A stretch of DNA of 64,000 bases from Haloterrigena sp. KLK7 (GTDB lineage Archaea; Halobacteriota; Halobacteria; Halobacteriales; Natrialbaceae), in NCBI RefSeq assembly GCF_037914945.1, contig NZ_CP149789.1, forward strand, positions 1 to 64,000, written 5' to 3'. The stretch's first letter is position 1; every line of letters starts with the position of its first letter. Both the position numbers and the translations under genes were made by a program. Below are positions 1-64,000 of the stretch, piece after piece. The notes below the pieces were generated by a model. It saw nothing but the letters and a program-made list of their open reading frames with translations. It did no database searches and was not told the origin of the DNA.

Positions 1-24
1 TACTGTCGACCGAACGAAAACAGC

Positions 25-375
25 GTTACAGCATGGTGAATGTTACAGATATATGTTACAGACATCAATTTCAAGAAACCTCATCATCCTGATCCAAAAC
101 CACAGGATGGCACCGAGACAGACAGCTGTTACAGATATATGTAACAGATTTCTGTATCAGAAATATATGGTAGGTGAGGGTTCCAGTTAGCTGAAACAGA
201 GATATGTAATTGAGGACCGGGACAGCTGTTGATGATAACTGTTATCGTCTACTCCGAATCAGGTGGGGTGCCAAAACCACAGGCCAATGCCGTCACAGAC
301 AACTGTTACAGACATACGAAACAGGCTATTGTAACAGAAGGGCGTGACAGATTTACGTACCAGTCAATTGAAACA
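25..375. repeat. Iteron array upstream of parA, possible centromere/operator
   Basis: At least six diverged copies of a roughly 20-base motif lie in the 400 bases before parA. The clearest is an inverted repeat, CTGTTAC-N8-GTAACAG, at 126-147. Others lie near 42-62, 190-207, 303-324, 329-337 and 344-364. Plasmid parA genes commonly carry such arrays just upstream as partition sites (parS) or autoregulatory operators. That role is inferred from position and symmetry. A replication origin is also possible, but no initiator gene is seen nearby. Confidence 0.7.
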
Positions 376-399
376 GATTTATGTGGTAGAAGACTGTAG
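232..399 (+). pseudogene. Relic duplicate of the parA 5' end
   Basis: The first 12 codons from the ATG at 232 almost repeat the start of parA at 409, including YSESGG. The copy then changes after GGG into iteron-containing sequence and stays open for 55 codons until a TAG. The preceding bases (CAGCTGTTG-ATG against GTCTGTTG-ATG) also match. I read it as a partial tandem duplication of the parA start that has absorbed iterons. It is unlikely to make a functional ATPase because nothing beyond the first half of Walker A is kept. Confidence 0.6.
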
Positions 400-408
400 C
401 GTCTGTTG

Positions 409-1401
409 ATGATAACTGCCGTCGTCTACTCCGAATCAGGCGGGACGTTCAAAACCACGACTACAGCGAACCTCGCGGTCAGTCTTGAGCGAATGGGGTT
501 CGACGTGTGCGTGATCGACCTCGATCCCCAAGAGGGTAATTTAACAAGCCTGTTCGACGTGGGCGAACACCGAAGTGATCCAGACGCCGATAACTTCGTG
601 AAACACATCCTCGAGATGCCCGACGGTGATTTCGAGGACCTCATCGAGACCTCGAGCGAGGGCGTCGACGTAATCCCGAGCCATGACATGCTCGGCGATT
701 TCACGTCAAATCTCGAGCAGAAGATTGCCTATGAAACAGGCATGAAGAATATGTCCAAAGAGGAGTTCCCGCGGTTCGAGCTGCTATACGATCTGCTATG
801 GAACGAACAGCAACTTCACAAACAGTATGACGCTGTCCTTATCGATCCGAACGCACGTGCCGAGGACCTGTTGTATAACGCCATCTACGCTATGCGGACA
901 CTCGTGGCCCCGGTCAAGCCTGCAGGGAAAGGAAACCTCAGTCTTGACGGACTCGAAGAACTCGTCACGAACATGAGCAACTATCTAGATATCGAGGTTG
1001 GCCTGTCATGTGTCGTTCCGTCCGGCGTTGGCCAGACGAACGCCCATCAGCAGTACTCCAAGCAGTTCCAAGACACTGACGAGTACGCAACGCCGGTCGC
1101 AATCCCCGCCCGAGAGAGTCTCATGGACACGATGTGGGAAGCCCGGGGATCTGCATATAAAGTGATCGAAGAACGGTGGAAGACGTTCGAGAAAGACGGC
1201 GAGATGGTCAGCGAGCCTGGACAACGCCGTATTCGCGACCGGGAGCTCGAGACCGCTCGTGACATCTACGAGCTGGCTGCGTTCATCGCAACTGAGACCT
1301 TCGACGCCGAGATCGATCCGACGCTCACGCTCGATATCGACGGCTATGACACGCGCACATTCGAGGTTTGTGACGACGCCGAACGCGAGGTGACGGCCTG
1401 A
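409..1401 (+). CDS. parA: ParA-family partition ATPase
   Basis: A 330-residue deviant-Walker ATPase that should segregate the replicon by ATP-dependent binding to nucleoid DNA. Residues 3-20 hold the P-loop region, YSESGGTFKTTTT, in which the signature lysine of bacterial KGG is a serine; as far as I recall this SESGG form is usual for haloarchaeal plasmid ParA. The strand with VIDLDPQEGN follows at about residue 36 and a switch-like VLIDPNA near 143. A TTG precedes the ATG in frame, but ATG at 409 is preferred. The stop overlaps the next ATG by one base (TGATG), so the partner gene is probably translationally coupled. Iterons upstream are the likely control or partition site. Confidence 0.9.
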   Translation: MITAVVYSESGGTFKTTTTANLAVSLERMGFDVCVIDLDPQEGNLTSLFDVGEHRSDPDADNFVKHILEMPDGDFEDLIETSSEGVDVIPSHDMLGDFTSNLEQKIAYETGMKNMSKEEFPRFELLYDLLWNEQQLHKQYDAVLIDPNARAEDLLYNAIYAMRTLVAPVKPAGKGNLSLDGLEELVTNMSNYLDIEVGLSCVVPSGVGQTNAHQQYSKQFQDTDEYATPVAIPARESLMDTMWEARGSAYKVIEERWKTFEKDGEMVSEPGQRRIRDRELETARDIYELAAFIATETFDAEIDPTLTLDIDGYDTRTFEVCDDAEREVTA

Positions 1402-1835
1402 TGCCGATGAAAAAGGGTTCAGGGAGCCTCGATTTCGGCGAAGACGGCGACGATTCGAACGATGAGTCCGATGACTCTGAACCGCGAACGGAGGACTTGA
1501 GCGAAGAGAGGTCAACCGACCAGAGCAACACAGAACAAACACCAACGCAACCAGAGAGCACTGAATCCGAACCGAAATCCGACGACGAAGCAGAATATCC
1601 GTACTTCGTCCGCCGGAGTAAGGTTGGCGACGAACGCGATGAGCGGATCGAAGTATATCTACGGACCGAGGTCAGCGACCAAGAGTCGGCGTTTCGAAGT
1701 GACCTCGCCGACGCACTCGAGACTGGCGAAGTTTCGAAAACAGACGCCCGCGAGTTCGCGTTGAAATATGCATTTGAGAATCCTGAGGGTGTCGCCGAAT
1801 TGATGCGCGAAGAAGGTCACGGGATCACAGACTAA
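1401..1835 (+). CDS. Small acidic partner of ParA (possible centromere-binding protein)
   Basis: 144 residues. Residues 5-65 are a disordered, Asp/Glu/Ser/Gln-rich stretch. The C-terminal 75 residues are ordered and start with the segment EYPYFVRRSKVGDERDERIE, followed by helical sequence. The gene overlaps parA by one base. Plasmid parA genes normally travel with a small DNA-binding adaptor, so this is the best candidate for that role. No ParB nuclease or clear ribbon-helix-helix motif is visible, so the function is inferred from position only. Confidence 0.7.
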   Translation: MPMKKGSGSLDFGEDGDDSNDESDDSEPRTEDLSEERSTDQSNTEQTPTQPESTESEPKSDDEAEYPYFVRRSKVGDERDERIEVYLRTEVSDQESAFRSDLADALETGEVSKTDAREFALKYAFENPEGVAELMREEGHGITD

Positions 1836-2063
1836 TTTCTGCATCTTGCCGCTTCCTATCTAGCGTGCCTAGCTAAAGCCGTCTTGTATCACCCTTATCA
1901 TCACCAACCCATCTCACAGACCATCCCAGTCATCATCAGAGTCACTTAGACCTCCTCTTCTTGTGCGATCCGCTCGCAGTTTTAGAGAGGTCTTGGTCTC
2001 TACAGATGCAAACCGATTACTAAAGCCTGCATCAAATCATATTTGCTTCCGGGTGATTATCGA
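1836..2063. other. Intergenic spacer
   Basis: About 230 bases between the par operon and a convergent small gene. I see no open frame with support and no repeat shared with the rest of the window. Confidence 0.5.
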
Positions 2064-2228
2064 TCATTCGATTTGCCAAATTTGGATTTCCCAATTTGGG
2101 TGATCGGCCGTCGTTTGAATTTTTAAGCTACCTTCTATCCCGACATCGTTAGCTTCTGCTTCTTCTAAGATCGTTTGGAAAGCAGAACGAAGTGATTCGA
2201 TGTCATCTACTGGTTGGATGTTTCCCAT
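2064..2228 (-). CDS. Small 54-residue protein downstream of HalOD1 gene
   Basis: An ATG-started frame of 54 codons with an even amphipathic pattern (VDDIESLRSAFQTILEEA, then KIQTTADHPNWEIQIWQIE). It lies 34 bases after the HalOD1 gene on the same strand and is probably cotranscribed. The last 15 residues look like two short strands. No family is recognised with certainty. The good start, lack of rare codons and operon position support a real gene. Confidence 0.6.
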   Translation of the reverse strand: MGNIQPVDDIESLRSAFQTILEEAEANDVGIEGSLKIQTTADHPNWEIQIWQIE

Positions 2229-2262
2229 AAATTATTCTGTAATTATTGGCTGTACTGTTGCT

Positions 2263-2541
2263 TTACGTTCCGTCTAAATTAGAGACGTGAACATAATTGG
2301 CGGTCACCGCTACGCGATAATTTGCGTAAGTAAATTCCAGATACACTTCATCTGGATCCACTTCATCACTGGAGCGGGAGTGGAATAGAGTGTTCAGGGC
2401 ATCAGGGTCAATATATTCGTAGAGCGGATCCAACTCAATCGGATCACGATTTGATGCCTCTGCAACAGCCTCGATAACTGCTTGACTGACGGGGCTATCC
2501 TCACTGCAGGTATACTCGATAGGGGAATCTATGCTTGACAT
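2263..2541 (-). CDS. HalOD1 output-domain protein
   Basis: 92 residues matching the haloarchaeal output domain HalOD1: VSQAVIEAVAEASNRDPIEL, then PLYEYIDPDALNTLF, then strands ending ANYRVAVTANYVHV. HalOD1 proteins are stand-alone or fused output modules of two-component and light-signalling systems; their biochemical activity is not settled. The length fits a single complete domain. The ATG at 2541 has an AT-rich upstream region. It heads a two-gene operon with the 54-residue protein. Confidence 0.85.
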   Translation of the reverse strand: MSSIDSPIEYTCSEDSPVSQAVIEAVAEASNRDPIELDPLYEYIDPDALNTLFHSRSSDEVDPDEVYLEFTYANYRVAVTANYVHVSNLDGT

Positions 2542-2620
2542 CTATTCCTTATTGAGCGCTCCATATGTCTAAGTCTCCACAGTCACCATCTACGTGTTTA
2601 AGTCCCCTCCCGTTTCATTA

Positions 2621-3283
2621 TCAACTATTGATATCCTCGGTGTCTGACCGGACCGTCTGTTCAATGAGAGTATCTAGTGCTCGCCGCAGCCGCCTCCCAA
2701 GCGCAGATGAGGTAACCTCAAACTCCTCAGCTAACTCTTCGAGCGTGATGCAGCGCGGTTGCTTAAAGTAGCCGCGTTCATGTGCTTCAACGAGTACATC
2801 ATACTGAGCAGGAGTTAATTCGAACCGCTCAGCCGGGTTATCAGGCTTTTCCTGATAGAGACGGTGAAGGTGAAACGGAATTCCTTCCTCTTCGCAGGCT
2901 TCACGGTACGCTTTTAGCGCCTCCAAAGTTGGGATGCGAGCACGGAAGCGGGACCTCTCATGGGTAGTTGTAATATCGAGATACACTATATCATATTCAG
3001 CCGCTTTTGGATACAAAAACTCCTGTACAGCGTCTTCGGGGTACGTCACACGATATAAACGTCGATCGTCGAGTTCAGTGAGACAGGTATACTCTTTGGT
3101 GGTGGGGTCAGCTTGAAGTGCTGATTCGAAGGTGTCGAAATCGCCACCAGAAGCCCAGAAGACGTGTTTCCCCTCCCCCATCTGCGTCATATGTATATCC
3201 TCAGTGTAAAACATCATCTCTGGGACTTCTTCGGCTTCTCTCATCAGCGGAGAAACAATGCTGAACTCAGCGATCAAGCTCAT
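2621..3283 (-). CDS. HTH_10 transcription regulator, bacterio-opsin activator (Bat) type
   Basis: 220 residues. The first about 150 match the GAF/HTH-associated N-terminal domain of Bat-like regulators. The C-terminal 60 are the HTH_10 domain: LTPAQYDVLVEAHERGYF, then ITLEELAEEFEVTSSAL and RRLRRALDTL. Proteins of this class sense an unknown input and control transcription, classically of bacterio-opsin genes. There is no PAS or receiver domain. It is transcribed away from the vapBC region. A truncated relative lies at 58.7-59.1 kb. Confidence 0.88.
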   Translation of the reverse strand: MSLIAEFSIVSPLMREAEEVPEMMFYTEDIHMTQMGEGKHVFWASGGDFDTFESALQADPTTKEYTCLTELDDRRLYRVTYPEDAVQEFLYPKAAEYDIVYLDITTTHERSRFRARIPTLEALKAYREACEEEGIPFHLHRLYQEKPDNPAERFELTPAQYDVLVEAHERGYFKQPRCITLEELAEEFEVTSSALGRRLRRALDTLIEQTVRSDTEDINS

Positions 3284-3499
3284 TTTTCACCCTTGCGTCA
3301 GAACAACAGGATATTGATAGTTTAATCACGCTAGACAAAGGGGATGACAACTTCGGACTACATCTACCCCTTTCAATAACACCTGACTGTGTCAAGACCT
3401 CACTCAACAGATGCTTTTTCGTCATGAGGATTGCTTACCGAATATCACACCAAAGGTATTGAATCCCCACGAATCCTGTTAGACTGAGCACAGAACCAT

Positions 3500-3620
3500 A
3501 ACTAAGGCACTGTTTAGTTAGAAGGGTAATATAATTAATAGGTAGGGGAGTTTGTTTGTGAGACCGCTCACAGACCCGCTCAGCGAAAGCTATGTGGCGG
3601 AGTGTATTCTACTCATCTCG
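3500..3620 (+). mobile_element. Probable IS6-family end and transposase 5' scrap
   Basis: GGCACTGTTTAGTTAG at about 3503 resembles the terminal repeat of haloarchaeal IS6-type elements. About 60 bases on, a frame reads RPLTDPLSESYVAE, similar to SLADLLSECYAAE at the start of the IS6-like transposase relic at 37.3 kb. No further transposase is recognisable. The rest of the 3284-3850 gap holds nothing I can support. Confidence 0.4.
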
Positions 3621-3850
3621 AGATTCTATCTCGAACTCGTCGTCCCTGTGCGTCGTCAGTGGTCTCTCGAGAGGTTGCGGCCGACGATGATGCTGTTCAC
3701 AATCTTGAGTCCGTCAGAACGACGCCTACAGGTGGAGTCTCGGCGACCGACGACTAACTCTTTTATTAATGTGGTCCAAGGATACGTAGACGGGAATGAG
3801 TAATACTGACCGACAGATAGTAGTATCTCGGCCAAGTAGTACAACTTAGA

Positions 3851-4156
3851 ATGTCGGGTAGTACTCGAGAGCCAGAAATTGTTCGCGTCTCTCAGAAAGG
3901 ACAGACGACGATTCCGAAGTCGTTGCGCGAGAAATACGGGATCGACACACCTGGTGAGGTGTTCATCTATGAGGAAGGTGAGCGCATTGTCGTCGAGCCT
4001 GTCCCTTCGCTTGAGGAACTGGAAGGAATCCACGCGACTGGCGACCGCAACCCGGGCGATGTGATCGAGAAAGTCCGGGAGGTAAAGCGTGAGGAACGTC
4101 AACGCGAGAAAGAGCGTGCCGACCGTCTCCGACCGAAGGATGCTGCCAACGAATGA
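3851..4156 (+). CDS. vapB: AbrB/VapB-type antitoxin
   Basis: 101 residues with the swapped-hairpin AbrB/MazE signature at 10-35: VRVSQKGQTTIPKSLREKYG. The C-terminal half is highly charged (EKVREVKREERQREKERADR) and should wrap the toxin. It overlaps the PIN toxin gene by four bases (ATGA), the normal coupling of VapBC pairs. Upstream, AGTAGTA repeats near 3815-3840 may be the autoregulatory operator. The protein neutralises the VapC ribonuclease and represses the operon by analogy with the family. Confidence 0.9.
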   Translation: MSGSTREPEIVRVSQKGQTTIPKSLREKYGIDTPGEVFIYEEGERIVVEPVPSLEELEGIHATGDRNPGDVIEKVREVKREERQREKERADRLRPKDAANE

Positions 4157-4590
4157 CCGAGAGGTATGTATTCGACACTGAGGCGATTATCGCGTATCTC
4201 TACAACGAACCGGGGAAAGATGTCATTGCGAAGTACCTCATGGACGTCCGAAACGGTGCCGCCGACGGGCTGTTGACTGAGGCGAACGCCGCCGAGGTGT
4301 TCTATCTCGTTGCCCGCTTTGAAGGTGTAGACGACAAGCCGACTACCGACTCCCTTCGGACCGCCGATCGTGACGTCCGAGCACTCGAGCGGTGGGGGCT
4401 ACAGCTTGAGTCTGCTGACTGGCGCGTAGCTGCTGAGGTGAAAGCAGACGGACAGATATCGCTAGCAGACGCTCATGCCGTCGCACTCGCCTCTGAGGCG
4501 GATGCTACTCTCGTTGCCGGCGCCGACGACGATTTCGACGAACTACCAATCGACATCGATATGATTCGGTTCCGCAACGAGGGTGTTTAG
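4153..4590 (+). CDS. vapC: PIN-domain toxin VapC
   Basis: 145 residues forming one PIN domain, a Mg2+-dependent RNase. The acidic centre is visible as D8 (YVFDTEAII), E48 (ANAAEVFYLV), D106 (ISLADAHAVALA) and D125-D126 (GADDDFDEL). Length is typical for VapC. Coupled to the antitoxin by an ATGA overlap. Targets in this family are usually tRNA or rRNA sites; the target here is unknown. The pair probably stabilises the replicon. Confidence 0.92.
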   Translation: MTERYVFDTEAIIAYLYNEPGKDVIAKYLMDVRNGAADGLLTEANAAEVFYLVARFEGVDDKPTTDSLRTADRDVRALERWGLQLESADWRVAAEVKADGQISLADAHAVALASEADATLVAGADDDFDELPIDIDMIRFRNEGV

Positions 4591-4969
4591 CTCCTCGATT
4601 CAGCTGAAAATCAGATTCACCGTTATCTGAAATCGAAAAATAACTTAAATGATTGGCTAGTAATAAAATTGATGACTGACAAACTAGTGGTCTGTCAAGT
4701 GTCGATTGATAGGCTCATCATTTAAGCAGTACCGGACGCCGAAGTTATTGTTGCCGCTGATCTCGCGGACACGAATTCGGTCTGAATCCGGGCTAACTTC
4801 TCTTGGTAGATAAGCAATCGATCATCGCGGGAGATATCGAAGAGAGCGATCTGCCTGACGTGACCCAACAGGTCGTAGTATGGACGTACGGGCAATTCGT
4901 GTTCGGATCGAATCGATCTCCGCACCGGTACGATCTGCTTCCGATGCGCTATCGAAGATACGGCTACCG
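4591..4969. other. Gene-free stretch after vapBC
   Basis: About 380 bases, AT-rich at the start (4610-4680). Several frames are open but none has a credible start or composition. The right part grades into the dispersed repeat at 4970. Confidence 0.5.
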
Positions 4970-5172
4970 ACAGCGCCACCATCCAGGATAGCGAGAAACT
5001 GCGACACGTGAACTCGGGCAGCGGGACTCCAGAGACCGCGTAACGATAGCGACAGCGCGGCTGGAGGACAACAGCGGACAGTCTCTCCCGACGAAAGTGA
5101 GGACAGTCGGCGCTGTTGGAACCCTCAACTGGTGACAGGTTTGGCACCCTCAGCGATAAGTACAGGCGAAGT
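4970..5172. repeat. Dispersed repeat, left-flank copy A
   Basis: Clear homologue of 33220-33400. Both read gaCAGCGCC-(A/G)CC-ATCCAG, share GTAACGATAGCGACAGCG and CTGTTG(A)AAccC, and end CACCCTCAGCGATAA-TACAGG. Copy A has about 22 extra bases holding an additional GGACAGTC. Both copies precede a gene that is in turn followed by the same right-flank repeat. Confidence 0.8.
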
Positions 5173-5209
5173 AATGATCGAACTCATGCTTCACAGCGAA
5201 TATTGGTGG

Positions 5210-6037
5210 TCAGCTTTCAAACGGAAGATTTCCAAGGAACTCGTCACTCTGATAATCAAGATGATCTAATCGCGGACCGAGCAGCTCACGGGTCAGGACC
5301 ACCAAGGGGTTGGTCGTTCCTTCACCAACCATTGCGATCTCCGTTCTCGTCCCATCAGCAGCTTCATCCCAGAGACCGACAACGACTTCCGCTCGATCAG
5401 CAACAATCAGCCGACTTACTTTGGGATAATTCGACTGTTCATACATCCAATCCATCTGGGGGTCCCATATCGTTGCTTCTGGAAGACGATCCCGGAAGAA
5501 ATCTCGAGCGTCTCGGCTTTTTGTTCCGGCATGGAGTTCAACTCCTCGCTTGATAGCTCTCTCCGCATAGGGGAGACACTCTTCATCAAGTAGTTCGTTG
5601 GAAGCGTAAATCAGAAACAGTTCATCTTCGGCGTTATCAGCCAACCCCCGGCAGTAGTCGTACACCTCTTCGCGCCCTTCAAGTCGTCCAACAGTGCTTT
5701 CGTCCGTTCTGTGACCCGACCGGAACTGTGAGAGCAGGTCGTCGAGTACGTCTAGATCCATCCACTCGACGTCACTTGTCAAGTAGTTCGCGCCGGTGAC
5801 GATGTTTTCATCGCGGTCGTAGTTGATTAGCCCTGCTTCGTCAAGTCGAGGAAGATGGTTGTGATGGAGAGAGATAACCGTCTGCTCGATGTTCTCGTCG
5901 TCCTCCGAAACGAGTTGTTCAGCAATCTCGGATACAGAAAGTCCGTGTGAAGTATCAGTGAGAAGAGTCAAAACCGCCCGATTAGTGGTATCTGTGAGTA
6001 GCCGAAGGAGTTCTTCGTTCTGCGAATCCATTACCAT
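5210..6037 (-). CDS. DUF7344-like winged-helix regulator with TrmB/PLD-like C-terminal domain
   Basis: 275 residues. Residues 4-75 match the haloarchaeal winged-helix family I know as DUF7344: LLRLLTDTTNRAVLTLLTD, LSVSEIAEQL, then SLHHNHLPRLDEAGLINYD. From about residue 110 there is a second globular domain with LFLIYASNELL, AIKRGVELHAGT and a strand-rich VVVGLWDEA segment. It resembles the C-terminal half of TrmB-like or phospholipase-D-like regulator domains; the ligand is unknown. The gene lies between two dispersed repeats that elsewhere flank an unrelated gene. Confidence 0.75.
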   Translation of the reverse strand: MVMDSQNEELLRLLTDTTNRAVLTLLTDTSHGLSVSEIAEQLVSEDDENIEQTVISLHHNHLPRLDEAGLINYDRDENIVTGANYLTSDVEWMDLDVLDDLLSQFRSGHRTDESTVGRLEGREEVYDYCRGLADNAEDELFLIYASNELLDEECLPYAERAIKRGVELHAGTKSRDARDFFRDRLPEATIWDPQMDWMYEQSNYPKVSRLIVADRAEVVVGLWDEAADGTRTEIAMVGEGTTNPLVVLTRELLGPRLDHLDYQSDEFLGNLPFES

Positions 6038-6149
6038 TGAATACTCCTGTTGGATAATAAAGAGAAGGTCTTAACCCACATACAATTCCTAAATATTTAT
6101 ATATTGATCATTGTTGAACTAATACTTCCCGCAACGATATTAATCGTCT

Positions 6150-6800
6150 CTCTGTAACAGCTGTTTCAGACAACATCGCGTCTGGAGAATAGGATTTCGA
6201 TAGGGCTGGACCGTCCTCTTCTGCCGAAATAGGCCAACAAAGACGCAAAGCGTCAACGCGGGGGTGCCAGCCGGTGGGACCGGCATCTTGGGTGCCGACG
6301 TGAGCGACACAGGTTAATTCACCTCGTCTTGATGCACTGCCGGGGTGCCAACCGTACCACGCACGATTAGGGTGCCAGTGTGATGAGATGGGTGGTGACC
6401 AATGTAAACAGCACGAGAGCACAGTGGGGTGCCAGCATCAACGCGCCATCTGGGTGCCACCGTGACCGCACTAGTTGGGTGCCGTCTTGTGCGAACCACT
6501 ACGGTTCCAGCAACAGCGGATCACGTGGACTCGAACTCACTCATGAACTCGACAGCAATGGGGACTGTCGATTGCGAGTTCCAGTTCAGTGAGACGCTGT
6601 TTACATTGCATCTATGAGAGACACAGCGCCGCGTCGGCCAACACGCGACAGGGGGATGTCAGTCCTGGCAGCAAGCGGATCACTGAACTCGAGCAACAAC
6701 AAGTGACTGTCCATCTTGCTTGTTCCAGAGGGTGTTAGAGAACGATCCGCAGGACGTTCTTTTTACCCAATCTGGAGCGGACTATCCGTTCACTACACAG
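6150..6800. repeat. Long dispersed repeat, right-flank copy A (GGGTGCC array)
   Basis: About 650 bases homologous to 33731-34430; a shortened copy lies at 38435-38628. It begins CTGTAACAGCTGTTTCAGAC and ends near CTATCCGTTCACTACAC. It contains seven GGGTGCC heptamers at 6262, 6290, 6343, 6370, 6427, 6452 and 6477. Their spacings are 28, 53, 27, 57, 25 and 25 bases, roughly one or two units of about 26. GACTGTC motifs follow. Frames across it are shadows of the heptamer (His-Pro repeats) rather than genes. Confidence 0.8.
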
Positions 6801-6892
6801 GCGGATGTGAGTAGAAAATGCAGAGCATGTATCTTCCGAGAACGCTGGCTGAATGAAGCTTTATCCGACCCACGTACCATACTATTGCGTGT

Positions 6893-9800
6893 ATGAGTGA
6901 ACCAGTCGGGTCTTCTGGTCCAATGTTCTGGGGAGACATCGATGACACAGAGGCCCTCCAGCGGTATCGGGCGCTCGTGACTGCGATCGACGATGGACTC
7001 TACCAACTCGACGCCGAAGATCGATTCATCGCGGTAAACGACGAAATCGTCGAGTTAACGGGATACGCACGTGAGGAACTTCTCGGCGAACACGTCTCTC
7101 TGCTACTCGACAATGACGACTCGACTATCGAACCGTCCCTCACGAATCTTACCGATCAAAGCGAACAACTCGAGTGCGCCGTACAGACTGCCGAGGGAGA
7201 CCGCGTTCGTTGCGAAGTACGGGTCTCCCTACTCGAATCGGACGGCACGGTACAGGGAACCGTTGGTATCGTTCAAGATATTACCGACAGCAGTCGACCG
7301 GATCAGCCACTCGAAGAATCCGACCAGCGGCACAACCATGAATCGACCAACGAGTGCGAACCGAGGTTCCGTGAGACGAAAACTCAACTCGAAGTCGCCA
7401 AGGCCGCTGGGTCTGTCGGCACGTGGTCATGGGACATTCAAGAAAACACTGTAACTGCGGACGAATGTCTTGCTAAATCCCACGACACGGCCCCAGAGGA
7501 GGTCACTGCGGGCGTACCAATTGAGGAATTTTTCGCCTCGGTTCATGAGGTAGACCAAGAACGAGTATGGAACCAACTCGACGAGGCAGTTGAGGAGGCG
7601 GGTGAGTTCGAGGCCGAGTACCGCATTACTGACGCGGAGGGCGACACGCTGTGGGTGGCGTCCCGTGGCGAAGTCGAGTACGACGGCAACAGTGAGCCGT
7701 GCCGAATAATCGGTGCTACCGCTGACATCACTGAACGCAAGGAAGCGGGGACAGAGTTGAAGAGAGCGACCGCCGAGGAGCAAAACCGGCTCTACGAGAC
7801 GATTATCTCCAGCACGCCTGATCTCATCTACGCCTTCGACCTTGATTACCGCTTCACGTTCGCCAACGATGCGGTGCTGGAGATGTGGGGCCAAACCCGT
7901 GAGGAAGCCATCGGGAAAACGCTGCGGGAGATTGGCTACGAACCGTGGCACGCGGAGATGCATGAGCGTGAAATCGACGAGGTCATCGAGACGAAAGAGC
8001 CCATTCGCGGTGAGGTTGCATTCCCACACGCCGAACGTGGCCGTCGCGTCTATGAGTATATCTTCGCACCTGTGCTCAACGACGACGATGAAGTCGAAAC
8101 CATCGCCGGGACATCACGCGACGTCACCGAACGCAGGCAGGCCGAGGAGAACCTCCAGAAGAATAAAGAACGATTCCACGCGCTGGTCACTGCCAGTTCA
8201 GACGTGGTGTATCGCATGAGCCCTGATTGGAGCGAAATGCACGAGTTCACGGGCAAAGAGCTCCTCGCCGATACAGACGAACCGACCAGTGACTGGCTCG
8301 ATAAATACATCCATCCGGACGAACAGCCGCGCGTCACGGAGGCTATCGACGAAGCAATCCAGACGAAGAGCACGTTCGAGTTGGAACACCGGGTGGAACA
8401 GGACGACGGGAGCACGGGCTGGACGTTCTCGCGTGCGGTACCGATGCTGAACGAGGACGGTGAGATCGAGGAATGGATCGGCATGGCGAGCGATATCACC
8501 GAGCGGAAACGACGCGAACAGGAACTCGAGCGGTCCGAGCAGCGCTACCGGACCCTTGCAGAGTACTTCCCGAACGGACTCGTCACGCTGTTTGACCACG
8601 ACCTCGAGTACACGCTGGCGGCCGGCCAGGGCTTCGATCAAATCCCGTTCGAGCCCGACGATCTCGAGGGGCACAACTTCTACGACGTGTGGCCCGACGA
8701 AACAGTCGACGAATTCGAGCCGGCGATCCTGGCCGCGCTCGAGGGCGAGCAGCAGTCGGTCGAGTTCACATACGGCGGCCGCGAGTGGGTCCTCCACGCG
8801 GTCCCCATCACCGACGAACGCGGCGACGTCTTCGCCGGCATGACGATGGCTCAGGACATCACTGAGCAGAAGGAGCGCGAACAGTATCTCCAGGACGCTA
8901 AGTCCCAGCTCGAGGCGGCGACGGAGGCCGGCGCGGTCGGGACATGGGAGTGGGATGTCCAGAACGACGAGATGTGCGTCAGTCCGTCGTTCGCGCGGAC
9001 GTTCGGCGTCGATCCGGACGCGGCCCAGCAGGGCGTCTCGCTTGACCGGTTCATCGACGGCATCCACGAGGACGATCGCGAGCGGGTGGTCGCCGCGATC
9101 GAGGACGCCGTCGAGACCTGTGACGAGTACAAATCAGAGTACCGTGTGTGGAACGCCGACGGCGAGCTCCGCTGGGTCGTCGCCCGTGGCCACGTTGAGT
9201 GCGACGACGGCGAACCGATCACCTTCCCTGGCGCGCTGACCGACATCACCGAGCGCAAGCGCGCCGAACTCGAGCGCCAGCGCAACAAGGAGCAACTCGA
9301 GACGCTGTTTGAGGTCCTGCCGATCGGCGTCGTGGTTGCCGACGCAGACGGGTCGCTGATCAGAGCTAATGACACGGCCAAGGAGATCTGGGGTGGCGAC
9401 GTGTTCAACGCAGAGTCGGTCGCGGAGTACGACAAGTACCCCGCGGTATGGGCGGATACGGGCGAGCCGATCGCTCCGGACGACTGGACGATGTCCCAAG
9501 TTCTCCAGGGAACCGAGGTTACGGAGCCGAACATCTACGAGATCAGTGCATTCGATGGTGAACAGCGCATCATTATGGAGCACGGCATGCCGGTCAGAGA
9601 CGAGTGCGGCGACGTGAGCCACGCCGTCATCACCCTGACGGATATTACCGAGCGCCGTGAGTACCAGCGTAAACTCGAGGAGTCCAACGAGCGGTTGGAG
9701 CAGTTCGCCTACGCGGCCTCCCACGACCTGCAAGAGCCCCTGCGGATGATCACGAGCTACCTCCAGCTACTCGAAAAGCGCTACGACGACGCCTTTGACG

Positions 9801-10369
9801 AGGACGGCGAGGAGTTTCTCGAGTACGCCGTCAATGGGGCTGAGCGTATGCGCGAGATGATCGATGCGTTACTCGAGTACTCGCGGATCGAAACGCAGGG
9901 TGATCCGTTCGAACCCGTCGACCTGAACGAGACTCTCGAGGACGTGCTCGCGGATCTCCAGGTCCAGATTGTGGAGAGCGGCGCCGAAGTTATGGTCGAG
10001 GACCTTCCCCACCTCGAGGGCGACGCCAGCCAGCTCCGACAGTTGTTCCAGAATTTGCTCGACAACGCGATCACGTATAGCGGCGACGAGCCGCCGCTGA
10101 TCCACGTCGACGCAGATCGACGCGGCGACAAGTGGGTGATCTCGGTCGAAGACAACGGCATCGGTATCGAGCCCGACAAGCAAGAACGGGTATTCACGGT
10201 CTTCGATCGGCTCCACAGTCGCGAGGAGTACGACGGGACAGGCATCGGCCTCGCGCTCTGCCAGCGTATCGTCAAGCGCCACGGTGGTGAGATCTGGGTC
10301 GAGTCCGAGCCCGGCGAGGGAGCGACGTTCTCGTTCACGCTCCCAGCTGGAAGCGAACACGATCTATGA
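6893..10369 (+). CDS. Seven-PAS sensor histidine kinase
   Basis: 1158 residues, no membrane segment, so probably cytoplasmic. Successive PAS/PAC modules lie at about 24-137, 163-283, 298-420, 424-547, 548-665, 668-795 and 798-925, most ending in the PAC signature DITERK. HisKA follows with the phospho-acceptor His944 in SHDLQEPLRMI. The HATPase_c domain shows N (FQNLLDNAI), G1 (VEDNGIGI) and G2 (GTGIGLALC) boxes. No receiver domain is fused or adjacent, so the partner is elsewhere; orphan response regulators sit at 37.8 and 39.0 kb. The 3' two-thirds look more GC-rich than the first PAS repeats, suggesting mosaic origin. The catalytic core closely resembles the kinase at 60.0 kb. Confidence 0.93.
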   Translation: MSEPVGSSGPMFWGDIDDTEALQRYRALVTAIDDGLYQLDAEDRFIAVNDEIVELTGYAREELLGEHVSLLLDNDDSTIEPSLTNLTDQSEQLECAVQTAEGDRVRCEVRVSLLESDGTVQGTVGIVQDITDSSRPDQPLEESDQRHNHESTNECEPRFRETKTQLEVAKAAGSVGTWSWDIQENTVTADECLAKSHDTAPEEVTAGVPIEEFFASVHEVDQERVWNQLDEAVEEAGEFEAEYRITDAEGDTLWVASRGEVEYDGNSEPCRIIGATADITERKEAGTELKRATAEEQNRLYETIISSTPDLIYAFDLDYRFTFANDAVLEMWGQTREEAIGKTLREIGYEPWHAEMHEREIDEVIETKEPIRGEVAFPHAERGRRVYEYIFAPVLNDDDEVETIAGTSRDVTERRQAEENLQKNKERFHALVTASSDVVYRMSPDWSEMHEFTGKELLADTDEPTSDWLDKYIHPDEQPRVTEAIDEAIQTKSTFELEHRVEQDDGSTGWTFSRAVPMLNEDGEIEEWIGMASDITERKRREQELERSEQRYRTLAEYFPNGLVTLFDHDLEYTLAAGQGFDQIPFEPDDLEGHNFYDVWPDETVDEFEPAILAALEGEQQSVEFTYGGREWVLHAVPITDERGDVFAGMTMAQDITEQKEREQYLQDAKSQLEAATEAGAVGTWEWDVQNDEMCVSPSFARTFGVDPDAAQQGVSLDRFIDGIHEDDRERVVAAIEDAVETCDEYKSEYRVWNADGELRWVVARGHVECDDGEPITFPGALTDITERKRAELERQRNKEQLETLFEVLPIGVVVADADGSLIRANDTAKEIWGGDVFNAESVAEYDKYPAVWADTGEPIAPDDWTMSQVLQGTEVTEPNIYEISAFDGEQRIIMEHGMPVRDECGDVSHAVITLTDITERREYQRKLEESNERLEQFAYAASHDLQEPLRMITSYLQLLEKRYDDAFDEDGEEFLEYAVNGAERMREMIDALLEYSRIETQGDPFEPVDLNETLEDVLADLQVQIVESGAEVMVEDLPHLEGDASQLRQLFQNLLDNAITYSGDEPPLIHVDADRRGDKWVISVEDNGIGIEPDKQERVFTVFDRLHSREEYDGTGIGLALCQRIVKRHGGEIWVESEPGEGATFSFTLPAGSEHDL

Positions 10370-11070
10370 ACAGCCTGTATTGACCGCTCACCGTTTACAC
10401 CAGCTGAGCAGTTGAGTTGCTGAATACAGGACAGTATTCAGCACGCTTCTTTTGGCAGCTGTCGGAGAGATAGATAGTCGCTTCGGTAGCACCTTCATCT
10501 GTACTTACCGTTTGTTGGGTAGTCACAGAGAGGGTATGGGAACTTTTCTATGACAGCCCGTGTTCCAGCGTATCACTGAACTCGAGTTCATGCTTGAACT
10601 CCACATTAGTTGTTGAATTCTACATTTACCCGGTCTGACCCGCCTTCTTGACCTTGAGAACGTTATCTCGGAGGGACACTGCCTAGTTACGATTCTGACG
10701 CAAAACGGTGTTTCAGCGGCTGTTATCCCTCTTATGATGGGATCTGTGACTATCACCTCTCAGGCGATGTGGACTGAAGCAGTCGAATTTTCGCCGCTCA
10801 GAGAACAGCGCCCCTTTGTATCAGGTTCCCACGTCTTGCGGTTTCCCTTACCTAGACAGTGCGGCAGATGGAGCTGGATACTCAATCGCATCAGCTCGTG
10901 CGGTGTCGCCTCGCGGTCCACAATATCTAATTGAATGCCGCTACTAGAGCCGTTGAGCAGGTGAATTCTGGCCGGGGCACATAGAATTCTAACCACCTCG
11001 CTTTTCAGACCGTATCTGAACAGCGCCCAGATCCCAACGGACTTAAACGGATTACTCACCAAATATCAAT
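10370..11070. other. 700-base gene-free region with a dispersed repeat
   Basis: Contains the GTACTTACCGTTTG repeat at about 10502-10610, shared with 34648-34760 and 42011-42080, and a TATTCAGCACG motif at 10434. A 100-codon frame on the minus strand (10760-11062) has unusual composition and no start support. The last 60 bases are AT-rich and should hold the promoter of the next gene. Confidence 0.55.
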
Positions 11071-11604
11071 ATGTCATCGATCGATCTCACAGCGAGCCAG
11101 AAGAAGATTCTGCGTGCGCTGACGAACCTCCACAAGAAGTCCGAGGACACAGTCAAAGGTGAAGATATCGCTGAGCAGGTCGACCGTAACGTAGGGACGA
11201 TTCGTAATCAGATGCAGAGTCTGAAGGCACTCCAACTAGTCGAGGGTGTTCCTGGACCGAAAGGTGGATACAAACCGACGGCGACAGCTTACGAGACTCT
11301 TGAAACCCAGCAGATGGATGAGCCCGCAGCTGTTCCTCTCGAGCACAAGGGCGAGCGCCTTGAGGATATTCTCATTGAAGAGATCGACCTCTCGAGTGTC
11401 CACCATCCTGAGCTGTGTCGAGCGGAAGTCCACATTCAGAGCTCGATCGATGCCTTTCACGAGGGTGACACGGTCACTGTCGGCCCGACTCCACTCTCAA
11501 AACTCACGGTTGAGGGCACCGTCGACGGCAAGGATGACACAAACAATATCCTCATTCTGAAGATCGACAATATGGCCACGCCGACCGAAGAATTGGCCCA
11601 CTAA
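11071..11604 (+). CDS. Winged-helix regulator, haloarchaeal Rrf2/TrmB-like type
   Basis: 177 residues. Residues 5-75 form a winged helix: LTASQKKILRALTNLH, then VKGEDIAEQVDRNVGTIRNQ and LQLVEGVPGPKGGYKPTA. The C-terminal domain (about 95-170) is strand-rich with CRAEVHIQSSI, FHEGDTVTVGPTPLSKL and NNILILKIDNM. I recognise it as a conserved haloarchaeal protein often annotated as an Rrf2-like or HTH regulator; the signal is unknown. It is monocistronic with an AT-rich upstream region. Confidence 0.75.
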   Translation: MSSIDLTASQKKILRALTNLHKKSEDTVKGEDIAEQVDRNVGTIRNQMQSLKALQLVEGVPGPKGGYKPTATAYETLETQQMDEPAAVPLEHKGERLEDILIEEIDLSSVHHPELCRAEVHIQSSIDAFHEGDTVTVGPTPLSKLTVEGTVDGKDDTNNILILKIDNMATPTEELAH

Positions 11605-11658
11605 GACATCAGGCGCTACAGTTCTGTCTAGATAACAGGAACGCTTGTCGGCTTGAGG

Positions 11659-11928
11659 TCACTCTTCTACAATGGATTGTTTAAGCGTGAATCCGCACTC
11701 GAGATCGAGAAAGAGCACCTTTTGCTCGCTTCCGTAGCGATCTGAATCGTGGTCCCACAGTTTGGCGATCCCTTCCCGGAGTTCGCGTCGCTGGGTCGGT
11801 GAGATGTTTGCTGTTTCTTCGAGCGTACCTTCGGTCAGTTCTGTGCTCTCGATTGCATTGGTGATCGCTACTGAACTAGACAGTACCACCGATATTCTGC
11901 ATAGTATATTTAAAATAAAGCTGTTCAC
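11659..11928 (-). CDS. Hypothetical protein, possibly a fragment
   Basis: An 89-codon frame. The first about 20 residues are hydrophobic and poorly gene-like. The rest (TELTEGTLEETANISPTQRR, ELREGIAKLWDHDSDRYG) reads like a real folded segment. Inverted CTGTCTAG sequences at about 11626 and 11875 bracket most of it, so it may be the remains of a gene interrupted by, or carried on, an IS-like element. No family recognised. Confidence 0.4.
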   Translation of the reverse strand: MNSFILNILCRISVVLSSSVAITNAIESTELTEGTLEETANISPTQRRELREGIAKLWDHDSDRYGSEQKVLFLDLECGFTLKQSIVEE

Positions 11929-11970
11929 TCTGGGTTAACAGGATTACAGAAGACAGGAGGAACAGAGGTG

Positions 11971-12246
11971 TTACTCGATGTTAAGGCTGTAGAGGCGCTT
12001 GCGGGCGTCCGAGAACGAGAATCGAGAGACGACGACGTTCTCATCGTCGAGCCGATTCAGGGCGTAGCGAACCGTCCGGGCTGGCAGAAGCGTTTCGTCG
12101 GCAATCTGTTGCTGGGTCATTGTATCGTTGTAGTCAAGGACTTTTGCGACGAGTTTGGCGCTCGGTGGGAGGTCGCGGATGTCGTCCCAGGACCCTTTTT
12201 GAGTAGTTTTCTGATGCAGCGGTTCTAACGTATCCATTCTATACAC
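11971..12246 (-). CDS. Small MarR-like winged-helix regulator
   Basis: 91 residues, almost all one winged helix: LPPSAKLVAKVLDYN, then MTQQQIADETLLPARTVRYALNRLDDENVVVSRF split over helices 2-3 and the wing. This matches a compact haloarchaeal MarR/HTH family found widely in the group. No ligand domain. The start at 12246 may instead be the methionine at residue 4. AT-rich promoter sequence lies upstream. Confidence 0.8.
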   Translation of the reverse strand: MYRMDTLEPLHQKTTQKGSWDDIRDLPPSAKLVAKVLDYNDTMTQQQIADETLLPARTVRYALNRLDDENVVVSRFSFSDARKRLYSLNIE

Positions 12247-12594
12247 TCCATTCCAAATGCAGTGTGATAATATTTTCTATCTTCTTGTATACCCACCAGT
12301 TATAAAATAGGCACAAGCTCATCTATCTGAAACCCCGTGAAGCAGGACACTGCTAGGTTGAGGCTGAACTGAGTACGGTCACGAGCGGCGCGGAGGACGA
12401 AATGCGGCGAGCGGGGCGGACCGTCGAGAAACACCCGGCCATTCAGTTCCGACGCTCGATGACCCTCCCCACCTCCTAGTAGACTCAGAAAGGGCGAGGC
12501 CGTCTCGGTCGTCCCCTGGCCTCGTAAGCACCGAGCCACGAACGTCTGGGCGGCGACCCCGACGAGCGCTGGATCCGCACGTTCGATCTCGGAT
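12247..12594. other. Gene-free stretch, GC-rich
   Basis: About 350 bases. A minus-strand frame runs through most of it but has no start, odd composition and follows the stop of a 22-codon gene. It may be the worn 3' end of a longer gene. Nothing else seen. Confidence 0.4.
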
Positions 12595-12663
12595 TCACCC
12601 TTCGTTGACGATATCGTCGTCATCGATCGTAAAGCGCTTGCCCCAGTCAATCTGCTCGAGCAT
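12595..12663 (-). CDS. 22-residue micro-ORF coupled to zinc-finger gene
   Basis: Starts on the ATG that overlaps the previous stop (TGATG) and reads LEQIDWGKRFTIDDDDIV before a TGA. The coupling and regular composition suggest it is translated or was the start of a longer gene now truncated. Function unknown. Confidence 0.35.
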   Translation of the reverse strand: MLEQIDWGKRFTIDDDDIVNEG

Positions 12664-12818
12664 CAGGGCGCAGCCTCCTGAACCACGTCTCGAGCGTCCG
12701 CTTGCAGGTGTCCGTTCTGGACCTCACAACTGTCCGAACAGAACCGGCCAGCGTATCCTGCCCGATCACGAGTGAGTGCCGAACAACTCGGCATCCGGCA
12801 CGCGTTGCGCTCGGTCAT
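12663..12818 (-). CDS. Small zinc-finger protein, 51 residues
   Basis: Contains four cysteines in a treble-clef-like arrangement: ACRMPSCSAL at 6-15 and GRFCSDSCEVQNGH at 24-37, followed by an acidic helix. Small zinc-finger proteins of this form are common on haloarchaeal plasmids and proviruses, with unknown function. It lies 160 bases after the SWIM gene on the same strand and ends in a one-base stop/start overlap with the micro-ORF. Confidence 0.65.
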   Translation of the reverse strand: MTERNACRMPSCSALTRDRAGYAGRFCSDSCEVQNGHLQADARDVVQEAAP

Positions 12819-12981
12819 CTGGCGATACCTCACTTCAGGGACTGAGTCGTCTCTGCGTCTGGCGATGTTGTTGCTACATCAGTTGTTCGCATGGGTTTCT
12901 GCGGTGGGCTTCAGTCGAACCCCCGTATGCCTCGCGGGGGCGACAAACCATCTTGAGCGACCGGCTGGTTCATCGCACAGT

Positions 12982-13578
12982 TTATCGATTGAACGTCCCA
13001 TCCGGAGCGAGGATGATCCCAGTTCGGATCTCGATATCAACATGTCTGAGATGTTTGCAGCCACCGGCAGGCTGGCGTTGTTCATAATCCGGACAGGGGC
13101 ACGTCTCTGCCTCGACATCGACCGTGTAGGTGTTCCCGCTTTCGCTGACGACCTCGTAGGTTGAACCCACACTGGCGAAGCGAACGTCCATATCCTCGCT
13201 CAGTGCCCGACGGGTTCGCGGCTCGTCGATCGAGTAGCCACCTGTCTTGAGCTGAGTCAGTGGATCTGGTGTCTCACAGTGGTCGCTGCACTCGCGACGA
13301 CGAGTTCGTTCTTGGCCGCAGTTCCGGCAGTGCCAGTAGCGCATTCGGTACTCAAAACCATTGGTGAGGTCGATCTCATATAGTGTTGGTTCGGTTCCGG
13401 GTAGCCACTCGTCGACGGCAACGAGTTCGTACCCATTCAGTCGAGCGACGTCGCCGGAATACCGTCGCTCTCGGTCGCTGGTGTTGTTGCAGTCATGGCG
13501 GTGTTCTTGGTATTGCTCGCGCTGATCGGTCGATCTGTACTCATGGATAATCTCGAGCCACATGTGGTCGCGCTTCAC
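12982..13578 (-). CDS. SWIM zinc-finger protein
   Basis: 198 residues. The C-terminal SWIM motif is complete: C160-x-C162 (ETCPCPDYEQ) and C174-x-H176 (GGCKHLRHV), preceded by the strand GNTYTVDVEAE. A second Cys-rich knuckle, YWHCRNCGQERTRRRECSDH, sits at 81-100. SWIM domains bind DNA or protein partners and occur in transposases, helicases and recombination factors. Here it is stand-alone, so the role is unknown. It heads a minus-strand set with the two tiny genes downstream. Confidence 0.8.
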   Translation of the reverse strand: MKRDHMWLEIIHEYRSTDQREQYQEHRHDCNNTSDRERRYSGDVARLNGYELVAVDEWLPGTEPTLYEIDLTNGFEYRMRYWHCRNCGQERTRRRECSDHCETPDPLTQLKTGGYSIDEPRTRRALSEDMDVRFASVGSTYEVVSESGNTYTVDVEAETCPCPDYEQRQPAGGCKHLRHVDIEIRTGIILAPDGTFNR

Positions 13579-13771
13579 CCCTTAGACGCGAAAAAACGAT
13601 TCCCGAACTGGGCGATCGATAAGGGAGCGCAAGGACTGACTGGAAAGAAAGAGAGTCGTTCGTTCGAAAGTGCTTGTCGAGTCCGTTCGTTGCCCCGCGA
13701 AGCCGGTTCAACTCCCACAGTGGGGTATTCTTAAGCAACTCGATACTGAAGAATCCAGGTACGAAGACGAG

Positions 13772-14035
13772 ATGAACGACAGCACTGATCCACGGCCGCC
13801 GCTGTCGGAGTGGATTTTAGACGCGTACGATGTCCTTTGCACGCACAGTCTCAATTCGGACGATCATGAAGATGTGCAGTCGGTCCCTCGAGAGCAAGCA
13901 CTCGAGATCCTTCTTAGAACTAATGAACTGGCCCTTGAACCTGAAGAGGCGAACTATGCGCTCACTCGGCTGCTCGAGCGAGGCTACTTCTACGAGGTCG
14001 ACGATGAACTCCGTGTGACGGCGCTGGAAAATTGA
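13772..14035 (+). CDS. Small winged-helix-like protein, 87 residues
   Basis: Start chosen at ATG 13772 (MNDSTDPRPPLSEWILDAYD); the in-frame upstream codons are unlike the rest. The body looks like a degenerate winged helix: VPREQALEILLRTNELALE, EEANYALTRLLERGYFYEVD. Clean acidic composition. Not adjacent to a functional partner. Could be a small regulator; no family name is certain. Confidence 0.55.
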   Translation: MNDSTDPRPPLSEWILDAYDVLCTHSLNSDDHEDVQSVPREQALEILLRTNELALEPEEANYALTRLLERGYFYEVDDELRVTALEN

Positions 14036-14188
14036 ACAGTAGCTGAGGCTGATCGTCTCAATGCATGTGAGATTTCTAAGGCTGACTACAGGTCGGTATC
14101 GAATAGATATCTGATCACCTATAATAGGGCCACTGTGAGACGCCTCGAGGAAGACAGAATAAGCGATAAAGCGTTCGAAAGGCCCTAT

Positions 14189-15022
14189 CTAACCCTCTTC
14201 GTCAATGGCATCAAATACGTTCTCAGAGGCTGGAAACACACCCTCTTGAACGTCATCCACGTAGGATTCTACCGCATCGCAGATCACCGAGTTTAAATCA
14301 GCATACTGTTTCGAGAGGCGGTATGATTCTTCGCTCAGACCCAGCACATCGGTGATCACGAGAACTTGGCCGTCCACATGTCTTCCTGCTCCGATACCAA
14401 TCGTCGGAATATCAACTACTTCAGTGACTCGCTTTCCTGTCTCTTCGGTAACAGCTTCGAGAACGAGGGAAAATGCGCCGGCTTCTTCAATTTGTTCTGC
14501 TGTCTCAATAAGCGCCTCAATAGTGGCCGACTTCTCGTCGCCCCGTCCCTGCACGTATCCTCCACCGATTTGGTTCATACGTTGCGGAGTTAACCCGATA
14601 TGTCCCATTACCGGGATCCCGAGTTCAGTAAGTCTATCGATTACCTTGATGGATGTTTTCCCAGACGGCGCCGTTTCCAATTTCACGGCATCAGCTCTTG
14701 CTTCCTTCATAAACCGACCGGCGTTCTTTACTGACTCTTCCATAGAACTACCATACGACAGAAATGGCAGGTCAGCGATCACCATCGCATTCTCAACGGC
14801 TCGATCGACAGATGCTGTGAGTGATAGTGCCTCGTCAACGGTGACGGGGATTGTGTCATTATACCCTAAATGGTTATCTCCAGCACTATCCCCGACGAGA
14901 ATCATATCGACACCACCGTTATCAACTTGGCGAGCAATTGGCGCGTCGTATGCGGTCAGCATCGTTAGATTCTCCCCGTTTTCATACTTTTCACGAATAT
15001 CTGGGATTGACATGCGGCTCAT
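14189..15022 (-). CDS. panB: 3-methyl-2-oxobutanoate hydroxymethyltransferase
   Basis: 277 residues, full length for PanB, a TIM-barrel enzyme of the pantothenate/CoA pathway that moves a hydroxymethyl group from methylene-tetrahydrofolate to 2-oxoisovalerate to give ketopantoate. Metal and substrate residues align: D45 (ILVGDSAG), D84 (VIADLPFLSYG), K114 (VKLETA), HIGLTPQ at 141-147 and E189 (LVLEAV). No other CoA gene is near, so it stands alone among mobile DNA. AT-richer codons than its neighbours suggest transfer. The archaeal pathway uses PanB followed by PanE and pantoate kinase. Confidence 0.93.
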   Translation of the reverse strand: MSRMSIPDIREKYENGENLTMLTAYDAPIARQVDNGGVDMILVGDSAGDNHLGYNDTIPVTVDEALSLTASVDRAVENAMVIADLPFLSYGSSMEESVKNAGRFMKEARADAVKLETAPSGKTSIKVIDRLTELGIPVMGHIGLTPQRMNQIGGGYVQGRGDEKSATIEALIETAEQIEEAGAFSLVLEAVTEETGKRVTEVVDIPTIGIGAGRHVDGQVLVITDVLGLSEESYRLSKQYADLNSVICDAVESYVDDVQEGVFPASENVFDAIDEEG

Positions 15023-15084
15023 AGCAGGTAGTTTGTAGGGCTCGACTTTAAACCCGGCAGACTATTGGCTGTGACATTCGGTAC

Positions 15085-15240
15085 GTGCTTCATCTGTACT
15101 GAGCGATCACTGCCCTTCGCAAATCGAGCCAAATTCGTGGGAGATTCGCGCTCTGTATTTAGCAGTTGCTGAGCCTTCTACTCGAATCCTGTCAGGAATT
15201 GCGTGCGAGATACAGAGCATGGATTCAGCATGACAGGAGT
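15085..15240. repeat. Dispersed repeat copy left of a pseudogene
   Basis: Begins CTTCATCTGTACTGAGCG, then CTCTGTATTTAGCAG, then TACTCGAATCCTGTCAGGAA and ATTCAGCATGACAGG. The second half is mirrored as a direct repeat at 15615-15705 on the other side of the pseudogene. The first half belongs to a family also at 39548-39660 and 41108-41200. Confidence 0.6.
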
Positions 15241-15261
15241 GATCGGACTACATCCGTTTGA

Positions 15262-15554
15262 TCATGCTGTGTCCATGTCCAGCGTCTCTTGGAGAGGCTC
15301 GACACGAAACACGTAATCCGCGTAACTGCCATCAAGATTCGTGGGACTCTCTTCGTCGGCATGCTCTTGACAGAGAACGGCCTCTGCCTCAACGGCACCG
15401 TGCCCGGTTCTTCCTGATAGCGTTCGAGGACGACAAACGTCGCCATCTCGGTGCAGCCGCGACGGTGGCACTCAGGAAGCGAGTCTGGAACTCCGTCCTC
15501 ACGTCGGTTCTCGTCGTCTGCTTGCTTCTCTCGTCCGTTTTCTGTGTCTGCCAT
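15262..15554 (-). pseudogene. Frameshifted small Cys-containing haloarchaeal protein
   Basis: The start (MADTENGREKQ) and C-x-x-C-like ECHRRGCTEMATFVVLERYQ segment are in one frame. The continuation TGHGAVEAEAVLCQEHADEE, then TNLDGSYADYVFRVEPL, is in the next. A single-base loss near 15406 explains the break. I recognise the joined sequence as a conserved haloarchaeal accessory-genome protein of unknown function. Direct repeats flank it on both sides. Confidence 0.7.
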
Positions 15555-15614
15555 CCTTGTTCCCTAGGGAAGCGAGCGGAATAATGCTGTGGTCGTTCGT
15601 GATCTCGTGCCGCA

Positions 15615-15705
15615 TTCGCGCTGTGGGTTCAGCAGGGAAAGTCCAAACTACTCGACTCCTATCAGGAATAGCGTGACCGACTCAGAGAATGAGTCTAGCA
15701 CGGTG
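15615..15705. repeat. Dispersed repeat copy right of the pseudogene
   Basis: ATTCGCGCTGTGGGTTCAGCAG, then TACTCGACTCCTATCAGGAA and GTCTAGCACGGTGAG parallel the 15150-15235 copy in the same orientation. The pair brackets the frameshifted gene and may be remains of an element or a recombination scar. Confidence 0.55.
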
Positions 15706-15954
15706 AGAGCTATCTGTTCAAAAGTGTATGGTTGAATAATCCTCAGAACCATTATTTCTATAACTAATTACATATAAAATATAGCTATTAAAGCAAGGAA
15801 GAAGAGAAGTATTATGACTATTACCCAAGGGCTATCCGAGCCCTTACTCGACCCGTCGAGAGGAATAAACCCGCCACCTCCGTCCATACGAAATAATATA
15901 TGGGATTTCTCTAATATGTTTCGGTTATTTCATTCTATTACGTCTGGGAATTAC

Positions 15955-16190
15955 CTATATGAGACACTCGAACTGCCATACACTCGGTCGCTGCCCGCTT
16001 GGTCCAGAGGATCGACCGTCGTGGTGGACTCCGTGACTGCTATCAGCGACGCACTTCCTCCACTCCGTCGATGTCGGCCGCGATCATACACCGGCTCAGT
16101 TGGCTCACTGATTAGGGCTCGTTTTCCCGCAGCTGTTCGGAATCAGTATCCTCATTTGGGTGGGAATCGTAGGTTGACATGGTCGTTCTC
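15955..16190 (-). pseudogene. Decayed copy of the 62-residue gene region at 19.8-20.1 kb
   Basis: The DNA matches 19828-20120 almost throughout. On the minus strand it starts MSTYDSHPNEDTDSEQLREN, equivalent to MSAYDANSNGGNDSEQLREN at 20105. It then lacks about 60 bases, which removes the middle of the protein and brings in a stop. The conserved 3' part GAGTGGAGGAAGTGCGTCGC is still present. It is a deletion derivative of an accessory small gene. Confidence 0.75.
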
Positions 16191-17129
16191 TCCGGCCACG
16201 CTCGGGCGGTGCTGTAACACCGCTCGGACTTTTCCGAAACGTCCGATCGCGTAGCCTATGCCCTGTGACGGAACCAGCTGAGATATCACACCGAGCCCCG
16301 GTCCCCCGACCTACCGAACCAGCGAGCACCGAGGTGATCGACGACGTCTACCCCAGCCGAGACACTCGAGGTCAATCACACCGAACCATCAAACCTCTCT
16401 GTCAATCTGGTAGGTTCGATAAAGACAACCCAGAACAGCGTGCATTTTAGCGATCACGTATAAAGGCCGGCGGGAGAGCCAGCTGATCACACTTGACTTC
16501 CCTGTAATCAAGCGTGGTGATTCAGAGGCCGGGGATAGATGGTAACTGGTGGTGCAGTTATGTCCCGTGAGTGCGGTCAATCCCCGGCAGGAAAGCTACA
16601 CTCGCCAACCAAATAAAACAACCACCCGTTCTCCCTGCTCGAACCCCTACCTTCGCGTATCTAAATCACGGCCATAGATACGTCTCTCCGGTCGATTATG
16701 GTCGAATGAAGGTGGATGGAGCGTGTGACAGGTTTCAACCATCAAGCCCCTCACTGTCCCTATTTCTATTATATTACTTAACTTCATATTCCCCTGCATC
16801 AAACAATAGGTGAGTTACCGATACTGAACACGAGTTTCATGGTCAAATCAGATAGCAGTTCCTTTCGTAGCATTGAAGCCGGACAGGGCCTGCAATTCGA
16901 TACTATCTACACTTGATTTTCATGTGAGCAAGTGTGTTCTACCAATTGTAGATCTGCATTCCGGGGATCTGGTTCTCTCACACTGGAAACACTGTTTCAG
17001 TTACATAGTGTTTATTGATATCGAGTGACAATATATACTCGCAGGGATTGCCAGACATCTTCCGTTCCCCCTCCCTGCTTAGTGACAAGAAATGGGTTTG
17101 GCTGGTCCCTGCCGGCCACCATTCTCTAA
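16191..17129. other. Gene-poor kilobase
   Basis: No frame has convincing coding character. A 61-codon GTG frame at 16265-16450 (rich in Pro and Arg) is doubtful. The part from 16740 to 17060 is AT-rich. I see no repeat shared with the rest of the window. Confidence 0.5.
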
Positions 17130-17790
17130 AACAGGGACGACGAGATCGCAAAACGCATTGACGAAGACCCGCCGGACGCCGACGAATTTGAGCAATTAGA
17201 CGACGATGAAGCCATACTACACCAACTGATCATCAAGAGACCAGAGGCGCTGACCGTCGCCCACAACCCTGCCTACCCAGCCCACGACGCGCTCGAGATA
17301 TCTTCTTGTACGCGCCGACGCTGGGGAACGTGACTGAGCGTGATGGCGTATACGTCAAACGAATCATCGACAGTGAGCACTATCGTCTTCGCGTTCCTGA
17401 AGGGAACGATACCACGGGTAACGGCGGAAAGCCTCGAGACGCCTATCTTCCGAAGGACGTGGAAGGTGACCTCCACCGCTATCAGAACGCCAAAGATATC
17501 GATAGCGTGAACCGCTGGTCGATCTCACCGCGCGTGGTGTGCGAGCGTCATAAAGCGTACAGTAGAGCGCACAGCTGACGAGACGGATGACGGCGACTAT
17601 CAGCACGTAAGCACTCACGATCTCCGACGCCAGTATGCAGAGCGGCTTCTCGTCGATAAGCAGGGAAACCCTCGAGTTGTCATGACGGTCGGTGGTTGGG
17701 ACTCATTCCAAGCGATTGAGCGTACCTGAATGCTCCAACTGCCGATGTAGTCAATGAGGCTTCGAGGACGCTGGCTTAGCGTGACATTCG
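17130..17790 (+). pseudogene. Broken tyrosine recombinase (integrase)
   Basis: Fragments of a haloarchaeal phage-type integrase occur in order but in different frames: DEDPPDADEFEQLDDDEA, then VPEGNDTTGNGGKPRDAYLP with KDVEGDLHRYQNAKDIDSVN, then STHDLRRQYAERLLVD and NPRVVMTVGGWDSFQAIE, then LNAPTADVVNEA. The H-x-L-R-R box and the GGW box are recognisable. Several frameshifts make it inactive. It marks an old integration event. Confidence 0.8.
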
Positions 17791-17839
17791 ATCAAGGATA
17801 GGAACTATCCGCTGACCTGGAGCGACCGATCGTCTCTTG

Positions 17840-18008
17840 CTATTTTTCGTCGTTCTCGTCATCGTTTTCCTCGTCACGATCGCGGCGCGACTGTCGGCCG
17901 GTTTCGGTATCAGGCCAGTCGTCGCGCTGGTACTCACCGGCGTGCTCAGTGTTGATGTGTTCGGTTAGCTCCGGAATCGCGCTGAACGTACTCGAGCAAT
18001 CCGATCGG
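17840..18008 (-). pseudogene. 3' half copy of the C2H2 small-protein gene
   Basis: Matches 22443-22600 closely. It encodes TFSAIPELTEHINTEHAGEY, then QRDDWPDTETGRQSRR and an acidic tail to a TAG at 17840-17842. The start and first zinc cysteine are missing; the upstream sequence joins an unrelated fragment at about 18008. Confidence 0.75.
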
Positions 18009-18153
18009 TAGCGAGTTCGACGAACACGATGTTCACGAAGCGATGCTCATTGCAGGAATGCGCAATATCGAGGATGTTGAGGAGGTTCTTCGGGATTGGA
18101 GTGACGATGGACGTCTTGACTCGAAACAGTCAGCGACTCCGATAGAGAAATAA
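18008..18153 (+). pseudogene. 3' fragment of an unknown gene
   Basis: A coding-like tail, EFDEHDVHEAMLIAGMRN, then IEDVEEVLRDWSDDGRLD, ends at TAA 18151-18153. There is no start; the 5' side abuts the zinc-finger gene remnant in opposite orientation. Probably a recombination remnant. The gap 18154-18404 holds nothing recognised. Confidence 0.5.
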
Positions 18154-18404
18154 TACGATATACCAATACAGGATATGAGTATTGAATACGATTAGTACTC
18201 ACCGGTCAGATTCTGCTGGCCCCCTTCTCCTGCACTCGCCGATCCCGTGCGGCGGGGACGTTCTCCGGCGTGCACACGGGAAACCGTCGACTTGGCCTTC
18301 TGATCGGCACACCGGTCGCAGGAGGAGCCTGCGACGCTAACGATGCTGATGACGGTCATGGACGACAGGCGAATACCGAGATCGTAGCTTCATACCCAGT
18401 CAAG

Positions 18405-18440
18405 TAAGACTTTTAGCTGTTACCGGATTATTAGTAACTA
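18405..18440 (+). promoter_or_regulatory. Promoter and inverted-repeat operator of the AbiE-like pair
   Basis: A TATA-like CTTTTAG lies about 28 bases before the ATG at 18445, the usual spacing for a nearly leaderless haloarchaeal transcript. GTTAC at 18419-18423 and GTAAC at 18434-18438 form an inverted repeat with a 10-base spacer, well placed for repression by the first gene product. Confidence 0.5.
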
Positions 18441-18444
18441 CCAG

Positions 18445-19119
18445 ATGTACGAGGTTCTTGACGACACGGCAGCACAGATCATTCTCGCCATCGAGAGTGG
18501 TGACTCCATCCGTCGTGTCGCCCAAACCCTCCACACACCCTACGAGACAGTGCGACAGGCCGTCAACCGTCTCGAAAACGCAGGATACGTCCGTTATGAC
18601 GACGGCCTCTCAGTCGTCGACGACCGCGTGAGAGACGCAGCACGCGAGCTAGTCGCTGCCAGCGCCAGCGTTAGTCCGCCCGCCATCGAAGAGGCCTACG
18701 TCCTCCCCCAGTTCGGTGACTGGCCGTTTGCGTTCACACGGATCGACGCCGTCTATGTGTGGACACAGGGTGGCTACCAAGTCGGTCGTGATCCCGACGA
18801 CTATCCGCTGTTCCTTGCTGTCCGTGAGCAGGACGTCGACGCCTGGGAGGCGTTTTTCGAGTCGTTCGACCTTCCCACCGCGTTCGACCGGCTGCCCCGA
18901 GACGAGCTGGCAGGACCGCTGCAGATCGTCCTCGATCCACAACCGGCACTCGAAATTGAGCACGTCGAAGGCTATCCAGTAATCCCGAGAGCAGAGACGA
19001 TCGAGTATATGCACGAGCACTACGCCCAGTTCCAGTCGGCGCTCGCGATGCTCGACCGAATGTACGACGACCTCGACCTCGGCGTCACTTACCGGGAGAC
19101 GGAACGGGTACAGACATGA
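18445..19119 (+). CDS. AbiEi-like winged-helix antitoxin/regulator
   Basis: 224 residues. An N-terminal winged helix (QIILAIESGDSIRRVAQTL, YETVRQAVNRLENAGYVRY) is followed by a domain of about 150 residues with PPAIEEAYVLPQFGDW, RIDAVYVWTQGGYQVG and a helical tail. It overlaps by four bases a nucleotidyltransferase gene. The pair resembles type IV toxin-antitoxin or abortive-infection AbiEi/AbiEii. In that system the regulator represses the operon and opposes the toxin. This is an inference from arrangement. A second copy of this gene is cut by the end of the window at 63.8 kb. Confidence 0.72.
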   Translation: MYEVLDDTAAQIILAIESGDSIRRVAQTLHTPYETVRQAVNRLENAGYVRYDDGLSVVDDRVRDAARELVAASASVSPPAIEEAYVLPQFGDWPFAFTRIDAVYVWTQGGYQVGRDPDDYPLFLAVREQDVDAWEAFFESFDLPTAFDRLPRDELAGPLQIVLDPQPALEIEHVEGYPVIPRAETIEYMHEHYAQFQSALAMLDRMYDDLDLGVTYRETERVQT

Positions 19120-19820
19120 GTTTCCACAACCGGAGTGACGCGCTCATCGAACTGCTCGAGGAACTCACTCAAGATGGGCACGAGTACGTCCTTGTCGGCG
19201 GCTACGCTGTGTCAGCATTCAATGCACGCTTCTCCACGGACCTCGATATCGTCGTCGCACCTGACTCCAAGGCTGATTTCGCCGAGTTCCTCGAACAGCG
19301 GGGCTTCGAGGAAACAGACAGCCATGCCAAGGAATGGTTCTACGACACCGAAGTGATCGAGTACGAGAAGCGGCTCACGCCGCAGCAACCGATCGGCTTC
19401 GATCTGCTGGTGAACGGACTCGGCTGTCGCCAGACCGAGGCACAGTGGTCGTTCGACTACCTGTACGACCATAGCCAACGACAGGAGGTCAGCGGCGGGA
19501 CGGTAACGACAATGGCTCGAGTCATCGATGGAGCAGTCCTCGTGGCGGCAAAACTCCACAGCGGCCGTGAAGCAGATCTTCGGGACATCCTGGCGATCGC
19601 AGAAGAGATCGACCTCGAAGCTGTCACACCCCACCTACAGCGAGGAGACGAAGCTGCGCTGCGAGCACAACTTGAGCGTGGACTGGAAATCTTAGAGAGT
19701 GAGGAGCTCAAGCACGGGTATCGGAGTGATTTCGGGGCATCAGCTGTCTCGACGGAGACAGTCACAGCCCTCCAGAAGTATCTGTCTGTGCAAGTCGAGC
19801 AACTTGGCTATTCCACATAA
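19116..19820 (+). CDS. AbiEii-like nucleotidyltransferase toxin
   Basis: 234 residues with a Pol-beta-type nucleotidyltransferase motif at the N-terminus: YVLVGGYAVSAFNARFSTD followed by LDIVV, giving the GG and D-x-D elements. Later segments include GAVLVAAKLHSGREADLRDI, a conserved Lys/Asp region of AbiEii-like proteins. Members transfer nucleotides to tRNA or other targets and arrest growth. ATGA overlap with the upstream regulator indicates coupling. It may act in plasmid maintenance or defence against viruses. Confidence 0.78.
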   Translation: MSFHNRSDALIELLEELTQDGHEYVLVGGYAVSAFNARFSTDLDIVVAPDSKADFAEFLEQRGFEETDSHAKEWFYDTEVIEYEKRLTPQQPIGFDLLVNGLGCRQTEAQWSFDYLYDHSQRQEVSGGTVTTMARVIDGAVLVAAKLHSGREADLRDILAIAEEIDLEAVTPHLQRGDEAALRAQLERGLEILESEELKHGYRSDFGASAVSTETVTALQKYLSVQVEQLGYST

Positions 19821-19916
19821 GTATATACCTGTATGAGACACTCGAGCCGCCATACACTTGGTCGCTGTCCGCTTGGTTCGGGGGCTCGACCGTCGTGGTG
19901 GACTGCGTGACTGCTA

Positions 19917-20105
19917 TCAGCGACGCACTTCCTCCACTCCATCGATGTTGGTCGCGATCCATGCACCGACTCGGTTAACCTCACTGAACAGATATCGGTC
20001 ACTCCCGCGCTGGTGGAGTCGAAGCGTCGGGCGGTCGTCGAATTCGTTTTCCCGCAACTGTTCGGAATCGTTACCCCCATTCGAGTTGGCGTCGTATGCT
20101 GACAT
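19917..20105 (-). CDS. 62-residue haloarchaeal accessory protein
   Basis: MSAYDANSNGGNDSEQLREN, then a folded part RPTLRLHQRGSDRYLFSEVN and RVGAWIATNIDGVEEVRR. The frame is kept in a homologous but deleted copy at 16.0-16.2 kb, which supports it as a real gene. Function unknown. Other overlapping minus frames here are rejected. Confidence 0.6.
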   Translation of the reverse strand: MSAYDANSNGGNDSEQLRENEFDDRPTLRLHQRGSDRYLFSEVNRVGAWIATNIDGVEEVRR

Positions 20106-20135
20106 GATCGTTCTCTCCGGTCAGACTCGAATTTC

Positions 20136-20531
20136 TCAACCAGCATCAGCGAGTCTCGTCACCTCGTCATCAGTCATCCACCTCTCATCGGTACGTCCCA
20201 TCCAGTCGGAGACGATGCCAACTGTCGCTGGCGCATCGTACGTCTCATGCGATAGAAATGCCTCTTCTAGATTCTCGATCGGGCCATCGTCGTAGGTGAA
20301 TGTGATCGCACCCTTCTCGAACCATTCATCTTCAGCTGCATCTTTTGACGTATCGTCACCATCATTGCTGACCTGGTCAGAATCAGTCTTGTCGGGGGAA
20401 GAGTCAGAGTTGGCTTTAGTGGTGTTCCTTTCGGGAGTCTCTGACCGAAGACACCCAGCTATACCGGCAGTTCCGAGAGTCACAGTCCGCCGCAGAACTG
20501 TTCTCCGTCCCACCGGATTGGAGTCAACCAT
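20136..20531 (-). pseudogene. Truncated polysaccharide deacetylase lipoprotein
   Basis: Start taken at MVDSNPVGRRTVLRRTV, which gives a twin-arginine signal with lipobox GIAGC at residue 27. A Ser/Asp-rich linker leads into the NodB-type domain: ITFTYDDGPIENLEEAF, then ATVGIVSDWMG and MTDDEVTRLADAG. The frame then stops, where the family continues for over 100 residues with the catalytic His motif. It is cut at the edge of the repeat that contains the 62-residue gene. Confidence 0.75.
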
Positions 20532-20561
20532 ATATGAATATAAGTTCACATGTTCCCTCAT

Positions 20562-21236
20562 GAACCTTGCGACTGATTACCAAATAATGAATTCAGGGCT
20601 AGCTATTAGTAGAACTGGTAGCTGATTCAATTAGTGAGGACGTTTGTGAATTCGCTTCTTCTCTCTTCTGCACATATGATATGATTTTCTACCTTCAAAT
20701 ATTCCTCTAATAAGAGGTGGATTGTTGAAAGCAAATGCCATTTAAGTGACTTCGCTGAGAACTAAATAACAAAATACAATATAATATGACCGTTTCTGCG
20801 GACAACCTCCCACTGCCGTACGAAACTGTGGTCGCTCTCAGCTAACTTGTCGACGTACTCTTTCGCCTCGCTCTCGAGCCGATCATAGAACTTGTCGGGA
20901 TCGTCATCTGTTATGCATGGCCGAGTGAGCATTACCGGCTGGTGCCCCACCGCCCGAATTGTCCTTTGCGAAGTCGTTATTCTTCAGTGGACTTTGTCGC
21001 TTGGTCCGGTCGATGCGCTACCGTGGAACTTACAGCGTTGTCCGCCGGAGCCTGGCGTTCCCTAATTAGCTATTTATTTCGTTGGTCTGTGTTGGTCATG
21101 TCGTTATTAACACAACGCTATTCATCTATAGTGGTATTTCTATTTCTCCTATCTATGCATTAAATCTGCAACCGTATCTGTCATTCACATGGGACTCTGA
21201 AAGACTTCCAGTGGGTAGAAGCTACCCAGTATCAAA
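20562..21236. other. Gene-poor, AT-rich stretch before the secreted repeat protein
   Basis: A minus-strand 62-codon frame at 20762-20950 (PCITDDDPDKFYDRLESEAK, QWEVVRRNGHIILYF) has coding-like composition but no recognised family and may be a fragment. The remainder is AT-rich with no supported gene; the last 60 bases probably hold the promoter of the next gene. Confidence 0.4.
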
Positions 21237-21899
21237 ATGACTGACGAGAGATCAACCAGCACCCGTCGTACCGTTCTCCGATCCACAGGAGCAATTAGCC
21301 TCAGCGCGATCGGACTTACTGGCGCTGCTTCTGCGCATGGTGACTCCGGCAAAAACGGGGACGATCACAACGGAAACGGTAAGAACGGCCACGGCAACGG
21401 AAACGGCAAGAACGGCTACGGCGACGACAACGGCCACGGAAACGGCAAGAACGGCTACGGCGACGACAACGGCCACGAAAACGGCAAGAACGGCTACGGC
21501 GACGACAACGGCCACGAAAACGGCAAGAACGGCCACGGCAACGGAAACGGCAAGAACGGCTACGGCGACGACAACGGCAACGGCAAGAACGGCCACGGCA
21601 ACGGAAACGGAAACGGCAAGAACGGTTACGGCAACGGTAACGGGAAGAACGGCCACGGAAACGGCAACGGCAAGAACGGCTACGGCAACGGTAACGGGAA
21701 GAACGGCCATGGAAACGGCAACGGCAAGAACGGCTACGGCAACGGTAACGGGAAGAACGGCCACGGCGACGGTAACGGCAACGGCCACGACAACGGCAAG
21801 AACAGCTACGGTAACGGCAAGACTCCCGATCCTGTCACTGAAACAGACAAATTTATCAACTACATCAAGAGAAAAGCCTTGCGTGGAGTTAAAGAATAA
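21237..21899 (+). CDS. Tat-exported Gly/Asn/Lys/His-rich repeat protein
   Basis: 220 residues. R10-R11 in TSTRRTVLRS and a hydrophobic stretch ending GAASA-H give a clear twin-arginine signal peptide cut after about residue 33. The mature protein is about 150 residues of tandem units such as NGKNGYGDDNGHG and GNGNGKNGHG. A 25-residue tail follows, PDPVTETDKFINYIKRKALR, which is helical and basic. The mature part is rich in Lys and His, unlike the acidic norm for haloarchaea. It is likely extracellular, flexible and able to bind metals or anionic polymers. No homologue recognised. Confidence 0.8.
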   Translation: MTDERSTSTRRTVLRSTGAISLSAIGLTGAASAHGDSGKNGDDHNGNGKNGHGNGNGKNGYGDDNGHGNGKNGYGDDNGHENGKNGYGDDNGHENGKNGHGNGNGKNGYGDDNGNGKNGHGNGNGNGKNGYGNGNGKNGHGNGNGKNGYGNGNGKNGHGNGNGKNGYGNGNGKNGHGDGNGNGHDNGKNSYGNGKTPDPVTETDKFINYIKRKALRGVKE

Positions 21900-21999
21900 G
21901 ATTATCTAATTCGTATTTCACTTTTTTGCAGATCGACGTGGAGATCGAGACAAAGAAGGCTGATAACAAGGTTCAGGTTTTGACGGTGAGATGGAGTAA

Positions 22000-22383
22000 G
22001 GTGGCACTGTCTAGATAAGGGAAACCGCAAGACTCAGAGACGATGACGTTGCAGTATCAGCTGCAAAAATGCGATTTTAATAGTTGATAATGAGGATCAT
22101 AGATCCCAGACGCTAAACTTCGACGAGCAGGGGCTAAATGCAACAATTTCTGGGAACCTTGAAGAGAATCCCATTGAAACAGGGCCTTTGTCGGTCAATT
22201 GCTAATATAATTCGAAATAAGGGAAAAGTTCGAGGTCGCACTGCATGTACGAATCCACGCGTTTCGATCAACCAGAGCGGAATGATGCTCGAGGTCGCGC
22301 AGCGTATCGAAGACGAATGGGACATCGACGTTCCGACCGGAATGGCGAGCAAGAATATCGAGGAATCGGATGAGGGTGTGTAG
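22000..22383. other. IS-like end and C-terminal gene fragment
   Basis: GGCACTGTCTAGATAAG at 22004 resembles the IS6-type terminal repeat seen at 3503. From about 22260 a plus frame reads SGMMLEVAQRIEDEWDIDVP and stops at 22383. It looks like the 3' end of a larger gene, but I cannot name it. Confidence 0.4.
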
Positions 22384-22442
22384 ATGCTGCGAAACGACCG
22401 AGAAGATAATGTCGAGAAGTACAAGCGACCGATCTTCTCTTG

Positions 22443-22646
22443 CTATTTTTCGTTGTTCCCGTCGTCGTTTTCCTCGTCACGAGCGCGGCGTGACTGTCGG
22501 CCGATTTCGGTATCGGGCCAGTCGTCGCGCTGGTACTCACCGGCGTGCTCAGTGTTGATGTGTTCGGTTAGCTCGGGAATCGTGCCGAACGTCCTCGAGC
22601 AATCGGGAGACAGACACTCATGCGTCTCGGTAACGTTATCGCTCAT
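22443..22646 (-). CDS. Small C2H2 zinc-finger protein
   Basis: 67 residues with one C2H2 finger at 10-34: ECLSPDCSRTFGTIPELTEH then INTEH. A charged tail follows, DTEIGRQSRRARDEENDD. Small C2H2 proteins in haloarchaea are probable transcription factors, and some control motility or biofilm genes. This one is not matched to a named member. Its 3' two-thirds are duplicated at 17840-18008. Confidence 0.78.
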   Translation of the reverse strand: MSDNVTETHECLSPDCSRTFGTIPELTEHINTEHAGEYQRDDWPDTEIGRQSRRARDEENDDGNNEK

Positions 22647-22737
22647 GTAGCGATCTACCGATCGACTCGGGAAAATCCTTGCCGGTCCTAGTTAACCAAC
22701 AGCTGCCGATGATACCCCCGATCGTTGGTTAAGCCGT

Positions 22738-22893
22738 CACTCCTCGAAATCGTCGACAGAGATGCCGGTGAATCCCCACTTGTGTCGCTGTCCGAGTGTC
22801 GCTTTGCGCTCGCGGCGTGCGCGATAGTTCTCAATCTGGCGCTGCTCCTCGACGTACTCGACTAGCTCCTCCTTCTCTCGACAGCGGATACGG
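22738..22893 (-). pseudogene. C-terminal fragment with Cys-rich start
   Basis: A minus frame reads YSCRIRCREKEELVEYVEEQ, then RARRERKATLGQRHKWGFTG and ISVDDFEE to a stop at 22738. There is a stop just upstream and no start codon. It looks like the 3' end of a real gene that lost its beginning. Function unknown. Confidence 0.45.
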
Positions 22894-22908
22894 CACGAAT
22901 ATCAGACG

Positions 22909-23151
22909 TTAGCGGCCTTTGAACCGCAGAGTGTGTAAGTGCGCCCAGTAGACCGACGCGGCGAAGATCACGAACGCCACCTGCCCGAACGATGGGGTGC
23001 CGATGACACCGATAAGCACGGGCCGAGCCATCGCCCAGAGGAACACGGGGCCAAACATTCGAGCCATTCCGCCAGGCATGGCTCGAATCAGGTTCCATAT
23101 CGCGTTCGCGTGCCCTTTCGCTGCCTCTCGGGCGGGATCGTCAGCCGTCAT
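22909..23151 (-). CDS. Small two-helix membrane protein next to secretion locus
   Basis: Start chosen at 23151 (MTADDPAREAAKGHANAIWN); the earlier frame start lies inside the regulator gene. 80 residues with hydrophobic segments at about 28-50 (MARMFGPVFLWAMARPVLIG) and 55-70 (FGQVAFVIFAASVYWA). It overlaps the upstream regulator by 11 bases. It lies divergent from the type IV secretion-like operon and is a likely accessory membrane protein of that module. Confidence 0.6.
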   Translation of the reverse strand: MTADDPAREAAKGHANAIWNLIRAMPGGMARMFGPVFLWAMARPVLIGVIGTPSFGQVAFVIFAASVYWAHLHTLRFKGR

Positions 23152-23383
23152 CACTTTCCTCTCGCGGGTCCTTAACGAGCTCCCACAGCGCAGTGTTCTC
23201 GTGGAGGTTTTTCGCATACCCCATTTTCCCGTACATCTTCAGTCGTTCGTGGATTTTGTACCGCGGGAGGTCGGTCTCGGTGACGAGGTACCCCTGCGTA
23301 CATCGCCCTTCTGCGAGCATATCAAGGAGGATCTCGTCGGTCTCGTCGACTTCCATATTTGCTGGATATTGCGACGCCATCAC
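23141..23383 (-). CDS. Winged-helix regulator of the secretion-like locus
   Basis: 80 residues: TDEILLDMLAEGRCTQGYLV, then RYKIHERLKMYGKMGYAKNL and ENTALWELVKDPRE. This is the compact haloarchaeal winged-helix fold also seen in the gene at 46.2 kb, with which it shares the ending LxELVxDPR. It is transcribed away from the pilin-like gene across a 114-base AT-rich intergenic region and probably regulates it. Start could be the second methionine. Confidence 0.72.
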   Translation of the reverse strand: MMASQYPANMEVDETDEILLDMLAEGRCTQGYLVTETDLPRYKIHERLKMYGKMGYAKNLHENTALWELVKDPREESDDG

Positions 23384-23424
23384 TTTATCCTACGGATTGT
23401 GGACCATTATTTCTAGGGTTCGTA

Positions 23425-23490
23425 GCGCTATATATACTATAAATCATTCTACTAATCCAAAAATTAATTAGAAAACGTATCGTAGTATGG
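23425..23490 (+). promoter_or_regulatory. Promoter region of the secretion-like operon
   Basis: TATATATACTATAAAT at about 23430 and a second AT-rich stretch precede GTAGTAT at 23482-23488, ten bases before the ATG. GTAGTAT also occurs before the VirB4-like gene inside a perfect ATACT-GT-AGTAT palindrome, so the same regulator may bind both. Confidence 0.45.
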
Positions 23491-23497
23491 TTTGTAG

Positions 23498-23986
23498 ATG
23501 TCACAAAACGAGACGACTGAGGAGGAAAAGAACGGTGTGACGAGTACGCTTCGACAGGCGCGCCGCGGATTCCAGAACCTTCGCGAAATACTGTTCTCAT
23601 CGCCCATTCGGCGGGCAGTTGTGACAGTCACGGCGGTGAATCTCACTATTGGGACGGCAATGGCACAGCAGGCCAGCGAGGCAGCGGGGATGATGTGTCA
23701 ATCTGGGCTCGGCGAGCTCGTCGGTCTCGGACTCGGTGCTGCGGTCGTGTTGCTACTCCTACTCGCCGCCTTCCGGGGAACGATGGCATTCAAAGACCTG
23801 GGGCAGGGCCGGAGCGAGAAGAAGCGTGAGGGCCGCGAGAAGATGATGGGCGCGGGGATTACCGCAATTGGGGCGTTCTTCCCAGCGATCTTCGGAATGG
23901 CGCTTGACCGCGTCGGCATCGGCGCGTTCTCGTGCATCGAGTGGAGTAGTATTGTTGGCATGGCCGTGACTGGTGTCCCGTTCTAA
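23498..23986 (+). CDS. Pilin-like protein (VirB2/TrbC type)
   Basis: 162 residues. A long signal-like segment (38-56, RRAVVTVTAVNLTIGTAMA) ends in a plausible cleavage site before QQ. Two more membrane helices lie at about 72-93 and 117-136, with a basic loop GRSEKKREGREK between them. Two cysteines, C67 and C146, could form a disulfide. Size, topology and position before a VirB6-like and VirB4-like gene match a VirB2/TrbC pilin subunit. This is inferred from architecture, not from a motif. Confidence 0.65.
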   Translation: MSQNETTEEEKNGVTSTLRQARRGFQNLREILFSSPIRRAVVTVTAVNLTIGTAMAQQASEAAGMMCQSGLGELVGLGLGAAVVLLLLLAAFRGTMAFKDLGQGRSEKKREGREKMMGAGITAIGAFFPAIFGMALDRVGIGAFSCIEWSSIVGMAVTGVPF

Positions 23987-24011
23987 GCGGGTGGTTTGAT
24001 GGAGAGTATCA

Positions 24012-25349
24012 ATGCTTTCAGACACACAGGATCGACGAGCGGCTGGTATCGCTCGCGTTGCAGTTGTCCTCCTCTTGATCACGGCGATCGTCCCGATCGG
24101 GGTGGCCGCACAGATGGACCAGCCCGAGGACGAACTCGGAAACAGCACGTACAACAACGAGTCCTTTGGCAACCAGGCGTCTGGAAACGTGACGCTCGGA
24201 AACGAGACACTCGAGGTCGAGTCGGAGGACGAAGGTGGCGGTCTTCTCGGTGGGACATTCAATCCGTATTCGTGGCTGAATGGCGCCCTCGAGTGGATGA
24301 TGAACATGGGCGCCGGAGCCGTGACGGCTGGCCTCAACTTCGTAAACGCGATCATCGCGAACGTCCCGGCACCGGGAACACACGACGATCCGACCTCGTG
24401 GACGAACCCGCAAAACGGCTGGTGGCCAGGGATATGGGAGATGACGATGTGGACGACGAGCCTCGGCGTCGTTCTCGTCGGTGGCGCTGCGACGCTCGCG
24501 TTTCGGCACAACGATCCGTTGCGCCGACGCCAGAAGTTACGGACCGCGCTCATTGCGTTCGTGATGATCATCTTGACGTGGCAAGTGACCGGCTTTCTCT
24601 TGCACTTCGGAGGTCAGGCGTCGGCCGCGTTCGCTCCGGGCGGCGAGGAGTTACTCGGGACACCTGCTGGGATGGGAAAAATCCTGTCAGGCGGGATATT
24701 GGCGTTCATCTTGCTCTATGCCTACGCCGGCGTGATTGTCCTTGGGCTGTTCGCGATAATCGCGCAACACGTCTTGATCCATCTGTGTGTGGCCTTCTGG
24801 CCGGTTGCATGGGGCTGCAAGGCGTACGGCGAGGGGACGGTCGCAAGCCTCGGCAACTTCGTCGTCTGGCTGTTCGGGCTCCTAATCGGCGTCAATATCA
24901 CGCAGGCAATGTTCTTGCGGTTATTGTACTTACTCCCGTGGGATGCGGGAGTCTCGGGGCCGGTTATCGGACTGATTGCGACGACCGTTGGACTCGGATT
25001 CGTCGGCGTTTATCTCCCGTGGTCGGCGCTGCAGACAGCCGACCGAGCCGCCAACGTCGGCCTCGGAATGAGTTCCATGAGCCCGCGCAAGGGTAAGGAA
25101 CACGCGCAGAGTGCGAGCGAGCGCGTCGGTCACGTCAAAGAACGCGTCGAGAAGTGGCGCGGCTCGAATACGGACACCACGACCGGAACGCCACACTCAA
25201 GCGACTCTCCGGGTGTCTCATCGGCCTCGCGCCGGAGTATCGGCCAGGTAGGATCGATACAGTCGTCGGACAGCACGGGACGTTACTCGACCGATGGCAG
25301 CCGCACTCGAGAGCAGTTTGAGCGAGATCGAGACCGCGGCTTCCAGTAA
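24012..25349 (+). CDS. Polytopic membrane protein (VirB6/TrbL-like)
   Basis: 445 residues. A signal segment at about 12-34 (ARVAVVLLLITAIVPIGVAA) precedes an Asn-rich, probably external stretch. About seven membrane helices follow up to residue 350, including ILTWQVTGFLLHFGG and YAGVIVLGLFAIIAQHVLIH. The cytoplasmic tail is basic and then Ser/Thr-rich (KERVEKWRGSNTDTTTG). The layout fits a VirB6/TrbL channel protein. It starts 25 bases after the pilin-like gene. Confidence 0.7.
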   Translation: MLSDTQDRRAAGIARVAVVLLLITAIVPIGVAAQMDQPEDELGNSTYNNESFGNQASGNVTLGNETLEVESEDEGGGLLGGTFNPYSWLNGALEWMMNMGAGAVTAGLNFVNAIIANVPAPGTHDDPTSWTNPQNGWWPGIWEMTMWTTSLGVVLVGGAATLAFRHNDPLRRRQKLRTALIAFVMIILTWQVTGFLLHFGGQASAAFAPGGEELLGTPAGMGKILSGGILAFILLYAYAGVIVLGLFAIIAQHVLIHLCVAFWPVAWGCKAYGEGTVASLGNFVVWLFGLLIGVNITQAMFLRLLYLLPWDAGVSGPVIGLIATTVGLGFVGVYLPWSALQTADRAANVGLGMSSMSPRKGKEHAQSASERVGHVKERVEKWRGSNTDTTTGTPHSSDSPGVSSASRRSIGQVGSIQSSDSTGRYSTDGSRTREQFERDRDRGFQ

Positions 25350-25384
25350 TTCGCTCTTTTTCGGCTTCGTTCTGCACTACGAAT

Positions 25385-25426
25385 CCCAACAAATATTATT
25401 ATTCATACTGTAGTATAATACATACT
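25385..25426 (+). promoter_or_regulatory. Palindrome before the VirB4-like gene
   Basis: AT-rich AAATATTATTATTC is followed by the perfect inverted repeat ATACT-GT-AGTAT (25405-25416), ten bases before the ATG. This suggests an internal promoter with an operator. Confidence 0.45.
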
Positions 25427-28384
25427 ATGGATGGTAGTGATGAAATAGACCCGTCTCAGATCACGCTCCCGTACGTGGAATCCGGAATGAAAATCGGCGA
25501 CTACCGAGCTCGAGACCTCTGGTACGGCACACCGGGATTCGTCGCTCTCGGCGGGGCGATCGGCGCGCTGACCGTGGGAGCGGACGACCTCATCATTCCG
25601 CTCACGGCAATCGGGCTGCCGGCGGCGGCAATCGGCCCGGTATTTGCGAGTCGGGCTGACGACACCACGACTGGACTCGACAAAATGCGCTCCCCCGTTC
25701 GCTACTTCCGGCAGAAACGACAGCATCCGATCCCCCAAGAGGACGCCGCTGACGACCTCGTGCATGGCGTCCGGAAGATTCGCCGTGACGGCGCGGCGGT
25801 CATGACTGATGGGCGGATGGTTGGCTTGCTTCGGATCGAGCCACGGAATACGGACACCGAGACACGCGACGAGCTACAGGCAGTCCTCTCGTCACTCTCG
25901 ACCCGGATCGACGAGACACTCGAGCACGGCTTTCGATACTATTCGACGACGACCGAGTTCGATCCCTCGGAAGTGGTCGGCAAGTACCGTGAGGCCGCGT
26001 TCTCGGAGCACCTCGCCGGCGACGACTGGGCTGGTGCTCGCGAACTTTTGCACGACGTCGCCGACTGGTATGAGGGAAGCGAGGCACCACGCTGGGACGC
26101 GAAGCAGTGGCGTCATTACGTCGTTGTCGAGGTCGACAGTGAGGATGTCGACACAACCGGCCTCGATATGTCCGCATCTGTTCTCGACGGGATTAAGGAA
26201 GTCTTCGGCTCCGGCTCTGATGCCGGTGTCGACGACGAGGAGTGGTATAGTCGGATGTCTGCTGCCCTCGAGAAGCGTCTCGAGCGTGTTGCGACAGTCT
26301 TCGGCGCTGTGACCGGCGTCGAGGTCGAACGCGTTGGTCCGGCCGAAAACGCACTCCTCCACAGCCGCTATTGGTCTGGCGTCGATCACAACTTCGATGA
26401 CGTGACCGAGATTCGAGAGGGACGGCTCGAGGAGATCCTCTCGGCGCCAAGCTATGACATCGACTCTGATCACATCCGCGTCGGCGATCAATACTGCAGA
26501 ACCTACTGGATAGCCGAGTGGCCGGTCGAACCCGATCCTGGATTCTTGCAGGGTCTTGTGACGATGAGCGGCGTCGACGTCGACGTGGCGCTCCACGCCC
26601 AAGCACGGGACAAAGAGGATACCGAGTACGAACTCGAGCACGCGATTGCCGAGATCGACGCCGATATCGAGGAGCGAGAGGAGGCGACCGATATCTCGGC
26701 GATGACGGTCGGTGACGACATGGAGGCGTACGTACAGGCGTACAAGCTCCTCCATAACACGTCCGTTCGTCCGTGGGACCTCAACGGCTACATCACTGTT
26801 CGCGCCGGGACGAGAGCCGCACTCGAGCGGGCAGAGAAGACGATTGAGAACGGCGCGACCTCGGACGATCTCAACTTCGACGTCGAGAAGCGCCGGGCGC
26901 TCGAGGATCAGTGTGAGGACATCCGCGACGTCGCCGAGTCAACGCCCGCGAGCCTCACGCTACTCTCGCCCGATACGCGACAGCGCGACCTCTACGTCTC
27001 CGGGAGTCCGACCGCGCCTGACGTATACGATGACGTCAGCCATCGCGACCGTTATACGATGGTCTTGGGCGGCGTCCTTGGCGCTGCATTCCCGGGACTC
27101 TCGGCCGAGATTCGTCACGAGAACGGCGTCGAGTGGGGCCGTAAACTGCAGGATGGAAGCGAGGTCTCGGCGGATCCGGCCGGCGTTGGTGGCCCCGCAC
27201 ACGCGCTGTTTATTGGCGACTCCGGCTCCGGGAAGTCGTTCTCCACCTTACAGAAAATCGTCCGCTGGTATCTCGCTGAGGACGATCGAACGGTCGTGCT
27301 GTGCGATACCTTCGGTGACTTCGCTGGGATCGTCGAACTACTGAACGGGACGCACGTCGTTCTCGGCGGCAAGGACTCCATCAATCCGCTGAATATCTCC
27401 GAGACGCCCGAGCGCGTTCGTCAGACCGGGATCGACCCATTCGGGATGAAGATCGACGGTGTCAACGCATTCATCTCGGGTGTACTCCGCGAGCAGGGTG
27501 TCGACGCCGGCGAGTACACGACACTGATCAAGGAGACGGCATACGAGACCTACCGGAAGGCAGGGATCAAGCCGGACGACTACTCGACGCACGGCCTCGA
27601 GAGCCCGACGATGGCTGACTACATCGACACACTTCGCGAGATTGCGAACAATCCCGAAGGCCCTGCGCTCTCCGAGTCGACAATGGAGGTCACCGAGATC
27701 GAGAGCAACGCGGCGACGCTACTCCGCAAGCTCTCTGGCTTCCAGGAAGGTCGTGAGTACTCCGAACTCGCCGGGACGGGCAGTGCCGAGATCACGCCCG
27801 GCGGCGTCTCCTACCTGGATCTGCAACAGATGGAGAACGAGGGCGCGGTCGGCAAGTCCGTCATGCTGCAGCTGATGCTCGACAGAGTCTATGAGGCTGT
27901 CCAGAACGCACCCGGAGAGACGCTGTTCCTGATCGACGAGGCCCATTACCTGCTCGAGTCTGAGGAGACTGTCGAGTGGCTGCAGCGGGCGGCCCGTCAC
28001 TGGAGACACTACGAGGCTGGCGTCTGGTTCGCCAGTCAGTCACCCGCGGAGTTCGTCTCCAGTGAGGACGAGGACGACCACAAAGACACGATCCGCAAGC
28101 AGGCAACGACGATCCAGTTCACACAGACGGACCTCGATCCCGAGACCGCCGAACTCTTCGATTTCAATGACCAGCAGTATGAGTTCATCAAGAAGCGGGC
28201 CACTCGAGGCGACTCGGGACAGGGGTACTCTGAGGCCTTGATCAACTTCAATGCGATTGAGGGGTGGTTCCGGACTCGAATTCGGGCATCAGACTTCGAG
28301 ACGGCCGTATTGACGTATGAGCCCGAGAGCGACGTGAGCCTGGAGGAGCACATTCGCGCTGAGTATGGGGAGGTGACGGCGTAA
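25427..28384 (+). CDS. VirB4-like type IV secretion ATPase with N-terminal membrane hairpin
   Basis: 985 residues. Two hydrophobic segments at about 37-52 and 55-73 with a preceding DYRARDLWYG resemble a fused VirB3-like unit. The C-terminal half is a P-loop ATPase: Walker A GDSGSGKS at 597-604 and Walker B LFLIDEAHYLL with D837-E838. Sensor-like FASQSP follows. It should energise assembly or substrate transfer at the membrane. The stop TAA overlaps the next ATG by one base, so the three large genes form one transcription unit. Confidence 0.88.
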   Translation: MDGSDEIDPSQITLPYVESGMKIGDYRARDLWYGTPGFVALGGAIGALTVGADDLIIPLTAIGLPAAAIGPVFASRADDTTTGLDKMRSPVRYFRQKRQHPIPQEDAADDLVHGVRKIRRDGAAVMTDGRMVGLLRIEPRNTDTETRDELQAVLSSLSTRIDETLEHGFRYYSTTTEFDPSEVVGKYREAAFSEHLAGDDWAGARELLHDVADWYEGSEAPRWDAKQWRHYVVVEVDSEDVDTTGLDMSASVLDGIKEVFGSGSDAGVDDEEWYSRMSAALEKRLERVATVFGAVTGVEVERVGPAENALLHSRYWSGVDHNFDDVTEIREGRLEEILSAPSYDIDSDHIRVGDQYCRTYWIAEWPVEPDPGFLQGLVTMSGVDVDVALHAQARDKEDTEYELEHAIAEIDADIEEREEATDISAMTVGDDMEAYVQAYKLLHNTSVRPWDLNGYITVRAGTRAALERAEKTIENGATSDDLNFDVEKRRALEDQCEDIRDVAESTPASLTLLSPDTRQRDLYVSGSPTAPDVYDDVSHRDRYTMVLGGVLGAAFPGLSAEIRHENGVEWGRKLQDGSEVSADPAGVGGPAHALFIGDSGSGKSFSTLQKIVRWYLAEDDRTVVLCDTFGDFAGIVELLNGTHVVLGGKDSINPLNISETPERVRQTGIDPFGMKIDGVNAFISGVLREQGVDAGEYTTLIKETAYETYRKAGIKPDDYSTHGLESPTMADYIDTLREIANNPEGPALSESTMEVTEIESNAATLLRKLSGFQEGREYSELAGTGSAEITPGGVSYLDLQQMENEGAVGKSVMLQLMLDRVYEAVQNAPGETLFLIDEAHYLLESEETVEWLQRAARHWRHYEAGVWFASQSPAEFVSSEDEDDHKDTIRKQATTIQFTQTDLDPETAELFDFNDQQYEFIKKRATRGDSGQGYSEALINFNAIEGWFRTRIRASDFETAVLTYEPESDVSLEEHIRAEYGEVTA

Positions 28385-29442
28385 TGTCACTTCTTTCTCG
28401 GCTGTTCGGTGACAATGCCTCAGATCCGAATCCATCGAACTACGCCTCGACACGGCTCACGAGTTCGCACACACAGACCGCAGACGAGACACCTGGTGTC
28501 CTCCTGCAGATCCAACCACATGCCGAGAACCAGGGTATGGTCGACGCTGCAGGCCTGCTCCAGTCGGTCCACGACGTAACGACCAACTTCCGTGGCAAGA
28601 ACACGAGCGACTCGCACACGTACGAACTCTGGTTCGACGGCGAGCGCATTCGGTTCTTCATGCATGCCGCGAACGAGGCCGCGGCCGACAAGTTCCGCCG
28701 GCGCGTCGGCAACAACTACGCCAACAGCGCCGTTTTCGAGGCCGGCGGCGAGGGCTTCCCGCCGCTCGAGGCAGGTGAGTACGTCGCCGGTGCTCGCCTG
28801 AGCCTTGCGCGACACTACTACTATCCGATTCATCACTTCCGCGACGGCGAGGGGTTCGAGCGCGACCCCTACGGCGAGATCACCAGCGAGATGCTCTCGA
28901 CCGAGGAGACGGCCGTCGTCGTCCAGGTCGCATTCCGCCCGGAGCCGGCGAATTGGACCGACGGCGGATGGCACGGCGAATCCGTCGATGATGTCGCCGA
29001 GGGCCTTCGCGACGGTCACGTGAAGGGCTGGATCAATCCCCGCGTTCGGGACGCATCCTCGAAAGAGAAACAGTCGGCGAAGATTGTCGAGCAACAGCGC
29101 GGGCAACAGGCCTTTAGCACGAATATCCGCGTTCTCGCGGCCTCTCCAAACCAGACCGAGGCCGAAGCTCGCGCTCGAGGGGTGGCGGGGATGTTCGTGA
29201 AGTACTACAACGCGACGACGGAGCAAGGATTCGTCGCCGAGTCGGTCTCTGATGCCCGGACGCTGATCAACGACGTCCACTCGAGGGCATGGTCCGATCG
29301 GGAGATGATCTTGACCGTCGACGAACTCGCCAGCGCTGCACACATCCCGAACGAGGAGATCGAGACGCCACGGATCGACTGGAAACATACGCAAGAGGGC
29401 TCGCGTGTTCCTGCGGACTCGAACAAGAGTGAGACTCGATGA
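28384..29442 (+). CDS. Accessory protein between VirB4- and VirD4-like ATPases
   Basis: 352 residues, soluble. Conserved-looking segments: TPGVLLQIQPHAENQGMVDA, SHTYELWFDGERIRFFMHA, LARHYYYPIHHFRD and TNIRVLAASPNQTEAEARAR. The mixed alpha/beta pattern resembles the domain that precedes VirD4-type ATPases in other archaeal loci (I recall it as DUF8128, not certain). It overlaps both neighbours (1 and 4 bases), so it is probably an obligate partner, perhaps the missing N-terminal domain of the coupling protein. Confidence 0.65.
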   Translation: MSLLSRLFGDNASDPNPSNYASTRLTSSHTQTADETPGVLLQIQPHAENQGMVDAAGLLQSVHDVTTNFRGKNTSDSHTYELWFDGERIRFFMHAANEAAADKFRRRVGNNYANSAVFEAGGEGFPPLEAGEYVAGARLSLARHYYYPIHHFRDGEGFERDPYGEITSEMLSTEETAVVVQVAFRPEPANWTDGGWHGESVDDVAEGLRDGHVKGWINPRVRDASSKEKQSAKIVEQQRGQQAFSTNIRVLAASPNQTEAEARARGVAGMFVKYYNATTEQGFVAESVSDARTLINDVHSRAWSDREMILTVDELASAAHIPNEEIETPRIDWKHTQEGSRVPADSNKSETR

Positions 29443-32207
29443 AGCTGTTTGGATCAAGCTCTACTGACGACAGCGACGAGAACGAGGACATCCAGGACGA
29501 CGAGACGACCGTCACGGGGGAGACGTACGATATCACGCCGACTGGTGTGGAACGTATCGGCGGCGTCGAGGCCATCACAGAGACCGAAGCGGAAGGCGTC
29601 GTCGCCGGCCCTGCTGTCCGTCGGATTCTCGAGGAGGGCCACAGCAATCCAGAGAAGGACTTGTGGGTCGGATACACCGAAGATCCGCAAGAAGGGTTCC
29701 GCGAGGCCGGAATTCCGTTCGGGTCACTTGCCCAACACCTCTGGGTAGCTGGCGTCTCTGGCGCCGGCAAAACGACGGAACTACTCAACTGGATGATCCA
29801 GTTGGCGTACTCTGGACACGGGTTCGCGTACTTCGATCCCAAGGGCAAGGACTCACGGGAACTACTCCGGAAACTCCCAGAACATCGGCTCGATGACGTG
29901 GTTTGGATTGAGCCGGGGACCGAGAAAGACCAGGAGATCGGTCTGAACCTGCTTGATGTCCCAGATACAGACAGTGAAGTTGAACTCGAGACGGGAATTG
30001 AAAGCCGACTCGAGAACCTGAAAGCCGCGTTAGCCGCGAAAGGCGAACTCCACGCGACGATGGAGTCAGTGACCGAATCGATGGCTCGAGCCATGATGAA
30101 GGCGAACGCCGACCCGGAGCGGCCCAACTACGGCGTCATTGACTTCTATTTCATCCTCTTGAACCAGGAGCGACGGGAGACGTTCGCTGAGGAGTGTCCC
30201 GATCCATACGTCGGCGAGTTCCTCGAGCAAGTCGCCGAAATGGACGAGGAACAACTCCGTCCGCTCATGAAGCGCGTGAAAGCGTGGGTTGAGAACGGCG
30301 TCGTGCGTCGGATCATTGCCCGGCGAGAGTCAACGATCGACTGGCGTGCCCTCATCGACGAGGACCGGATTGTCGTCCTTCGCACGCCTGTCGACAGTAC
30401 AGACGTGAAACGACTGACGACACTCGCCGCGATGCGTGGGATTTGGTCAGCAGTGCAAAACCGGTCGTACGAGACGATGGACCCGGATCCCTACTTCATA
30501 TTTGCCGACGAGTTCGACGACATCGCCAGTGAGCAGCTTGATATCAAATCGATGCTCGCGAGAGCGCGATCGATGAACCTGAGCGTCACTGCTGCCGTCC
30601 AATACCCGTCACAACTCGACGAGAGCGTGTTGAAGCCGTTCAAGAATAACGCTGACAATCTGGTCACATTCAAGGCGAACGACGCCGATGACGCGAGAAT
30701 CTTGACAGACCGGTTCAAGGGGTACAATCCAGAAGACCTCATACAAACAGAGCAGTACAAGGTGTGGACTCGACTCCCAACCGGCGGCGGCGAGTACTCA
30801 AGGCCGCTGAAACTCTCGGCGTTCGCGCCCTACCCGCCGCTCCGGGACAAAGACGCCGTCGACGAGATTATCTCCGACAGTCTCGAGCGGTACGGCGAGC
30901 AGCCACTCACTGACGAACAGATTCAGCGCGAGCTGCCGTTTGGTGGACTCGCCGAGTCGGGGGTCGATCTCCTTACCGACGAGAGCACGCAAGGAGACGT
31001 CTGCAAGGCCGTCCATGACGAAGCACTCCGGTCGGACCGGGATGACCTCTCGATCCCACTCGAGGAGTGCGAGGACGCGATTCGGGCCGTGCTCCCGGCA
31101 CATGACGAGACTCGGACAGACAGCCGAGAACGTCTCTGGCGGAACGTTCTGCAGCCGATCCCCGAGTCGATGCTCTCAGAGACCGAGCGAGACGGTGCGC
31201 TGTGGCTGTCCGTCGGCAACGAGACTGTATCGGCCATCCAGGACGTAGGCGACGACGAGAGTTCCGGTGGCGCACTGCACGCGCTCGTTCTGCAGGACGC
31301 GTACCCCGCGTTCAACGAGCTCGGTGCCGACGTGGCAATCGCCCAGCAAGGCGAGGGCACCAAGAGACTTCCAGATGGGACGCTTGATCCGATGCCGCTG
31401 CTCGAGGTCGACAGTGACGCTGATCCAGTGGCGATCGCCGAAGCGCTCGAGGAGTTCCGCGAAGAGTATCCGACGGTCGACGCTCTCACTGGTGGCCGAG
31501 AGGCCGTTCTCGAGGCCGAGAAGAGCACGGGATCGACGAAACAGGGACAGACCGTCCGCAACCTTGCGAGTGCGTTCAGCGAGGGCAAGACGTGTCTATT
31601 CGTCTGCCGAGAGGATGTCGCCGAGAACGTCTGGAAAACGCTGGCCGAGGAGCCACGAGGCGCTCGAGAGCAACACTCCGTTTCCGGAGAAACTCGGTTC
31701 TACAACCTTCGACCCCTGAGTATTGACGGGGAAAGAGTGTATCGTCCCGGCGCTCGCGAAGACGTCTGGGTCCGCGACGAAACCACCGACGAGATCATCC
31801 TCCGAGACGGCGCCGGCGAAGTGCACGCTCGGTTCCCCGACGCCAAAAGTGTCTTTACCGACGTCGATCGCTATCCTGCCGTCGGCGATCAGGCTGGCGA
31901 CGACATGCGGATGATCAAGACACCGATCATCCCCGAGTTCGAGTTCGATGGCGAGATCCCGGAGCCCGGCAAGGACTGGTACATCGTCGTGGTGCCGACG
32001 CCCGACGAGGACGAAACGCTGTCCGCTGACGACCTCAAGGTCTACGTTGACGGGATGACCGTCCCGCTCTCGAGTCTCGGTCGTGACGATCGTGACGGCC
32101 AGGATGACAGCGACGACACCGCCGACGAGTTCCAGGACGACACGGACGACGGGGAACAGTCGGTGGATCAGAATGGCGGCGAGAGCGGCTTACTAGAGCG
32201 ATTCTAA
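29439..32207 (+). CDS. VirD4/TraD-like coupling ATPase
   Basis: 922 residues. Walker A is GVSGAGKTT at 105-113, followed by FAYFDPKGKDSRELLRKLP, typical of VirD4/HerA ATPases. Walker B is YFIFADEFDD with D357-E358. A segment LTTLAAMRGIWSAV and a Q-loop-like AAVQYPSQ complete the core by about residue 460. The remaining 460 residues form an acidic extension of unknown fold with a disordered tail. There is no clear N-terminal membrane helix; the preceding gene may supply that contact. No relaxase is near. Confidence 0.88.
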   Translation: MKLFGSSSTDDSDENEDIQDDETTVTGETYDITPTGVERIGGVEAITETEAEGVVAGPAVRRILEEGHSNPEKDLWVGYTEDPQEGFREAGIPFGSLAQHLWVAGVSGAGKTTELLNWMIQLAYSGHGFAYFDPKGKDSRELLRKLPEHRLDDVVWIEPGTEKDQEIGLNLLDVPDTDSEVELETGIESRLENLKAALAAKGELHATMESVTESMARAMMKANADPERPNYGVIDFYFILLNQERRETFAEECPDPYVGEFLEQVAEMDEEQLRPLMKRVKAWVENGVVRRIIARRESTIDWRALIDEDRIVVLRTPVDSTDVKRLTTLAAMRGIWSAVQNRSYETMDPDPYFIFADEFDDIASEQLDIKSMLARARSMNLSVTAAVQYPSQLDESVLKPFKNNADNLVTFKANDADDARILTDRFKGYNPEDLIQTEQYKVWTRLPTGGGEYSRPLKLSAFAPYPPLRDKDAVDEIISDSLERYGEQPLTDEQIQRELPFGGLAESGVDLLTDESTQGDVCKAVHDEALRSDRDDLSIPLEECEDAIRAVLPAHDETRTDSRERLWRNVLQPIPESMLSETERDGALWLSVGNETVSAIQDVGDDESSGGALHALVLQDAYPAFNELGADVAIAQQGEGTKRLPDGTLDPMPLLEVDSDADPVAIAEALEEFREEYPTVDALTGGREAVLEAEKSTGSTKQGQTVRNLASAFSEGKTCLFVCREDVAENVWKTLAEEPRGAREQHSVSGETRFYNLRPLSIDGERVYRPGAREDVWVRDETTDEIILRDGAGEVHARFPDAKSVFTDVDRYPAVGDQAGDDMRMIKTPIIPEFEFDGEIPEPGKDWYIVVVPTPDEDETLSADDLKVYVDGMTVPLSSLGRDDRDGQDDSDDTADEFQDDTDDGEQSVDQNGGESGLLERF

Positions 32208-32627
32208 GCGGTCATGATGATCTTCGACGATATCAGCCATACGATTAAACTCGGTCTTTATCGCCTCGAGGTCGGTCTCGAGTTCGTCGATTCGGTTGTT
32301 CAGTCCCTCGAAGGTCTGCGGTCGATCCTCGCGTCCTTCCTCAACGTCGATCCTCTCAAGGAGGTCAGCACCGGCGTCTGTCAGAGACCACACAATCGCA
32401 TCATCTCCTCCGCCAACGTTCTGGCGACCGACGTCCTCCAAGAGAGACCACTCCTCAAGCTTTCCGAAGTGCCAGCCAAAGCTACCCTCAGGGACGTCGG
32501 TCCGCTGGCGGATCTCTGCTGCGTTAGCTTCTCCGCCGAGGCCACGGACCGTCTCGAGGATCGATCGGCGGTGATCGCCAAGCTGATCGAACGACACGGA
32601 CTCCTCGCTTTCTTGAGAGTCGGCCAT
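32193..32627 (-). CDS. Winged-helix regulator with C-terminal coiled coil
   Basis: Start chosen at 32627 (MADSQESEESVSFDQLGDH), 144 residues. Winged helix at 20-85: RRSILETVRGLGGEANAAEI, VPEGSFGWHFGKLEEW, DAIVWSLTDAGADLL. The last 40 residues are a heptad-like coiled coil (LNNRIDELETDLEAIKTEF). It converges on the VirD4-like gene with a 15-base 3' overlap and caps the secretion-like module, so it may regulate it. Confidence 0.72.
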   Translation of the reverse strand: MADSQESEESVSFDQLGDHRRSILETVRGLGGEANAAEIRQRTDVPEGSFGWHFGKLEEWSLLEDVGRQNVGGGDDAIVWSLTDAGADLLERIDVEEGREDRPQTFEGLNNRIDELETDLEAIKTEFNRMADIVEDHHDRLESL

Positions 32628-32999
32628 GGGAGTGATAACGGGCCATAGAGTGATAGAATTATCGCCTTTTATCCCTACAACCGAATACATAGAATGGGAA
32701 TCAACCGTCGGCGGGACATAGGCCGGGCGAAACAAGAAATCAGAATGTATCAGTCTCTCGAGCAACGCGACGAGAGCGCTACCTAAGCAGACAGAGTCCG
32801 ACACGAGTGGAACGAATCACGCCACGAGTTCAAAAGCGAGAGTGTCGGGACTGGTCAGTTATTCTACTTTGTCGTACTTCCGACGAGTGCAACAGCAGAG
32901 GTGGCACCCGAATAGATCGCAGTAGAGAGGGAGGACGAGATGACGCGAACAGGGGCACCCCAGCGGGCGCACAGAGCCGTCAGAAACTCGAGTGAGCAC
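32628..32999. other. Gene-free stretch
   Basis: About 370 bases. It holds the promoter of the minus-strand regulator near 32640-32680 (AT-rich). No other supported feature until the GACAGTC-rich repeat starts. Confidence 0.45.
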
Positions 33000-33400
33000 C
33001 AGGTATCCAGAGTAGGGAACAGCCAGCAGTGGGACAGTCCACTCGAGAGCGACGGCGAGGAAGACAGCTGGAATGAGACTGTGGGACAGTCAGGGCGTGC
33101 CGGACCCAGAGCAGAAAGACGCAGAGACGAAAGGGGAAGAGGGACAGTCCAGCAATGCGAGCAGCGGCCCGGAGAGCAGAGTGTATCGCCCAGCAGGACA
33201 GTCAGCACCGAGAGCGCCGACAGCGCCGCCATCCAGAACAGCGAGACACTGCGAACACGTGAACTCGAGCAGTGGGATTCCGGAGACCACGTAACGATAG
33301 CGACAGCGTGGCTGTAAGACAACCGAGGACAGTCGGCTCTGTTGAATCCCTTAACTGGAGACAGGTTTAACACCCTCAGCGATAAATACAGGGGGTTCAC
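33000..33400. repeat. Dispersed repeat, left-flank copy B with GGGACAGTC motifs
   Basis: GGGACAGTC or GGACAGTC recurs near 33025, 33082, 33140, 33194 and 33327, mostly 55-60 bases apart. From 33220 to 33400 the sequence is homologous to 4970-5172 and ends CACCCTCAGCGATAAATACAGG. A 125-codon plus frame is open across it, but its Arg/Ser/Gln-rich composition is unlike local genes and I reject it. Confidence 0.7.
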
Positions 33401-33432
33401 TTATCGGTGCAGGCAGTACATTGTTACTCTGT

Positions 33433-33720
33433 ATGCCCGAAGAAGTTCTGTTCAAATCAGAGAGCAGCCAGACTCGAGAAGAAATCGCATCGTATCTTCA
33501 CAGTGTTGCTGAGAAGCTTGAACAAGGTGATGCGGTCACACTAAAATCAGGTTCCGAATCCGTGACGATGGAACCGCCAGCCCGCCCGACGTTTGAGGTC
33601 AAAGCCGAACGCGAAGGACCGACGGACGGTCCCGGTGAATTGAGTATCGAGTTCGAACTCGAATGGGAGGAGAACGGCGGTGAGGGAGACGGCGAGAGCG
33701 GCCAGTTAGAAATTGAGTGA
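33433..33720 (+). CDS. Amphi-Trp domain protein
   Basis: Start chosen at ATG 33433 (MPEEVLFKSESSQTREEIAS), 95 residues. The sequence matches the haloarchaeal amphi-Trp family: ASYLHSVAEKLEQGDAVTLK, SGSESVTMEPPARPTFEV and GELSIEFELEWEE. The family consists of small acidic proteins of unknown function, probably ligand-binding. It sits between the same repeats that flank a different gene at 5-6.8 kb. Confidence 0.85.
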   Translation: MPEEVLFKSESSQTREEIASYLHSVAEKLEQGDAVTLKSGSESVTMEPPARPTFEVKAEREGPTDGPGELSIEFELEWEENGGEGDGESGQLEIE

Positions 33721-33730
33721 TCAGTTCGCA

Positions 33731-34430
33731 TCTCTCTGTAACAGCTGTTTCAGACAACATCACATCTGAAGAATATGATTTCGATAGGGCTGGACAGTCC
33801 TCTGTCGCCGAATAGGCCGACAAAGACACACAGCGTCAGCGTGGGGTGCCAGCCGGTGGGACCGGCATCTTGGGTGCCAACGTGAGTGACACAAGTTAAT
33901 TCACCTCGTCGTGATGCACTGCCGGGGTGCCAACCGTCCCACGCACGACTAGGGTGCTGGTGTGATGAGACGGAGGGAGACCAATGTAAACAGCACGAGA
34001 GCACCAGTGAGGTGCCAGTATCGACGCCCCATCTGGGTGCCACCGTGACTGCACTAGTTAGGTTCTGTCTTGTGCGAAACACTGCGCTTCCAGCAACAGC
34101 TCACGTGGACTCGAGTTCAAGATTAAACTCGACAGCAGTAGGGGACTGTCACTTGCGAGCTCCAGTTCAGTAGGACCATCCACGAGCGACACGGCGCCGT
34201 GTCAGCCAACACGCGACAGGGGGACTGTCAGTTCTGGCAACCAGCATGTCCTGGACTCCGGCGGCTTCCAGCCGAGTGGACTGTCAGCCCTTACGATCAG
34301 CATATCACTGAACTCGAGCAACAACAAGTGACTGTCCATCGTGCGTGTTCCAGAGGGTGTCAGAGAACGATCCGCCTGCCGTTCTTTTCACCCAGTCTGT
34401 TGCGAACTTATCGGTTCAAACGACAGGTTT
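33731..34430. repeat. Long dispersed repeat, right-flank copy B
   Basis: Homologue of 6150-6800, starting CTGTAACAGCTGTTTCAGAC right after the amphi-Trp stop. It keeps most GGGTGCC heptamers in order (some mutated, for example GGGTGCT and AGGTGCC). GGACTGTC occurs near 34143, 34213, 34270 and 34329. The right end diverges around 34400, where a small membrane-protein gene ends. Confidence 0.8.
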
Positions 34431-34599
34431 AGAACGCTTGCACTAGTTCCGTGAGTGCGTACACAATAGCGACGATCCCGACTAGAAGCCCTATCGTACC
34501 CAGAAGTTGATTTCGTGGAACAACGGTTGTTTGAGACACGACCAGCAAGGCCATTAGTATGACGAGAACAGCGAGTAATCGGTCGGTGCGGTCGGACAT
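34429..34599 (-). CDS. Small two-helix membrane protein, 56 residues
   Basis: MSDRTDRLLAVLVILMALLV, then VPRNQLLGTIGLLVGIVAIV and YALTELVQAF. Two hydrophobic helices are separated by a short polar turn, with a charged N-terminus. The start and length are clean. It lies at the junction between two dispersed repeats. Function unknown; similar short membrane proteins are common in haloarchaeal accessory DNA. Confidence 0.65.
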   Translation of the reverse strand: MSDRTDRLLAVLVILMALLVVSQTTVVPRNQLLGTIGLLVGIVAIVYALTELVQAF

Positions 34600-34644
34600 A
34601 TGACAACATCATATCCGTTTGATGTGAATCGTTCGGTTCCTCAC

Positions 34645-34800
34645 CTGTACTTACCGTTTGTCGGGTAGTCACAGAGAGGTATGGGAACTTTTCTCCGCCA
34701 TCATATATTCCAGTGTATCACTGAACTCGAGTTCATGCTTGAACTCTACAGCAGCAGGGACTGTCAATTGCGAGCTCTGTTCCAGGTCGACTGTCCACCG
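34645..34800. repeat. GTACTTACCGTTTG dispersed repeat, copy 2
   Basis: CACCTGTACTTACCGTTTGT, then GGTAGTCACAGAGAGGTATG and GGGAACTTTTCT, then TATCACTGAACTCGAGTTCA. It matches 10502-10610 closely and 42011-42080 in part. It ends in GGGACTGTCAATTGCGAGCTC, linking it to the GACTGTC family. Confidence 0.7.
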
Positions 34801-34970
34801 GTCGCCAGCAACGGCGGCCACGGTGTGGTGCTAGGCGTTCGCCACGATCCTGTCCATTCGGGCACCGGTCGTCCGTCCGTTGCCGCTGCCTTGTGACCAG
34901 GCTCGAGGGATGATAGATCGATAGTGATAACGGAGCTATTTTGGATAAGGATCCTAATAGAACAGATATC

Positions 34971-35246
34971 ATGTACGATTTAACTGGATTCCAGCGAGAC
35001 CTGCTGTACGCTGTCGCTGGGTTTGACAAGCCTCACGGCCTTGCCATCAAAGAAGAACTGGAGAATTACTACGAGAAAGAGATTCACCATGGCCGACTGT
35101 ATCCGAATCTGGATACCCTTGTTGATAAAGGATTGGTTGAGAAAGGTGAGAAGGATCAGAGAACAAACGTATACAGTATCACCAGACGCGGCCAGCGGGA
35201 ATTTGAGGCTCGTCGAGAGTGGGAAGATCAGTACGTCGACCTCTGA
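34971..35246 (+). CDS. PadR-family transcription regulator
   Basis: Start chosen at ATG 34971, since the family begins MYDLTGFQRDLLYAVAG; 91 residues. The winged helix shows KPHGLAIKEELENYY, IHHGRLYPNLDTLVDKGLVE and NVYSITRRGQREFEARREW. PadR regulators are usually repressors that respond to small molecules. The short form lacks a long C-terminal dimerisation arm. No adjacent target gene is evident. Confidence 0.88.
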   Translation: MYDLTGFQRDLLYAVAGFDKPHGLAIKEELENYYEKEIHHGRLYPNLDTLVDKGLVEKGEKDQRTNVYSITRRGQREFEARREWEDQYVDL

Positions 35247-35404
35247 TCACTCAGAAGGTGCAATAGTACAGACTTCGGCAGAACTGAGATTCTTGCAACT
35301 GCACTCTCCATCGTCACGGGATTCCATACTCCTCCAACTATCGTCATCGTAAGCCAGATCCGCTAATAACCTGGTTCTCGCCTAACTGAGTGGATTTGCG
35401 GTAT

Positions 35405-35640
35405 CGTGTGACGCTGCTGAGCGCTTCCAGTCGATGATCCGTCGCGACGGCTGGGAACGTGAGGAGCACCGTCGAGTTGAGGAGGGGCTGGTCGAGGTCC
35501 AGTACTGGCAGGCGATCGAGCCGTACAAGGCCGACTTTTGGGAGATGTTCTGGGTCGGGATGATAGGGGTCCACTATCCTGAGTGGCAGTGGCGACGGCA
35601 GCCACGGACTGGACTTGCGGAGTTTATGGGTGGGGTCAGC
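35405..35640 (+). pseudogene. Internal fragment of an unknown accessory gene
   Basis: Coding-like sequence AERFQSMIRRDGWEREEHRR, VEEGLVEVQYWQAIEPYKAD and FWVGMIGVHYPEWQWRR. It has no credible start, and after about 35640 composition becomes non-coding although the frame stays open. It is probably a fragment of a larger plasmid protein. The rest of 35247-35828 holds nothing recognised. Confidence 0.4.
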
Positions 35641-35828
35641 GTGAGCGGAAACACACACTCTACGGGCGGTACTGAACGTACTGTCGGTGATGAAGGGATG
35701 GTGATCATCGAACCATCTCGTGATTGGGCCAGTGACTCGGTTGATGACCGCCACTCTATGGGAGGGGCTGGAACCGAGTGTAGAGAGGGGTTGTATCTAC
35801 TACCCCATTCATATCGACAGTGGACTAT

Positions 35829-36020
35829 TCAGTCAGCGTTCGCTTCTCCAGTTTCGTCCGAGAACGCTGGGAGCGGCTTGAACACTGTTCCACCACAGGA
35901 TGCACACCCCTTCCGATTCCCGATTGGTCGTATATCTCCGTTTGGAAGCTTGAAAGCCGCATACATCGACCCGCAGTCTTCGCACGCTGCCACGAGTCGA
36001 GTGCGTTCCCTACCCTTCAT
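35829..36020 (-). CDS. Small zinc-ribbon protein, 63 residues
   Basis: Cys pairs CEDCGSMYAAFKLPNGDI at 13-16 and CASCGGTVFKPLP at 39-42 form a zinc ribbon. A paralogue, with the same KLPNGDIRPIG-like middle (WPDGKIRLIG), lies at 38648-38803. No known function. The pair supports real coding. Confidence 0.7.
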   Translation of the reverse strand: MKGRERTRLVAACEDCGSMYAAFKLPNGDIRPIGNRKGCASCGGTVFKPLPAFSDETGEANAD

Positions 36021-36158
36021 TTCCTCTGAATTGACTTACACCACAGAAAAGCATGCTGTGAGGACAACAGTAGTAACCAGACTCCTTGTTACAGCAGTAG
36101 TAACAGAAGATCGCTCAGTAGACACGAGAAAACAGCGTCGTGACTCAGGGGGTTCGGC

Positions 36159-36401
36159 GTGAAAGAAAGTGATGCCCGCGGCCTCGAGCGTCCTTCCAAA
36201 CCGGATGGAGCGATTAGCGGAACACTCTGGAAGTTCGACTGCCAACTCGCCCGGACTCATGCGACATTCGAAGGCCATGATGTGCCGCTACGCGCCGTAT
36301 TCGAGGGCTACGACCGCGTGTTGCACCCGTTGATCCGTAGCTGGCGAGTCGGTGAGACTCGGGAGACACTCCGGTCGAAATTCGCGGGGATGCTACTATG
36401 A
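36159..36401 (+). CDS. First gene of a small-protein operon
   Basis: GTG start, 80 residues: AISGTLWKFDCQLARTHATF, EGHDVPLRAVFEGYDRVLHP, LIRSWRVGETRETLRSKFAG. No family recognised. Its TGA overlaps the next ATG by four bases. Four genes of 49-80 codons follow in one unit to 36924. A partly parallel arrangement survives at 42.2-42.5 kb. Confidence 0.55.
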   Translation: MKESDARGLERPSKPDGAISGTLWKFDCQLARTHATFEGHDVPLRAVFEGYDRVLHPLIRSWRVGETRETLRSKFAGMLL

Positions 36402-36608
36402 GCATAGATACCTCGGAACTCCGAATGCATACCTACGGCTGCGGCGGGATCGACGTTCGACCGGCCAACGATCATCCCGAGCGCTGTCCGTACACCTCAC
36501 GACGATCCGGATCTCGAGTACGACGTGATGCGCCTGTACGACCGAACTCGAGACATTCGAGATCGCTCGAGCGCGTGCGACGTGTGTTCCCGAAGAGGGG
36601 CACGATGA
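36398..36608 (+). pseudogene. Frameshifted second gene of the small-protein operon
   Basis: The beginning, MSIDTSELRMHTYGCGGIDV then NDHPERCP, is in one frame. The end, HDDPDLEYDVMRLYDRTRDI then RSSACDVCSRRG, is two bases off, with the shift near 36497. The shifted frame stops in TGA overlapping the next ATG by four bases, which shows it was the original frame. The rebuilt protein has Cys pairs at both ends, like a zinc-binding protein. Confidence 0.6.
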
Positions 36609-36754
36609 GTAGCAACTGTCGGAATTGTGGCGCACATCATTCAGATCGGTACAGTCGTGTGTTCGGGGAGACCGATGGGATCTTGCACGCCTGCTCGAAG
36701 TGTCGTGATCAGCGGTTGATGTACCATGGCGCAGGGGTCGTCCCAGATATCTGA
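36605..36754 (+). CDS. Small zinc-ribbon protein (DUF7563-like)
   Basis: 49 residues: SSNCRNCGAHHSDRYSRVFG, then ETDGILHACSKCRDQRLMYH. C-x2-C pairs at both ends of a strand-rich centre match the small haloarchaeal family I recall as DUF7563. It overlaps the preceding gene by four bases. A second member lies at 42384-42524. Confidence 0.75.
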   Translation: MSSNCRNCGAHHSDRYSRVFGETDGILHACSKCRDQRLMYHGAGVVPDI

Positions 36755-36756
36755 CA

Positions 36757-36924
36757 ATGGTGACGATTCTCTTGGAGGATGGTGAAGTAGAACGGTTCGA
36801 CTCGTACCAGCCACTCGGCAATGGCTGGATTCGCTGCCGTTGTTCGGACCCTTCACCGCGCAAGAAACTTTCCGAGACGACGGAGTACTACAAGGAATCT
36901 AAGATAGCTCGGATAGAGATCTAG
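36757..36924 (+). CDS. Last gene of the small-protein operon, 55 residues
   Basis: Two bases after the zinc-ribbon stop. MVTILLEDGEVERFDSYQPL, then GNGWIRCRCSDPSPRKKLSE and YYKESKIARIEI: a compact beta-rich protein with a single C-x-C. Good composition and operon position. Family not named with certainty. Confidence 0.6.
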   Translation: MVTILLEDGEVERFDSYQPLGNGWIRCRCSDPSPRKKLSETTEYYKESKIARIEI

Positions 36925-36954
36925 CTACTCTCATTTTGGGCTGGAATTGGTGGA

Positions 36955-37322
36955 TTTGAATGTCGGAGTTTGTGTATGACTGCGACATCAAGAATCAACC
37001 GCGAGTCTAGGCCGATTGCAGCATATACCCAAGATCAGTCGCCATTGATCTTGACAGCGGTCTCATCAATAGCGACCCACGACGGCTGCGCCGTCGGCGG
37101 GTCTGGAACGCTGTCAGCCAGCCAATGTACCCACTGCTAGATTGCTTGATGAGACCGTTCAACGCCGAGCAAGCGAAGAATCACTTGTGTTTCTCGAAGC
37201 GAACAACCGGTCGCGTGGAGCCGGACGGCGAACGCCCAGACGGGCGTCACCGTCCGTTCCCGCTCCCACGATTCATCAAATTCCGCCGCGTAGCACTCGC
37301 TGAGCAGGTCTGCGAGTGACAT
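36955..37322 (-). pseudogene. IS6-family transposase relic
   Basis: Reads from ATG 37322: SLADLLSECYAAEFDESWER, CSLRETQVILRLLGVERSHQ, then an in-frame TAG, QWVHWLADSVPDPPTAQPSW, VAIDETAVKINGD, an in-frame TGA and SWVYAAIGLDSRLILDV. The first catalytic Asp lies in VAIDET. Two nonsense mutations and loss of the C-terminal half make it dead. CCCAGTTAGTTTAGC just upstream fits an eroded terminal repeat. Confidence 0.85.
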
Positions 37323-37459
37323 AGCTAAACTAACTGGGCGAGCAGACTACAATGCGGTGTGATGCCGTGCCAGTAGAAGAGAGATGCGATGCCCTAGATC
37401 GGATGGAGCCTACGATACATCTAATTTAGTAGATTATCCTGTCTTGTTCGTAGGCCAGA

Positions 37460-37740
37460 TCAATCGCCGCCGTTCTCGAGGATCTCGTCGACAGCCTGCG
37501 CCATCTCACTGGCCTGAATGTCCTGGTAGGACTCGTCGGTGACGTCCATTGACGTGCGCCGGAGCGATTTCTGTGCGACCTCCGCGTGGCCCTTTTTGTA
37601 CAGTTCGTGGCCGATTCCACGGCGTGCGCCGTGGGGTTTCAGATACTCACCATTGTCCGGATCGTACTCAAGGCCGTCATACGCGACGTCCAACTGCTCC
37701 GAGAGCCGTTGCAGGATCGATCGGGTTCGTCGACAGGGAC
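37460..37740 (-). pseudogene. C-terminal fragment of a tyrosine recombinase
   Basis: Keeps the last about 90 residues: RSILQRLSEQLDVAYDGLEY, then LKPHGARRGIGHELYKKGHA, EVAQKSLRRTSMDVTDESYQ. The H-x-x-R box (HGARRG) and the catalytic Tyr (ESYQD) are present, but the N-terminal and first Arg regions are gone. Downstream GTAGGCCAGATCA is shared with the end of the intact integrase at 52.75 kb, so the two genes are relatives. Confidence 0.8.
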
Positions 37741-37842
37741 GGCGGCACTTCGTGTTCGCGATAACTACAGGTGCGAACTGAGTGTTGGATTCATTCGACC
37801 ATATCAAATCATTTTATAGAAGAGATTGACCGTTAGCTGCTA

Positions 37843-38337
37843 TTATTGCTCTTCAGTATCAGCACGAGGGAGTCGAGCAACTGATAACCAGAAAGTTTCG
37901 AACGCTTGGATTATTTTCTTGAGTTCCTCGGGGTCTCCAGGCTTCATTAGACAGCCGTTTGCATTTTGTTTATATATTTTGCGGACTTCTTGTTTGGGTA
38001 CTGAACCAGTTGTTACAATTACGGGAATGTGATTGTGGGCAGGGTCACTGTTCATTTCCTCCAAAACTACTTCACCAGCCATGTCTGGAAGATGCCAGTC
38101 GAGGATGATGAGGTTCGTTGATGGAGCATCAGTGTACTCGCCACGCTGATTCACGAAATCAAGCGCGTCCGATCCAGTTGTAACAATAGAAAGTAAGTCT
38201 GCGAGTCCCAAGTCCTCGCTCACCTCCTTGACGAGACGCGCGTCACCCGGATTATCCTCTACAAGCAGGATGGTTGAGTGGGAATTTACGTCTGTATCCC
38301 GATCAGCGCCGGGTGACATTGCAAGCAAAATCATCAT
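37843..38337 (-). CDS. Stand-alone response regulator (receiver only)
   Basis: 164 residues: one receiver domain and no output. Phospho-acceptor D80 (LIILDWHLPDM), acidic pair E27-D28 (LVEDNPGDARLVKE), T110 and K132 (LMKPGDP) are all present. The VEDNPGD start is typical of Rcp1-like regulators that pair with PAS histidine kinases in haloarchaea. No kinase is adjacent. The start could be the methionine at residue 7. Confidence 0.9.
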   Translation of the reverse strand: MMILLAMSPGADRDTDVNSHSTILLVEDNPGDARLVKEVSEDLGLADLLSIVTTGSDALDFVNQRGEYTDAPSTNLIILDWHLPDMAGEVVLEEMNSDPAHNHIPVIVTTGSVPKQEVRKIYKQNANGCLMKPGDPEELKKIIQAFETFWLSVARLPRADTEEQ

Positions 38338-38434
38338 CCCCTTGCTTATAAATCTAACACAGACAACACTTGATAAACTATTGGTGAATTACCCTTTCTA
38401 ATTCAAAACGGTCGCTGCTCCGTCACCTACTTGT

Positions 38435-38628
38435 CCTCTGTGTAACAGCTGTTTCAGACAACATCTCGTCTGAAGAATAGGATTTCAACAGGGTCAAATC
38501 TGGTGTCTTCCTCGCGTGATCTCGAGTGGACTGCCCATCTTGCGTGTTCCAGAGGATGTCAGAGACCGATCCGCCTGCCGTTCTGTTCACCCACTCTGGA
38601 GGGAACTATCCGTTCACTACACTTGCGT
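38435..38628. repeat. Right-flank repeat, internally deleted copy C
   Basis: Has the left end (GTAACAGCTGTTTCAGAC, then AATAGGATTTCAACAGGG) joined after about 60 bases to the right end (GTTCCAGAGGATGTCAGAG, then GAACTATCCGTTCACTAC). The central GGGTGCC array is missing. The shared outer ends of copies A and C define the repeat borders. Confidence 0.75.
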
Positions 38629-38647
38629 ACTGAACAGTCCGTACTCA

Positions 38648-38803
38648 TCACCGAACTTGTCGAAATTCGGTTCCGCCACAGGGACAGTCAGCACCGGTTC
38701 CAATCAATCGGATTTTCCCATCTGGCCAGAGACGAGCAGCGTATGACGAACTGCAATCAGTATAGATGGCTACGATTCGGTTAGCATCCTGTGCACTTTG
38801 CAT
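38648..38803 (-). CDS. Small zinc-ribbon-like protein, 51 residues
   Basis: Start chosen at 38803 (MQSAQDANRIVAIYTDCSSS). It continues YAARLWPDGKIRLIG and ADCPCGGTEFRQVR. Paralogue of the 35829-36020 protein. The first Cys pair is reduced to one cysteine (TDCSSS against CEDCGS), while C-x-C remains at the end, so metal binding may be impaired. Confidence 0.6.
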   Translation of the reverse strand: MQSAQDANRIVAIYTDCSSSYAARLWPDGKIRLIGTGADCPCGGTEFRQVR

Positions 38804-38977
38804 ATCTCGCTTTGAGCCAGCTATCGACTTCTCTGTGAGACCTACCCAGTTAGGATTGCTTTCTGTTCGATCACTAATTTGAATAGAATGAATGCTGGTA
38901 GCTTCGATAACTATCTCACATGACATCGAAGTTACCGGCTATTGGAAGTGTGCAATAGGGACGGCAACTACGAGGTC

Positions 38978-39433
38978 CTATTTTTTTGGAGGGAGTATAA
39001 CGTGATCGAGCCAGAAATCTTCAATCGCTTGTGCGAGTCGCTCAAAACGTTCCGGTGACTCTGGTTTTCGAACATAAGCGTTCGCGTGGAGATCGTACGT
39101 TTGAGCAACCTCCTCCGCTTCGTCTGACCTCGTTAGTACGATTACAGGTATCCGTTTTAACTCAGTGTGATTCTTTATCTCGGCAAGGATCTCGAGGCCG
39201 TCAGTGCTGGGGAGATGGAGATCCAGAAAAACAAGATCGGGTCGTGAAGCGTCCTCGTATGCGTCGCATCGGTTGATGAAATTGAACGCTTCATCGCCAC
39301 TGGAGACAGTTGTTACTCTATTCGTGACTTTAGTCATCTTGAACGAGTCGATGAAAGGTGAGATACTATCGGGGTCTGATTCGATAAGGAGGATGTCATA
39401 TCCTTTACCTTCCCGTGAAGATCCCTCAACCAT
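38978..39433 (-). CDS. Second stand-alone response regulator
   Basis: 151 residues, receiver domain only. Phospho-acceptor D71 (LVFLDLHLPSTDG), T101 and K123 (YVRKPESPE) are present. The acidic pocket is altered: IESDPDS replaces the usual EDN. It resembles the receiver at 37.8 kb in size and ending. The output partner is unknown. Confidence 0.9.
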   Translation of the reverse strand: MVEGSSREGKGYDILLIESDPDSISPFIDSFKMTKVTNRVTTVSSGDEAFNFINRCDAYEDASRPDLVFLDLHLPSTDGLEILAEIKNHTELKRIPVIVLTRSDEAEEVAQTYDLHANAYVRKPESPERFERLAQAIEDFWLDHVILPPKK

Positions 39434-39529
39434 CTCTAAGTACCATTATCTGGTAAAGGAACTGTACAGAGGATAATTTCTGTCCCCCAGAAATTTGGTG
39501 TATTGCTTCTTCGCTTCCCCATGCTGATC

Positions 39530-39730
39530 GGTATATGTGCATCCTGTACTGAACGGTATGTGCTTCACCTGTAGTGTGCGGCTGGTTCACTGGTGTTGTC
39601 GCGAAATAATCGATATCGGACTGCTGAACTCATCCTCTGTATTCAGCGCAGTGTTTTTGACGGGTGTCTGTGATATCAATTGCGGCTTCGTTACCTACTT
39701 GACCTGTACTGAACGGCAACTGCGTGTGCT
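39530..39730. repeat. Cluster of CCTGTACTGAACGG and CTGTATTCAGC repeats
   Basis: CATCCTGTACTGAACGGT (39540), GCTTCACCTGTAGTGTGCGG (39555), CCTCTGTATTCAGCGCAGT (39645) and TTGACCTGTACTGAACGGC (39700) occur within 200 bases. The same pair of motifs occurs at 15.1 and 41.1-41.5 kb. No gene is supported between 39434 and 39842. Confidence 0.65.
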
Positions 39731-39842
39731 TACTGATCGAAATCCGCGATATTACCAACTGAGATCTTCTCTCTTGGTAAGCGTGATACAACTAACTCGT
39801 CCTCCCGTGCGGCGACGAAATCAATTCCAGTCACGGTTGTTG

Positions 39843-40754
39843 CTACGTCATGAATGGGGTGATTGAGGCGATATGCTGGGCCACTGTTGCTACCCGGAGG
39901 ATAAACGCTATTAGGAGCGCAAGAGGGATGAGACCAACCACAGCCGTCAGGAGAGCGAAAACGAATAGCATTGGCATAGGGGCAGCCGCCGTGGGAAAGG
40001 TAGCGAGCTGGACGAGTAACGCGACTGGGAGCGAAATCGCCAGCACACCGACATACAGGAGTGAGCGAGAGAGCTGTGCGAGTTCCTCCTTCATGAACGC
40101 GGTCGTAAAGTACTGCCGAGCAATGTCGAGATTCTTCAAATCCGCGCTCAAGGAATCGAGCGTGGAGAGCAGCTGGTCATGCTCATCCCCCTCGTAAGCC
40201 GATTCAAGTTGATGACATTCATGAATGTGAGTCGCGTATTCGATACCGAGGAGGGGAACGATCACCGAAGAGAGTTTATCCGATCCTGACCCGAGTTCCT
40301 CGCTAATCTGGGCACATTCCTCCGGTAGCTCATCGATAAGATGGGTATCTGGTTCATTGCTCGAGTCAGGGAGAAGGTCCTCGAGCGAACCGGCGCGTTC
40401 TTGGGTCTGCTGAAGGAGCTGTTGCAGGAAGTCGGCTGGATCGGTCGGTGGTGCGGGCTGGTCAAGTGCTGCCTGCCGATAGTCGTCTGATTGGTCGATC
40501 TCGTCTCGGAGCGACCCCGGAGACTCTAGTTCCTGGGAGAGAATTACTTGGTTAATCGCGACCACAAGGGTGATGAGCGTGATATTCCCCCCGATCAATG
40601 CGCTCGCGATATAGATCACCGGCGTGAGATTGCGGATGGCGAACTGTGAGAAGAGAGGGATAAGCACCACCACAGCCATGGTGAAGAGTATCCCAGTGGC
40701 GACCCTGAACCGATCCCCTGAGAGGAGCAACCATCGACTGAATCGGTCGTCCAT
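39843..40754 (-). CDS. Four-helix membrane protein of unknown function
   Basis: 303 residues. Two N-terminal membrane helices (about 18-38, 44-68) are separated by a soluble domain of 150 residues, LRDEIDQSDDYRQAALDQPA onwards. Two C-terminal helices lie at about 228-250 and 255-285. The N- and C-termini are probably on the same side. I recognise the arrangement from haloarchaeal conserved membrane proteins without function. It is not in an operon. Confidence 0.75.
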   Translation of the reverse strand: MDDRFSRWLLLSGDRFRVATGILFTMAVVVLIPLFSQFAIRNLTPVIYIASALIGGNITLITLVVAINQVILSQELESPGSLRDEIDQSDDYRQAALDQPAPPTDPADFLQQLLQQTQERAGSLEDLLPDSSNEPDTHLIDELPEECAQISEELGSGSDKLSSVIVPLLGIEYATHIHECHQLESAYEGDEHDQLLSTLDSLSADLKNLDIARQYFTTAFMKEELAQLSRSLLYVGVLAISLPVALLVQLATFPTAAAPMPMLFVFALLTAVVGLIPLALLIAFILRVATVAQHIASITPFMT

Positions 40755-41294
40755 TCGTTGATTGGGACTTTGCCGGTCAGCCGGAAAAGGTGTGGTGCCT
40801 CTCTCTACCTTCTCTCTGTATCAGGATTTGATCCTCCGATTACGAACGTTCTTTGTGTCCCCTATACTGACCGTGATATTCTTAGTAACAAGTGAATCAG
40901 AGATTCGGGGTTGCAGAGTGTGCCTATATATCGCTTAATACCGACTCTAGTAATCAAAATTTGATAGCAGTATGGGGTGATGGTGTATACAATCCCTCTG
41001 CATAACCGTCTTCAGCCACTCTCATAGAATGGCAGACATCGGCTGTTTCACTGGCCCAACCACAAAGCAGACTGATGGCTGTCGTTACTTCATCCCGACC
41101 TTGTGTTCAGTACTTCACCTGTATTGAACGATTCGAGTAGTTCGAAATAAAAGTCTCCACAGTCTACATTCACGCCCTCTATTCAGCACAGTTCCGCCAA
41201 CATCATCTCCACCTGAGAGTATACACTTGATTTTCCGAACAAGTGCCGAGATGGTCGTGTATATTATATAGTTCTAAACCAATATTCATATGGG
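40755..41294. other. Gene-free region with a dispersed repeat
   Basis: About 540 bases. CACCTGTATTGAACGA at 41110 and CCCTCTATTCAGCACAGT at 41183 form one copy of the repeat pair described at 39.5 kb. The flanks are AT-rich. No gene seen. Confidence 0.5.
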
Positions 41295-41426
41295 ATGGAA
41301 GGGGTTAAATGTCCGAATTGTAAGGAGAATAGTGGTCGAGAAACCGCTGGAGAGCTGCTCGGGCCAGATATTAAAAGAAAATTTGAATGTATGAACTGTG
41401 AACACACATGGGAGAAGGTTATCTGA
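41295..41426 (+). CDS. 43-residue zinc-ribbon protein
   Basis: MEGVKCPNCKENSGRETAGE, then LLGPDIKRKFECMNCEHTWE. Two CxxC pairs 28 residues apart make a classic zinc ribbon. The AT-rich composition matches the surrounding segment. TTCACCTGTACTGAACGGTA follows shortly after the stop. Function unknown. Confidence 0.65.
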   Translation: MEGVKCPNCKENSGRETAGELLGPDIKRKFECMNCEHTWEKVI

Positions 41427-41717
41427 CGAGACTATTCTTGATAGAGTATTAAGCGACGGATGCTTCACCTGTACTGAACGGTAAGTATATATATATGAAA
41501 CGAACGGTAAAATTCTATTCAGTTATTAGATGGTGCTATTCAATTCGGTATGAGACCAAGATTCGGAAGCAGTTGTCATTTGTACATCTGAATACTCTCC
41601 CAAGGGTTACCAAAATGTCTTCATGCTCCATCGGTTTTCCACATCTTGAACAGTTTTCCTCAGATTCTGTCCCACAATCTTCCATGTGGAAATCTACGAC
41701 CCCAAACACGAAAAACT

Positions 41718-41984
41718 ATGTTGGGGAGTGATGAAGAGTCGAATACAGGCATCACAGAAGCTATGGAAGATGTTGAATCTATTGTAGTCCACCCATTTGG
41801 CGATGGGTTAATAGTAGAGATTATTGGTGTCGGTGAAAAGGGAGATATTTCGATAGATTCTCTCGAGTTCGATATTATTGAAGATGAGAGAGAAGCAAGC
41901 GCACGTGGAGATCTACCTTCAAACTATAAAGGAGATATTAGAACAGCGCTTTCTAAGAAGGGATATTCGCTTGTAGATACCTAA
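41718..41984 (+). CDS. 88-residue hypothetical protein, AT-rich
   Basis: Start at ATG 41718 (MLGSDEESNTGITEAMEDVE); an upstream in-frame start gives unlikely sequence. The body has a beta-rich pattern: SIVVHPFGDGLIVEIIGVGE, then ISIDSLEFDIIEDE and a helical end KGDIRTALSKKGYSLVDT. AT-rich codons suggest foreign origin. No family recognised. Confidence 0.55.
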   Translation: MLGSDEESNTGITEAMEDVESIVVHPFGDGLIVEIIGVGEKGDISIDSLEFDIIEDEREASARGDLPSNYKGDIRTALSKKGYSLVDT

Positions 41985-42004
41985 GGCCGTCATCTGCTGC
42001 ATGA

Positions 42005-42185
42005 GTTCCCTGTACTTACCGTTTGTCAGGTAGTTACAGAAGGGGTATGGGAACTGTTCTATGACGCCCTGGACTGTCAATTGCCAGTTCAGTGGAACCT
42101 TCCACGAGCGACACGGCGCCGTGTGCGTCGGCCAACACACGATGGGGGGACTGTCAGACCTAGCGACCAGCGAATCACCGAACTC
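42005..42185. repeat. Composite of two dispersed repeats
   Basis: CTGTACTTACCGTTTGTCAG, then GGGTATGGGAACTGTTCTATG (third copy of that family), is joined to GGACTGTCAATTGCCAGTTC, then CACGAGCGACACGGCGCCGTG and GGGGGACTGTCAG, as in right-flank copy B (34150-34225). A 3' gene scrap follows to 42290 (ATCMEGGREETPDIFDNYEP). Confidence 0.65.
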
Positions 42186-42383
42186 GAGGAGATAGAATGT
42201 GCACGGGCTACGTGCATGGAGGGCGGCCGCGAGGAGACCCCCGACATTTTCGACAACTACGAACCGTTCATTCGCGAGAGCGACCAATGAGTGAACCTCG
42301 GCCTCGTGGCTGTTATTTGCCGGTACAGGAGTCTACTTATTATCTGACTCACTGTCTCTTCATACAATCCAGGGTGTTGCCTA

Positions 42384-42524
42384 ATGGCAGAGTGTTCAAA
42401 CTGCGGTAGTCACGTCACAGACCAGTATCGGCGCGTCTTTAGCGACAACAGCGGCGAACTCCACGCTTGTTCGAACTGTCGGAACACCACTGATATGCTC
42501 GGTGGTGCGGGAGTTGGCGAGTAA
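42384..42524 (+). CDS. Small zinc-ribbon protein (DUF7563-like), second copy
   Basis: 46 residues: AECSNCGSHVTDQYRRVFSD, then NSGELHACSNCRNTTDML. It is a close relative of the protein at 36605-36754, with both CxxC pairs intact. Upstream there are only fragments of the genes that accompany its relative. Confidence 0.75.
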   Translation: MAECSNCGSHVTDQYRRVFSDNSGELHACSNCRNTTDMLGGAGVGE

Positions 42525-42669
42525 CCACAAGACAGTTACCTAGAGGTCCAAATTATATCGCTTGATAATGGGTGTGGGCTATATTCTATGACGCGCACCC
42601 CACCAGAACCTATTCAGCGAATTTGAGACCGCGTTCGAAGCGTGGTGTGACAAAAACTGTGCCTCTATC

Positions 42670-45204
42670 CTACGGAGTTGTCTGAGAAAGCGCTTGCTGC
42701 TCGAGCAGTGGACCCATCTGCACTGCCCAGTTGTTCCCGGTAGATCCTGTTGCTGTGAGCGCAGCTGCTAGTCGCAGCCACGGGCCAACTCGCTGGTGAT
42801 CAAGTAATCGCTGGGGGTCTGGCGGCCAGAACAGTACGCTACCAAGTGGGTCGTCAGGATCACCGTATCGCTCCGGCGGGAGGATTGTCTCGAGAAATGC
42901 GTCGGCGGCGTCGAGAAGTGTCTGGTTCTCCTCGAGGACAGTTGGAACAACGGAATCGCGGCGTTCGGAGGTAGTCTGGAACGATAGTGCTAGGCGGTAT
43001 CCAGTCTCGTCAACCTGGATGAGATTGAACGCCTCAAGCCAGTTGCGATAGTTCCGGATGGTCCGTGCTGAGACGCTCGCTCGGTCGGCGAGGTCCCGCT
43101 GTGACAGGCGGTTTTCGGCTGTGAGAAGCGTCTGAACAATTCGGCCAACCGTCGGTGGGAGATCGGGGAGCAACTGCTCGGGATCGAGTGTTCCTAACGC
43201 GTAGCGGAGTTCGTCCGGCCGAAGCTCTCGACTCTCGTCTTCGGTGGCGAGTTGCTGGAGTGCTCGGGCAGCAGCGTATGGCGAGCCGGTCAGCGCGTGG
43301 AGCAACGACACAATCTCTCGAGTCGGTCGGAGGGTCTTGGTCTGCAGGATGCGTGTTGTAGTCGCTGCATACGCCGTCCGATCGACCGTTGAAAGAGAAA
43401 CATGGACCGCGAACTCGGGAGCGTCGTCAGCGACCGCTGTTGGCGTCTCGAGCGATTGCTCGAGCGTGGGGCGGAGTCGGTGGACATCAGCTCCGCGAAC
43501 GACCAGGGAGCCAATGAGAGTCCCTAACGGGTCGTCGGCATCGACTGTCGGTGTGAGTGCGGTGCGACGCTTTTCCTCACGAGACTCGAACAGTTGTCGG
43601 TACGAGGCAAACACACCGTATTTCCCCTGAATCGCGGCCGAAATACTGATCGAGGTTGCGAGTTCGTCTAGCGACTCGGTCTCGAGTCCCGACGGGATGC
43701 GAAGCTCTCGAACGATATCAATTTCGAGAGCATCGAACAGATGCACAATCGAACCAGCAAGGCCATGAGCTGAGCGCATGATCGATCCACGGAAGCGGTC
43801 GCGATCTTCATAGTCGCCGGCTGCGAGTTTCGCGGTGAGATCCTCGAGGTCGGTTCCCCACTCGATGAACGCCTCACGAAGCGTCTCGGGATCTTCGAGC
43901 GCTTCGTCGGAAAGGGCGCCGATACAGCGAGCATCTCGCAAGATTGCCGGCGGATCCTCGAGTCCCTCGAGACGGCTATCAATGAGTGCTCGGTTGAGCA
44001 ATCGCGGCGAGGCTAACGCCGTCGCGAGACTCACCACATACTGCAGGGGTCCACTTGCCCGAACGGCAACGACGGCTTCCTCGCGATCAGCGTCGAAACT
44101 TACGTATCGAGTATGGTCGGGACCGTCCGTACGATCCTCGAACGGGGCCTCAACAAGGGTGATCCCGCCGTTCTCTCCACAGCCAGCGGCGGCGGCATGC
44201 CCTGGACGATCGAGGTAGGCCGTTCGGTAGGGGTTGCTGTCCTCTCTGCCGTCATCCCCCTCCCCTCGTGTGCGCGGGGTTACACGGCACTGTTGAGAGG
44301 ATGTTCCGGTGTCGCTCACGGCCTCGGTCAGTTCCTGTTGACGACCGTGTTGGGCGTCGAGTGTGGTGAGTAGCTGTCGACCGGCCTCGAGCAACTCGAC
44401 AGTCCGATCATCGGCAGGGCCGAACTCAGCGACCAGGCCGAGCTCAGTGAGCGAGTTTGTCTCGGAGACCAAGAGCTGGGAGATCCGACTGCGATCGACG
44501 TCATGCATCGCCCGCAACGCGTGTCGAGAGAGTGTTTCAGCGGGTTCGTTGGCGAGTTGCCGGAGGAGTTTGACCTTCCGACCGTCCGGATCCAGCGCCT
44601 CGAGGGCGTCGTCGACGCGGTCCCCAGTAGGGTGGTGTGTCTCTCGCCATTCGCTCACGCCGGGAAGGTCTTCGCGGTGCTCTCGAGCGAGCCAATGGTG
44701 GGTTCTCCCAGTGGCGACAATGCGGACGTCGAAGCCAGTCGCGAGGACGGCGAGCAGTCGACAGATCGACTCTCGTTTTCGCCGTGGAGCATCTTCGAAC
44801 GCGTGGTCGATAATGACTGTGAGCGTCGGTGGGTGGTCGTTGGGGACGTGGGCAGCGAAGAATTGGGCGGTCGCGAGCAGATCCTCGAGACTTGCATGGC
44901 CCTGTCCGAGCTTCGGGACGAGATCAGCGGCCAGACGCCAGGCTTCATGCCGGTTGCCGCGGGCGACCTCGAGGATCCGGGAGCGTAACCAGTAGGGAAC
45001 GTTCTGCTCCTCGAGGGCGTCATAGCAGTCTGGGACGGTGCGGCCGTCAGCGAACCGGCGCACGGCGCGGATGAATTGGTCTCGGATCGACTGCTGGGCG
45101 AACAGCTGGTCCCACAGCTCTGAGACAGGATCGGTGTCGATCTCGAGGGTGGCTTGTGGGGACAGCGGCGGCTGCTGGGTCGGTGTGAGTCCCGCGTCGG
45201 TCAC
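42670..45204 (-). CDS. Large HTH-containing protein of unknown function
   Basis: 844 residues. An N-terminal region (about 20-260) contains PPTLTVIIDHAFEDA followed by a strand-like VRIVATGRTHHW, reminiscent of an NTPase Walker-B strand, but no Walker A is visible. Near 690-740 a helix-turn-helix reads NRLSQRDLADRASVSARTIR. The C-terminal part is helical. Similar large proteins occur on haloarchaeal plasmids beside small Cys-rich genes. It is the last gene of a three-gene operon and may be a regulator or replicon-specific factor. Confidence 0.7.
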   Translation of the reverse strand: MTDAGLTPTQQPPLSPQATLEIDTDPVSELWDQLFAQQSIRDQFIRAVRRFADGRTVPDCYDALEEQNVPYWLRSRILEVARGNRHEAWRLAADLVPKLGQGHASLEDLLATAQFFAAHVPNDHPPTLTVIIDHAFEDAPRRKRESICRLLAVLATGFDVRIVATGRTHHWLAREHREDLPGVSEWRETHHPTGDRVDDALEALDPDGRKVKLLRQLANEPAETLSRHALRAMHDVDRSRISQLLVSETNSLTELGLVAEFGPADDRTVELLEAGRQLLTTLDAQHGRQQELTEAVSDTGTSSQQCRVTPRTRGEGDDGREDSNPYRTAYLDRPGHAAAAGCGENGGITLVEAPFEDRTDGPDHTRYVSFDADREEAVVAVRASGPLQYVVSLATALASPRLLNRALIDSRLEGLEDPPAILRDARCIGALSDEALEDPETLREAFIEWGTDLEDLTAKLAAGDYEDRDRFRGSIMRSAHGLAGSIVHLFDALEIDIVRELRIPSGLETESLDELATSISISAAIQGKYGVFASYRQLFESREEKRRTALTPTVDADDPLGTLIGSLVVRGADVHRLRPTLEQSLETPTAVADDAPEFAVHVSLSTVDRTAYAATTTRILQTKTLRPTREIVSLLHALTGSPYAAARALQQLATEDESRELRPDELRYALGTLDPEQLLPDLPPTVGRIVQTLLTAENRLSQRDLADRASVSARTIRNYRNWLEAFNLIQVDETGYRLALSFQTTSERRDSVVPTVLEENQTLLDAADAFLETILPPERYGDPDDPLGSVLFWPPDPQRLLDHQRVGPWLRLAAALTATGSTGNNWAVQMGPLLEQQALSQTTP

Positions 45205-45312
45205 GGTAGGCGTACCTCGAGTGCGAGCTGAGGGCGTGCTGACTGGCGAGTGGAGTGGCGTGCCATCGAGTCCTGGAAGCGAGTGCAGAGAGTGCGGACA
45301 GCCGAGCGCAGT

Positions 45313-45392
45313 GGCTCACCGACTGTCGGCGTGAGTGCGTGTTAGAGGCTCACCGACTGTCGGCGTGAGTGCGTGTTAGAGGCTCACCGATT
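45313..45392. repeat. Tandem 34-base repeat, 2.3 copies, each a hairpin
   Basis: The unit beginning GGCTCACCGACTGTCGGCGT starts at 45313, 45347 and 45381 (the last partial). Each unit contains CTCACCGAC-TGT-CGGCGTGAG, an imperfect stem. The array lies between two genes of one operon, and the last partial unit includes the stop codon of the 122-residue gene. Confidence 0.85.
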
Positions 45393-45752
45393 CGGGATGG
45401 GGATCGCCTCTGGTTCGGTGGCCCTGTTTGAGGGTGGACTCGAGTCTGCGAGTTCGGGCTCGAGAGCAACTAACCGTGTCTGCTGGGTGGGTAGATCAGC
45501 GCGGGTGCCGAGCCGGCACTCGGCGAGGAGTTCCGTACAGCCAAGGGTTGGCTCTGTGATGGTGTCAGGACTGCAGGCCACGCAGTAGGGGCGATGGATC
45601 GCCCAGCGGTCGGTCTCGGCTGGGCGGGAGGCGAGGATGGTCACGCGGTCGCCTTCGTACAGTCGGTACTCGCAGTGTTGGCATTTGGTGGTGTCGTGGG
45701 GACCGACCGGGAACCCCTCGAGGAGTTGGGTAGGGGTGGTGACGACTTTCAT
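45384..45752 (-). CDS. Cys-rich protein, middle gene of the operon
   Basis: 122 residues: KCQHCEYRLYEGDRVTILAS, RWAIHRPYCVACSPDTITEP, TLGCTELLAECRLG. Two CxxC-type pairs suggest a zinc-binding treble clef. It overlaps the upstream gene by four bases and is separated from the 844-residue gene by the tandem hairpin repeats. Function unknown. Confidence 0.65.
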   Translation of the reverse strand: MKVVTTPTQLLEGFPVGPHDTTKCQHCEYRLYEGDRVTILASRPAETDRWAIHRPYCVACSPDTITEPTLGCTELLAECRLGTRADLPTQQTRLVALEPELADSSPPSNRATEPEAIPIPNR

Positions 45753-46051
45753 CGGTCGTCACCCTCGAGTGCATCGAAGAATGAGTTCGTGAGGCTCGAG
45801 TAGAGGTGTTGGGTTGTGAAGCCGCGTTCGGCGTTGACGTACTCGATCCAATCGTTGATGTGCTGGTCGCAGGTGTTGAGGTTGTAGCGGTAGGTACGTT
45901 CTGTGTTGTGGACGACGTGGACGGTTTCGTCTGTGGTGCGGTAGACGTGGTGTGCGCCCTCGGTGTCGATGCCGACGAGGATGTAGTTTGGTCGGGGGTC
46001 GGTGCGACTGCGAGCCGAAACTGTTTCGGTTGTGCGTGGTTGAATTGACAT
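45749..46051 (-). CDS. First gene of the 844-residue protein operon
   Basis: Start chosen at 46051 (MSIQPRTTETVSARSRTDPR), 100 residues. The centre reads NYILVGIDTEGAHHVYRTTD, ETVHVVHNTERTYRYNLNTC and the C-terminus is helical (LYSSLTNSFFDALE). Likely beta-rich. Its ATGA overlap with the Cys-rich gene shows coupling. Function unknown. Confidence 0.6.
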   Translation of the reverse strand: MSIQPRTTETVSARSRTDPRPNYILVGIDTEGAHHVYRTTDETVHVVHNTERTYRYNLNTCDQHINDWIEYVNAERGFTTQHLYSSLTNSFFDALEGDDR

Positions 46052-46154
46052 TGGTCTTGGCCTCAAGACCGAGGTCGGCTGTCCTTAGCAGCCGGCCGAG
46101 ATTTTCCTGGCACCCTCGGTCTCTACATCATAGTCTACAAGCCACGCGCATAAA

Positions 46155-46228
46155 TGTTACTACTTGTGCGATCTATCTGAGTGGTTGAGTAGTACTAAGT
46201 TCGGTCGGAATGTACTACTTGTGTGACC
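46155..46228. promoter_or_regulatory. Direct-repeat operator between divergent genes
   Basis: TACTACTTGTGCGA at 46158-46171 and TACTACTTGTGTGA at 46213-46226 are near-identical direct repeats 55 bases apart. An inverted AGTAGTACTA lies between them near 46190. The right copy ends just before the ATG of the small regulator (46234), consistent with autoregulation and control of the divergent operon. Confidence 0.6.
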
Positions 46229-46233
46229 AAGGA

Positions 46234-46464
46234 ATGGAATCTGTGACGCTGAAAATCACGAACGCTACTGAACAAATTCTGGATGTACTACAAGAGGGTC
46301 GTGCAACACCAGGCTATATCCAGCGTGAGACCGGCTTAGCTCGCAATACCGTACACAATCAGCTAAATGCGCTTCTTGCCGCTGATGTTGTTGTATATGT
46401 TGATGAGCCGACTGGGTTATACGAACTCGTTGAGGATCCCCGCAATGATGACGACACCGCCTAA
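46234..46464 (+). CDS. Winged-helix regulator, 76 residues
   Basis: Start chosen at 46234 (MESVTLKITNATEQILDVLQ), since the earlier start lies in the operator. Winged helix: EGRATPGYIQRETGLARNTV, HNQLNALLAADVVVYVDEPT, ending LYELVEDPRNDDD. Same family as the regulator at 23.1 kb. It probably binds the direct repeats just upstream and controls itself and the divergent 844-residue operon. Confidence 0.75.
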   Translation: MESVTLKITNATEQILDVLQEGRATPGYIQRETGLARNTVHNQLNALLAADVVVYVDEPTGLYELVEDPRNDDDTA

Positions 46465-46465
46465 T

Positions 46466-46675
46466 GAGGTTTTTGAGCGAAGCGCGAAACGATCTTCACC
46501 GGAGCGACGGGGAGCCAGCTGACCGTCAAAACTCCATCCACACGCCCTCAGGCACTCGCTGTCGAACTATATGTTAGGAGACTCCGACACCAGGCTTGTG
46601 GACGTGCGCAATAGGCTTCGCCACCGTAGCGTGTCTACGACAGAACGAGTCTACGAACACTTCCAACGTTGGTGA
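46466..46675 (+). pseudogene. C-terminal remnant of a tyrosine recombinase
   Basis: Reads KLHPHALRHSLSNYMLGDSD, then VRNRLRHRSVSTTERVYEHF. The HxLRH box and the catalytic Tyr in ERVYEHF are the conserved C-terminal boxes of XerC/D-type recombinases. An in-frame stop lies before the HxLRH box and there is no N-terminal part. It is distinct from the integrase at 52.8 kb. It marks the left edge of the AT-rich cargo at 46.7-48.6 kb. Confidence 0.75.
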
Positions 46676-46698
46676 TAGCTGATTTAGGACTCAGACAG

Positions 46699-47430
46699 TC
46701 ACTCAATTGGATCATTGAACAAACTAGACTGCTTCACCGGCACGTCAAGACAGTAATCAGATGTCACTTGCTCCACTAAATCACAAAACCAACTATCTGC
46801 GAATGGATGCACGTAGACTTCCTGGATCAAGGAATCTAATTCACACTCAATATACTTACCAGAGGGGGTACGTCCATTATCGGATTTCTCGTGGTCCCGA
46901 ACAACGATACGATACTCGTCTTCATGACTGAAACTTTGTCTCTTATGAAAAATCACAGAAGGATCTTCGTTCGGTATTGCGTCCTCATCATAGTTCTTGT
47001 AACTGACTAATCCAGAGTAGAAGTCGTATCTGTTGGGCTCAAGTGCGGTAGACAGGTCTCCTACAGTTGTTTTTATTGCTACCCCCTCGTTCTTGTTAGT
47101 ATATAGGTCCCAGAGTGCAGCGGATTGATGATCTTTGTGTGTCCAGCAATTAACGAGGTAAATCCCGATGTATTTGTTGATTGTATTGACGATCCTGGTC
47201 GCGTAGGACTCTCGTTTCCCCTGATTTTCCATAAGACGTTCAATCAATTCTTGTTTGTTTTCTTTAGGAAGCAGTCCTTCGTAGGGGTCTGTGAACTCCT
47301 TGGTAGAATTAAACCAGAGTTCCCCTCTTGAGAGCAGAGAAACATACTTTGAGAAACTCATATATCGCCATAGAGTCGCTTTAGGGTCGGCCGACGGTGG
47401 CTTCCAGTCAGATACCTTCTCATCCTCCAT
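46699..47430 (-). CDS. DUF2971 protein
   Basis: 243 residues: LWRYMSFSKYVSLLSRGELW, FNSTKEFTDPYEG, YLVNCWTHKDHQSAALWDLY, then EGVAIKTTVGDL and FSHEDEYRIVVRD. This is the DUF2971 pattern (Y/F near the start, CW.....S..LW in the middle, ExE/DEYR near the end). Members occur in bacterial and archaeal defence-like islands, but no activity is established. AT-rich codons indicate transfer. Confidence 0.85.
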   Translation of the reverse strand: MEDEKVSDWKPPSADPKATLWRYMSFSKYVSLLSRGELWFNSTKEFTDPYEGLLPKENKQELIERLMENQGKRESYATRIVNTINKYIGIYLVNCWTHKDHQSAALWDLYTNKNEGVAIKTTVGDLSTALEPNRYDFYSGLVSYKNYDEDAIPNEDPSVIFHKRQSFSHEDEYRIVVRDHEKSDNGRTPSGKYIECELDSLIQEVYVHPFADSWFCDLVEQVTSDYCLDVPVKQSSLFNDPIE

Positions 47431-47866
47431 GAGGACAATCAGCGAAGTCTACATCAAATAGATTTGGTTACGATTCAGGGACTACCGATTTCCTGAGCAA
47501 AGGGAAACTCTGACTCTACGATAGTTTTATGTCGGTAAAGCATAGTGACCACCACATCCAGGAGAAGGTCACTGAAAAAGAAGATGCTGGCTCAGAAGAA
47601 CAATCCAAAAGTGACCTTCGGGCGGAAATCTACGAGCAATTTGATGTGAATTGTAGGACAGATGTGGACAGTTCATGTTATCTCAGTCAGAAATTTTCAT
47701 TTAGACCACAGACGCATAGACAGGTATGTCCGAGTCAGATGATGTGGATTGCACAGTTCATCTCGTTTTCACCGCGTCTCACTCAGCTTGAATACTTAAA
47801 ACGCGGTAGTCGCTCGTGAACAGAAGAACCAAGACAATAACACGGCATCTATCTTAAACACTACAC
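47431..47866. other. AT-rich intergenic stretch
   Basis: About 430 bases between two AT-rich genes. A 96-codon plus frame at 47529-47819 begins MSVKHSDHHIQEKVTEKEDA and could be a small gene, but its second half is not gene-like. Left uncalled. Confidence 0.4.
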
Positions 47867-48592
47867 ATGACACGTCCATTTCGTCTTTTTAGCCAATACG
47901 ACTTCTTCAGCGTGTTTCTCCCAGGTCTAGCCACTCTAATGAGCTTCTATATGGTTATACCTCAAGAGATCACATTTGGTCCAATAGTTGCGATAATCCC
48001 TGTTCTCGTCTTAGCATTCGTTCTTGGTCAAGCACTTCACTCACTTGCTGCAGGACTTGAGAAACTAATTGCCAAATCCTGTTTAGTCACTAGTCACAGA
48101 ACATTATTTGCGGAAAAAATACTTAATCCCGATAACGCAGAAAAACGCATTATAGAAGAATTCAAAGTAGAATGCAGTCGTCTACTTCATGATCCTTCTC
48201 TACTGATAGAATCAGAAGAAAATACCTCTCACTCATCGGAGGAATGGAAGGAACTCTATCCAACAATCCAGAGCTACATATACAATAGTGAGGTCGGCCG
48301 GTCACGAACCTTCCAAGCGATCTATGCCTTCTCACGAAGTATGTCCGTCCTCTTCGTAGGACTCCCTCTTTTCTATATAACTTATTATCTTTTTCAGAAG
48401 AACGGTTTCTTCTTCGATAGACAGTCAAAATATCTGTTATACTTCCCAAACTTCGGAGAATTCATCGAGGTAGCCTGGCCACTTTGCTGGCTTGGTGCAC
48501 TGCTATTCCTCTACTCTACATACACCTACCGAAAATTCTTTGTACAATATCTGATCTCAGACTTTGTAGCTCTTCGAACAGTTGACCATTGA
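47867..48592 (+). CDS. AT-rich membrane protein of unknown function
   Basis: 241 residues. Two N-terminal helices (about 14-34, 38-60; VAIIPVLVLAFVLGQALHSL) and two near the C-terminus (about 155-175, 195-220) surround a soluble loop of 90 residues with ILNPDNAEKRIIEEFKVECS. Resembles small membrane proteins seen in accessory and defence islands, without a named family. Base composition as its DUF2971 neighbour. Confidence 0.65.
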   Translation: MTRPFRLFSQYDFFSVFLPGLATLMSFYMVIPQEITFGPIVAIIPVLVLAFVLGQALHSLAAGLEKLIAKSCLVTSHRTLFAEKILNPDNAEKRIIEEFKVECSRLLHDPSLLIESEENTSHSSEEWKELYPTIQSYIYNSEVGRSRTFQAIYAFSRSMSVLFVGLPLFYITYYLFQKNGFFFDRQSKYLLYFPNFGEFIEVAWPLCWLGALLFLYSTYTYRKFFVQYLISDFVALRTVDH

Positions 48593-48879
48593 CCACTACC
48601 CGACTCTCTATATCACCTCAATTTCAGTGTTATCACTCCACTCCGTTCATATCAGTGCAGATACTGAAACTGTGGTTTGTCGATGTGCCCGTCTCATGAA
48701 CCGAAATACGATAGAGGTCCAGTCACACCCATTGCGAGGAGGACTGTGAGTACAATCGCCGAATCCGTGTAATTCAAACTGCTACTACTACTAAATCAGG
48801 AGACTCCTTCTCAGGGTTGTCACTAGAAGAGACAGCGATATCGACAGGAGAGCCGACGATCAAGTCCGTCTATATCTGT

Positions 48880-49680
48880 GTTCCTATCTTGTAGTTAGCT
48901 TTCTCGCGTTCACACACCGCTTCAGCGGTTGGCCGGGTCACAACAGGTGTGGCGCCTCCTACACTCACTGTACTCTCCTCGAGCAGATCAAGGTGGCAAT
49001 AGGATCTTCGAACAGTCCGGTTACCGTCTCGAGCTCCATTGTCAGAATTTGTTGGCTGTTTTGAACTCACCTGTCGGGTGCGTTCCTCAAGATCTCCTCC
49101 ACCAAGTTCCGTCATTGCCTCCCAGACGCGCGTAATGGCGGTTTCGTGAGGCTGTTCGCCCATGATCGCAGTCAGGGCCGCTCGTACGTCGTCGCGAGTG
49201 AAGAACACACCATCACCAGTAGTTCGCTTGGTAGCGAACTCCTCCCAGTGTTTTGCAACAAGCAACGTACGGTAGGAGTTTGCTCGCTGCGCTCATCGAC
49301 GAAGCGTTGCTTGACCTTGTACTGGCGGCAGTTCGCGAAGAAGTGCAGCGCGAGGGTCAGTCGCCACTGGGCAGCTGTGATGTCTCGTTGGCCATGTCGT
49401 CGCCTCGTTCTCTTCGTGCGTGGCTTTGACCTGGCAGGCTTTGACGCTTGCAGAGCGGGCGATCTCCTTCTCTTCTTCAGCGTCTGACTTGACTTGAGTA
49501 GTGTTCTTCGCGAGGTCCTTGCGCGTCTGATCGTTCTTATCGACGCGCTCCTCGAGGTCGGCGATCTGTTCGGATTGGGTTTCGACCTGACGTTTGAGCA
49601 TCTCGTTTTCGCTCTCAAGCAATTCGACTCTCGTGCGGAGTGCTCGAAGCTCGTTCGTCAGCGTCTGGATGGAGACTGTG
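48880..49680 (-). pseudogene. Broken coiled-coil protein gene of a haloarchaeal element
   Basis: Pieces in several frames: TNELRALRTRVELLESENEM, LKRQVETQSEQIADLEERVD (coiled coil), KNTTQVKSDAEEEKEIARSA, then HWEEFATKRTTGDGVFFTRD, VRAALTAIMGEQPHETAITR and VWEAMTELGGGDLEERTRQV. I recognise this order from proteins common on haloarchaeal plasmids and proviruses, of unknown role. At least two frameshifts and no intact start. Confidence 0.65.
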
Positions 49681-49769
49681 CGTCGTCGCTGTCAGTGGGA
49701 GTCAAGAGCTATCAGCTGAAGGACAGGATGCGGTTTCGAAAGATCACTTGTCCTATCATCCGAAAGTGA

Positions 49770-50521
49770 TAATCTTAGTCAATAAGTCGATGAATGACGA
49801 CGAGGCATGGGCGTGGGCCGATCGCCACGAGGTGACCGAGCAGATCGAGGAGACGCTCTTGAACGCTCTCCATTGGGAAGACATTCCGCTCGGTCCCGAC
49901 GGTAACAGCGTGTACCTCCCAGACGATCACTTCGACGCTGTGGCCTGTGACGATCCGGTCGAACTCTACGAGGATCCAACCCCGCGCCTTGAGGCGAAGT
50001 CGGACCACCTGTTGATGACGACGCTGCGAGACATGGGCGAGACGGCTCGCGACGTCACTGAGACAGTTGCGACCGACGGCGGTACAACGGTCGACGGTCT
50101 CGCCGACCAGCTGGGGAAACACCTCGCGACGATCTACCGGGCGATAGAAGATCTCGACGACGTCCTCGAGCTCGACCAGAGCGACGCCTCGTTACGGGCG
50201 CGGAAGTACCGCGAGGAGTTGCGGGCGCTCGTCGAGTCGGTCGAGTATACGATCGAGAGCTACGCCGACCGGATGCAGCACCTCATCGGACTGGCCGATC
50301 ACGTCGCCGAGTCGTCGCCGTTCCAGAAGTGGCTTGCTGAGAATGGCGCCGACCTCGAGTTCGACGAACAGGTCGAACCACGGCGAATGCGGATCGATAC
50401 GGTTCTCTCGGGTTGAAGGCCGATAGCTTCGAGAACGTCGGCACGATAGCCGCCGAGGCCCTCGAGAAGTGGTCGAAGTCAGGGAACGATCCGACGATCC
50501 TCTGCGGTGCCGAGTTGACCT
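49770..50521 (+). pseudogene. C-terminal remnant of a large accessory protein with HTH
   Basis: Coding-like from about 49770: WADRHEVTEQIEETLLNALH, YLPDDHFDAVACDDPVELYE, then a helix-turn-helix, TTVDGLADQLGKHLATIYRA. The frame stops at 50416, but the next frame continues KADSFENVGTIAAEALEKWS to 50521. One frameshift near 50412 and a missing N-terminal half. Similar C-terminal regions occur in long haloarchaeal mobile-element proteins. Confidence 0.6.
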
Positions 50522-50967
50522 AGAGGACTCCCGGCGGCGGAACGGAAACCGGATTCGTCGGTGCCGTCGCTGATCGGTGAGCCGGCCTGAGTAGTGGCAA
50601 CACTACTTCGTCACTTTATTTAGACAACCACAGTTTCGTTAGTAGCTGATTTTCACAAGTTCCGTTGTATTTGCCCTCTCGAGGGCGGGATTGGCACTTG
50701 CTGTTGAGATCGCGGATCAACAGAGTTCCCAGTAAGCGATGCGATTTGCCAGCTCGAATAGATAGCGTCTCCAAGGCGACAGCATCAAAAATTCCGCCTA
50801 ACAACTGCTGCACGTTAATTCGTTATCGAGAAGGGATTCAACTCCGATCATGCAGAACTATTACTATGACAAGAATACTAAATCATATACAGCAAGGTTT
50901 GATAGGACATCACAAGATTCAAGATACTGCTATGAATCACCTGAAATGAGGACTATACCAACAGAAC
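50522..50967. other. Gene-free stretch
   Basis: About 450 bases with falling GC content toward the next gene. A 65-codon minus frame at 50616-50813 is not supported. The final 100 bases are AT-rich and should hold the promoter of the next gene. Confidence 0.45.
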
Positions 50968-51813
50968 ATGGTTTCATCTGATCTCGCAATAGGCGTTGGC
51001 GGATTATTACTCAGTGCCCTAGGTATTATAATAACACTATTCGTAACCTCATTTCAGATTGGTGGGAAAATTAAGGATTTTGAGAATACAATTGAAAATG
51101 GATTGAATAGAATAGGTAATTCGACAAAACGAAACACTGAGGAATTGCGAGACATGTCTGAATCATTGACGAAAATTGAAATATATCTCCAACAAAATAA
51201 TACGGAAGAAATTGAGAATGATGGTGGTGAAATACGCAATCTGGAAAGGGAGGAGAAAGAGGATAGAAGTACTTTGGAAGATAGGTCCGAAGGCTCGGAA
51301 TTAGCAACTGTACCAGATAGTTTGGAGTTGCCAGACACGCCAGAAGGTTTGGAGTTACCAAACGCAAAGCAAGATAACAGAGGGAATAGTCATGGCCAGG
51401 TTATGATAAACAATATAGTTTATCAGGTAAAAGTAATAAGAAGAACCTTCTTAACTGAAATTGATATCTCCCCCGAAAAGGATCACTATATCATTGACCC
51501 ATCCGCTAATGATTTGAACGATCTAAAGGGTAAACTAATGAAAAAGATTGAAACCAATACCGAAATCCAATCTGATGTAGAGGTTTCTCCTGGTAGCATT
51601 AATATCATTGTCCCATCCGTAAGTAGTGAAGATATTGAAGAAGTTCGTATTGAAGTTTTGAATATACTTGAAGATAATCCACCTATAACAGCTTCTCTAA
51701 GTATGGCTAATAGAACAATACATGAAGATAGAGAGAATGCATCTCCTAGAGATCTTTCTGGAGAAGACTTTGAAGATCTTGGCGACAACAATAATACTGC
51801 AGACGATAACTAA
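50968..51813 (+). CDS. AT-rich membrane-anchored coiled-coil protein
   Basis: 281 residues. One N-terminal membrane helix (5-28, LAIGVGGLLLSALGIIITLF) is followed by a coiled coil (about 35-90, GLNRIGNSTKRNTEELRDMS). An acidic linker contains SLELPDTPEGLELPN, and a C-terminal alpha/beta domain runs from about 140 to 250. The gene is among the most AT-rich in the window, strongly suggesting recent import. The layout is that of a single-pass sensor or effector; no family recognised. Confidence 0.65.
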   Translation: MVSSDLAIGVGGLLLSALGIIITLFVTSFQIGGKIKDFENTIENGLNRIGNSTKRNTEELRDMSESLTKIEIYLQQNNTEEIENDGGEIRNLEREEKEDRSTLEDRSEGSELATVPDSLELPDTPEGLELPNAKQDNRGNSHGQVMINNIVYQVKVIRRTFLTEIDISPEKDHYIIDPSANDLNDLKGKLMKKIETNTEIQSDVEVSPGSINIIVPSVSSEDIEEVRIEVLNILEDNPPITASLSMANRTIHEDRENASPRDLSGEDFEDLGDNNNTADDN

Positions 51814-51879
51814 AGGGGTACTATCATTGTCGGTAGATTCCCTTCGACCGAGATAGTCATAGATCTCGCCGCTGATCGA

Positions 51880-52580
51880 GATCGATCTAACGTTAATGGC
51901 CACATCGTATCACCGATCAGCCCGTCCTATTGACAAACCACTATTGGATGGGGAGATCCGATGTCGGTTCGCCCTTGACGCCTTCTGAGGCCCGAAGACG
52001 GCGCCACCGAGTAGCCCACCTCAGACACCGTCATGTCGTCGGCTTTGACCACGACCGATAGTCCGTCCCGTCCTCGAGTGGCAGGGCAGCTATCGCAAAG
52101 CCGAGGAACGTAGCGCGACCATCTATGCCGGCGGATACTCGGTTCGGGTGTCGTTCACATATGCACATCAGAAGCTCGGCGTCTACTTCGGTGACCCTAC
52201 TGACGGAGCTCTGAACGACCTCGAAAACGACGAATTTGAGTGGCTCACAACTGGTTACGGCGCGTACATCTAGGCGTCATATGTCGATATTCGGAAAGAT
52301 AACGGCAGCTTTGATAATCCACCTGTCGCCGTTCCGTCAGAGACGTGAATCACGGCGAAGGCCTATGATTCGGTGATGATGTGCTCCCGCTATCGGTCGG
52401 ATTCGACGAATCATCGACCTACTACCGGGTAATCCACAGTACAGGAACGGATACGTCGCCAGCGTATACTTATCCCAAGTACCCTCTGACCGGTTTCTGT
52501 CTTTCGAGATTCCGGCGCGTGGGAGTGACGTGATGTTCGAGGGCGACGTGCGGGCCGACTGGACGTTCGACCTCTATTGA
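51880..52580 (+). pseudogene. Degraded gene(s) upstream of integrase
   Basis: Fragments in different frames: EWQGSYRKAEERSATIYAGG, YSVRVSFTYAHQKLGVYFGD, LNDLENDEFEWLTTGYGAYI (then stop), and YRNGYVASVYLSQVPSDRFL, SFEIPARGSDVMFEGDVRAD, WTFDLY to a TGA at 52580. They look like one secreted or structural beta-rich protein of a provirus-like element, now broken. Identity unknown. Confidence 0.5.
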
Positions 52581-52583
52581 CCG

Positions 52584-52748
52584 ATGCTCGAGATCCTCGG
52601 GATGCTGGTTTACACCGCCCTCACCATGGCGTTTCTCAGCGCCTACGCCGTCGCCGCTGTCTGCGACCGTCTCGTGTTCGACCCCATCGAGGAGGCTATT
52701 CCCTTTCTACCAATGGACGAAGACGAGAGTGGACTGAGAAACTCGTAG
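52584..52748 (+). CDS. 54-residue membrane protein next to integrase
   Basis: MLEILGMLVYTALTMAFLSA, then YAVAAVCDRLVFDPIEEAIP, FLPMDEDESGLRNS. One membrane helix at about 5-27 with an acidic tail. It starts 3 bases after the stop of the preceding broken gene and converges on the integrase. The end sequence GTAGGCCAGATCA recurs at 37.4 kb beside another integrase, suggesting they come from related elements. Confidence 0.6.
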   Translation: MLEILGMLVYTALTMAFLSAYAVAAVCDRLVFDPIEEAIPFLPMDEDESGLRNS

Positions 52749-52754
52749 GCCAGA

Positions 52755-53897
52755 TCAGTCGCGGACTTCGTCGATACTGTCGGAGACGTCCTTCATCTTG
52801 GTATCCGAATATGCTTCGTGTGTTGTCTCAATCGATTGGTGGCGGAGAGCTTCTTGTGCCTTTTCGGACAAGCCACTCGCGTACAGGTCACGACCGAGCG
52901 CCCGTCGTGCGCCGTGGAGTGTGAGATAGTCGTAATCGCCGTCCGGCTCGATACCGGCCTCTTTCGTGAGTCGTTTCATCAACCGCCGAACTCCCTCTTT
53001 GGAGATCGACGGCGGTGGGACCTCATGCTCACGGTGTAGTCGGTCAAGAACCTCGGTTTTCCCCACGTCACCCCGGTCCTCGAGTGCCGCAGAAACCGCC
53101 TCTTCACCGATTGATTCGACAAGTACCTCGCGTTTCGACTGATAGTGGCCGGTCGGGAAAACAGGCCACGACTCGGTCGGTGGATCAAGGAGTCCGCACC
53201 ATCGCTCGAGGACATCGTGAACGCTCTCGGGGAACGGTGCGGTTTCATAGTCTCGTGACTTCCCATAGACCTCGATCGACCGCTCCTCAAAATCGACGTC
53301 AGACCAGCGGAGACCATCGCGTTTCTCGTCCTTTGGATCCGAGAACAGTTCCGCTCCACGCGCACCCGTTCCGTCGAGCATAACTACGATCGCCCGGTCG
53401 CGGAACGCGGTCTCTCGATCGATCCGGATCGTTCCCTCGAGCGCCATGTCGACGCGCTTGGTAACGTAGTTTATGAACTGCTCGCGCTCGTCTTCCGACC
53501 AGTACTGCGTTTTGCGCTTCCCATCGTCCTCAGGAAGAGGATCCATCGCCTCGGTCGTGTCCGCTGGATTCGTCTCGAGGAGTTGGTCTCGAACACACCA
53601 GGACAGGAAAGCACGGACATACGCGAAGTATGTCTGTGCCGTCGACGCCGAGATTTCCTCGTCGATCTTGGTTCGGTCGTATAGGTCCTCACTGTATCGA
53701 CGGACGTCTGCCGGCTCGAGATCTCCAATGTCATCGATGCCGAGTTCGTCCCGACAGAACTCGGCGAACCCCATCAGCGGCGAGCGCATCGTCGTCCGGG
53801 AGCCTTCCGCTTGGATCTTGTAGGTGAGGTAGCGTTCGACCGCGTCTTGGACGGTCTTCCCCTGGGAGTGAGCCCGTCTCTCGCTGGGAGTAGACAT
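52755..53897 (-). CDS. Tyrosine recombinase / integrase, intact
   Basis: 380 residues. An N-terminal SAM-like core-binding domain (15-115) precedes the catalytic domain with R180 (GTGARGAEL), K213 (VYGKSRDYET), H328 and R331 (LHGARRALGRDLY), H353 (LRHQSIETTH) and the nucleophile Y363 (HEAYSDTK). All six are present, so it could be active. It would integrate or excise a plasmid or provirus by site-specific recombination. No tRNA is next to it, and I do not see a convincing att pair. It is the only complete integrase in the window. Confidence 0.92.
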   Translation of the reverse strand: MSTPSERRAHSQGKTVQDAVERYLTYKIQAEGSRTTMRSPLMGFAEFCRDELGIDDIGDLEPADVRRYSEDLYDRTKIDEEISASTAQTYFAYVRAFLSWCVRDQLLETNPADTTEAMDPLPEDDGKRKTQYWSEDEREQFINYVTKRVDMALEGTIRIDRETAFRDRAIVVMLDGTGARGAELFSDPKDEKRDGLRWSDVDFEERSIEVYGKSRDYETAPFPESVHDVLERWCGLLDPPTESWPVFPTGHYQSKREVLVESIGEEAVSAALEDRGDVGKTEVLDRLHREHEVPPPSISKEGVRRLMKRLTKEAGIEPDGDYDYLTLHGARRALGRDLYASGLSEKAQEALRHQSIETTHEAYSDTKMKDVSDSIDEVRD

Positions 53898-54189
53898 TCG
53901 TATGTGGGGTACAGTATCGACCCTAGTAAAGTCCCTTGGTTAAACTGGGGTTTAGACAAGTGAATCCTATACCGGTTCTATACCCCATTTAATCCACTCT
54001 CGAGACCTGTACCGACAGTATCTGAATATATGTATTCTATATCGCTATACGAAATTTGGTTCGTTCTCCTAGATTCAGTACCTGCGAAAACCAACGTCAG
54101 ACTCTCCCTAGATACCGGAGCGTCTTCAATCTCGAGGCGCCGGTAGTCTCACTATCGTCCCGCAAAATTCCTTTGAGAGGCGATTTGGG
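53898..54189. other. Spacer between integrase and ligase pseudogene
   Basis: About 290 bases, AT-rich near 53930-54060 (promoter of the integrase). Nothing else recognised. Confidence 0.45.
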
Positions 54190-55270
54190 CTACTCCTTGA
54201 CGACCACCAACTCAGACTTGTACTCCGACAACTCGATTTCCGCGAGCGAGACGGGGTTCGGGTCGATTCGGGCCCTGAGCTGGGATCGCACTTCGCCGGC
54301 CGCGTCGTCAGCGACGGCCGCCGGATCACGGTCTGTCTCCGGATCGATCACGACGTTGACGGGGATCGGCTCCTCGAAGTGGACTTTCCCTGTCTCTGGG
54401 AGGACCACTCTGACGTGTGGCAACGCACCGTCGACGTCCGAGATGACGTCGCGAATCGCCGACGGAAACACGTTCATCCCCTTGTAGATGAGCATGTCGT
54501 CGGTGCGGCCGATACACTGCATCTTCGGCGAGGTTCGGCCACAGGAACACGCCGTGCTAGTGATCCGGGCGTAGTCGCCCGAGCGGTACCGGAGCAGGGG
54601 CGTCGCTTCCCGACCTAGCGGGGTGTAGACGAGTTCCCCCTCCGAACCCTCCTCAAACGGGATTACCTCCTCCGTGTTGGTTCGATGAGTTCGACGTGGG
54701 CGTGACCCTGCGCACAGTAGTGCATGCCGTCTTCGGCTTCGCACTCAGCCCACATACAGCCGATAACGTCACCGAGTCCCATGAGTTCTCGGACGGAATC
54801 GGTGTCCCACGCGTCGTACAGCCGGGTTCGAATCTCGGGGTTCGCGATACCTGGCCCGCCGCCGCCGATGAGTTTCGTCACTGGGAGTTCGTCAACCCTG
54901 TGGTCCAGCGTCTCAGGAGCATTTTCCGTGAGGTACTGTAGGTGCGACGTCGTGCTGAACAGCACGTCGGCGGCGAGGTCAGTCGTGGCCGACAGCAGCC
55001 GATCAGTCGAACCACCGCCGGCGGGGACGACGTTCGCTCCTAACTCGGTCAGTGCCTCAAAGTACGGCGTGCCACCCGGGACCATCGTCTGTCCCACGCC
55101 GAAGATAACCGTGTCGTCGGGCCGGATCCCGGTCGCATAGAAGCAATGCTGGATCACTTCATTCCAGTGCTCACGGTCGGCCTCAGTCAGCCCGAAGTAC
55201 GTTGGCTTGCCGGTCGTTCCTGATGAGGAGATCGTTCGCTCTCGCTCAGGTGCGTGATCGTGTCCTCGGG
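54190..55270 (-). pseudogene. Phenylacetate-CoA ligase-like gene, 5' truncated and frameshifted
   Basis: Upstream part: ISSSGTTGKPTYFGLTEADR, IRPDDTVIFGVGQTMVPGG, ELMGLGDVIGCMWAECEAED. Downstream part in the next frame: NTEEVIPFEEGSEGELVYTP, LLRYRSGDYARITS, CGRTSPKMQCIGRTDDMLIY, KGMNVFPSAIRDVI. SSGTTG is the AMP-binding P-loop. The first about 90 residues are missing and a single-base shift lies near 54685. The family activates aryl acids such as phenylacetate with CoA. Confidence 0.85.
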
Positions 55271-55472
55271 TTCTCAATGCAACAAGCCAGCAAGGCAGTC
55301 GTGGAAGCGATCCTCGGGTTCGTCGATTGAACCTGAAGTCATCTAATTTACACTGAATCTCTCTGCCGAACTCAGCCTCTGTGTTGAACGCTGCTTCACG
55401 ATTGCCTTTCCTGCTCTCTCAAGATATCGGACACGGAGATCCACCTCACAATCAGCTGTCTCACATTGTCTT

Positions 55473-55580
55473 TTATCGGGGGTTGAATAGTGCGCAGTTT
55501 GGACACCACATGGATCCATCAGTCCGTATAATCTTCTTTCCAGTACATTCGGCGCAGGACTCCTCAGCATAACAAACCAT
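55473..55580 (-). CDS. 35-residue zinc-ribbon peptide
   Basis: MVCYAEESCAECTGKKIIRT, then DGSMWCPNCALFNPR. CAEC and CPNC pairs 14 residues apart make a minimal zinc ribbon. The ATG start and stop are clean. The small size leaves doubt, but the Cys spacing is hard to get by chance. Function unknown. Confidence 0.55.
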   Translation of the reverse strand: MVCYAEESCAECTGKKIIRTDGSMWCPNCALFNPR

Positions 55581-55678
55581 ATAATATCTAGGTATGCGAT
55601 AGAATGATTGTGTTAAGTGGTAGTGTTGGTCGCCGAGTATTACTGGCGTTCGCGGCCGTCAACGGGGTCCAGAGAGAT

Positions 55679-55852
55679 TCAGTTGACATCGGCAGTGGGG
55701 ACGGCGTGCGTCGACTGAATCCAGGCAGTCGGCTGGTGTTCGTCGTAGACGACAAGTCCTTCGTCCTCTATGTTGAACGCGACAACATGATCGACTGGGT
55801 CGCTCGCACCAGCGTGTCCGTTGACATTTGAATTTGATTCATTCCTCGTCAC
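55679..55852 (-). CDS. 57-residue haloarchaeal protein (DUF7331-like)
   Basis: GTG start at 55852 is the only in-frame start after the upstream stop. Sequence: NSNVNGHAGASDPVDHVVAF, NIEDEGLVVYDEHQPTAWIQ, STHAVPTADVN. The pattern D(H)V..(Y/F).....G.V.YD...P.AW(I/V) is the small conserved family I recall as DUF7331. Function unknown. The plus-strand frame over the same bases is its shadow. Confidence 0.65.
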   Translation of the reverse strand: MTRNESNSNVNGHAGASDPVDHVVAFNIEDEGLVVYDEHQPTAWIQSTHAVPTADVN

Positions 55853-56164
55853 ACTTCCTAGTGAGTACTACACACTCATGAGGTTCGCCAGTCAGTATCT
55901 ACGGTTTAAATGGCGTCTATTATTCGAGGACGTTGGTAGCTAAGATTGTAGCAACCCTCAAACTCGAGAATTCAGAAGAATGGCTTACTCTCTTTGCACA
56001 CGCTATCCCCTCAAAGCGCCCATGCAAAGGGCGGGTCAACCACTATGCGATAGACTATCAAACAGTCAACTGACCTGCCTTCGGTGCGATCCCATGATTC
56101 CGAAGGTGGGTCAAATCCATCCATTGATCACTCTTGAAGGGGTATTGGCAGGCCCGCAATACCC
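55853..56164. other. Gene-free stretch
   Basis: About 310 bases. A plus-strand frame crosses it into the DUF389 gene but is not supported. Nothing recognised. Confidence 0.45.
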
Positions 56165-57553
56165 TTATGGTGGAGGCGTGAACAATGCCGACGAACCCGT
56201 GGCGTTTCCCGACGACCGTTCCGAGGCGGTTCGGCCGGTGTCGATGAACTGCACCTCGACGACAACATCGCGCTCGGTCTGCTGGGTGAGTCGGCGGTCA
56301 AGCTCCGAGGCAAAGTTCGGCTGTGTGGTCCCCATTGGCCGGTTAAGCGTCACAGAGACGTTGATGGCTCCACCGCCGTCGACGTCAGCTTCGTTGAAGG
56401 CGATGGCTGTCTCGCTCGATCCGATCGAGAGATCAGCCAAGGCGAGCTGGCGATACGGTTGCTCGTCGATCATGTCGCGCACCTCGTTTTCGGCTTTCTC
56501 TTCGAACTGGGCGGACTGGTAGGTGATGTAGGTAACGCCGGCTAGGAACATCGAGAGCACGACGAGCGCAAGCGCGAGCATGAGGATTCGCTGTCGAATT
56601 CTGGCTTGCACTGCATTGAGCTGGAACGAGTTTTGTGGCCGATAGCCGATGAGCCAGATGACGACCAGCGCGATCAGGTTGATGGAGAGCACGTTCACGA
56701 GGAGCAACACCCCCGAGCCGAAGCTCACGAGCGGCTGGCTCCAGGCGATGCCGAGACCAACTGTTGCGGCCGGGGGGATGAGTGCAACCGCGATCATCAC
56801 ACCGACGAGCGCCGCGCCGCTCCCCGTTGCGAGGCTGATGGCACCGGCGACGCCCGCGCCGAGCGCGACGGCCAGTGAGAGGAAATTCGGCGCAAGCCGG
56901 CTCTGAACCTCCGGAATCGCGGTGATATCGGTACCCGGCGGCATCAATCCCACGAACCGAACGACTGCGGCGAAGGCCGCCGCGCTCACGACGGCGAGAC
57001 CGAGACCGAGTACCTGCAACGCCAACCCGCGCGTGGCGAGATCGCGGTTGTCGATGACCGTTCCCGTGGCGGCGGCCATCGCCGGTCCAATCAATGGTGC
57101 GATGACCATCGACCCCACTACCACTGCGGCCGAGTTCTGAAGCAAGCCGACGACGGCGACGACGGCACTCACCACGGTCATTACGACGTACGACCAGCGT
57201 TCTGAGCGTCCGGGAGCGAGATCCGAAGCTGCCGTTCGGAGTTCATCGCGCGCGATGAGACCGCTGGGTGCGTCCCGGTTGTCGTCTCGTTTCTCGTCTC
57301 CTTCGAAACGGTCAGAGACGACGGTCTGGGCATCGACCACAACGGTCCAGGCGTCCGCGCTGATACCACTCTCGCGGAGTCGGTCGAGCGTTGGCTCGAC
57401 GTTGTCCTGGGAGAGCGGGAACGAGATGACCGCCTCGTAGCCGCCGTTGTCGCTGGATTCGTCGGTGATGACGTAGTCGATATCTTCCTCGGAAAGGATA
57501 TCGAGGATCGCGCTGCGCTTTCCGGCCGGAACCGAGAGTTGGACAAATCGCAT
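56165..57553 (-). CDS. DUF389 / TIGR00341 membrane protein
   Basis: 462 residues. Residues 1-110 form a soluble ferredoxin-like domain (MRFVQLSVPAGKRSAILDIL). The DUF389 core of about seven helices follows, with SAAVVVGSMVIAPLIGPAMA and GSGAALVGVMIAVALIPPAA, two inverted halves each with the P-x-I/G motif. A C-terminal soluble domain starts near 360. Family of unknown transport or sensing role, widespread in haloarchaea and bacteria. Full length and chromosome-like in composition. Confidence 0.92.
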   Translation of the reverse strand: MRFVQLSVPAGKRSAILDILSEEDIDYVITDESSDNGGYEAVISFPLSQDNVEPTLDRLRESGISADAWTVVVDAQTVVSDRFEGDEKRDDNRDAPSGLIARDELRTAASDLAPGRSERWSYVVMTVVSAVVAVVGLLQNSAAVVVGSMVIAPLIGPAMAAATGTVIDNRDLATRGLALQVLGLGLAVVSAAAFAAVVRFVGLMPPGTDITAIPEVQSRLAPNFLSLAVALGAGVAGAISLATGSGAALVGVMIAVALIPPAATVGLGIAWSQPLVSFGSGVLLLVNVLSINLIALVVIWLIGYRPQNSFQLNAVQARIRQRILMLALALVVLSMFLAGVTYITYQSAQFEEKAENEVRDMIDEQPYRQLALADLSIGSSETAIAFNEADVDGGGAINVSVTLNRPMGTTQPNFASELDRRLTQQTERDVVVEVQFIDTGRTASERSSGNATGSSALFTPPP

Positions 57554-57820
57554 ACGGAGTCTCCATCATCATCGTCAAAAGTACTGTCCACGAACTTCTG
57601 ACGTAGAACGTGATTTCGTCACTCAAGCACCACGAGGACGCTTACTCGTCGGTTTCGAGGGGCTCAGTCGAGCCATCATTTGGTTGATAACCGAGCGCCT
57701 GGGTCCGTATCAGTGAGAAATATCGATCGTCGTTGCGTGAACTCGCGTGGATGGTCACTGCCAACTTCAGGGAGATACCCGATCCAGATAGAATTATTAT
57801 CCAACTGGGGACTGACTGAA
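57554..57820. other. Spacer
   Basis: About 270 bases between two minus-strand genes; no feature recognised. Confidence 0.4.
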
Positions 57821-58678
57821 CTATGGAGAAAGGGTGAGTCCATCTTCGGAGACGACTACCTCTCCGTCGAAGACTGATTCAGCGTCTTGTCGGATTGCCT
57901 CAAGGTCGCGGTACGGCATGATGTGGGTGAGAACAAGCGTCTGGACACCGGCGTCCTGCGCGATTTTACCAGCATCTGTCGCATCACAGTGGTTTGCAGT
58001 CAACGTAGACTTGTCTAGGCCTTTTTCCCCCTCTGCATGCTGTGACCAGACGAACTTGTCGTCCTCGTCTGGCACGCGGTCTTCATCAACTGGTGCAGTG
58101 TTACACTCCTGCACGAGGACGTCCGCGTCCGCGGCGAACTCGGAGAGCGATGGGATCTTCCGAGTATCGCCAGAGAAGACGAACGATGAATCCGTCTCAT
58201 GCTCATCGAACCGATACGCGTACGTCTCGATCGAATGTTCAACCGGGAGTGCATCAACCTCCCAGCCGTCCATCTGGCGACTGAAGCCGTCCGTAACCAG
58301 CTTGGTCTCGATATTCGAGATGCCGTCGGTCGGGTAGATGTCTTGGCGGTACTCAATGTCTTCCGCGTAGATGTCGTACAGCGCGCCGACGAGTCGGTCG
58401 GTACCGTCGGGTCCGTATATGGTGAGTGATTCACGCCCGCCCTCCGTCCAGCTTGTGAACGCGAAGTGGAAGAACGATGCGTTGTGGTCCATGTGGTGGT
58501 GGGTAAAGAATAGCGTCTCGATCTCCCCGAAGCGAATTCCCGCGTCCATAAGGCCGTAGACGGTCTTCGGCCCGCAGTCGATCAACACGCGTTCGTCGGC
58601 GACGTCGACAACGATACTCGTGCCACCGCGCTCGGGAATCGGAACTGGGCTTCCAGTCCCGACGAGAGTAACCTCCAT
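57821..58678 (-). CDS. MBL-fold hydrolase (RNase Z-like)
   Basis: Start chosen at 58678 (MEVTLVGTGSPVPIPERGGT), 285 residues. The beta-lactamase fold metal motif THHHMDHN gives H60, H62, D64 and H65. SFVFSGDTRKIP supplies the bridging Asp, and LVLTHIMPYRD a late His. Overall it resembles RNase Z-like or arylsulfatase-like MBL proteins. A substrate cannot be named; tRNA 3' processing is less likely because the exosite arm is not evident. Confidence 0.88.
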   Translation of the reverse strand: MEVTLVGTGSPVPIPERGGTSIVVDVADERVLIDCGPKTVYGLMDAGIRFGEIETLFFTHHHMDHNASFFHFAFTSWTEGGRESLTIYGPDGTDRLVGALYDIYAEDIEYRQDIYPTDGISNIETKLVTDGFSRQMDGWEVDALPVEHSIETYAYRFDEHETDSSFVFSGDTRKIPSLSEFAADADVLVQECNTAPVDEDRVPDEDDKFVWSQHAEGEKGLDKSTLTANHCDATDAGKIAQDAGVQTLVLTHIMPYRDLEAIRQDAESVFDGEVVVSEDGLTLSP

Positions 58679-58739
58679 AGGAAGTCGTAGGGGACAAAAC
58701 CGCTTGTACATTTGCACAGATCACCGATTCTAAACTCAC

Positions 58740-59109
58740 ATATCTCACGGTACTGTTGGAGCGCATCTCGATCGGACATTAGCCTCTTGTGGTTTTCTGT
58801 TGCATCAAGCAAGCTAATATCCAATTCAGACCATAATGGAAAGGTAACAGTGCTCTCCCCTACTTCAGTAAAGGTCACTCGATACAAGTGCCGTGTCTGC
58901 GATTCAGCGAGTTGGATAAAATTCGCTACTGTGGGGTCAGTACTGAGGCCGTCCTCGAAAGCTGCGAAATTGCCCCCTTCTGGCCAAAACAGGAATTTGA
59001 TACCATCGGTGGATCGGTACTGTTGCTTATGAATCACAGTCATTTCAGGAGTGGCAGTGAGGGTTTCCCGAAGAAAGGGTGTATCAATTTGGAACTCAAC
59101 GACGAACAT
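58740..59109 (-). pseudogene. Truncated Bat-like regulator lacking HTH_10
   Basis: Starts MFVVEFQIDTPFLRETLTAT and matches the N-terminal domain of Bat-like regulators, like the gene at 2.6-3.3 kb (FWPEGGNFAAFEDGLSTDPT against FWASGGDFDTFESALQADPT). It is lost after LQQYREICE, before HTH_10. The open frame then runs on into the MBL gene in another frame. Without the DNA-binding domain it cannot act as the family does. Confidence 0.75.
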
Positions 59110-59229
59110 ACGAACGCTATGGCAGGGAGAGATAAAGACCCATCACCCGCCCTAATTGGTAGGATGTATCTTTGTCCTGCATGATAATCCGTCGATGGGA
59201 ACTACAGGCCTGCCTGCAGACTAGTGAAC

Positions 59230-59856
59230 TGGACGGCAGTCGTCTGCCCGATACCCGACCCGGTACCGGACGCGTTGGGTAATGTTTTGGCCCGAATACG
59301 GGACCACTGGCAGCTCGGCGGTGGTCCGACCACAGCGTCAGTGAAGCGCTGTACCTCACTGACCCGGAGGAGAATGGAATCGAGAGCTACCGAGATTTCC
59401 CGCGTGAGGAGTGGCCCGCCGCCGCCGATGGGTGCGTTCGTATGGGCACGTATCCCTTGACTTCGAACCACTGGAAGCTGCTGCCGCAGGCAATTCGGGG
59501 CCCCTGCTGAAACAGATGTGGGGCATGTGCATCTCGAAGTGTCCTCGCTGGGAGCCTTCAGAGACTTTCACGTGGACGTTATCGGGTTCGAGGTACAAAT
59601 AGAAGTGCCAGTCACAGCGTTCATATCTGCTGGCAGACACCATCACCACCTCGGGGCGAACACGTGGAACCACCGCTCGGAGCCAGTCAGCGGTAGAGGA
59701 CTGTCCTGATTCGAGGTAATCCTTCCAGGACCAGAGGCACTCGACGTGATTCAAGACCAGGTTGCAGACAGCCAGTATACAGTCACTGAGGCGGACGATA
59801 GCATCGCTGTCATAGGGCCAGATGAGATTGAGGTTCGCCTCCGAGTTGGACCATGA
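59230..59856 (+). pseudogene. VOC-family ring-cleavage dioxygenase-like gene, broken
   Basis: Frames in order: [55 protein letters not shown], then DVGHVHLEVSSLGAFRDFHV, DVIGFEVQ and, at the end, [43 protein letters not shown] and GHVHLEVSSL are typical of catechol-2,3-dioxygenase-like vicinal oxygen chelate proteins, with the metal His/Glu in each half. At least three frameshifts. The 5' end is unclear. Confidence 0.75.
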
Positions 59857-60025
59857 TAGAGTCTGGCCCGAATTCCTTTCACACTCGGTAGTTACAGCGG
59901 GGGAACGATATTGGAAAATTCCTCTCCCAATGTTTATGACATCAATCTATTCTACCAGACTTCGGTGTTATGTTAGTATATTCTAGAATACACTTTATAT
60001 ACCGGCGATACCGTACCGGGAAACG

Positions 60026-61273
60026 ATGAGGCACTGGAATCGACTTCTTACAGCGCTGGGGCTGTTTCTCCTCACCATTGGCGGCGTGAGAACGGGTAAC
60101 ACGTTGTTGAGCGAGGGAATACCACTGGATGACGCACTGAGGGGGGTGATGATCGAGGCAGTTCTCGTCGGTCTTCCTGGTCTTACGCTAACGTTCGTTG
60201 GCTTAATGCTACCCAAGTTGTCAATACTACCTGCATTCTATTCACGGATCATCATGTACACCGGCGGCGGCGTCGTCATAGCGAGTACCGTCGTTGGATT
60301 GAGGCAATTACACCCCGCCGTCGAGATAGTCGATTTAACCGGTGGTACGCAGCTCATCCTGTTGTCGGTCGGTTCGGTTGCAGGACTCTTGTTTGGCATT
60401 GAAAACGCGCGGACACTGACGAAAGCGGAAACCCTCAAGGAGAAAAACGCCGAACTTGAAGAGAAGTATCGTATAGAGAAACAGAATGAGGAATTGAAGA
60501 AAACGGAGCAACGTCTCGAAGAAGCAGTATCGGAACTGGAATCATCGAACGAACGGCTAGAAGAGTTCGCATACGCCGTTTCCCACGACTTACAGGAACC
60601 GCTCCGAATGATCACGAGCTACCTGCAACTGCTTGAGCAACGATACGAGGACGACCTTGACGACGAGGGCGAGGAGTTCATCGAGTTCGCAGTCGATGGA
60701 GCCGAACGAATGCGCTCGATGATCGACGGGTTGCTCGATTATTCGCGGGTACAAACACAGGGGGATCCGTTCGATGCCGTCGATCTCGATGATGTTCTCG
60801 ACGACGTTCTCACCGATCTACAGTTCAGGATCGAAGAAAGCAATGCCGAAATCGAGCGTGAGTCATTACCAATGGTCGAAGGCGACAGGAGTCAATTACG
60901 GCAGGTATTCCAGAATCTGCTCACAAACGCGATCGACTATAGTGGCGATGGAGCTCCACGAATAGACATCTCGGCGGAACGCGATGGATCGACGTGGATA
61001 ATATCCGTCAGCGACAACGGTATTGGGATTGATCCGTCCGACGCTGAGCGCATCTTCGGTATCTTCGAGCGATTGCACTCGATCGATGAACAGACTGGTT
61101 CAGGTATTGGGCTGGCCGTTTGTAAACGGATCATCGAACGTCACGACGGAACCATCTGGGTCGATTCCAAACCTGGTTCAGGATCGACGTTTTCCTTTAC
61201 GCTCCCCGATTCCAAAGCACTATCAAACGACCTTAATCGTAACAACGAGACGAAACCCATCTATCATTCCTAG
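60026..61273 (+). CDS. Membrane-bound sensor histidine kinase
   Basis: 415 residues. Four membrane helices lie at about 6-22, 42-62, 75-92 and 107-124 with short loops, then a coiled coil (130-180, KNAELEEKYRIEKQNEELKK). HisKA has the phospho-acceptor His187 in AVSHDLQEPLRMI. HATPase_c has VFQNLLTNAI, VSDNGIGIDP and GSGIGLAVC. No receiver is nearby; the closest orphan receivers are at 37.8 and 39.0 kb. The kinase core is very similar to that of the seven-PAS kinase. Confidence 0.93.
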   Translation: MRHWNRLLTALGLFLLTIGGVRTGNTLLSEGIPLDDALRGVMIEAVLVGLPGLTLTFVGLMLPKLSILPAFYSRIIMYTGGGVVIASTVVGLRQLHPAVEIVDLTGGTQLILLSVGSVAGLLFGIENARTLTKAETLKEKNAELEEKYRIEKQNEELKKTEQRLEEAVSELESSNERLEEFAYAVSHDLQEPLRMITSYLQLLEQRYEDDLDDEGEEFIEFAVDGAERMRSMIDGLLDYSRVQTQGDPFDAVDLDDVLDDVLTDLQFRIEESNAEIERESLPMVEGDRSQLRQVFQNLLTNAIDYSGDGAPRIDISAERDGSTWIISVSDNGIGIDPSDAERIFGIFERLHSIDEQTGSGIGLAVCKRIIERHDGTIWVDSKPGSGSTFSFTLPDSKALSNDLNRNNETKPIYHS

Positions 61274-61671
61274 CTTCGAACACGGTTCCGAGGCTATCAG
61301 CACCAATTCTCATATTTATGACCGGATCAGCGAGCGGACAGCAGCCGATGTCACTGTCCATGTCCGGTTTGTAGAATATCAAGAGTAGGGTTGATACGGG
61401 ATCTCGTCAACCATATATGGGCGCTAGAGACTCCGGTTCGACTGTCGAACAAATTGCCTCTTGATCCGTAAGGGGGCCGAATTCGACTGTCCCAAAACTA
61501 TCGATTCTAACAATTAATGGATAAGTCTACCCTGAACCAGATACGGTGAGTTCCCCAAACCCCTACTCAGTATACCCCAAGCTGGTCCGAGCAGTAGCGT
61601 TCCATCCAATCCTCCAATCTCGGAACATCGGTTTGAGTTCGTTCAACGAATTGAGCGGGAACGAAGATTAT
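61274..61671. other. Gene-free stretch
   Basis: About 400 bases after the kinase gene. No frame has coding character and I see no shared repeat. Confidence 0.45.
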
Positions 61672-62028
61672 CTACGTGCCGGGAACACCGACGGCCTCAA
61701 AACCGGTGATACCGACCATCGCAAGCACGTATAGCGCAGCAAGCACTACGAGCCACGCAAGGAGAGCGATCATCGCAGCAGCAGTCCATTCGGTCGAGTA
61801 TCGCCAATTGATCACGCCGATATAAGCAATAAGAGCGAGCAGCGGCCCTAAAAGTGGGATCCAGCCGACAAGATATCCAACGACGGCCCATACGATTGCG
61901 CCGAGTAGTGCGGTGACGATAGCATGGTCGAAGTCGTTCGTCCCAACGATGATTCGTGCGCCAACGTAGACACCTGCTGCGCCGAGTAGGAGACTGACGA
62001 GAAAGACGACGGCTGAGGCTACAACCAT
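61672..62028 (-). CDS. Four-helix membrane protein, 118 residues
   Basis: VVASAVVFLVSLLLGAAGVY, IVTALLGAIVWAVVGYLVG, IPLLGPLLALIAYIGVINW and MIALLAWLVVLAALYVLAMV are four helices with very short loops. The Gly-rich packing resembles small haloarchaeal conserved membrane proteins without function. No soluble domain. The divergent neighbour is another membrane protein. Confidence 0.75.
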   Translation of the reverse strand: MVVASAVVFLVSLLLGAAGVYVGARIIVGTNDFDHAIVTALLGAIVWAVVGYLVGWIPLLGPLLALIAYIGVINWRYSTEWTAAAMIALLAWLVVLAALYVLAMVGITGFEAVGVPGT

Positions 62029-62182
62029 AGGAAGAGTATGTCAGCCAGGACCAATAACTTGATGCTTGCACAAGACTCAATGGATAGACCACCAGTTACT
62101 GTTACGAACGTTATCTCAGTTCCAAGAATGCCAGCAGAATTCTTAACTCCTATCTTCGTGTATCAGTAGCGACTTCCACCTT

Positions 62183-63469
62183 ATGAGTGATGACGATAGA
62201 CTCGCTACGTTATTTAGCGAATCGATCATAAATGTTCTCCGTTCATGGATATGCGTTTTAGTCCTCGCCAGTAGTGCCGTTATCGGAATGATGATCGGCC
62301 GCTACGAAGCGGTACTGTTCAGTCTCATTGCGGTAGTGATCATTCTTGTTCCAGTCCTCATGTTTCGAGATCTGACAGTGATGCCCCCGTGGTATTTTCT
62401 CGTCTTAGTCTGTCTTCCCGTTCTCTTGGGAACGTTCGTCCCTACTGTCCCTGTGACGACTTTCTTCCCGAGCCTCGCACTCGCCACGCTCGGATTGTTA
62501 CTCATGGTTAATCTGCACCGATTTACGTCTCTCCGATTAGTTCCGTGGTTCACCATCGTTCTGACGGTATTATTTACGCTGGCAATGGCATGCGCATTGA
62601 ATCTCCTTCGCTGGGTATCCGATATCCTCTTCGAAACATCGTTCCTGCTCGACGGTCGCACGCAGGATGCGATCAATGCATCGTTGATGATCGAGTTCTT
62701 CTACGTCACTACCGCAGGCTTAGTTGCCGGAATGATCTTTTACCGATACTTTCAGCAGGTCTCCCAACAGCCCGTTTCTCGAATGGTGGCCCCATCTCCT
62801 CCTGAAAGGAAAACTCCTGCCGAATCAGCGGTTCTCAGTGAACGCCTACACGTTTCGACGGCGCGACAGCGTCAGGTAGCATTAACGATGCAGATTATTC
62901 TTAGTCTCGTTCTTGTATACGGAATCTGGACTCAACAATTGTCCCTCTTCATCAACGCCACGGTCGCTCTTGCAATCACGTTCATCCCTGCCGTATTGGG
63001 GCGGGATTACGGCATTCCGATAGAGCCGGGACTCGCATTATGGATCACAAGTGCCGTGTTTCTCCATGCACTCGGATCTATTGGATTCTATGGCATAATC
63101 CCGTCCTGGGATACACTCACACATACTCTCTCTGCTACGGTTGTTGCTGCGGCAGGGTACACGACGCTTCGGGCCATACATCTCCACGCGACAGCGATTC
63201 ACCTCCCTTCATGGGCGATGTTTATATTTACGCTTGTATTCGTTCTGGCGATGGGCGTCATCTGGGAACTACTCGAGTTCTTTACTGATCAAGGCGCTCT
63301 TCTCTTTGGACTTGATCCCGTTCTTGCCCAGCATGGGATTAATGACACGATCTCGGATCTTCTCTTCAATACCGTTGGAGCACTCCTTGTTGCGACATGG
63401 GGCACAGCATATCTTATTCGTGTATCTGAACATCTTGCAACCCAACTTGAAAGTAGATTCAACGTTTGA
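62183..63469 (+). CDS. Polytopic membrane protein (YjdF/DUF2238-like C-terminal half)
   Basis: 428 residues, about eleven membrane helices. An N-terminal set of five (20-155) is separated by a polar linker near 205-225. The C-terminal six contain IPSWDTLTHTLSATVVA and VIWELLEFFTDQG, with the conserved D-x-x-x-H and W-E-x-x-E pattern of the YjdF/DUF2238 family, and a late GINDTISDLLFNTVGALL. This Asp-Thr segment resembles those of membrane enzymes acting on lipids, but activity is unknown. Confidence 0.75.
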   Translation: MSDDDRLATLFSESIINVLRSWICVLVLASSAVIGMMIGRYEAVLFSLIAVVIILVPVLMFRDLTVMPPWYFLVLVCLPVLLGTFVPTVPVTTFFPSLALATLGLLLMVNLHRFTSLRLVPWFTIVLTVLFTLAMACALNLLRWVSDILFETSFLLDGRTQDAINASLMIEFFYVTTAGLVAGMIFYRYFQQVSQQPVSRMVAPSPPERKTPAESAVLSERLHVSTARQRQVALTMQIILSLVLVYGIWTQQLSLFINATVALAITFIPAVLGRDYGIPIEPGLALWITSAVFLHALGSIGFYGIIPSWDTLTHTLSATVVAAAGYTTLRAIHLHATAIHLPSWAMFIFTLVFVLAMGVIWELLEFFTDQGALLFGLDPVLAQHGINDTISDLLFNTVGALLVATWGTAYLIRVSEHLATQLESRFNV

Positions 63470-63615
63470 TTCTTAGATTGAATTTGGCTTCCTGCGGCTG
63501 TGCTTATCTTTCTTGAGTGCTACGCATCAGATATTATGCGTCACTGGGTGTTTGAACAACTCTTTATCTGCTAACATACTGGCACTCGATCCGTACGGTC
63601 GTAACCAGATCGCTT
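63470..63615. other. Spacer
   Basis: About 145 bases with no recognised feature. Confidence 0.4.
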
Positions 63616-63805
63616 CTACGGCGACCCACTAGGGGCTTCGTCTACGTTCTGTATCGCGTGGCTGCGGTCCTCGTCGGCGAGGAAGTCCTCGAAGACGAAC
63701 GACCAGCCGTAGCGCTCGGCGTCGGTCGTGTAGCCCGTCTCGCGGACAAACTTGAGAAAGTGCGCGTCGTCGTCGATGTCGAACTGAACTTGCTGGAGCA
63801 GTTGA
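63616..63805 (-). pseudogene. Fragment of an FGE-sulfatase (formylglycine-generating-like) gene
   Basis: The minus strand reads VQFDIDDDAHFLKFVRETGY, TTDAERYGWSFVFEDFLADE. This is characteristic of the N-terminal region of FGE/SUMF1-type domains (F..FV..TGY.T.AE..GWSFVF). It has no start or end of its own and is fused at about 63806 to a copy of the AbiEi-like gene in opposite orientation. Confidence 0.7.
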
Positions 63806-64000
63806 GTGACTTCGTCGACGACCGAGTGAGAGACGCAGCACGCGAGCTCGTCGCTGCCAGCGCCGGCGTCAGACCCTCCATCGAGGAGCCCTACGTCCTC
63901 CCCCAGTTCGGTGACTGGCCGTTTGCGTTCACACGGATCGACGCCGTCTATGTGTGGACACAGGGTGGCTACCAAGTCGGTCGTGATCCCGACGACTATC
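63806..64000 (+). CDS. Second AbiEi-like gene copy, 5' truncated and cut by the window end
   Basis: From about 63812 the sequence is nearly identical to 18613-18803: VDDRVRDAARELVAASAGVR, EEPYVLPQFGDWPFAFTRID, AVYVWTQGGYQVGRDPDDY. The winged-helix region of the original is replaced by the FGE fragment. Whether the rest and a toxin gene follow lies outside the window. It is probably a pseudogene unless a start exists in the junction. Confidence 0.7.

Follow-up and report, generated by a model that had tools for sequence, protein, structure and literature searches.

The window analysed here (64,000 nucleotides) is part of contig C3, a 186.5-kb plasmid. The haloarchaeal genome in question measures 4.64 Mb, has further plasmids of 397, 212 and 8 kb and presumably belongs to the genus Haloterrigena. 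Two loci in the window have similar borders around different genes. Comparison by blastn within the window confirmed the first-pass annotation in that homologous left and right flanks occur at both loci in the same orientation: positions 4967-5166 match 33217-33392 (76.6 %, E 7e-41) and 6147-6792 match 33731-34418 (78.5 %, E 1e-170). The enclosed genes differ and lie on opposite strands, as had been described; Pfam identified a DUF7344 regulator of 275 aa at the first locus (5210-6037, minus strand, PF24035) and an amphi-Trp protein at the second (33421-33720, plus strand, PF20068; likely ATG at 33433). These are the sole genes in the two units, and no transposase match was found in either.

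The flanks were found to be composite. The last 58 bp of the left flank and the first ~65 bp of the right flank are transposon arms, and the rest of each flank is a duplicated, noncoding target region of the plasmid beyond these arms. Both loci are related to an IS5-family insertion sequence but lack a transposase. Such elements, here called type I, have the inverted repeat GGCTCTGTTGAAA, an 8-bp target duplication and constant arms of ~58 and ~65 bp. Target duplications, for which the first-pass annotation had proposed aligning the flank borders, are present at both units and are 8 bp long. Unit 1, the DUF7344 element (5109-6207), has a left arm (5109-5166, plus strand, nhmmer 71.6 bits) that opens with the terminal inverted repeat (TIR) GGCGCTGTTGGAA and closes with CGATAAGTACAGG (5154-5166), and a right arm (6142-6207, plus strand) that ends in TTTCGATAGGGCT; it is bordered by GGACAGTC on the left (5101-5108, plus strand) and GGACCGTC on the right (6208-6215, plus strand), which agree at 7 of 8 positions. 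In unit 2, the amphi-Trp element (33335-33791), the left arm (33335-33392, plus strand, found with the nhmmer profile) has the TIR GGCTCTGTTGAAT and ends in CGATAAATACAGG (33380-33392), the right arm together with the preceding TCAGTTCGCA covers 33721-33791 (plus strand), and GGACAGTC is present on both sides (33327-33334 and 33792-33799, plus strand, 8 of 8). The noncoding host region is present in the window at 4967-5108, left of unit 1 (homologous to 33217-33334, to contig C2 and to sister plasmids), at 6208-6728, right of unit 1, at 32882-34345, where it borders unit 2 on the left (32882-33334) and right (33792-34345), and at 42071-42188. The words GGACWGTC and GGGTGCC recur in it, and copies of it are found on C2, on C3 and in sister genomes.

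The genome has a third complete flank pair on a different plasmid (C2:256212-257656), where it encloses two genes, one of HTH_10 type and one small DUF7344 gene. The flanks are thus paired at three loci rather than mostly unpaired. The three elements share site, orientation and target duplication and differ in cargo, which supports the earlier suggestion of cargo exchange between constant borders. The C2 and 33-kb copies also have a common upstream gene for a conjugation-coupling-type ATPase (NCBIfam match below the cut-off of the model), which makes the noncoding region around the elements part of a segmental duplication. One segmental duplication followed by the insertion of one gene does not account for the arrangement, since the insertion itself is common to the copies: they agree in the 8-bp duplication and in the derived right end TTTCGATAG, which occurs in 3 of 44 elements and only in these, while a sister genome (G003) has the exact empty site with the host region uninterrupted and a single GGACAGTC. 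We infer that cargo exchange is an active process.

The pattern of same site and different cargo is repeated in the same host region by a second element type (type II; TIR AGGGTGTCAGAGA, 9-bp duplication GTGTTCCAG). The type II element next to unit 1 (6729-10559, minus strand; TIR AGGGTGTYAGAGAACG, duplication TTGTTCCAG/GTGTTCCAG, 8 of 9) encodes a multi-PAS histidine kinase of 1158 aa (6893-10369, plus strand, identified with Pfam). At the corresponding site beside unit 2 there is a degenerate type II element (34346-34694, minus strand) with a 56-aa membrane-protein ORF (34429-34599, minus strand). The element at GTGTTCCAG on C2 carries a 77-aa membrane-protein ORF, and those in Haloterrigena turkmenica carry other cargo. 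The scan for type II elements gave a weaker signal than that for type I (eight matches compared to 1.4 in controls, five of the eight at this GTGTTCCAG site). Both types meet at 38.4-38.6 kb, where the right flank has matches to its two ends at 38436-38493 and 38529-38622. This had been taken for an internally deleted right flank, but an internal deletion alone does not describe it. A type I right arm (38436-38495, plus strand, nhmmer 63.7 bits), with no left arm found nearby, is followed by a type II right arm (38554-38636, minus strand) beside a zinc-ribbon gene (38648-38926). Two H. turkmenica loci (L062 and L066) have the same stretch with ~95 % identity up to the type II target GTGTTCCAG, past which it runs on without the second element.

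Profiles of both type I arms were matched across Natrialbaceae. In 2.08 Mb of loci, 42 inverted-end pairs had 8-bp duplications identical at 7 or more positions, compared to 0.07 in shifted controls; loci from outside the host were mostly fetched for their resemblance to the arms, and counts there are not frequencies. The GGCTCTGTTGAAA ends occur in elements with and without a transposase. Full-length relatives encode a transposase of 273 aa (Pfam DDE_Tnp_1), which matches the IS5 family model NF033579 with 208.7 bits (cut-off 140), and in transposase-bearing elements the extra gene is placed after the transposase gene. One such element on the host plasmid (C3:161296-163572; L053 17296-19572) has a perfect 8-bp duplication AATCAAAA and a passenger that we take to be isopentenyl-diphosphate-isomerase-like (Pfam gave FMN_dh); its transposase gene, the host's nearly complete type I copy, is interrupted by one stop. 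Another (L132, 2661-5699) has a transposase, a perfect 8-bp duplication and a presumably IlvD-like passenger gene. According to heuristic gene calls, transposase-less elements carry DUF7344, HTH_10, HalOD1, amphi-Trp, PAS, response-regulator, histidine-kinase, methyltransferase, acetyltransferase, Lrp-type and membrane or lipoprotein genes. At two loci of genome G004 only the innermost flank pieces are present; there GGCTCTGTTGAAA and an inverted copy of it enclose a small HalOD1 gene, with 8-bp duplications ACTATTTC and ACTGAGTA. The target duplications support movement of whole units, probably by the IS5-type transposase. An IS6-family origin, considered because the TIR resembles that of IS26, was rejected, as the partner transposase belongs to the IS5 family and the IS6 type is represented in the host by no more than a 106-aa fragment. 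IS200/605-like ends, suggested by a hairpin in the right arm, were dropped once the target duplications appeared.

Just as the first-pass annotation was right about exchange but overlooked that the borders are transposon ends, it also overlooked a finer pair of motifs at the exchange points. A 13-bp L motif (CGKTMAGTACAGG), which is the end of the left arm, opens the cargo slot, and an R motif (TCAGTTCGCAC..GTAGT; also given as TCAGTTCGCACRYGTAGTTRC), the start of the right arm, closes it. In unit 1 the L motif is CGATAAGTACAGG at 5154-5166; in unit 2 it is CGATAAATACAGG at 33380-33392, and the R motif TCAGTTCGCA begins at 33721. The motifs were defined after inspection of the data. L was found 145 times, compared to 9 in reversed sequence; for the plasmids of the host, the choice of which did not depend on arm similarity, the counts were 23 and 1. 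On the cargo side 40 alignments ended at L (null 1.9, with a maximum of 6 among 50 draws), and on the arm side 130 did so. R behaved like L, but its counts were smaller (15 and 13, each with a null of 1.2). The L motif follows type I and type II arms, at least one more recurrent upstream sequence and, directly, transposase stop codons, and it is also found joined to R.

Homologues of the unit 1 DUF7344 gene (86-88 % DNA identity) start right after L behind other upstream sequences, and many amphi-Trp homologues span L at the start to R at the end in unrelated contexts; right-hand borders were clear for amphi-Trp and not clear for DUF7344. Where the same cargo stands behind upstream sequences alike only in L, these mostly agree at 5-12 of 40 bp, about chance. 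For example, the cargo of a type II element (L065) and that of a type I element (L069) are 95.4 % identical over at least 500 bp, with 6 of 40 upstream positions identical. In the window, L is present in the type II element (10498-10510, minus strand), in its degenerate counterpart (34644-34656, minus strand) and at the end of a type II left arm (42009-42021, minus strand), and R stands at the end of the type II right arm at 38554-38636. Further L motifs on the minus strand lie beside a response-regulator gene (39543-39555; gene 38978-39433), beside the gene at 39843-40754 (40861-40873; same cargo start behind a type I arm in L086) and at 41468-41480, the cargo of which recurs at C2:378005 (95 % over 246 bp) behind a different upstream sequence. 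A composite R-L site, GCACACGCAGTTGCCGTTCAGTACAGG, is present at 39703-39729 (minus strand).

Composite R-L sites were found in 36 of 125 Natrialbaceae genomes (none with a reversed-pattern control), and a wider draw of the order gave one matching genome outside the family. Exact matches in named records came from Natrinema zhouii, Natronorubrum thiooxidans and Natronolimnohabitans innermongolicus; a search of viral contigs did not find the core motif. Head-to-tail R-L junctions separate single genes in gene islands, and at two loci (L288, 9299-9828; L289, 9823-10442) a single gene lies between two direct R-L sites. Two chromosomal islands from two genera (L290 and L292) contain many L and R motifs and are rearranged between genomes; their genes are DUF7344-, HalOD1-, response-regulator-, PAS-kinase- and zinc-ribbon-like.

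Across the family, the border motif seems to mark the points at which one passenger has taken the place of another, and the arrangement resembles a previously undescribed gene-cassette system. Judged from the breakpoints, the passengers would be L-gene-R modules, exchanged as cassettes by recombination at the L and R sites. A site-specific recombinase acting in trans would probably carry out this exchange, and transposases of insertion sequences would carry whole units to new places. Full-length insertion sequences have the same slot behind their transposase gene, and it recurs in other element types. We consider it likely that transposon-borne slots, exchange of L-gene-R cassettes and transposase-moved units together explain the data. 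Within this explanation site-specific recombination is preferred over homologous exchange with moderate confidence, because some pairs of upstream contexts share only the motif.

Homologous recombination or gene conversion between the arms (55-65 bp per side) and the duplicated plasmid regions, with L and R being simply the innermost conserved bases of the arms, is the strongest alternative, albeit an unlikely one. It could operate at the three same-site loci, where the arms are much alike and so are the surrounding regions (76-91 %). It does not explain the same cargo in places where the upstream sequences have just the 13-bp motif in common, a stretch too short for efficient homologous recombination, nor the use of the same motif at R-L junctions and in slots adjacent to transposase genes. 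Less probable still is that L and R are terminal repeats of an additional transposon or MITE family, nested in the arms of the insertion sequences and moving by transposition. L does resemble the reverse complement of R (CGTTCASTACASGTG), but head-to-tail modules abut without duplicated bases between them, and the position of the slot relative to the preceding transposase stop codon is fixed.

It is also very unlikely that no cargo was exchanged and that different cassette transposons entered each copy of the region separately, at GGACAGTC as a preferred target. Some insertion sequences have target preferences and the duplication is the same at all three sites; however, other elements use unrelated 8-bp targets, and GGACAGTC occurs several times in the region, yet the same copy was used in the same orientation. 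The right end confined to these three elements and the repetition of the pattern by type II elements at GTGTTCCAG also argue against separate insertions. A role of L and R as promoters or operators conserved near regulatory genes, with coincidental breakpoints, is hardly credible: many cargos are regulators and L has a partial dyad, but gene direction relative to L-to-R is mixed (roughly 13 plus and 9 minus, with the unit 1 gene minus and the unit 2 gene plus) and breakpoints at L are ~20-fold above chance.

For the favoured exchange of L-gene-R modules by site-specific recombination, no recombinase linked to the L and R sites was found. Each large host plasmid encodes a tyrosine recombinase (C3:52797-53414; C2:307302-307910 and 329066-329686; C4:31006-31596; open frame 389-396 aa), which offers a lead only and is unlinked to the sites; PF00589 proteins were listed for six genomes. 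A search for clean excision of an L-R module gave none, the one candidate being confounded by flanking 490-bp repeats.

Several known systems share features with these elements. Mobile insertion cassettes (MICs) and transporter ISs likewise have insertion sequence ends around passenger genes, with or without a transposase, and are thought to be mobilised in trans (PMC3129680). The present elements share with MICs and IS5 derivatives the TIRs of an autonomous insertion sequence, a fixed-length duplication and a passenger without transposase. They differ in that the passengers appear to be exchanged in a fixed slot, the borders of which are common to several element types, and that the same modules are also found outside any recognised insertion sequence arms. 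Xer/pdif modules of Acinetobacter plasmids are similar in having genes between short recombination-like sites, in arrays on plasmids and the chromosome and often adjoining insertion sequences (PMC12907356). The 11-6-11 layout of dif is absent from the R-L site: its consensus has an imperfect dyad only, not the two 11-bp inverted arms and 6-bp centre of a 28-bp pdif site. In addition, paired sites are direct and the host is archaeal. A fixed-spacing palindrome for the R-L site was weakly supported and was set aside.

Integron gene cassettes, including archaeal integrons and CALINs, also form head-to-tail single-gene arrays with one site per junction (PMC9668308), the arrangement seen at L288 and L289. 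Here, however, genes have either orientation, no integrase is linked, and an attC-like fold was rejected for three R-L sites (DNA fold z-scores 1.11, -0.85 and -0.48). The text of the archaeal integron paper does not contain 'Halobacter' (PMC9668308). Haloarchaeal MITEs, PATEs and SMRs of Haloquadratum are likewise transposase-free, some with target duplications; the MITEs are short, four of five families are noncoding, and for the one ORF-bearing family reported no cargo exchange is described (PMC3119063). A description of the L/R cassette system was not found in the open-access literature.

More tentatively, and at somewhat less than even chances, Natrialbaceae may possess an archaeal recombination system dedicated to gene cassettes, in which a putative recombinase acts at a site of its own, CGnTCAGTtcGCACacGTAGTTgCCGTTCAGTACAGG. 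This system would load single genes into gene islands and into the slots of several insertion sequence families, and may drive the spread of haloarchaeal regulator families (DUF7344, HalOD1, HTH_10 and PAS kinases). If so, haloarchaea would have a modular gene-capture platform that works like integrons or pdif modules with different sites and is built into insertion sequences. It would provide a testable explanation for near-identical single regulatory genes in unrelated places on haloarchaeal plasmids, and the border motif could be used for cassette annotation. Just left of the first flank (3851-4590), Pfam identified genes for a MazE-like antitoxin and then a PIN-domain toxin.
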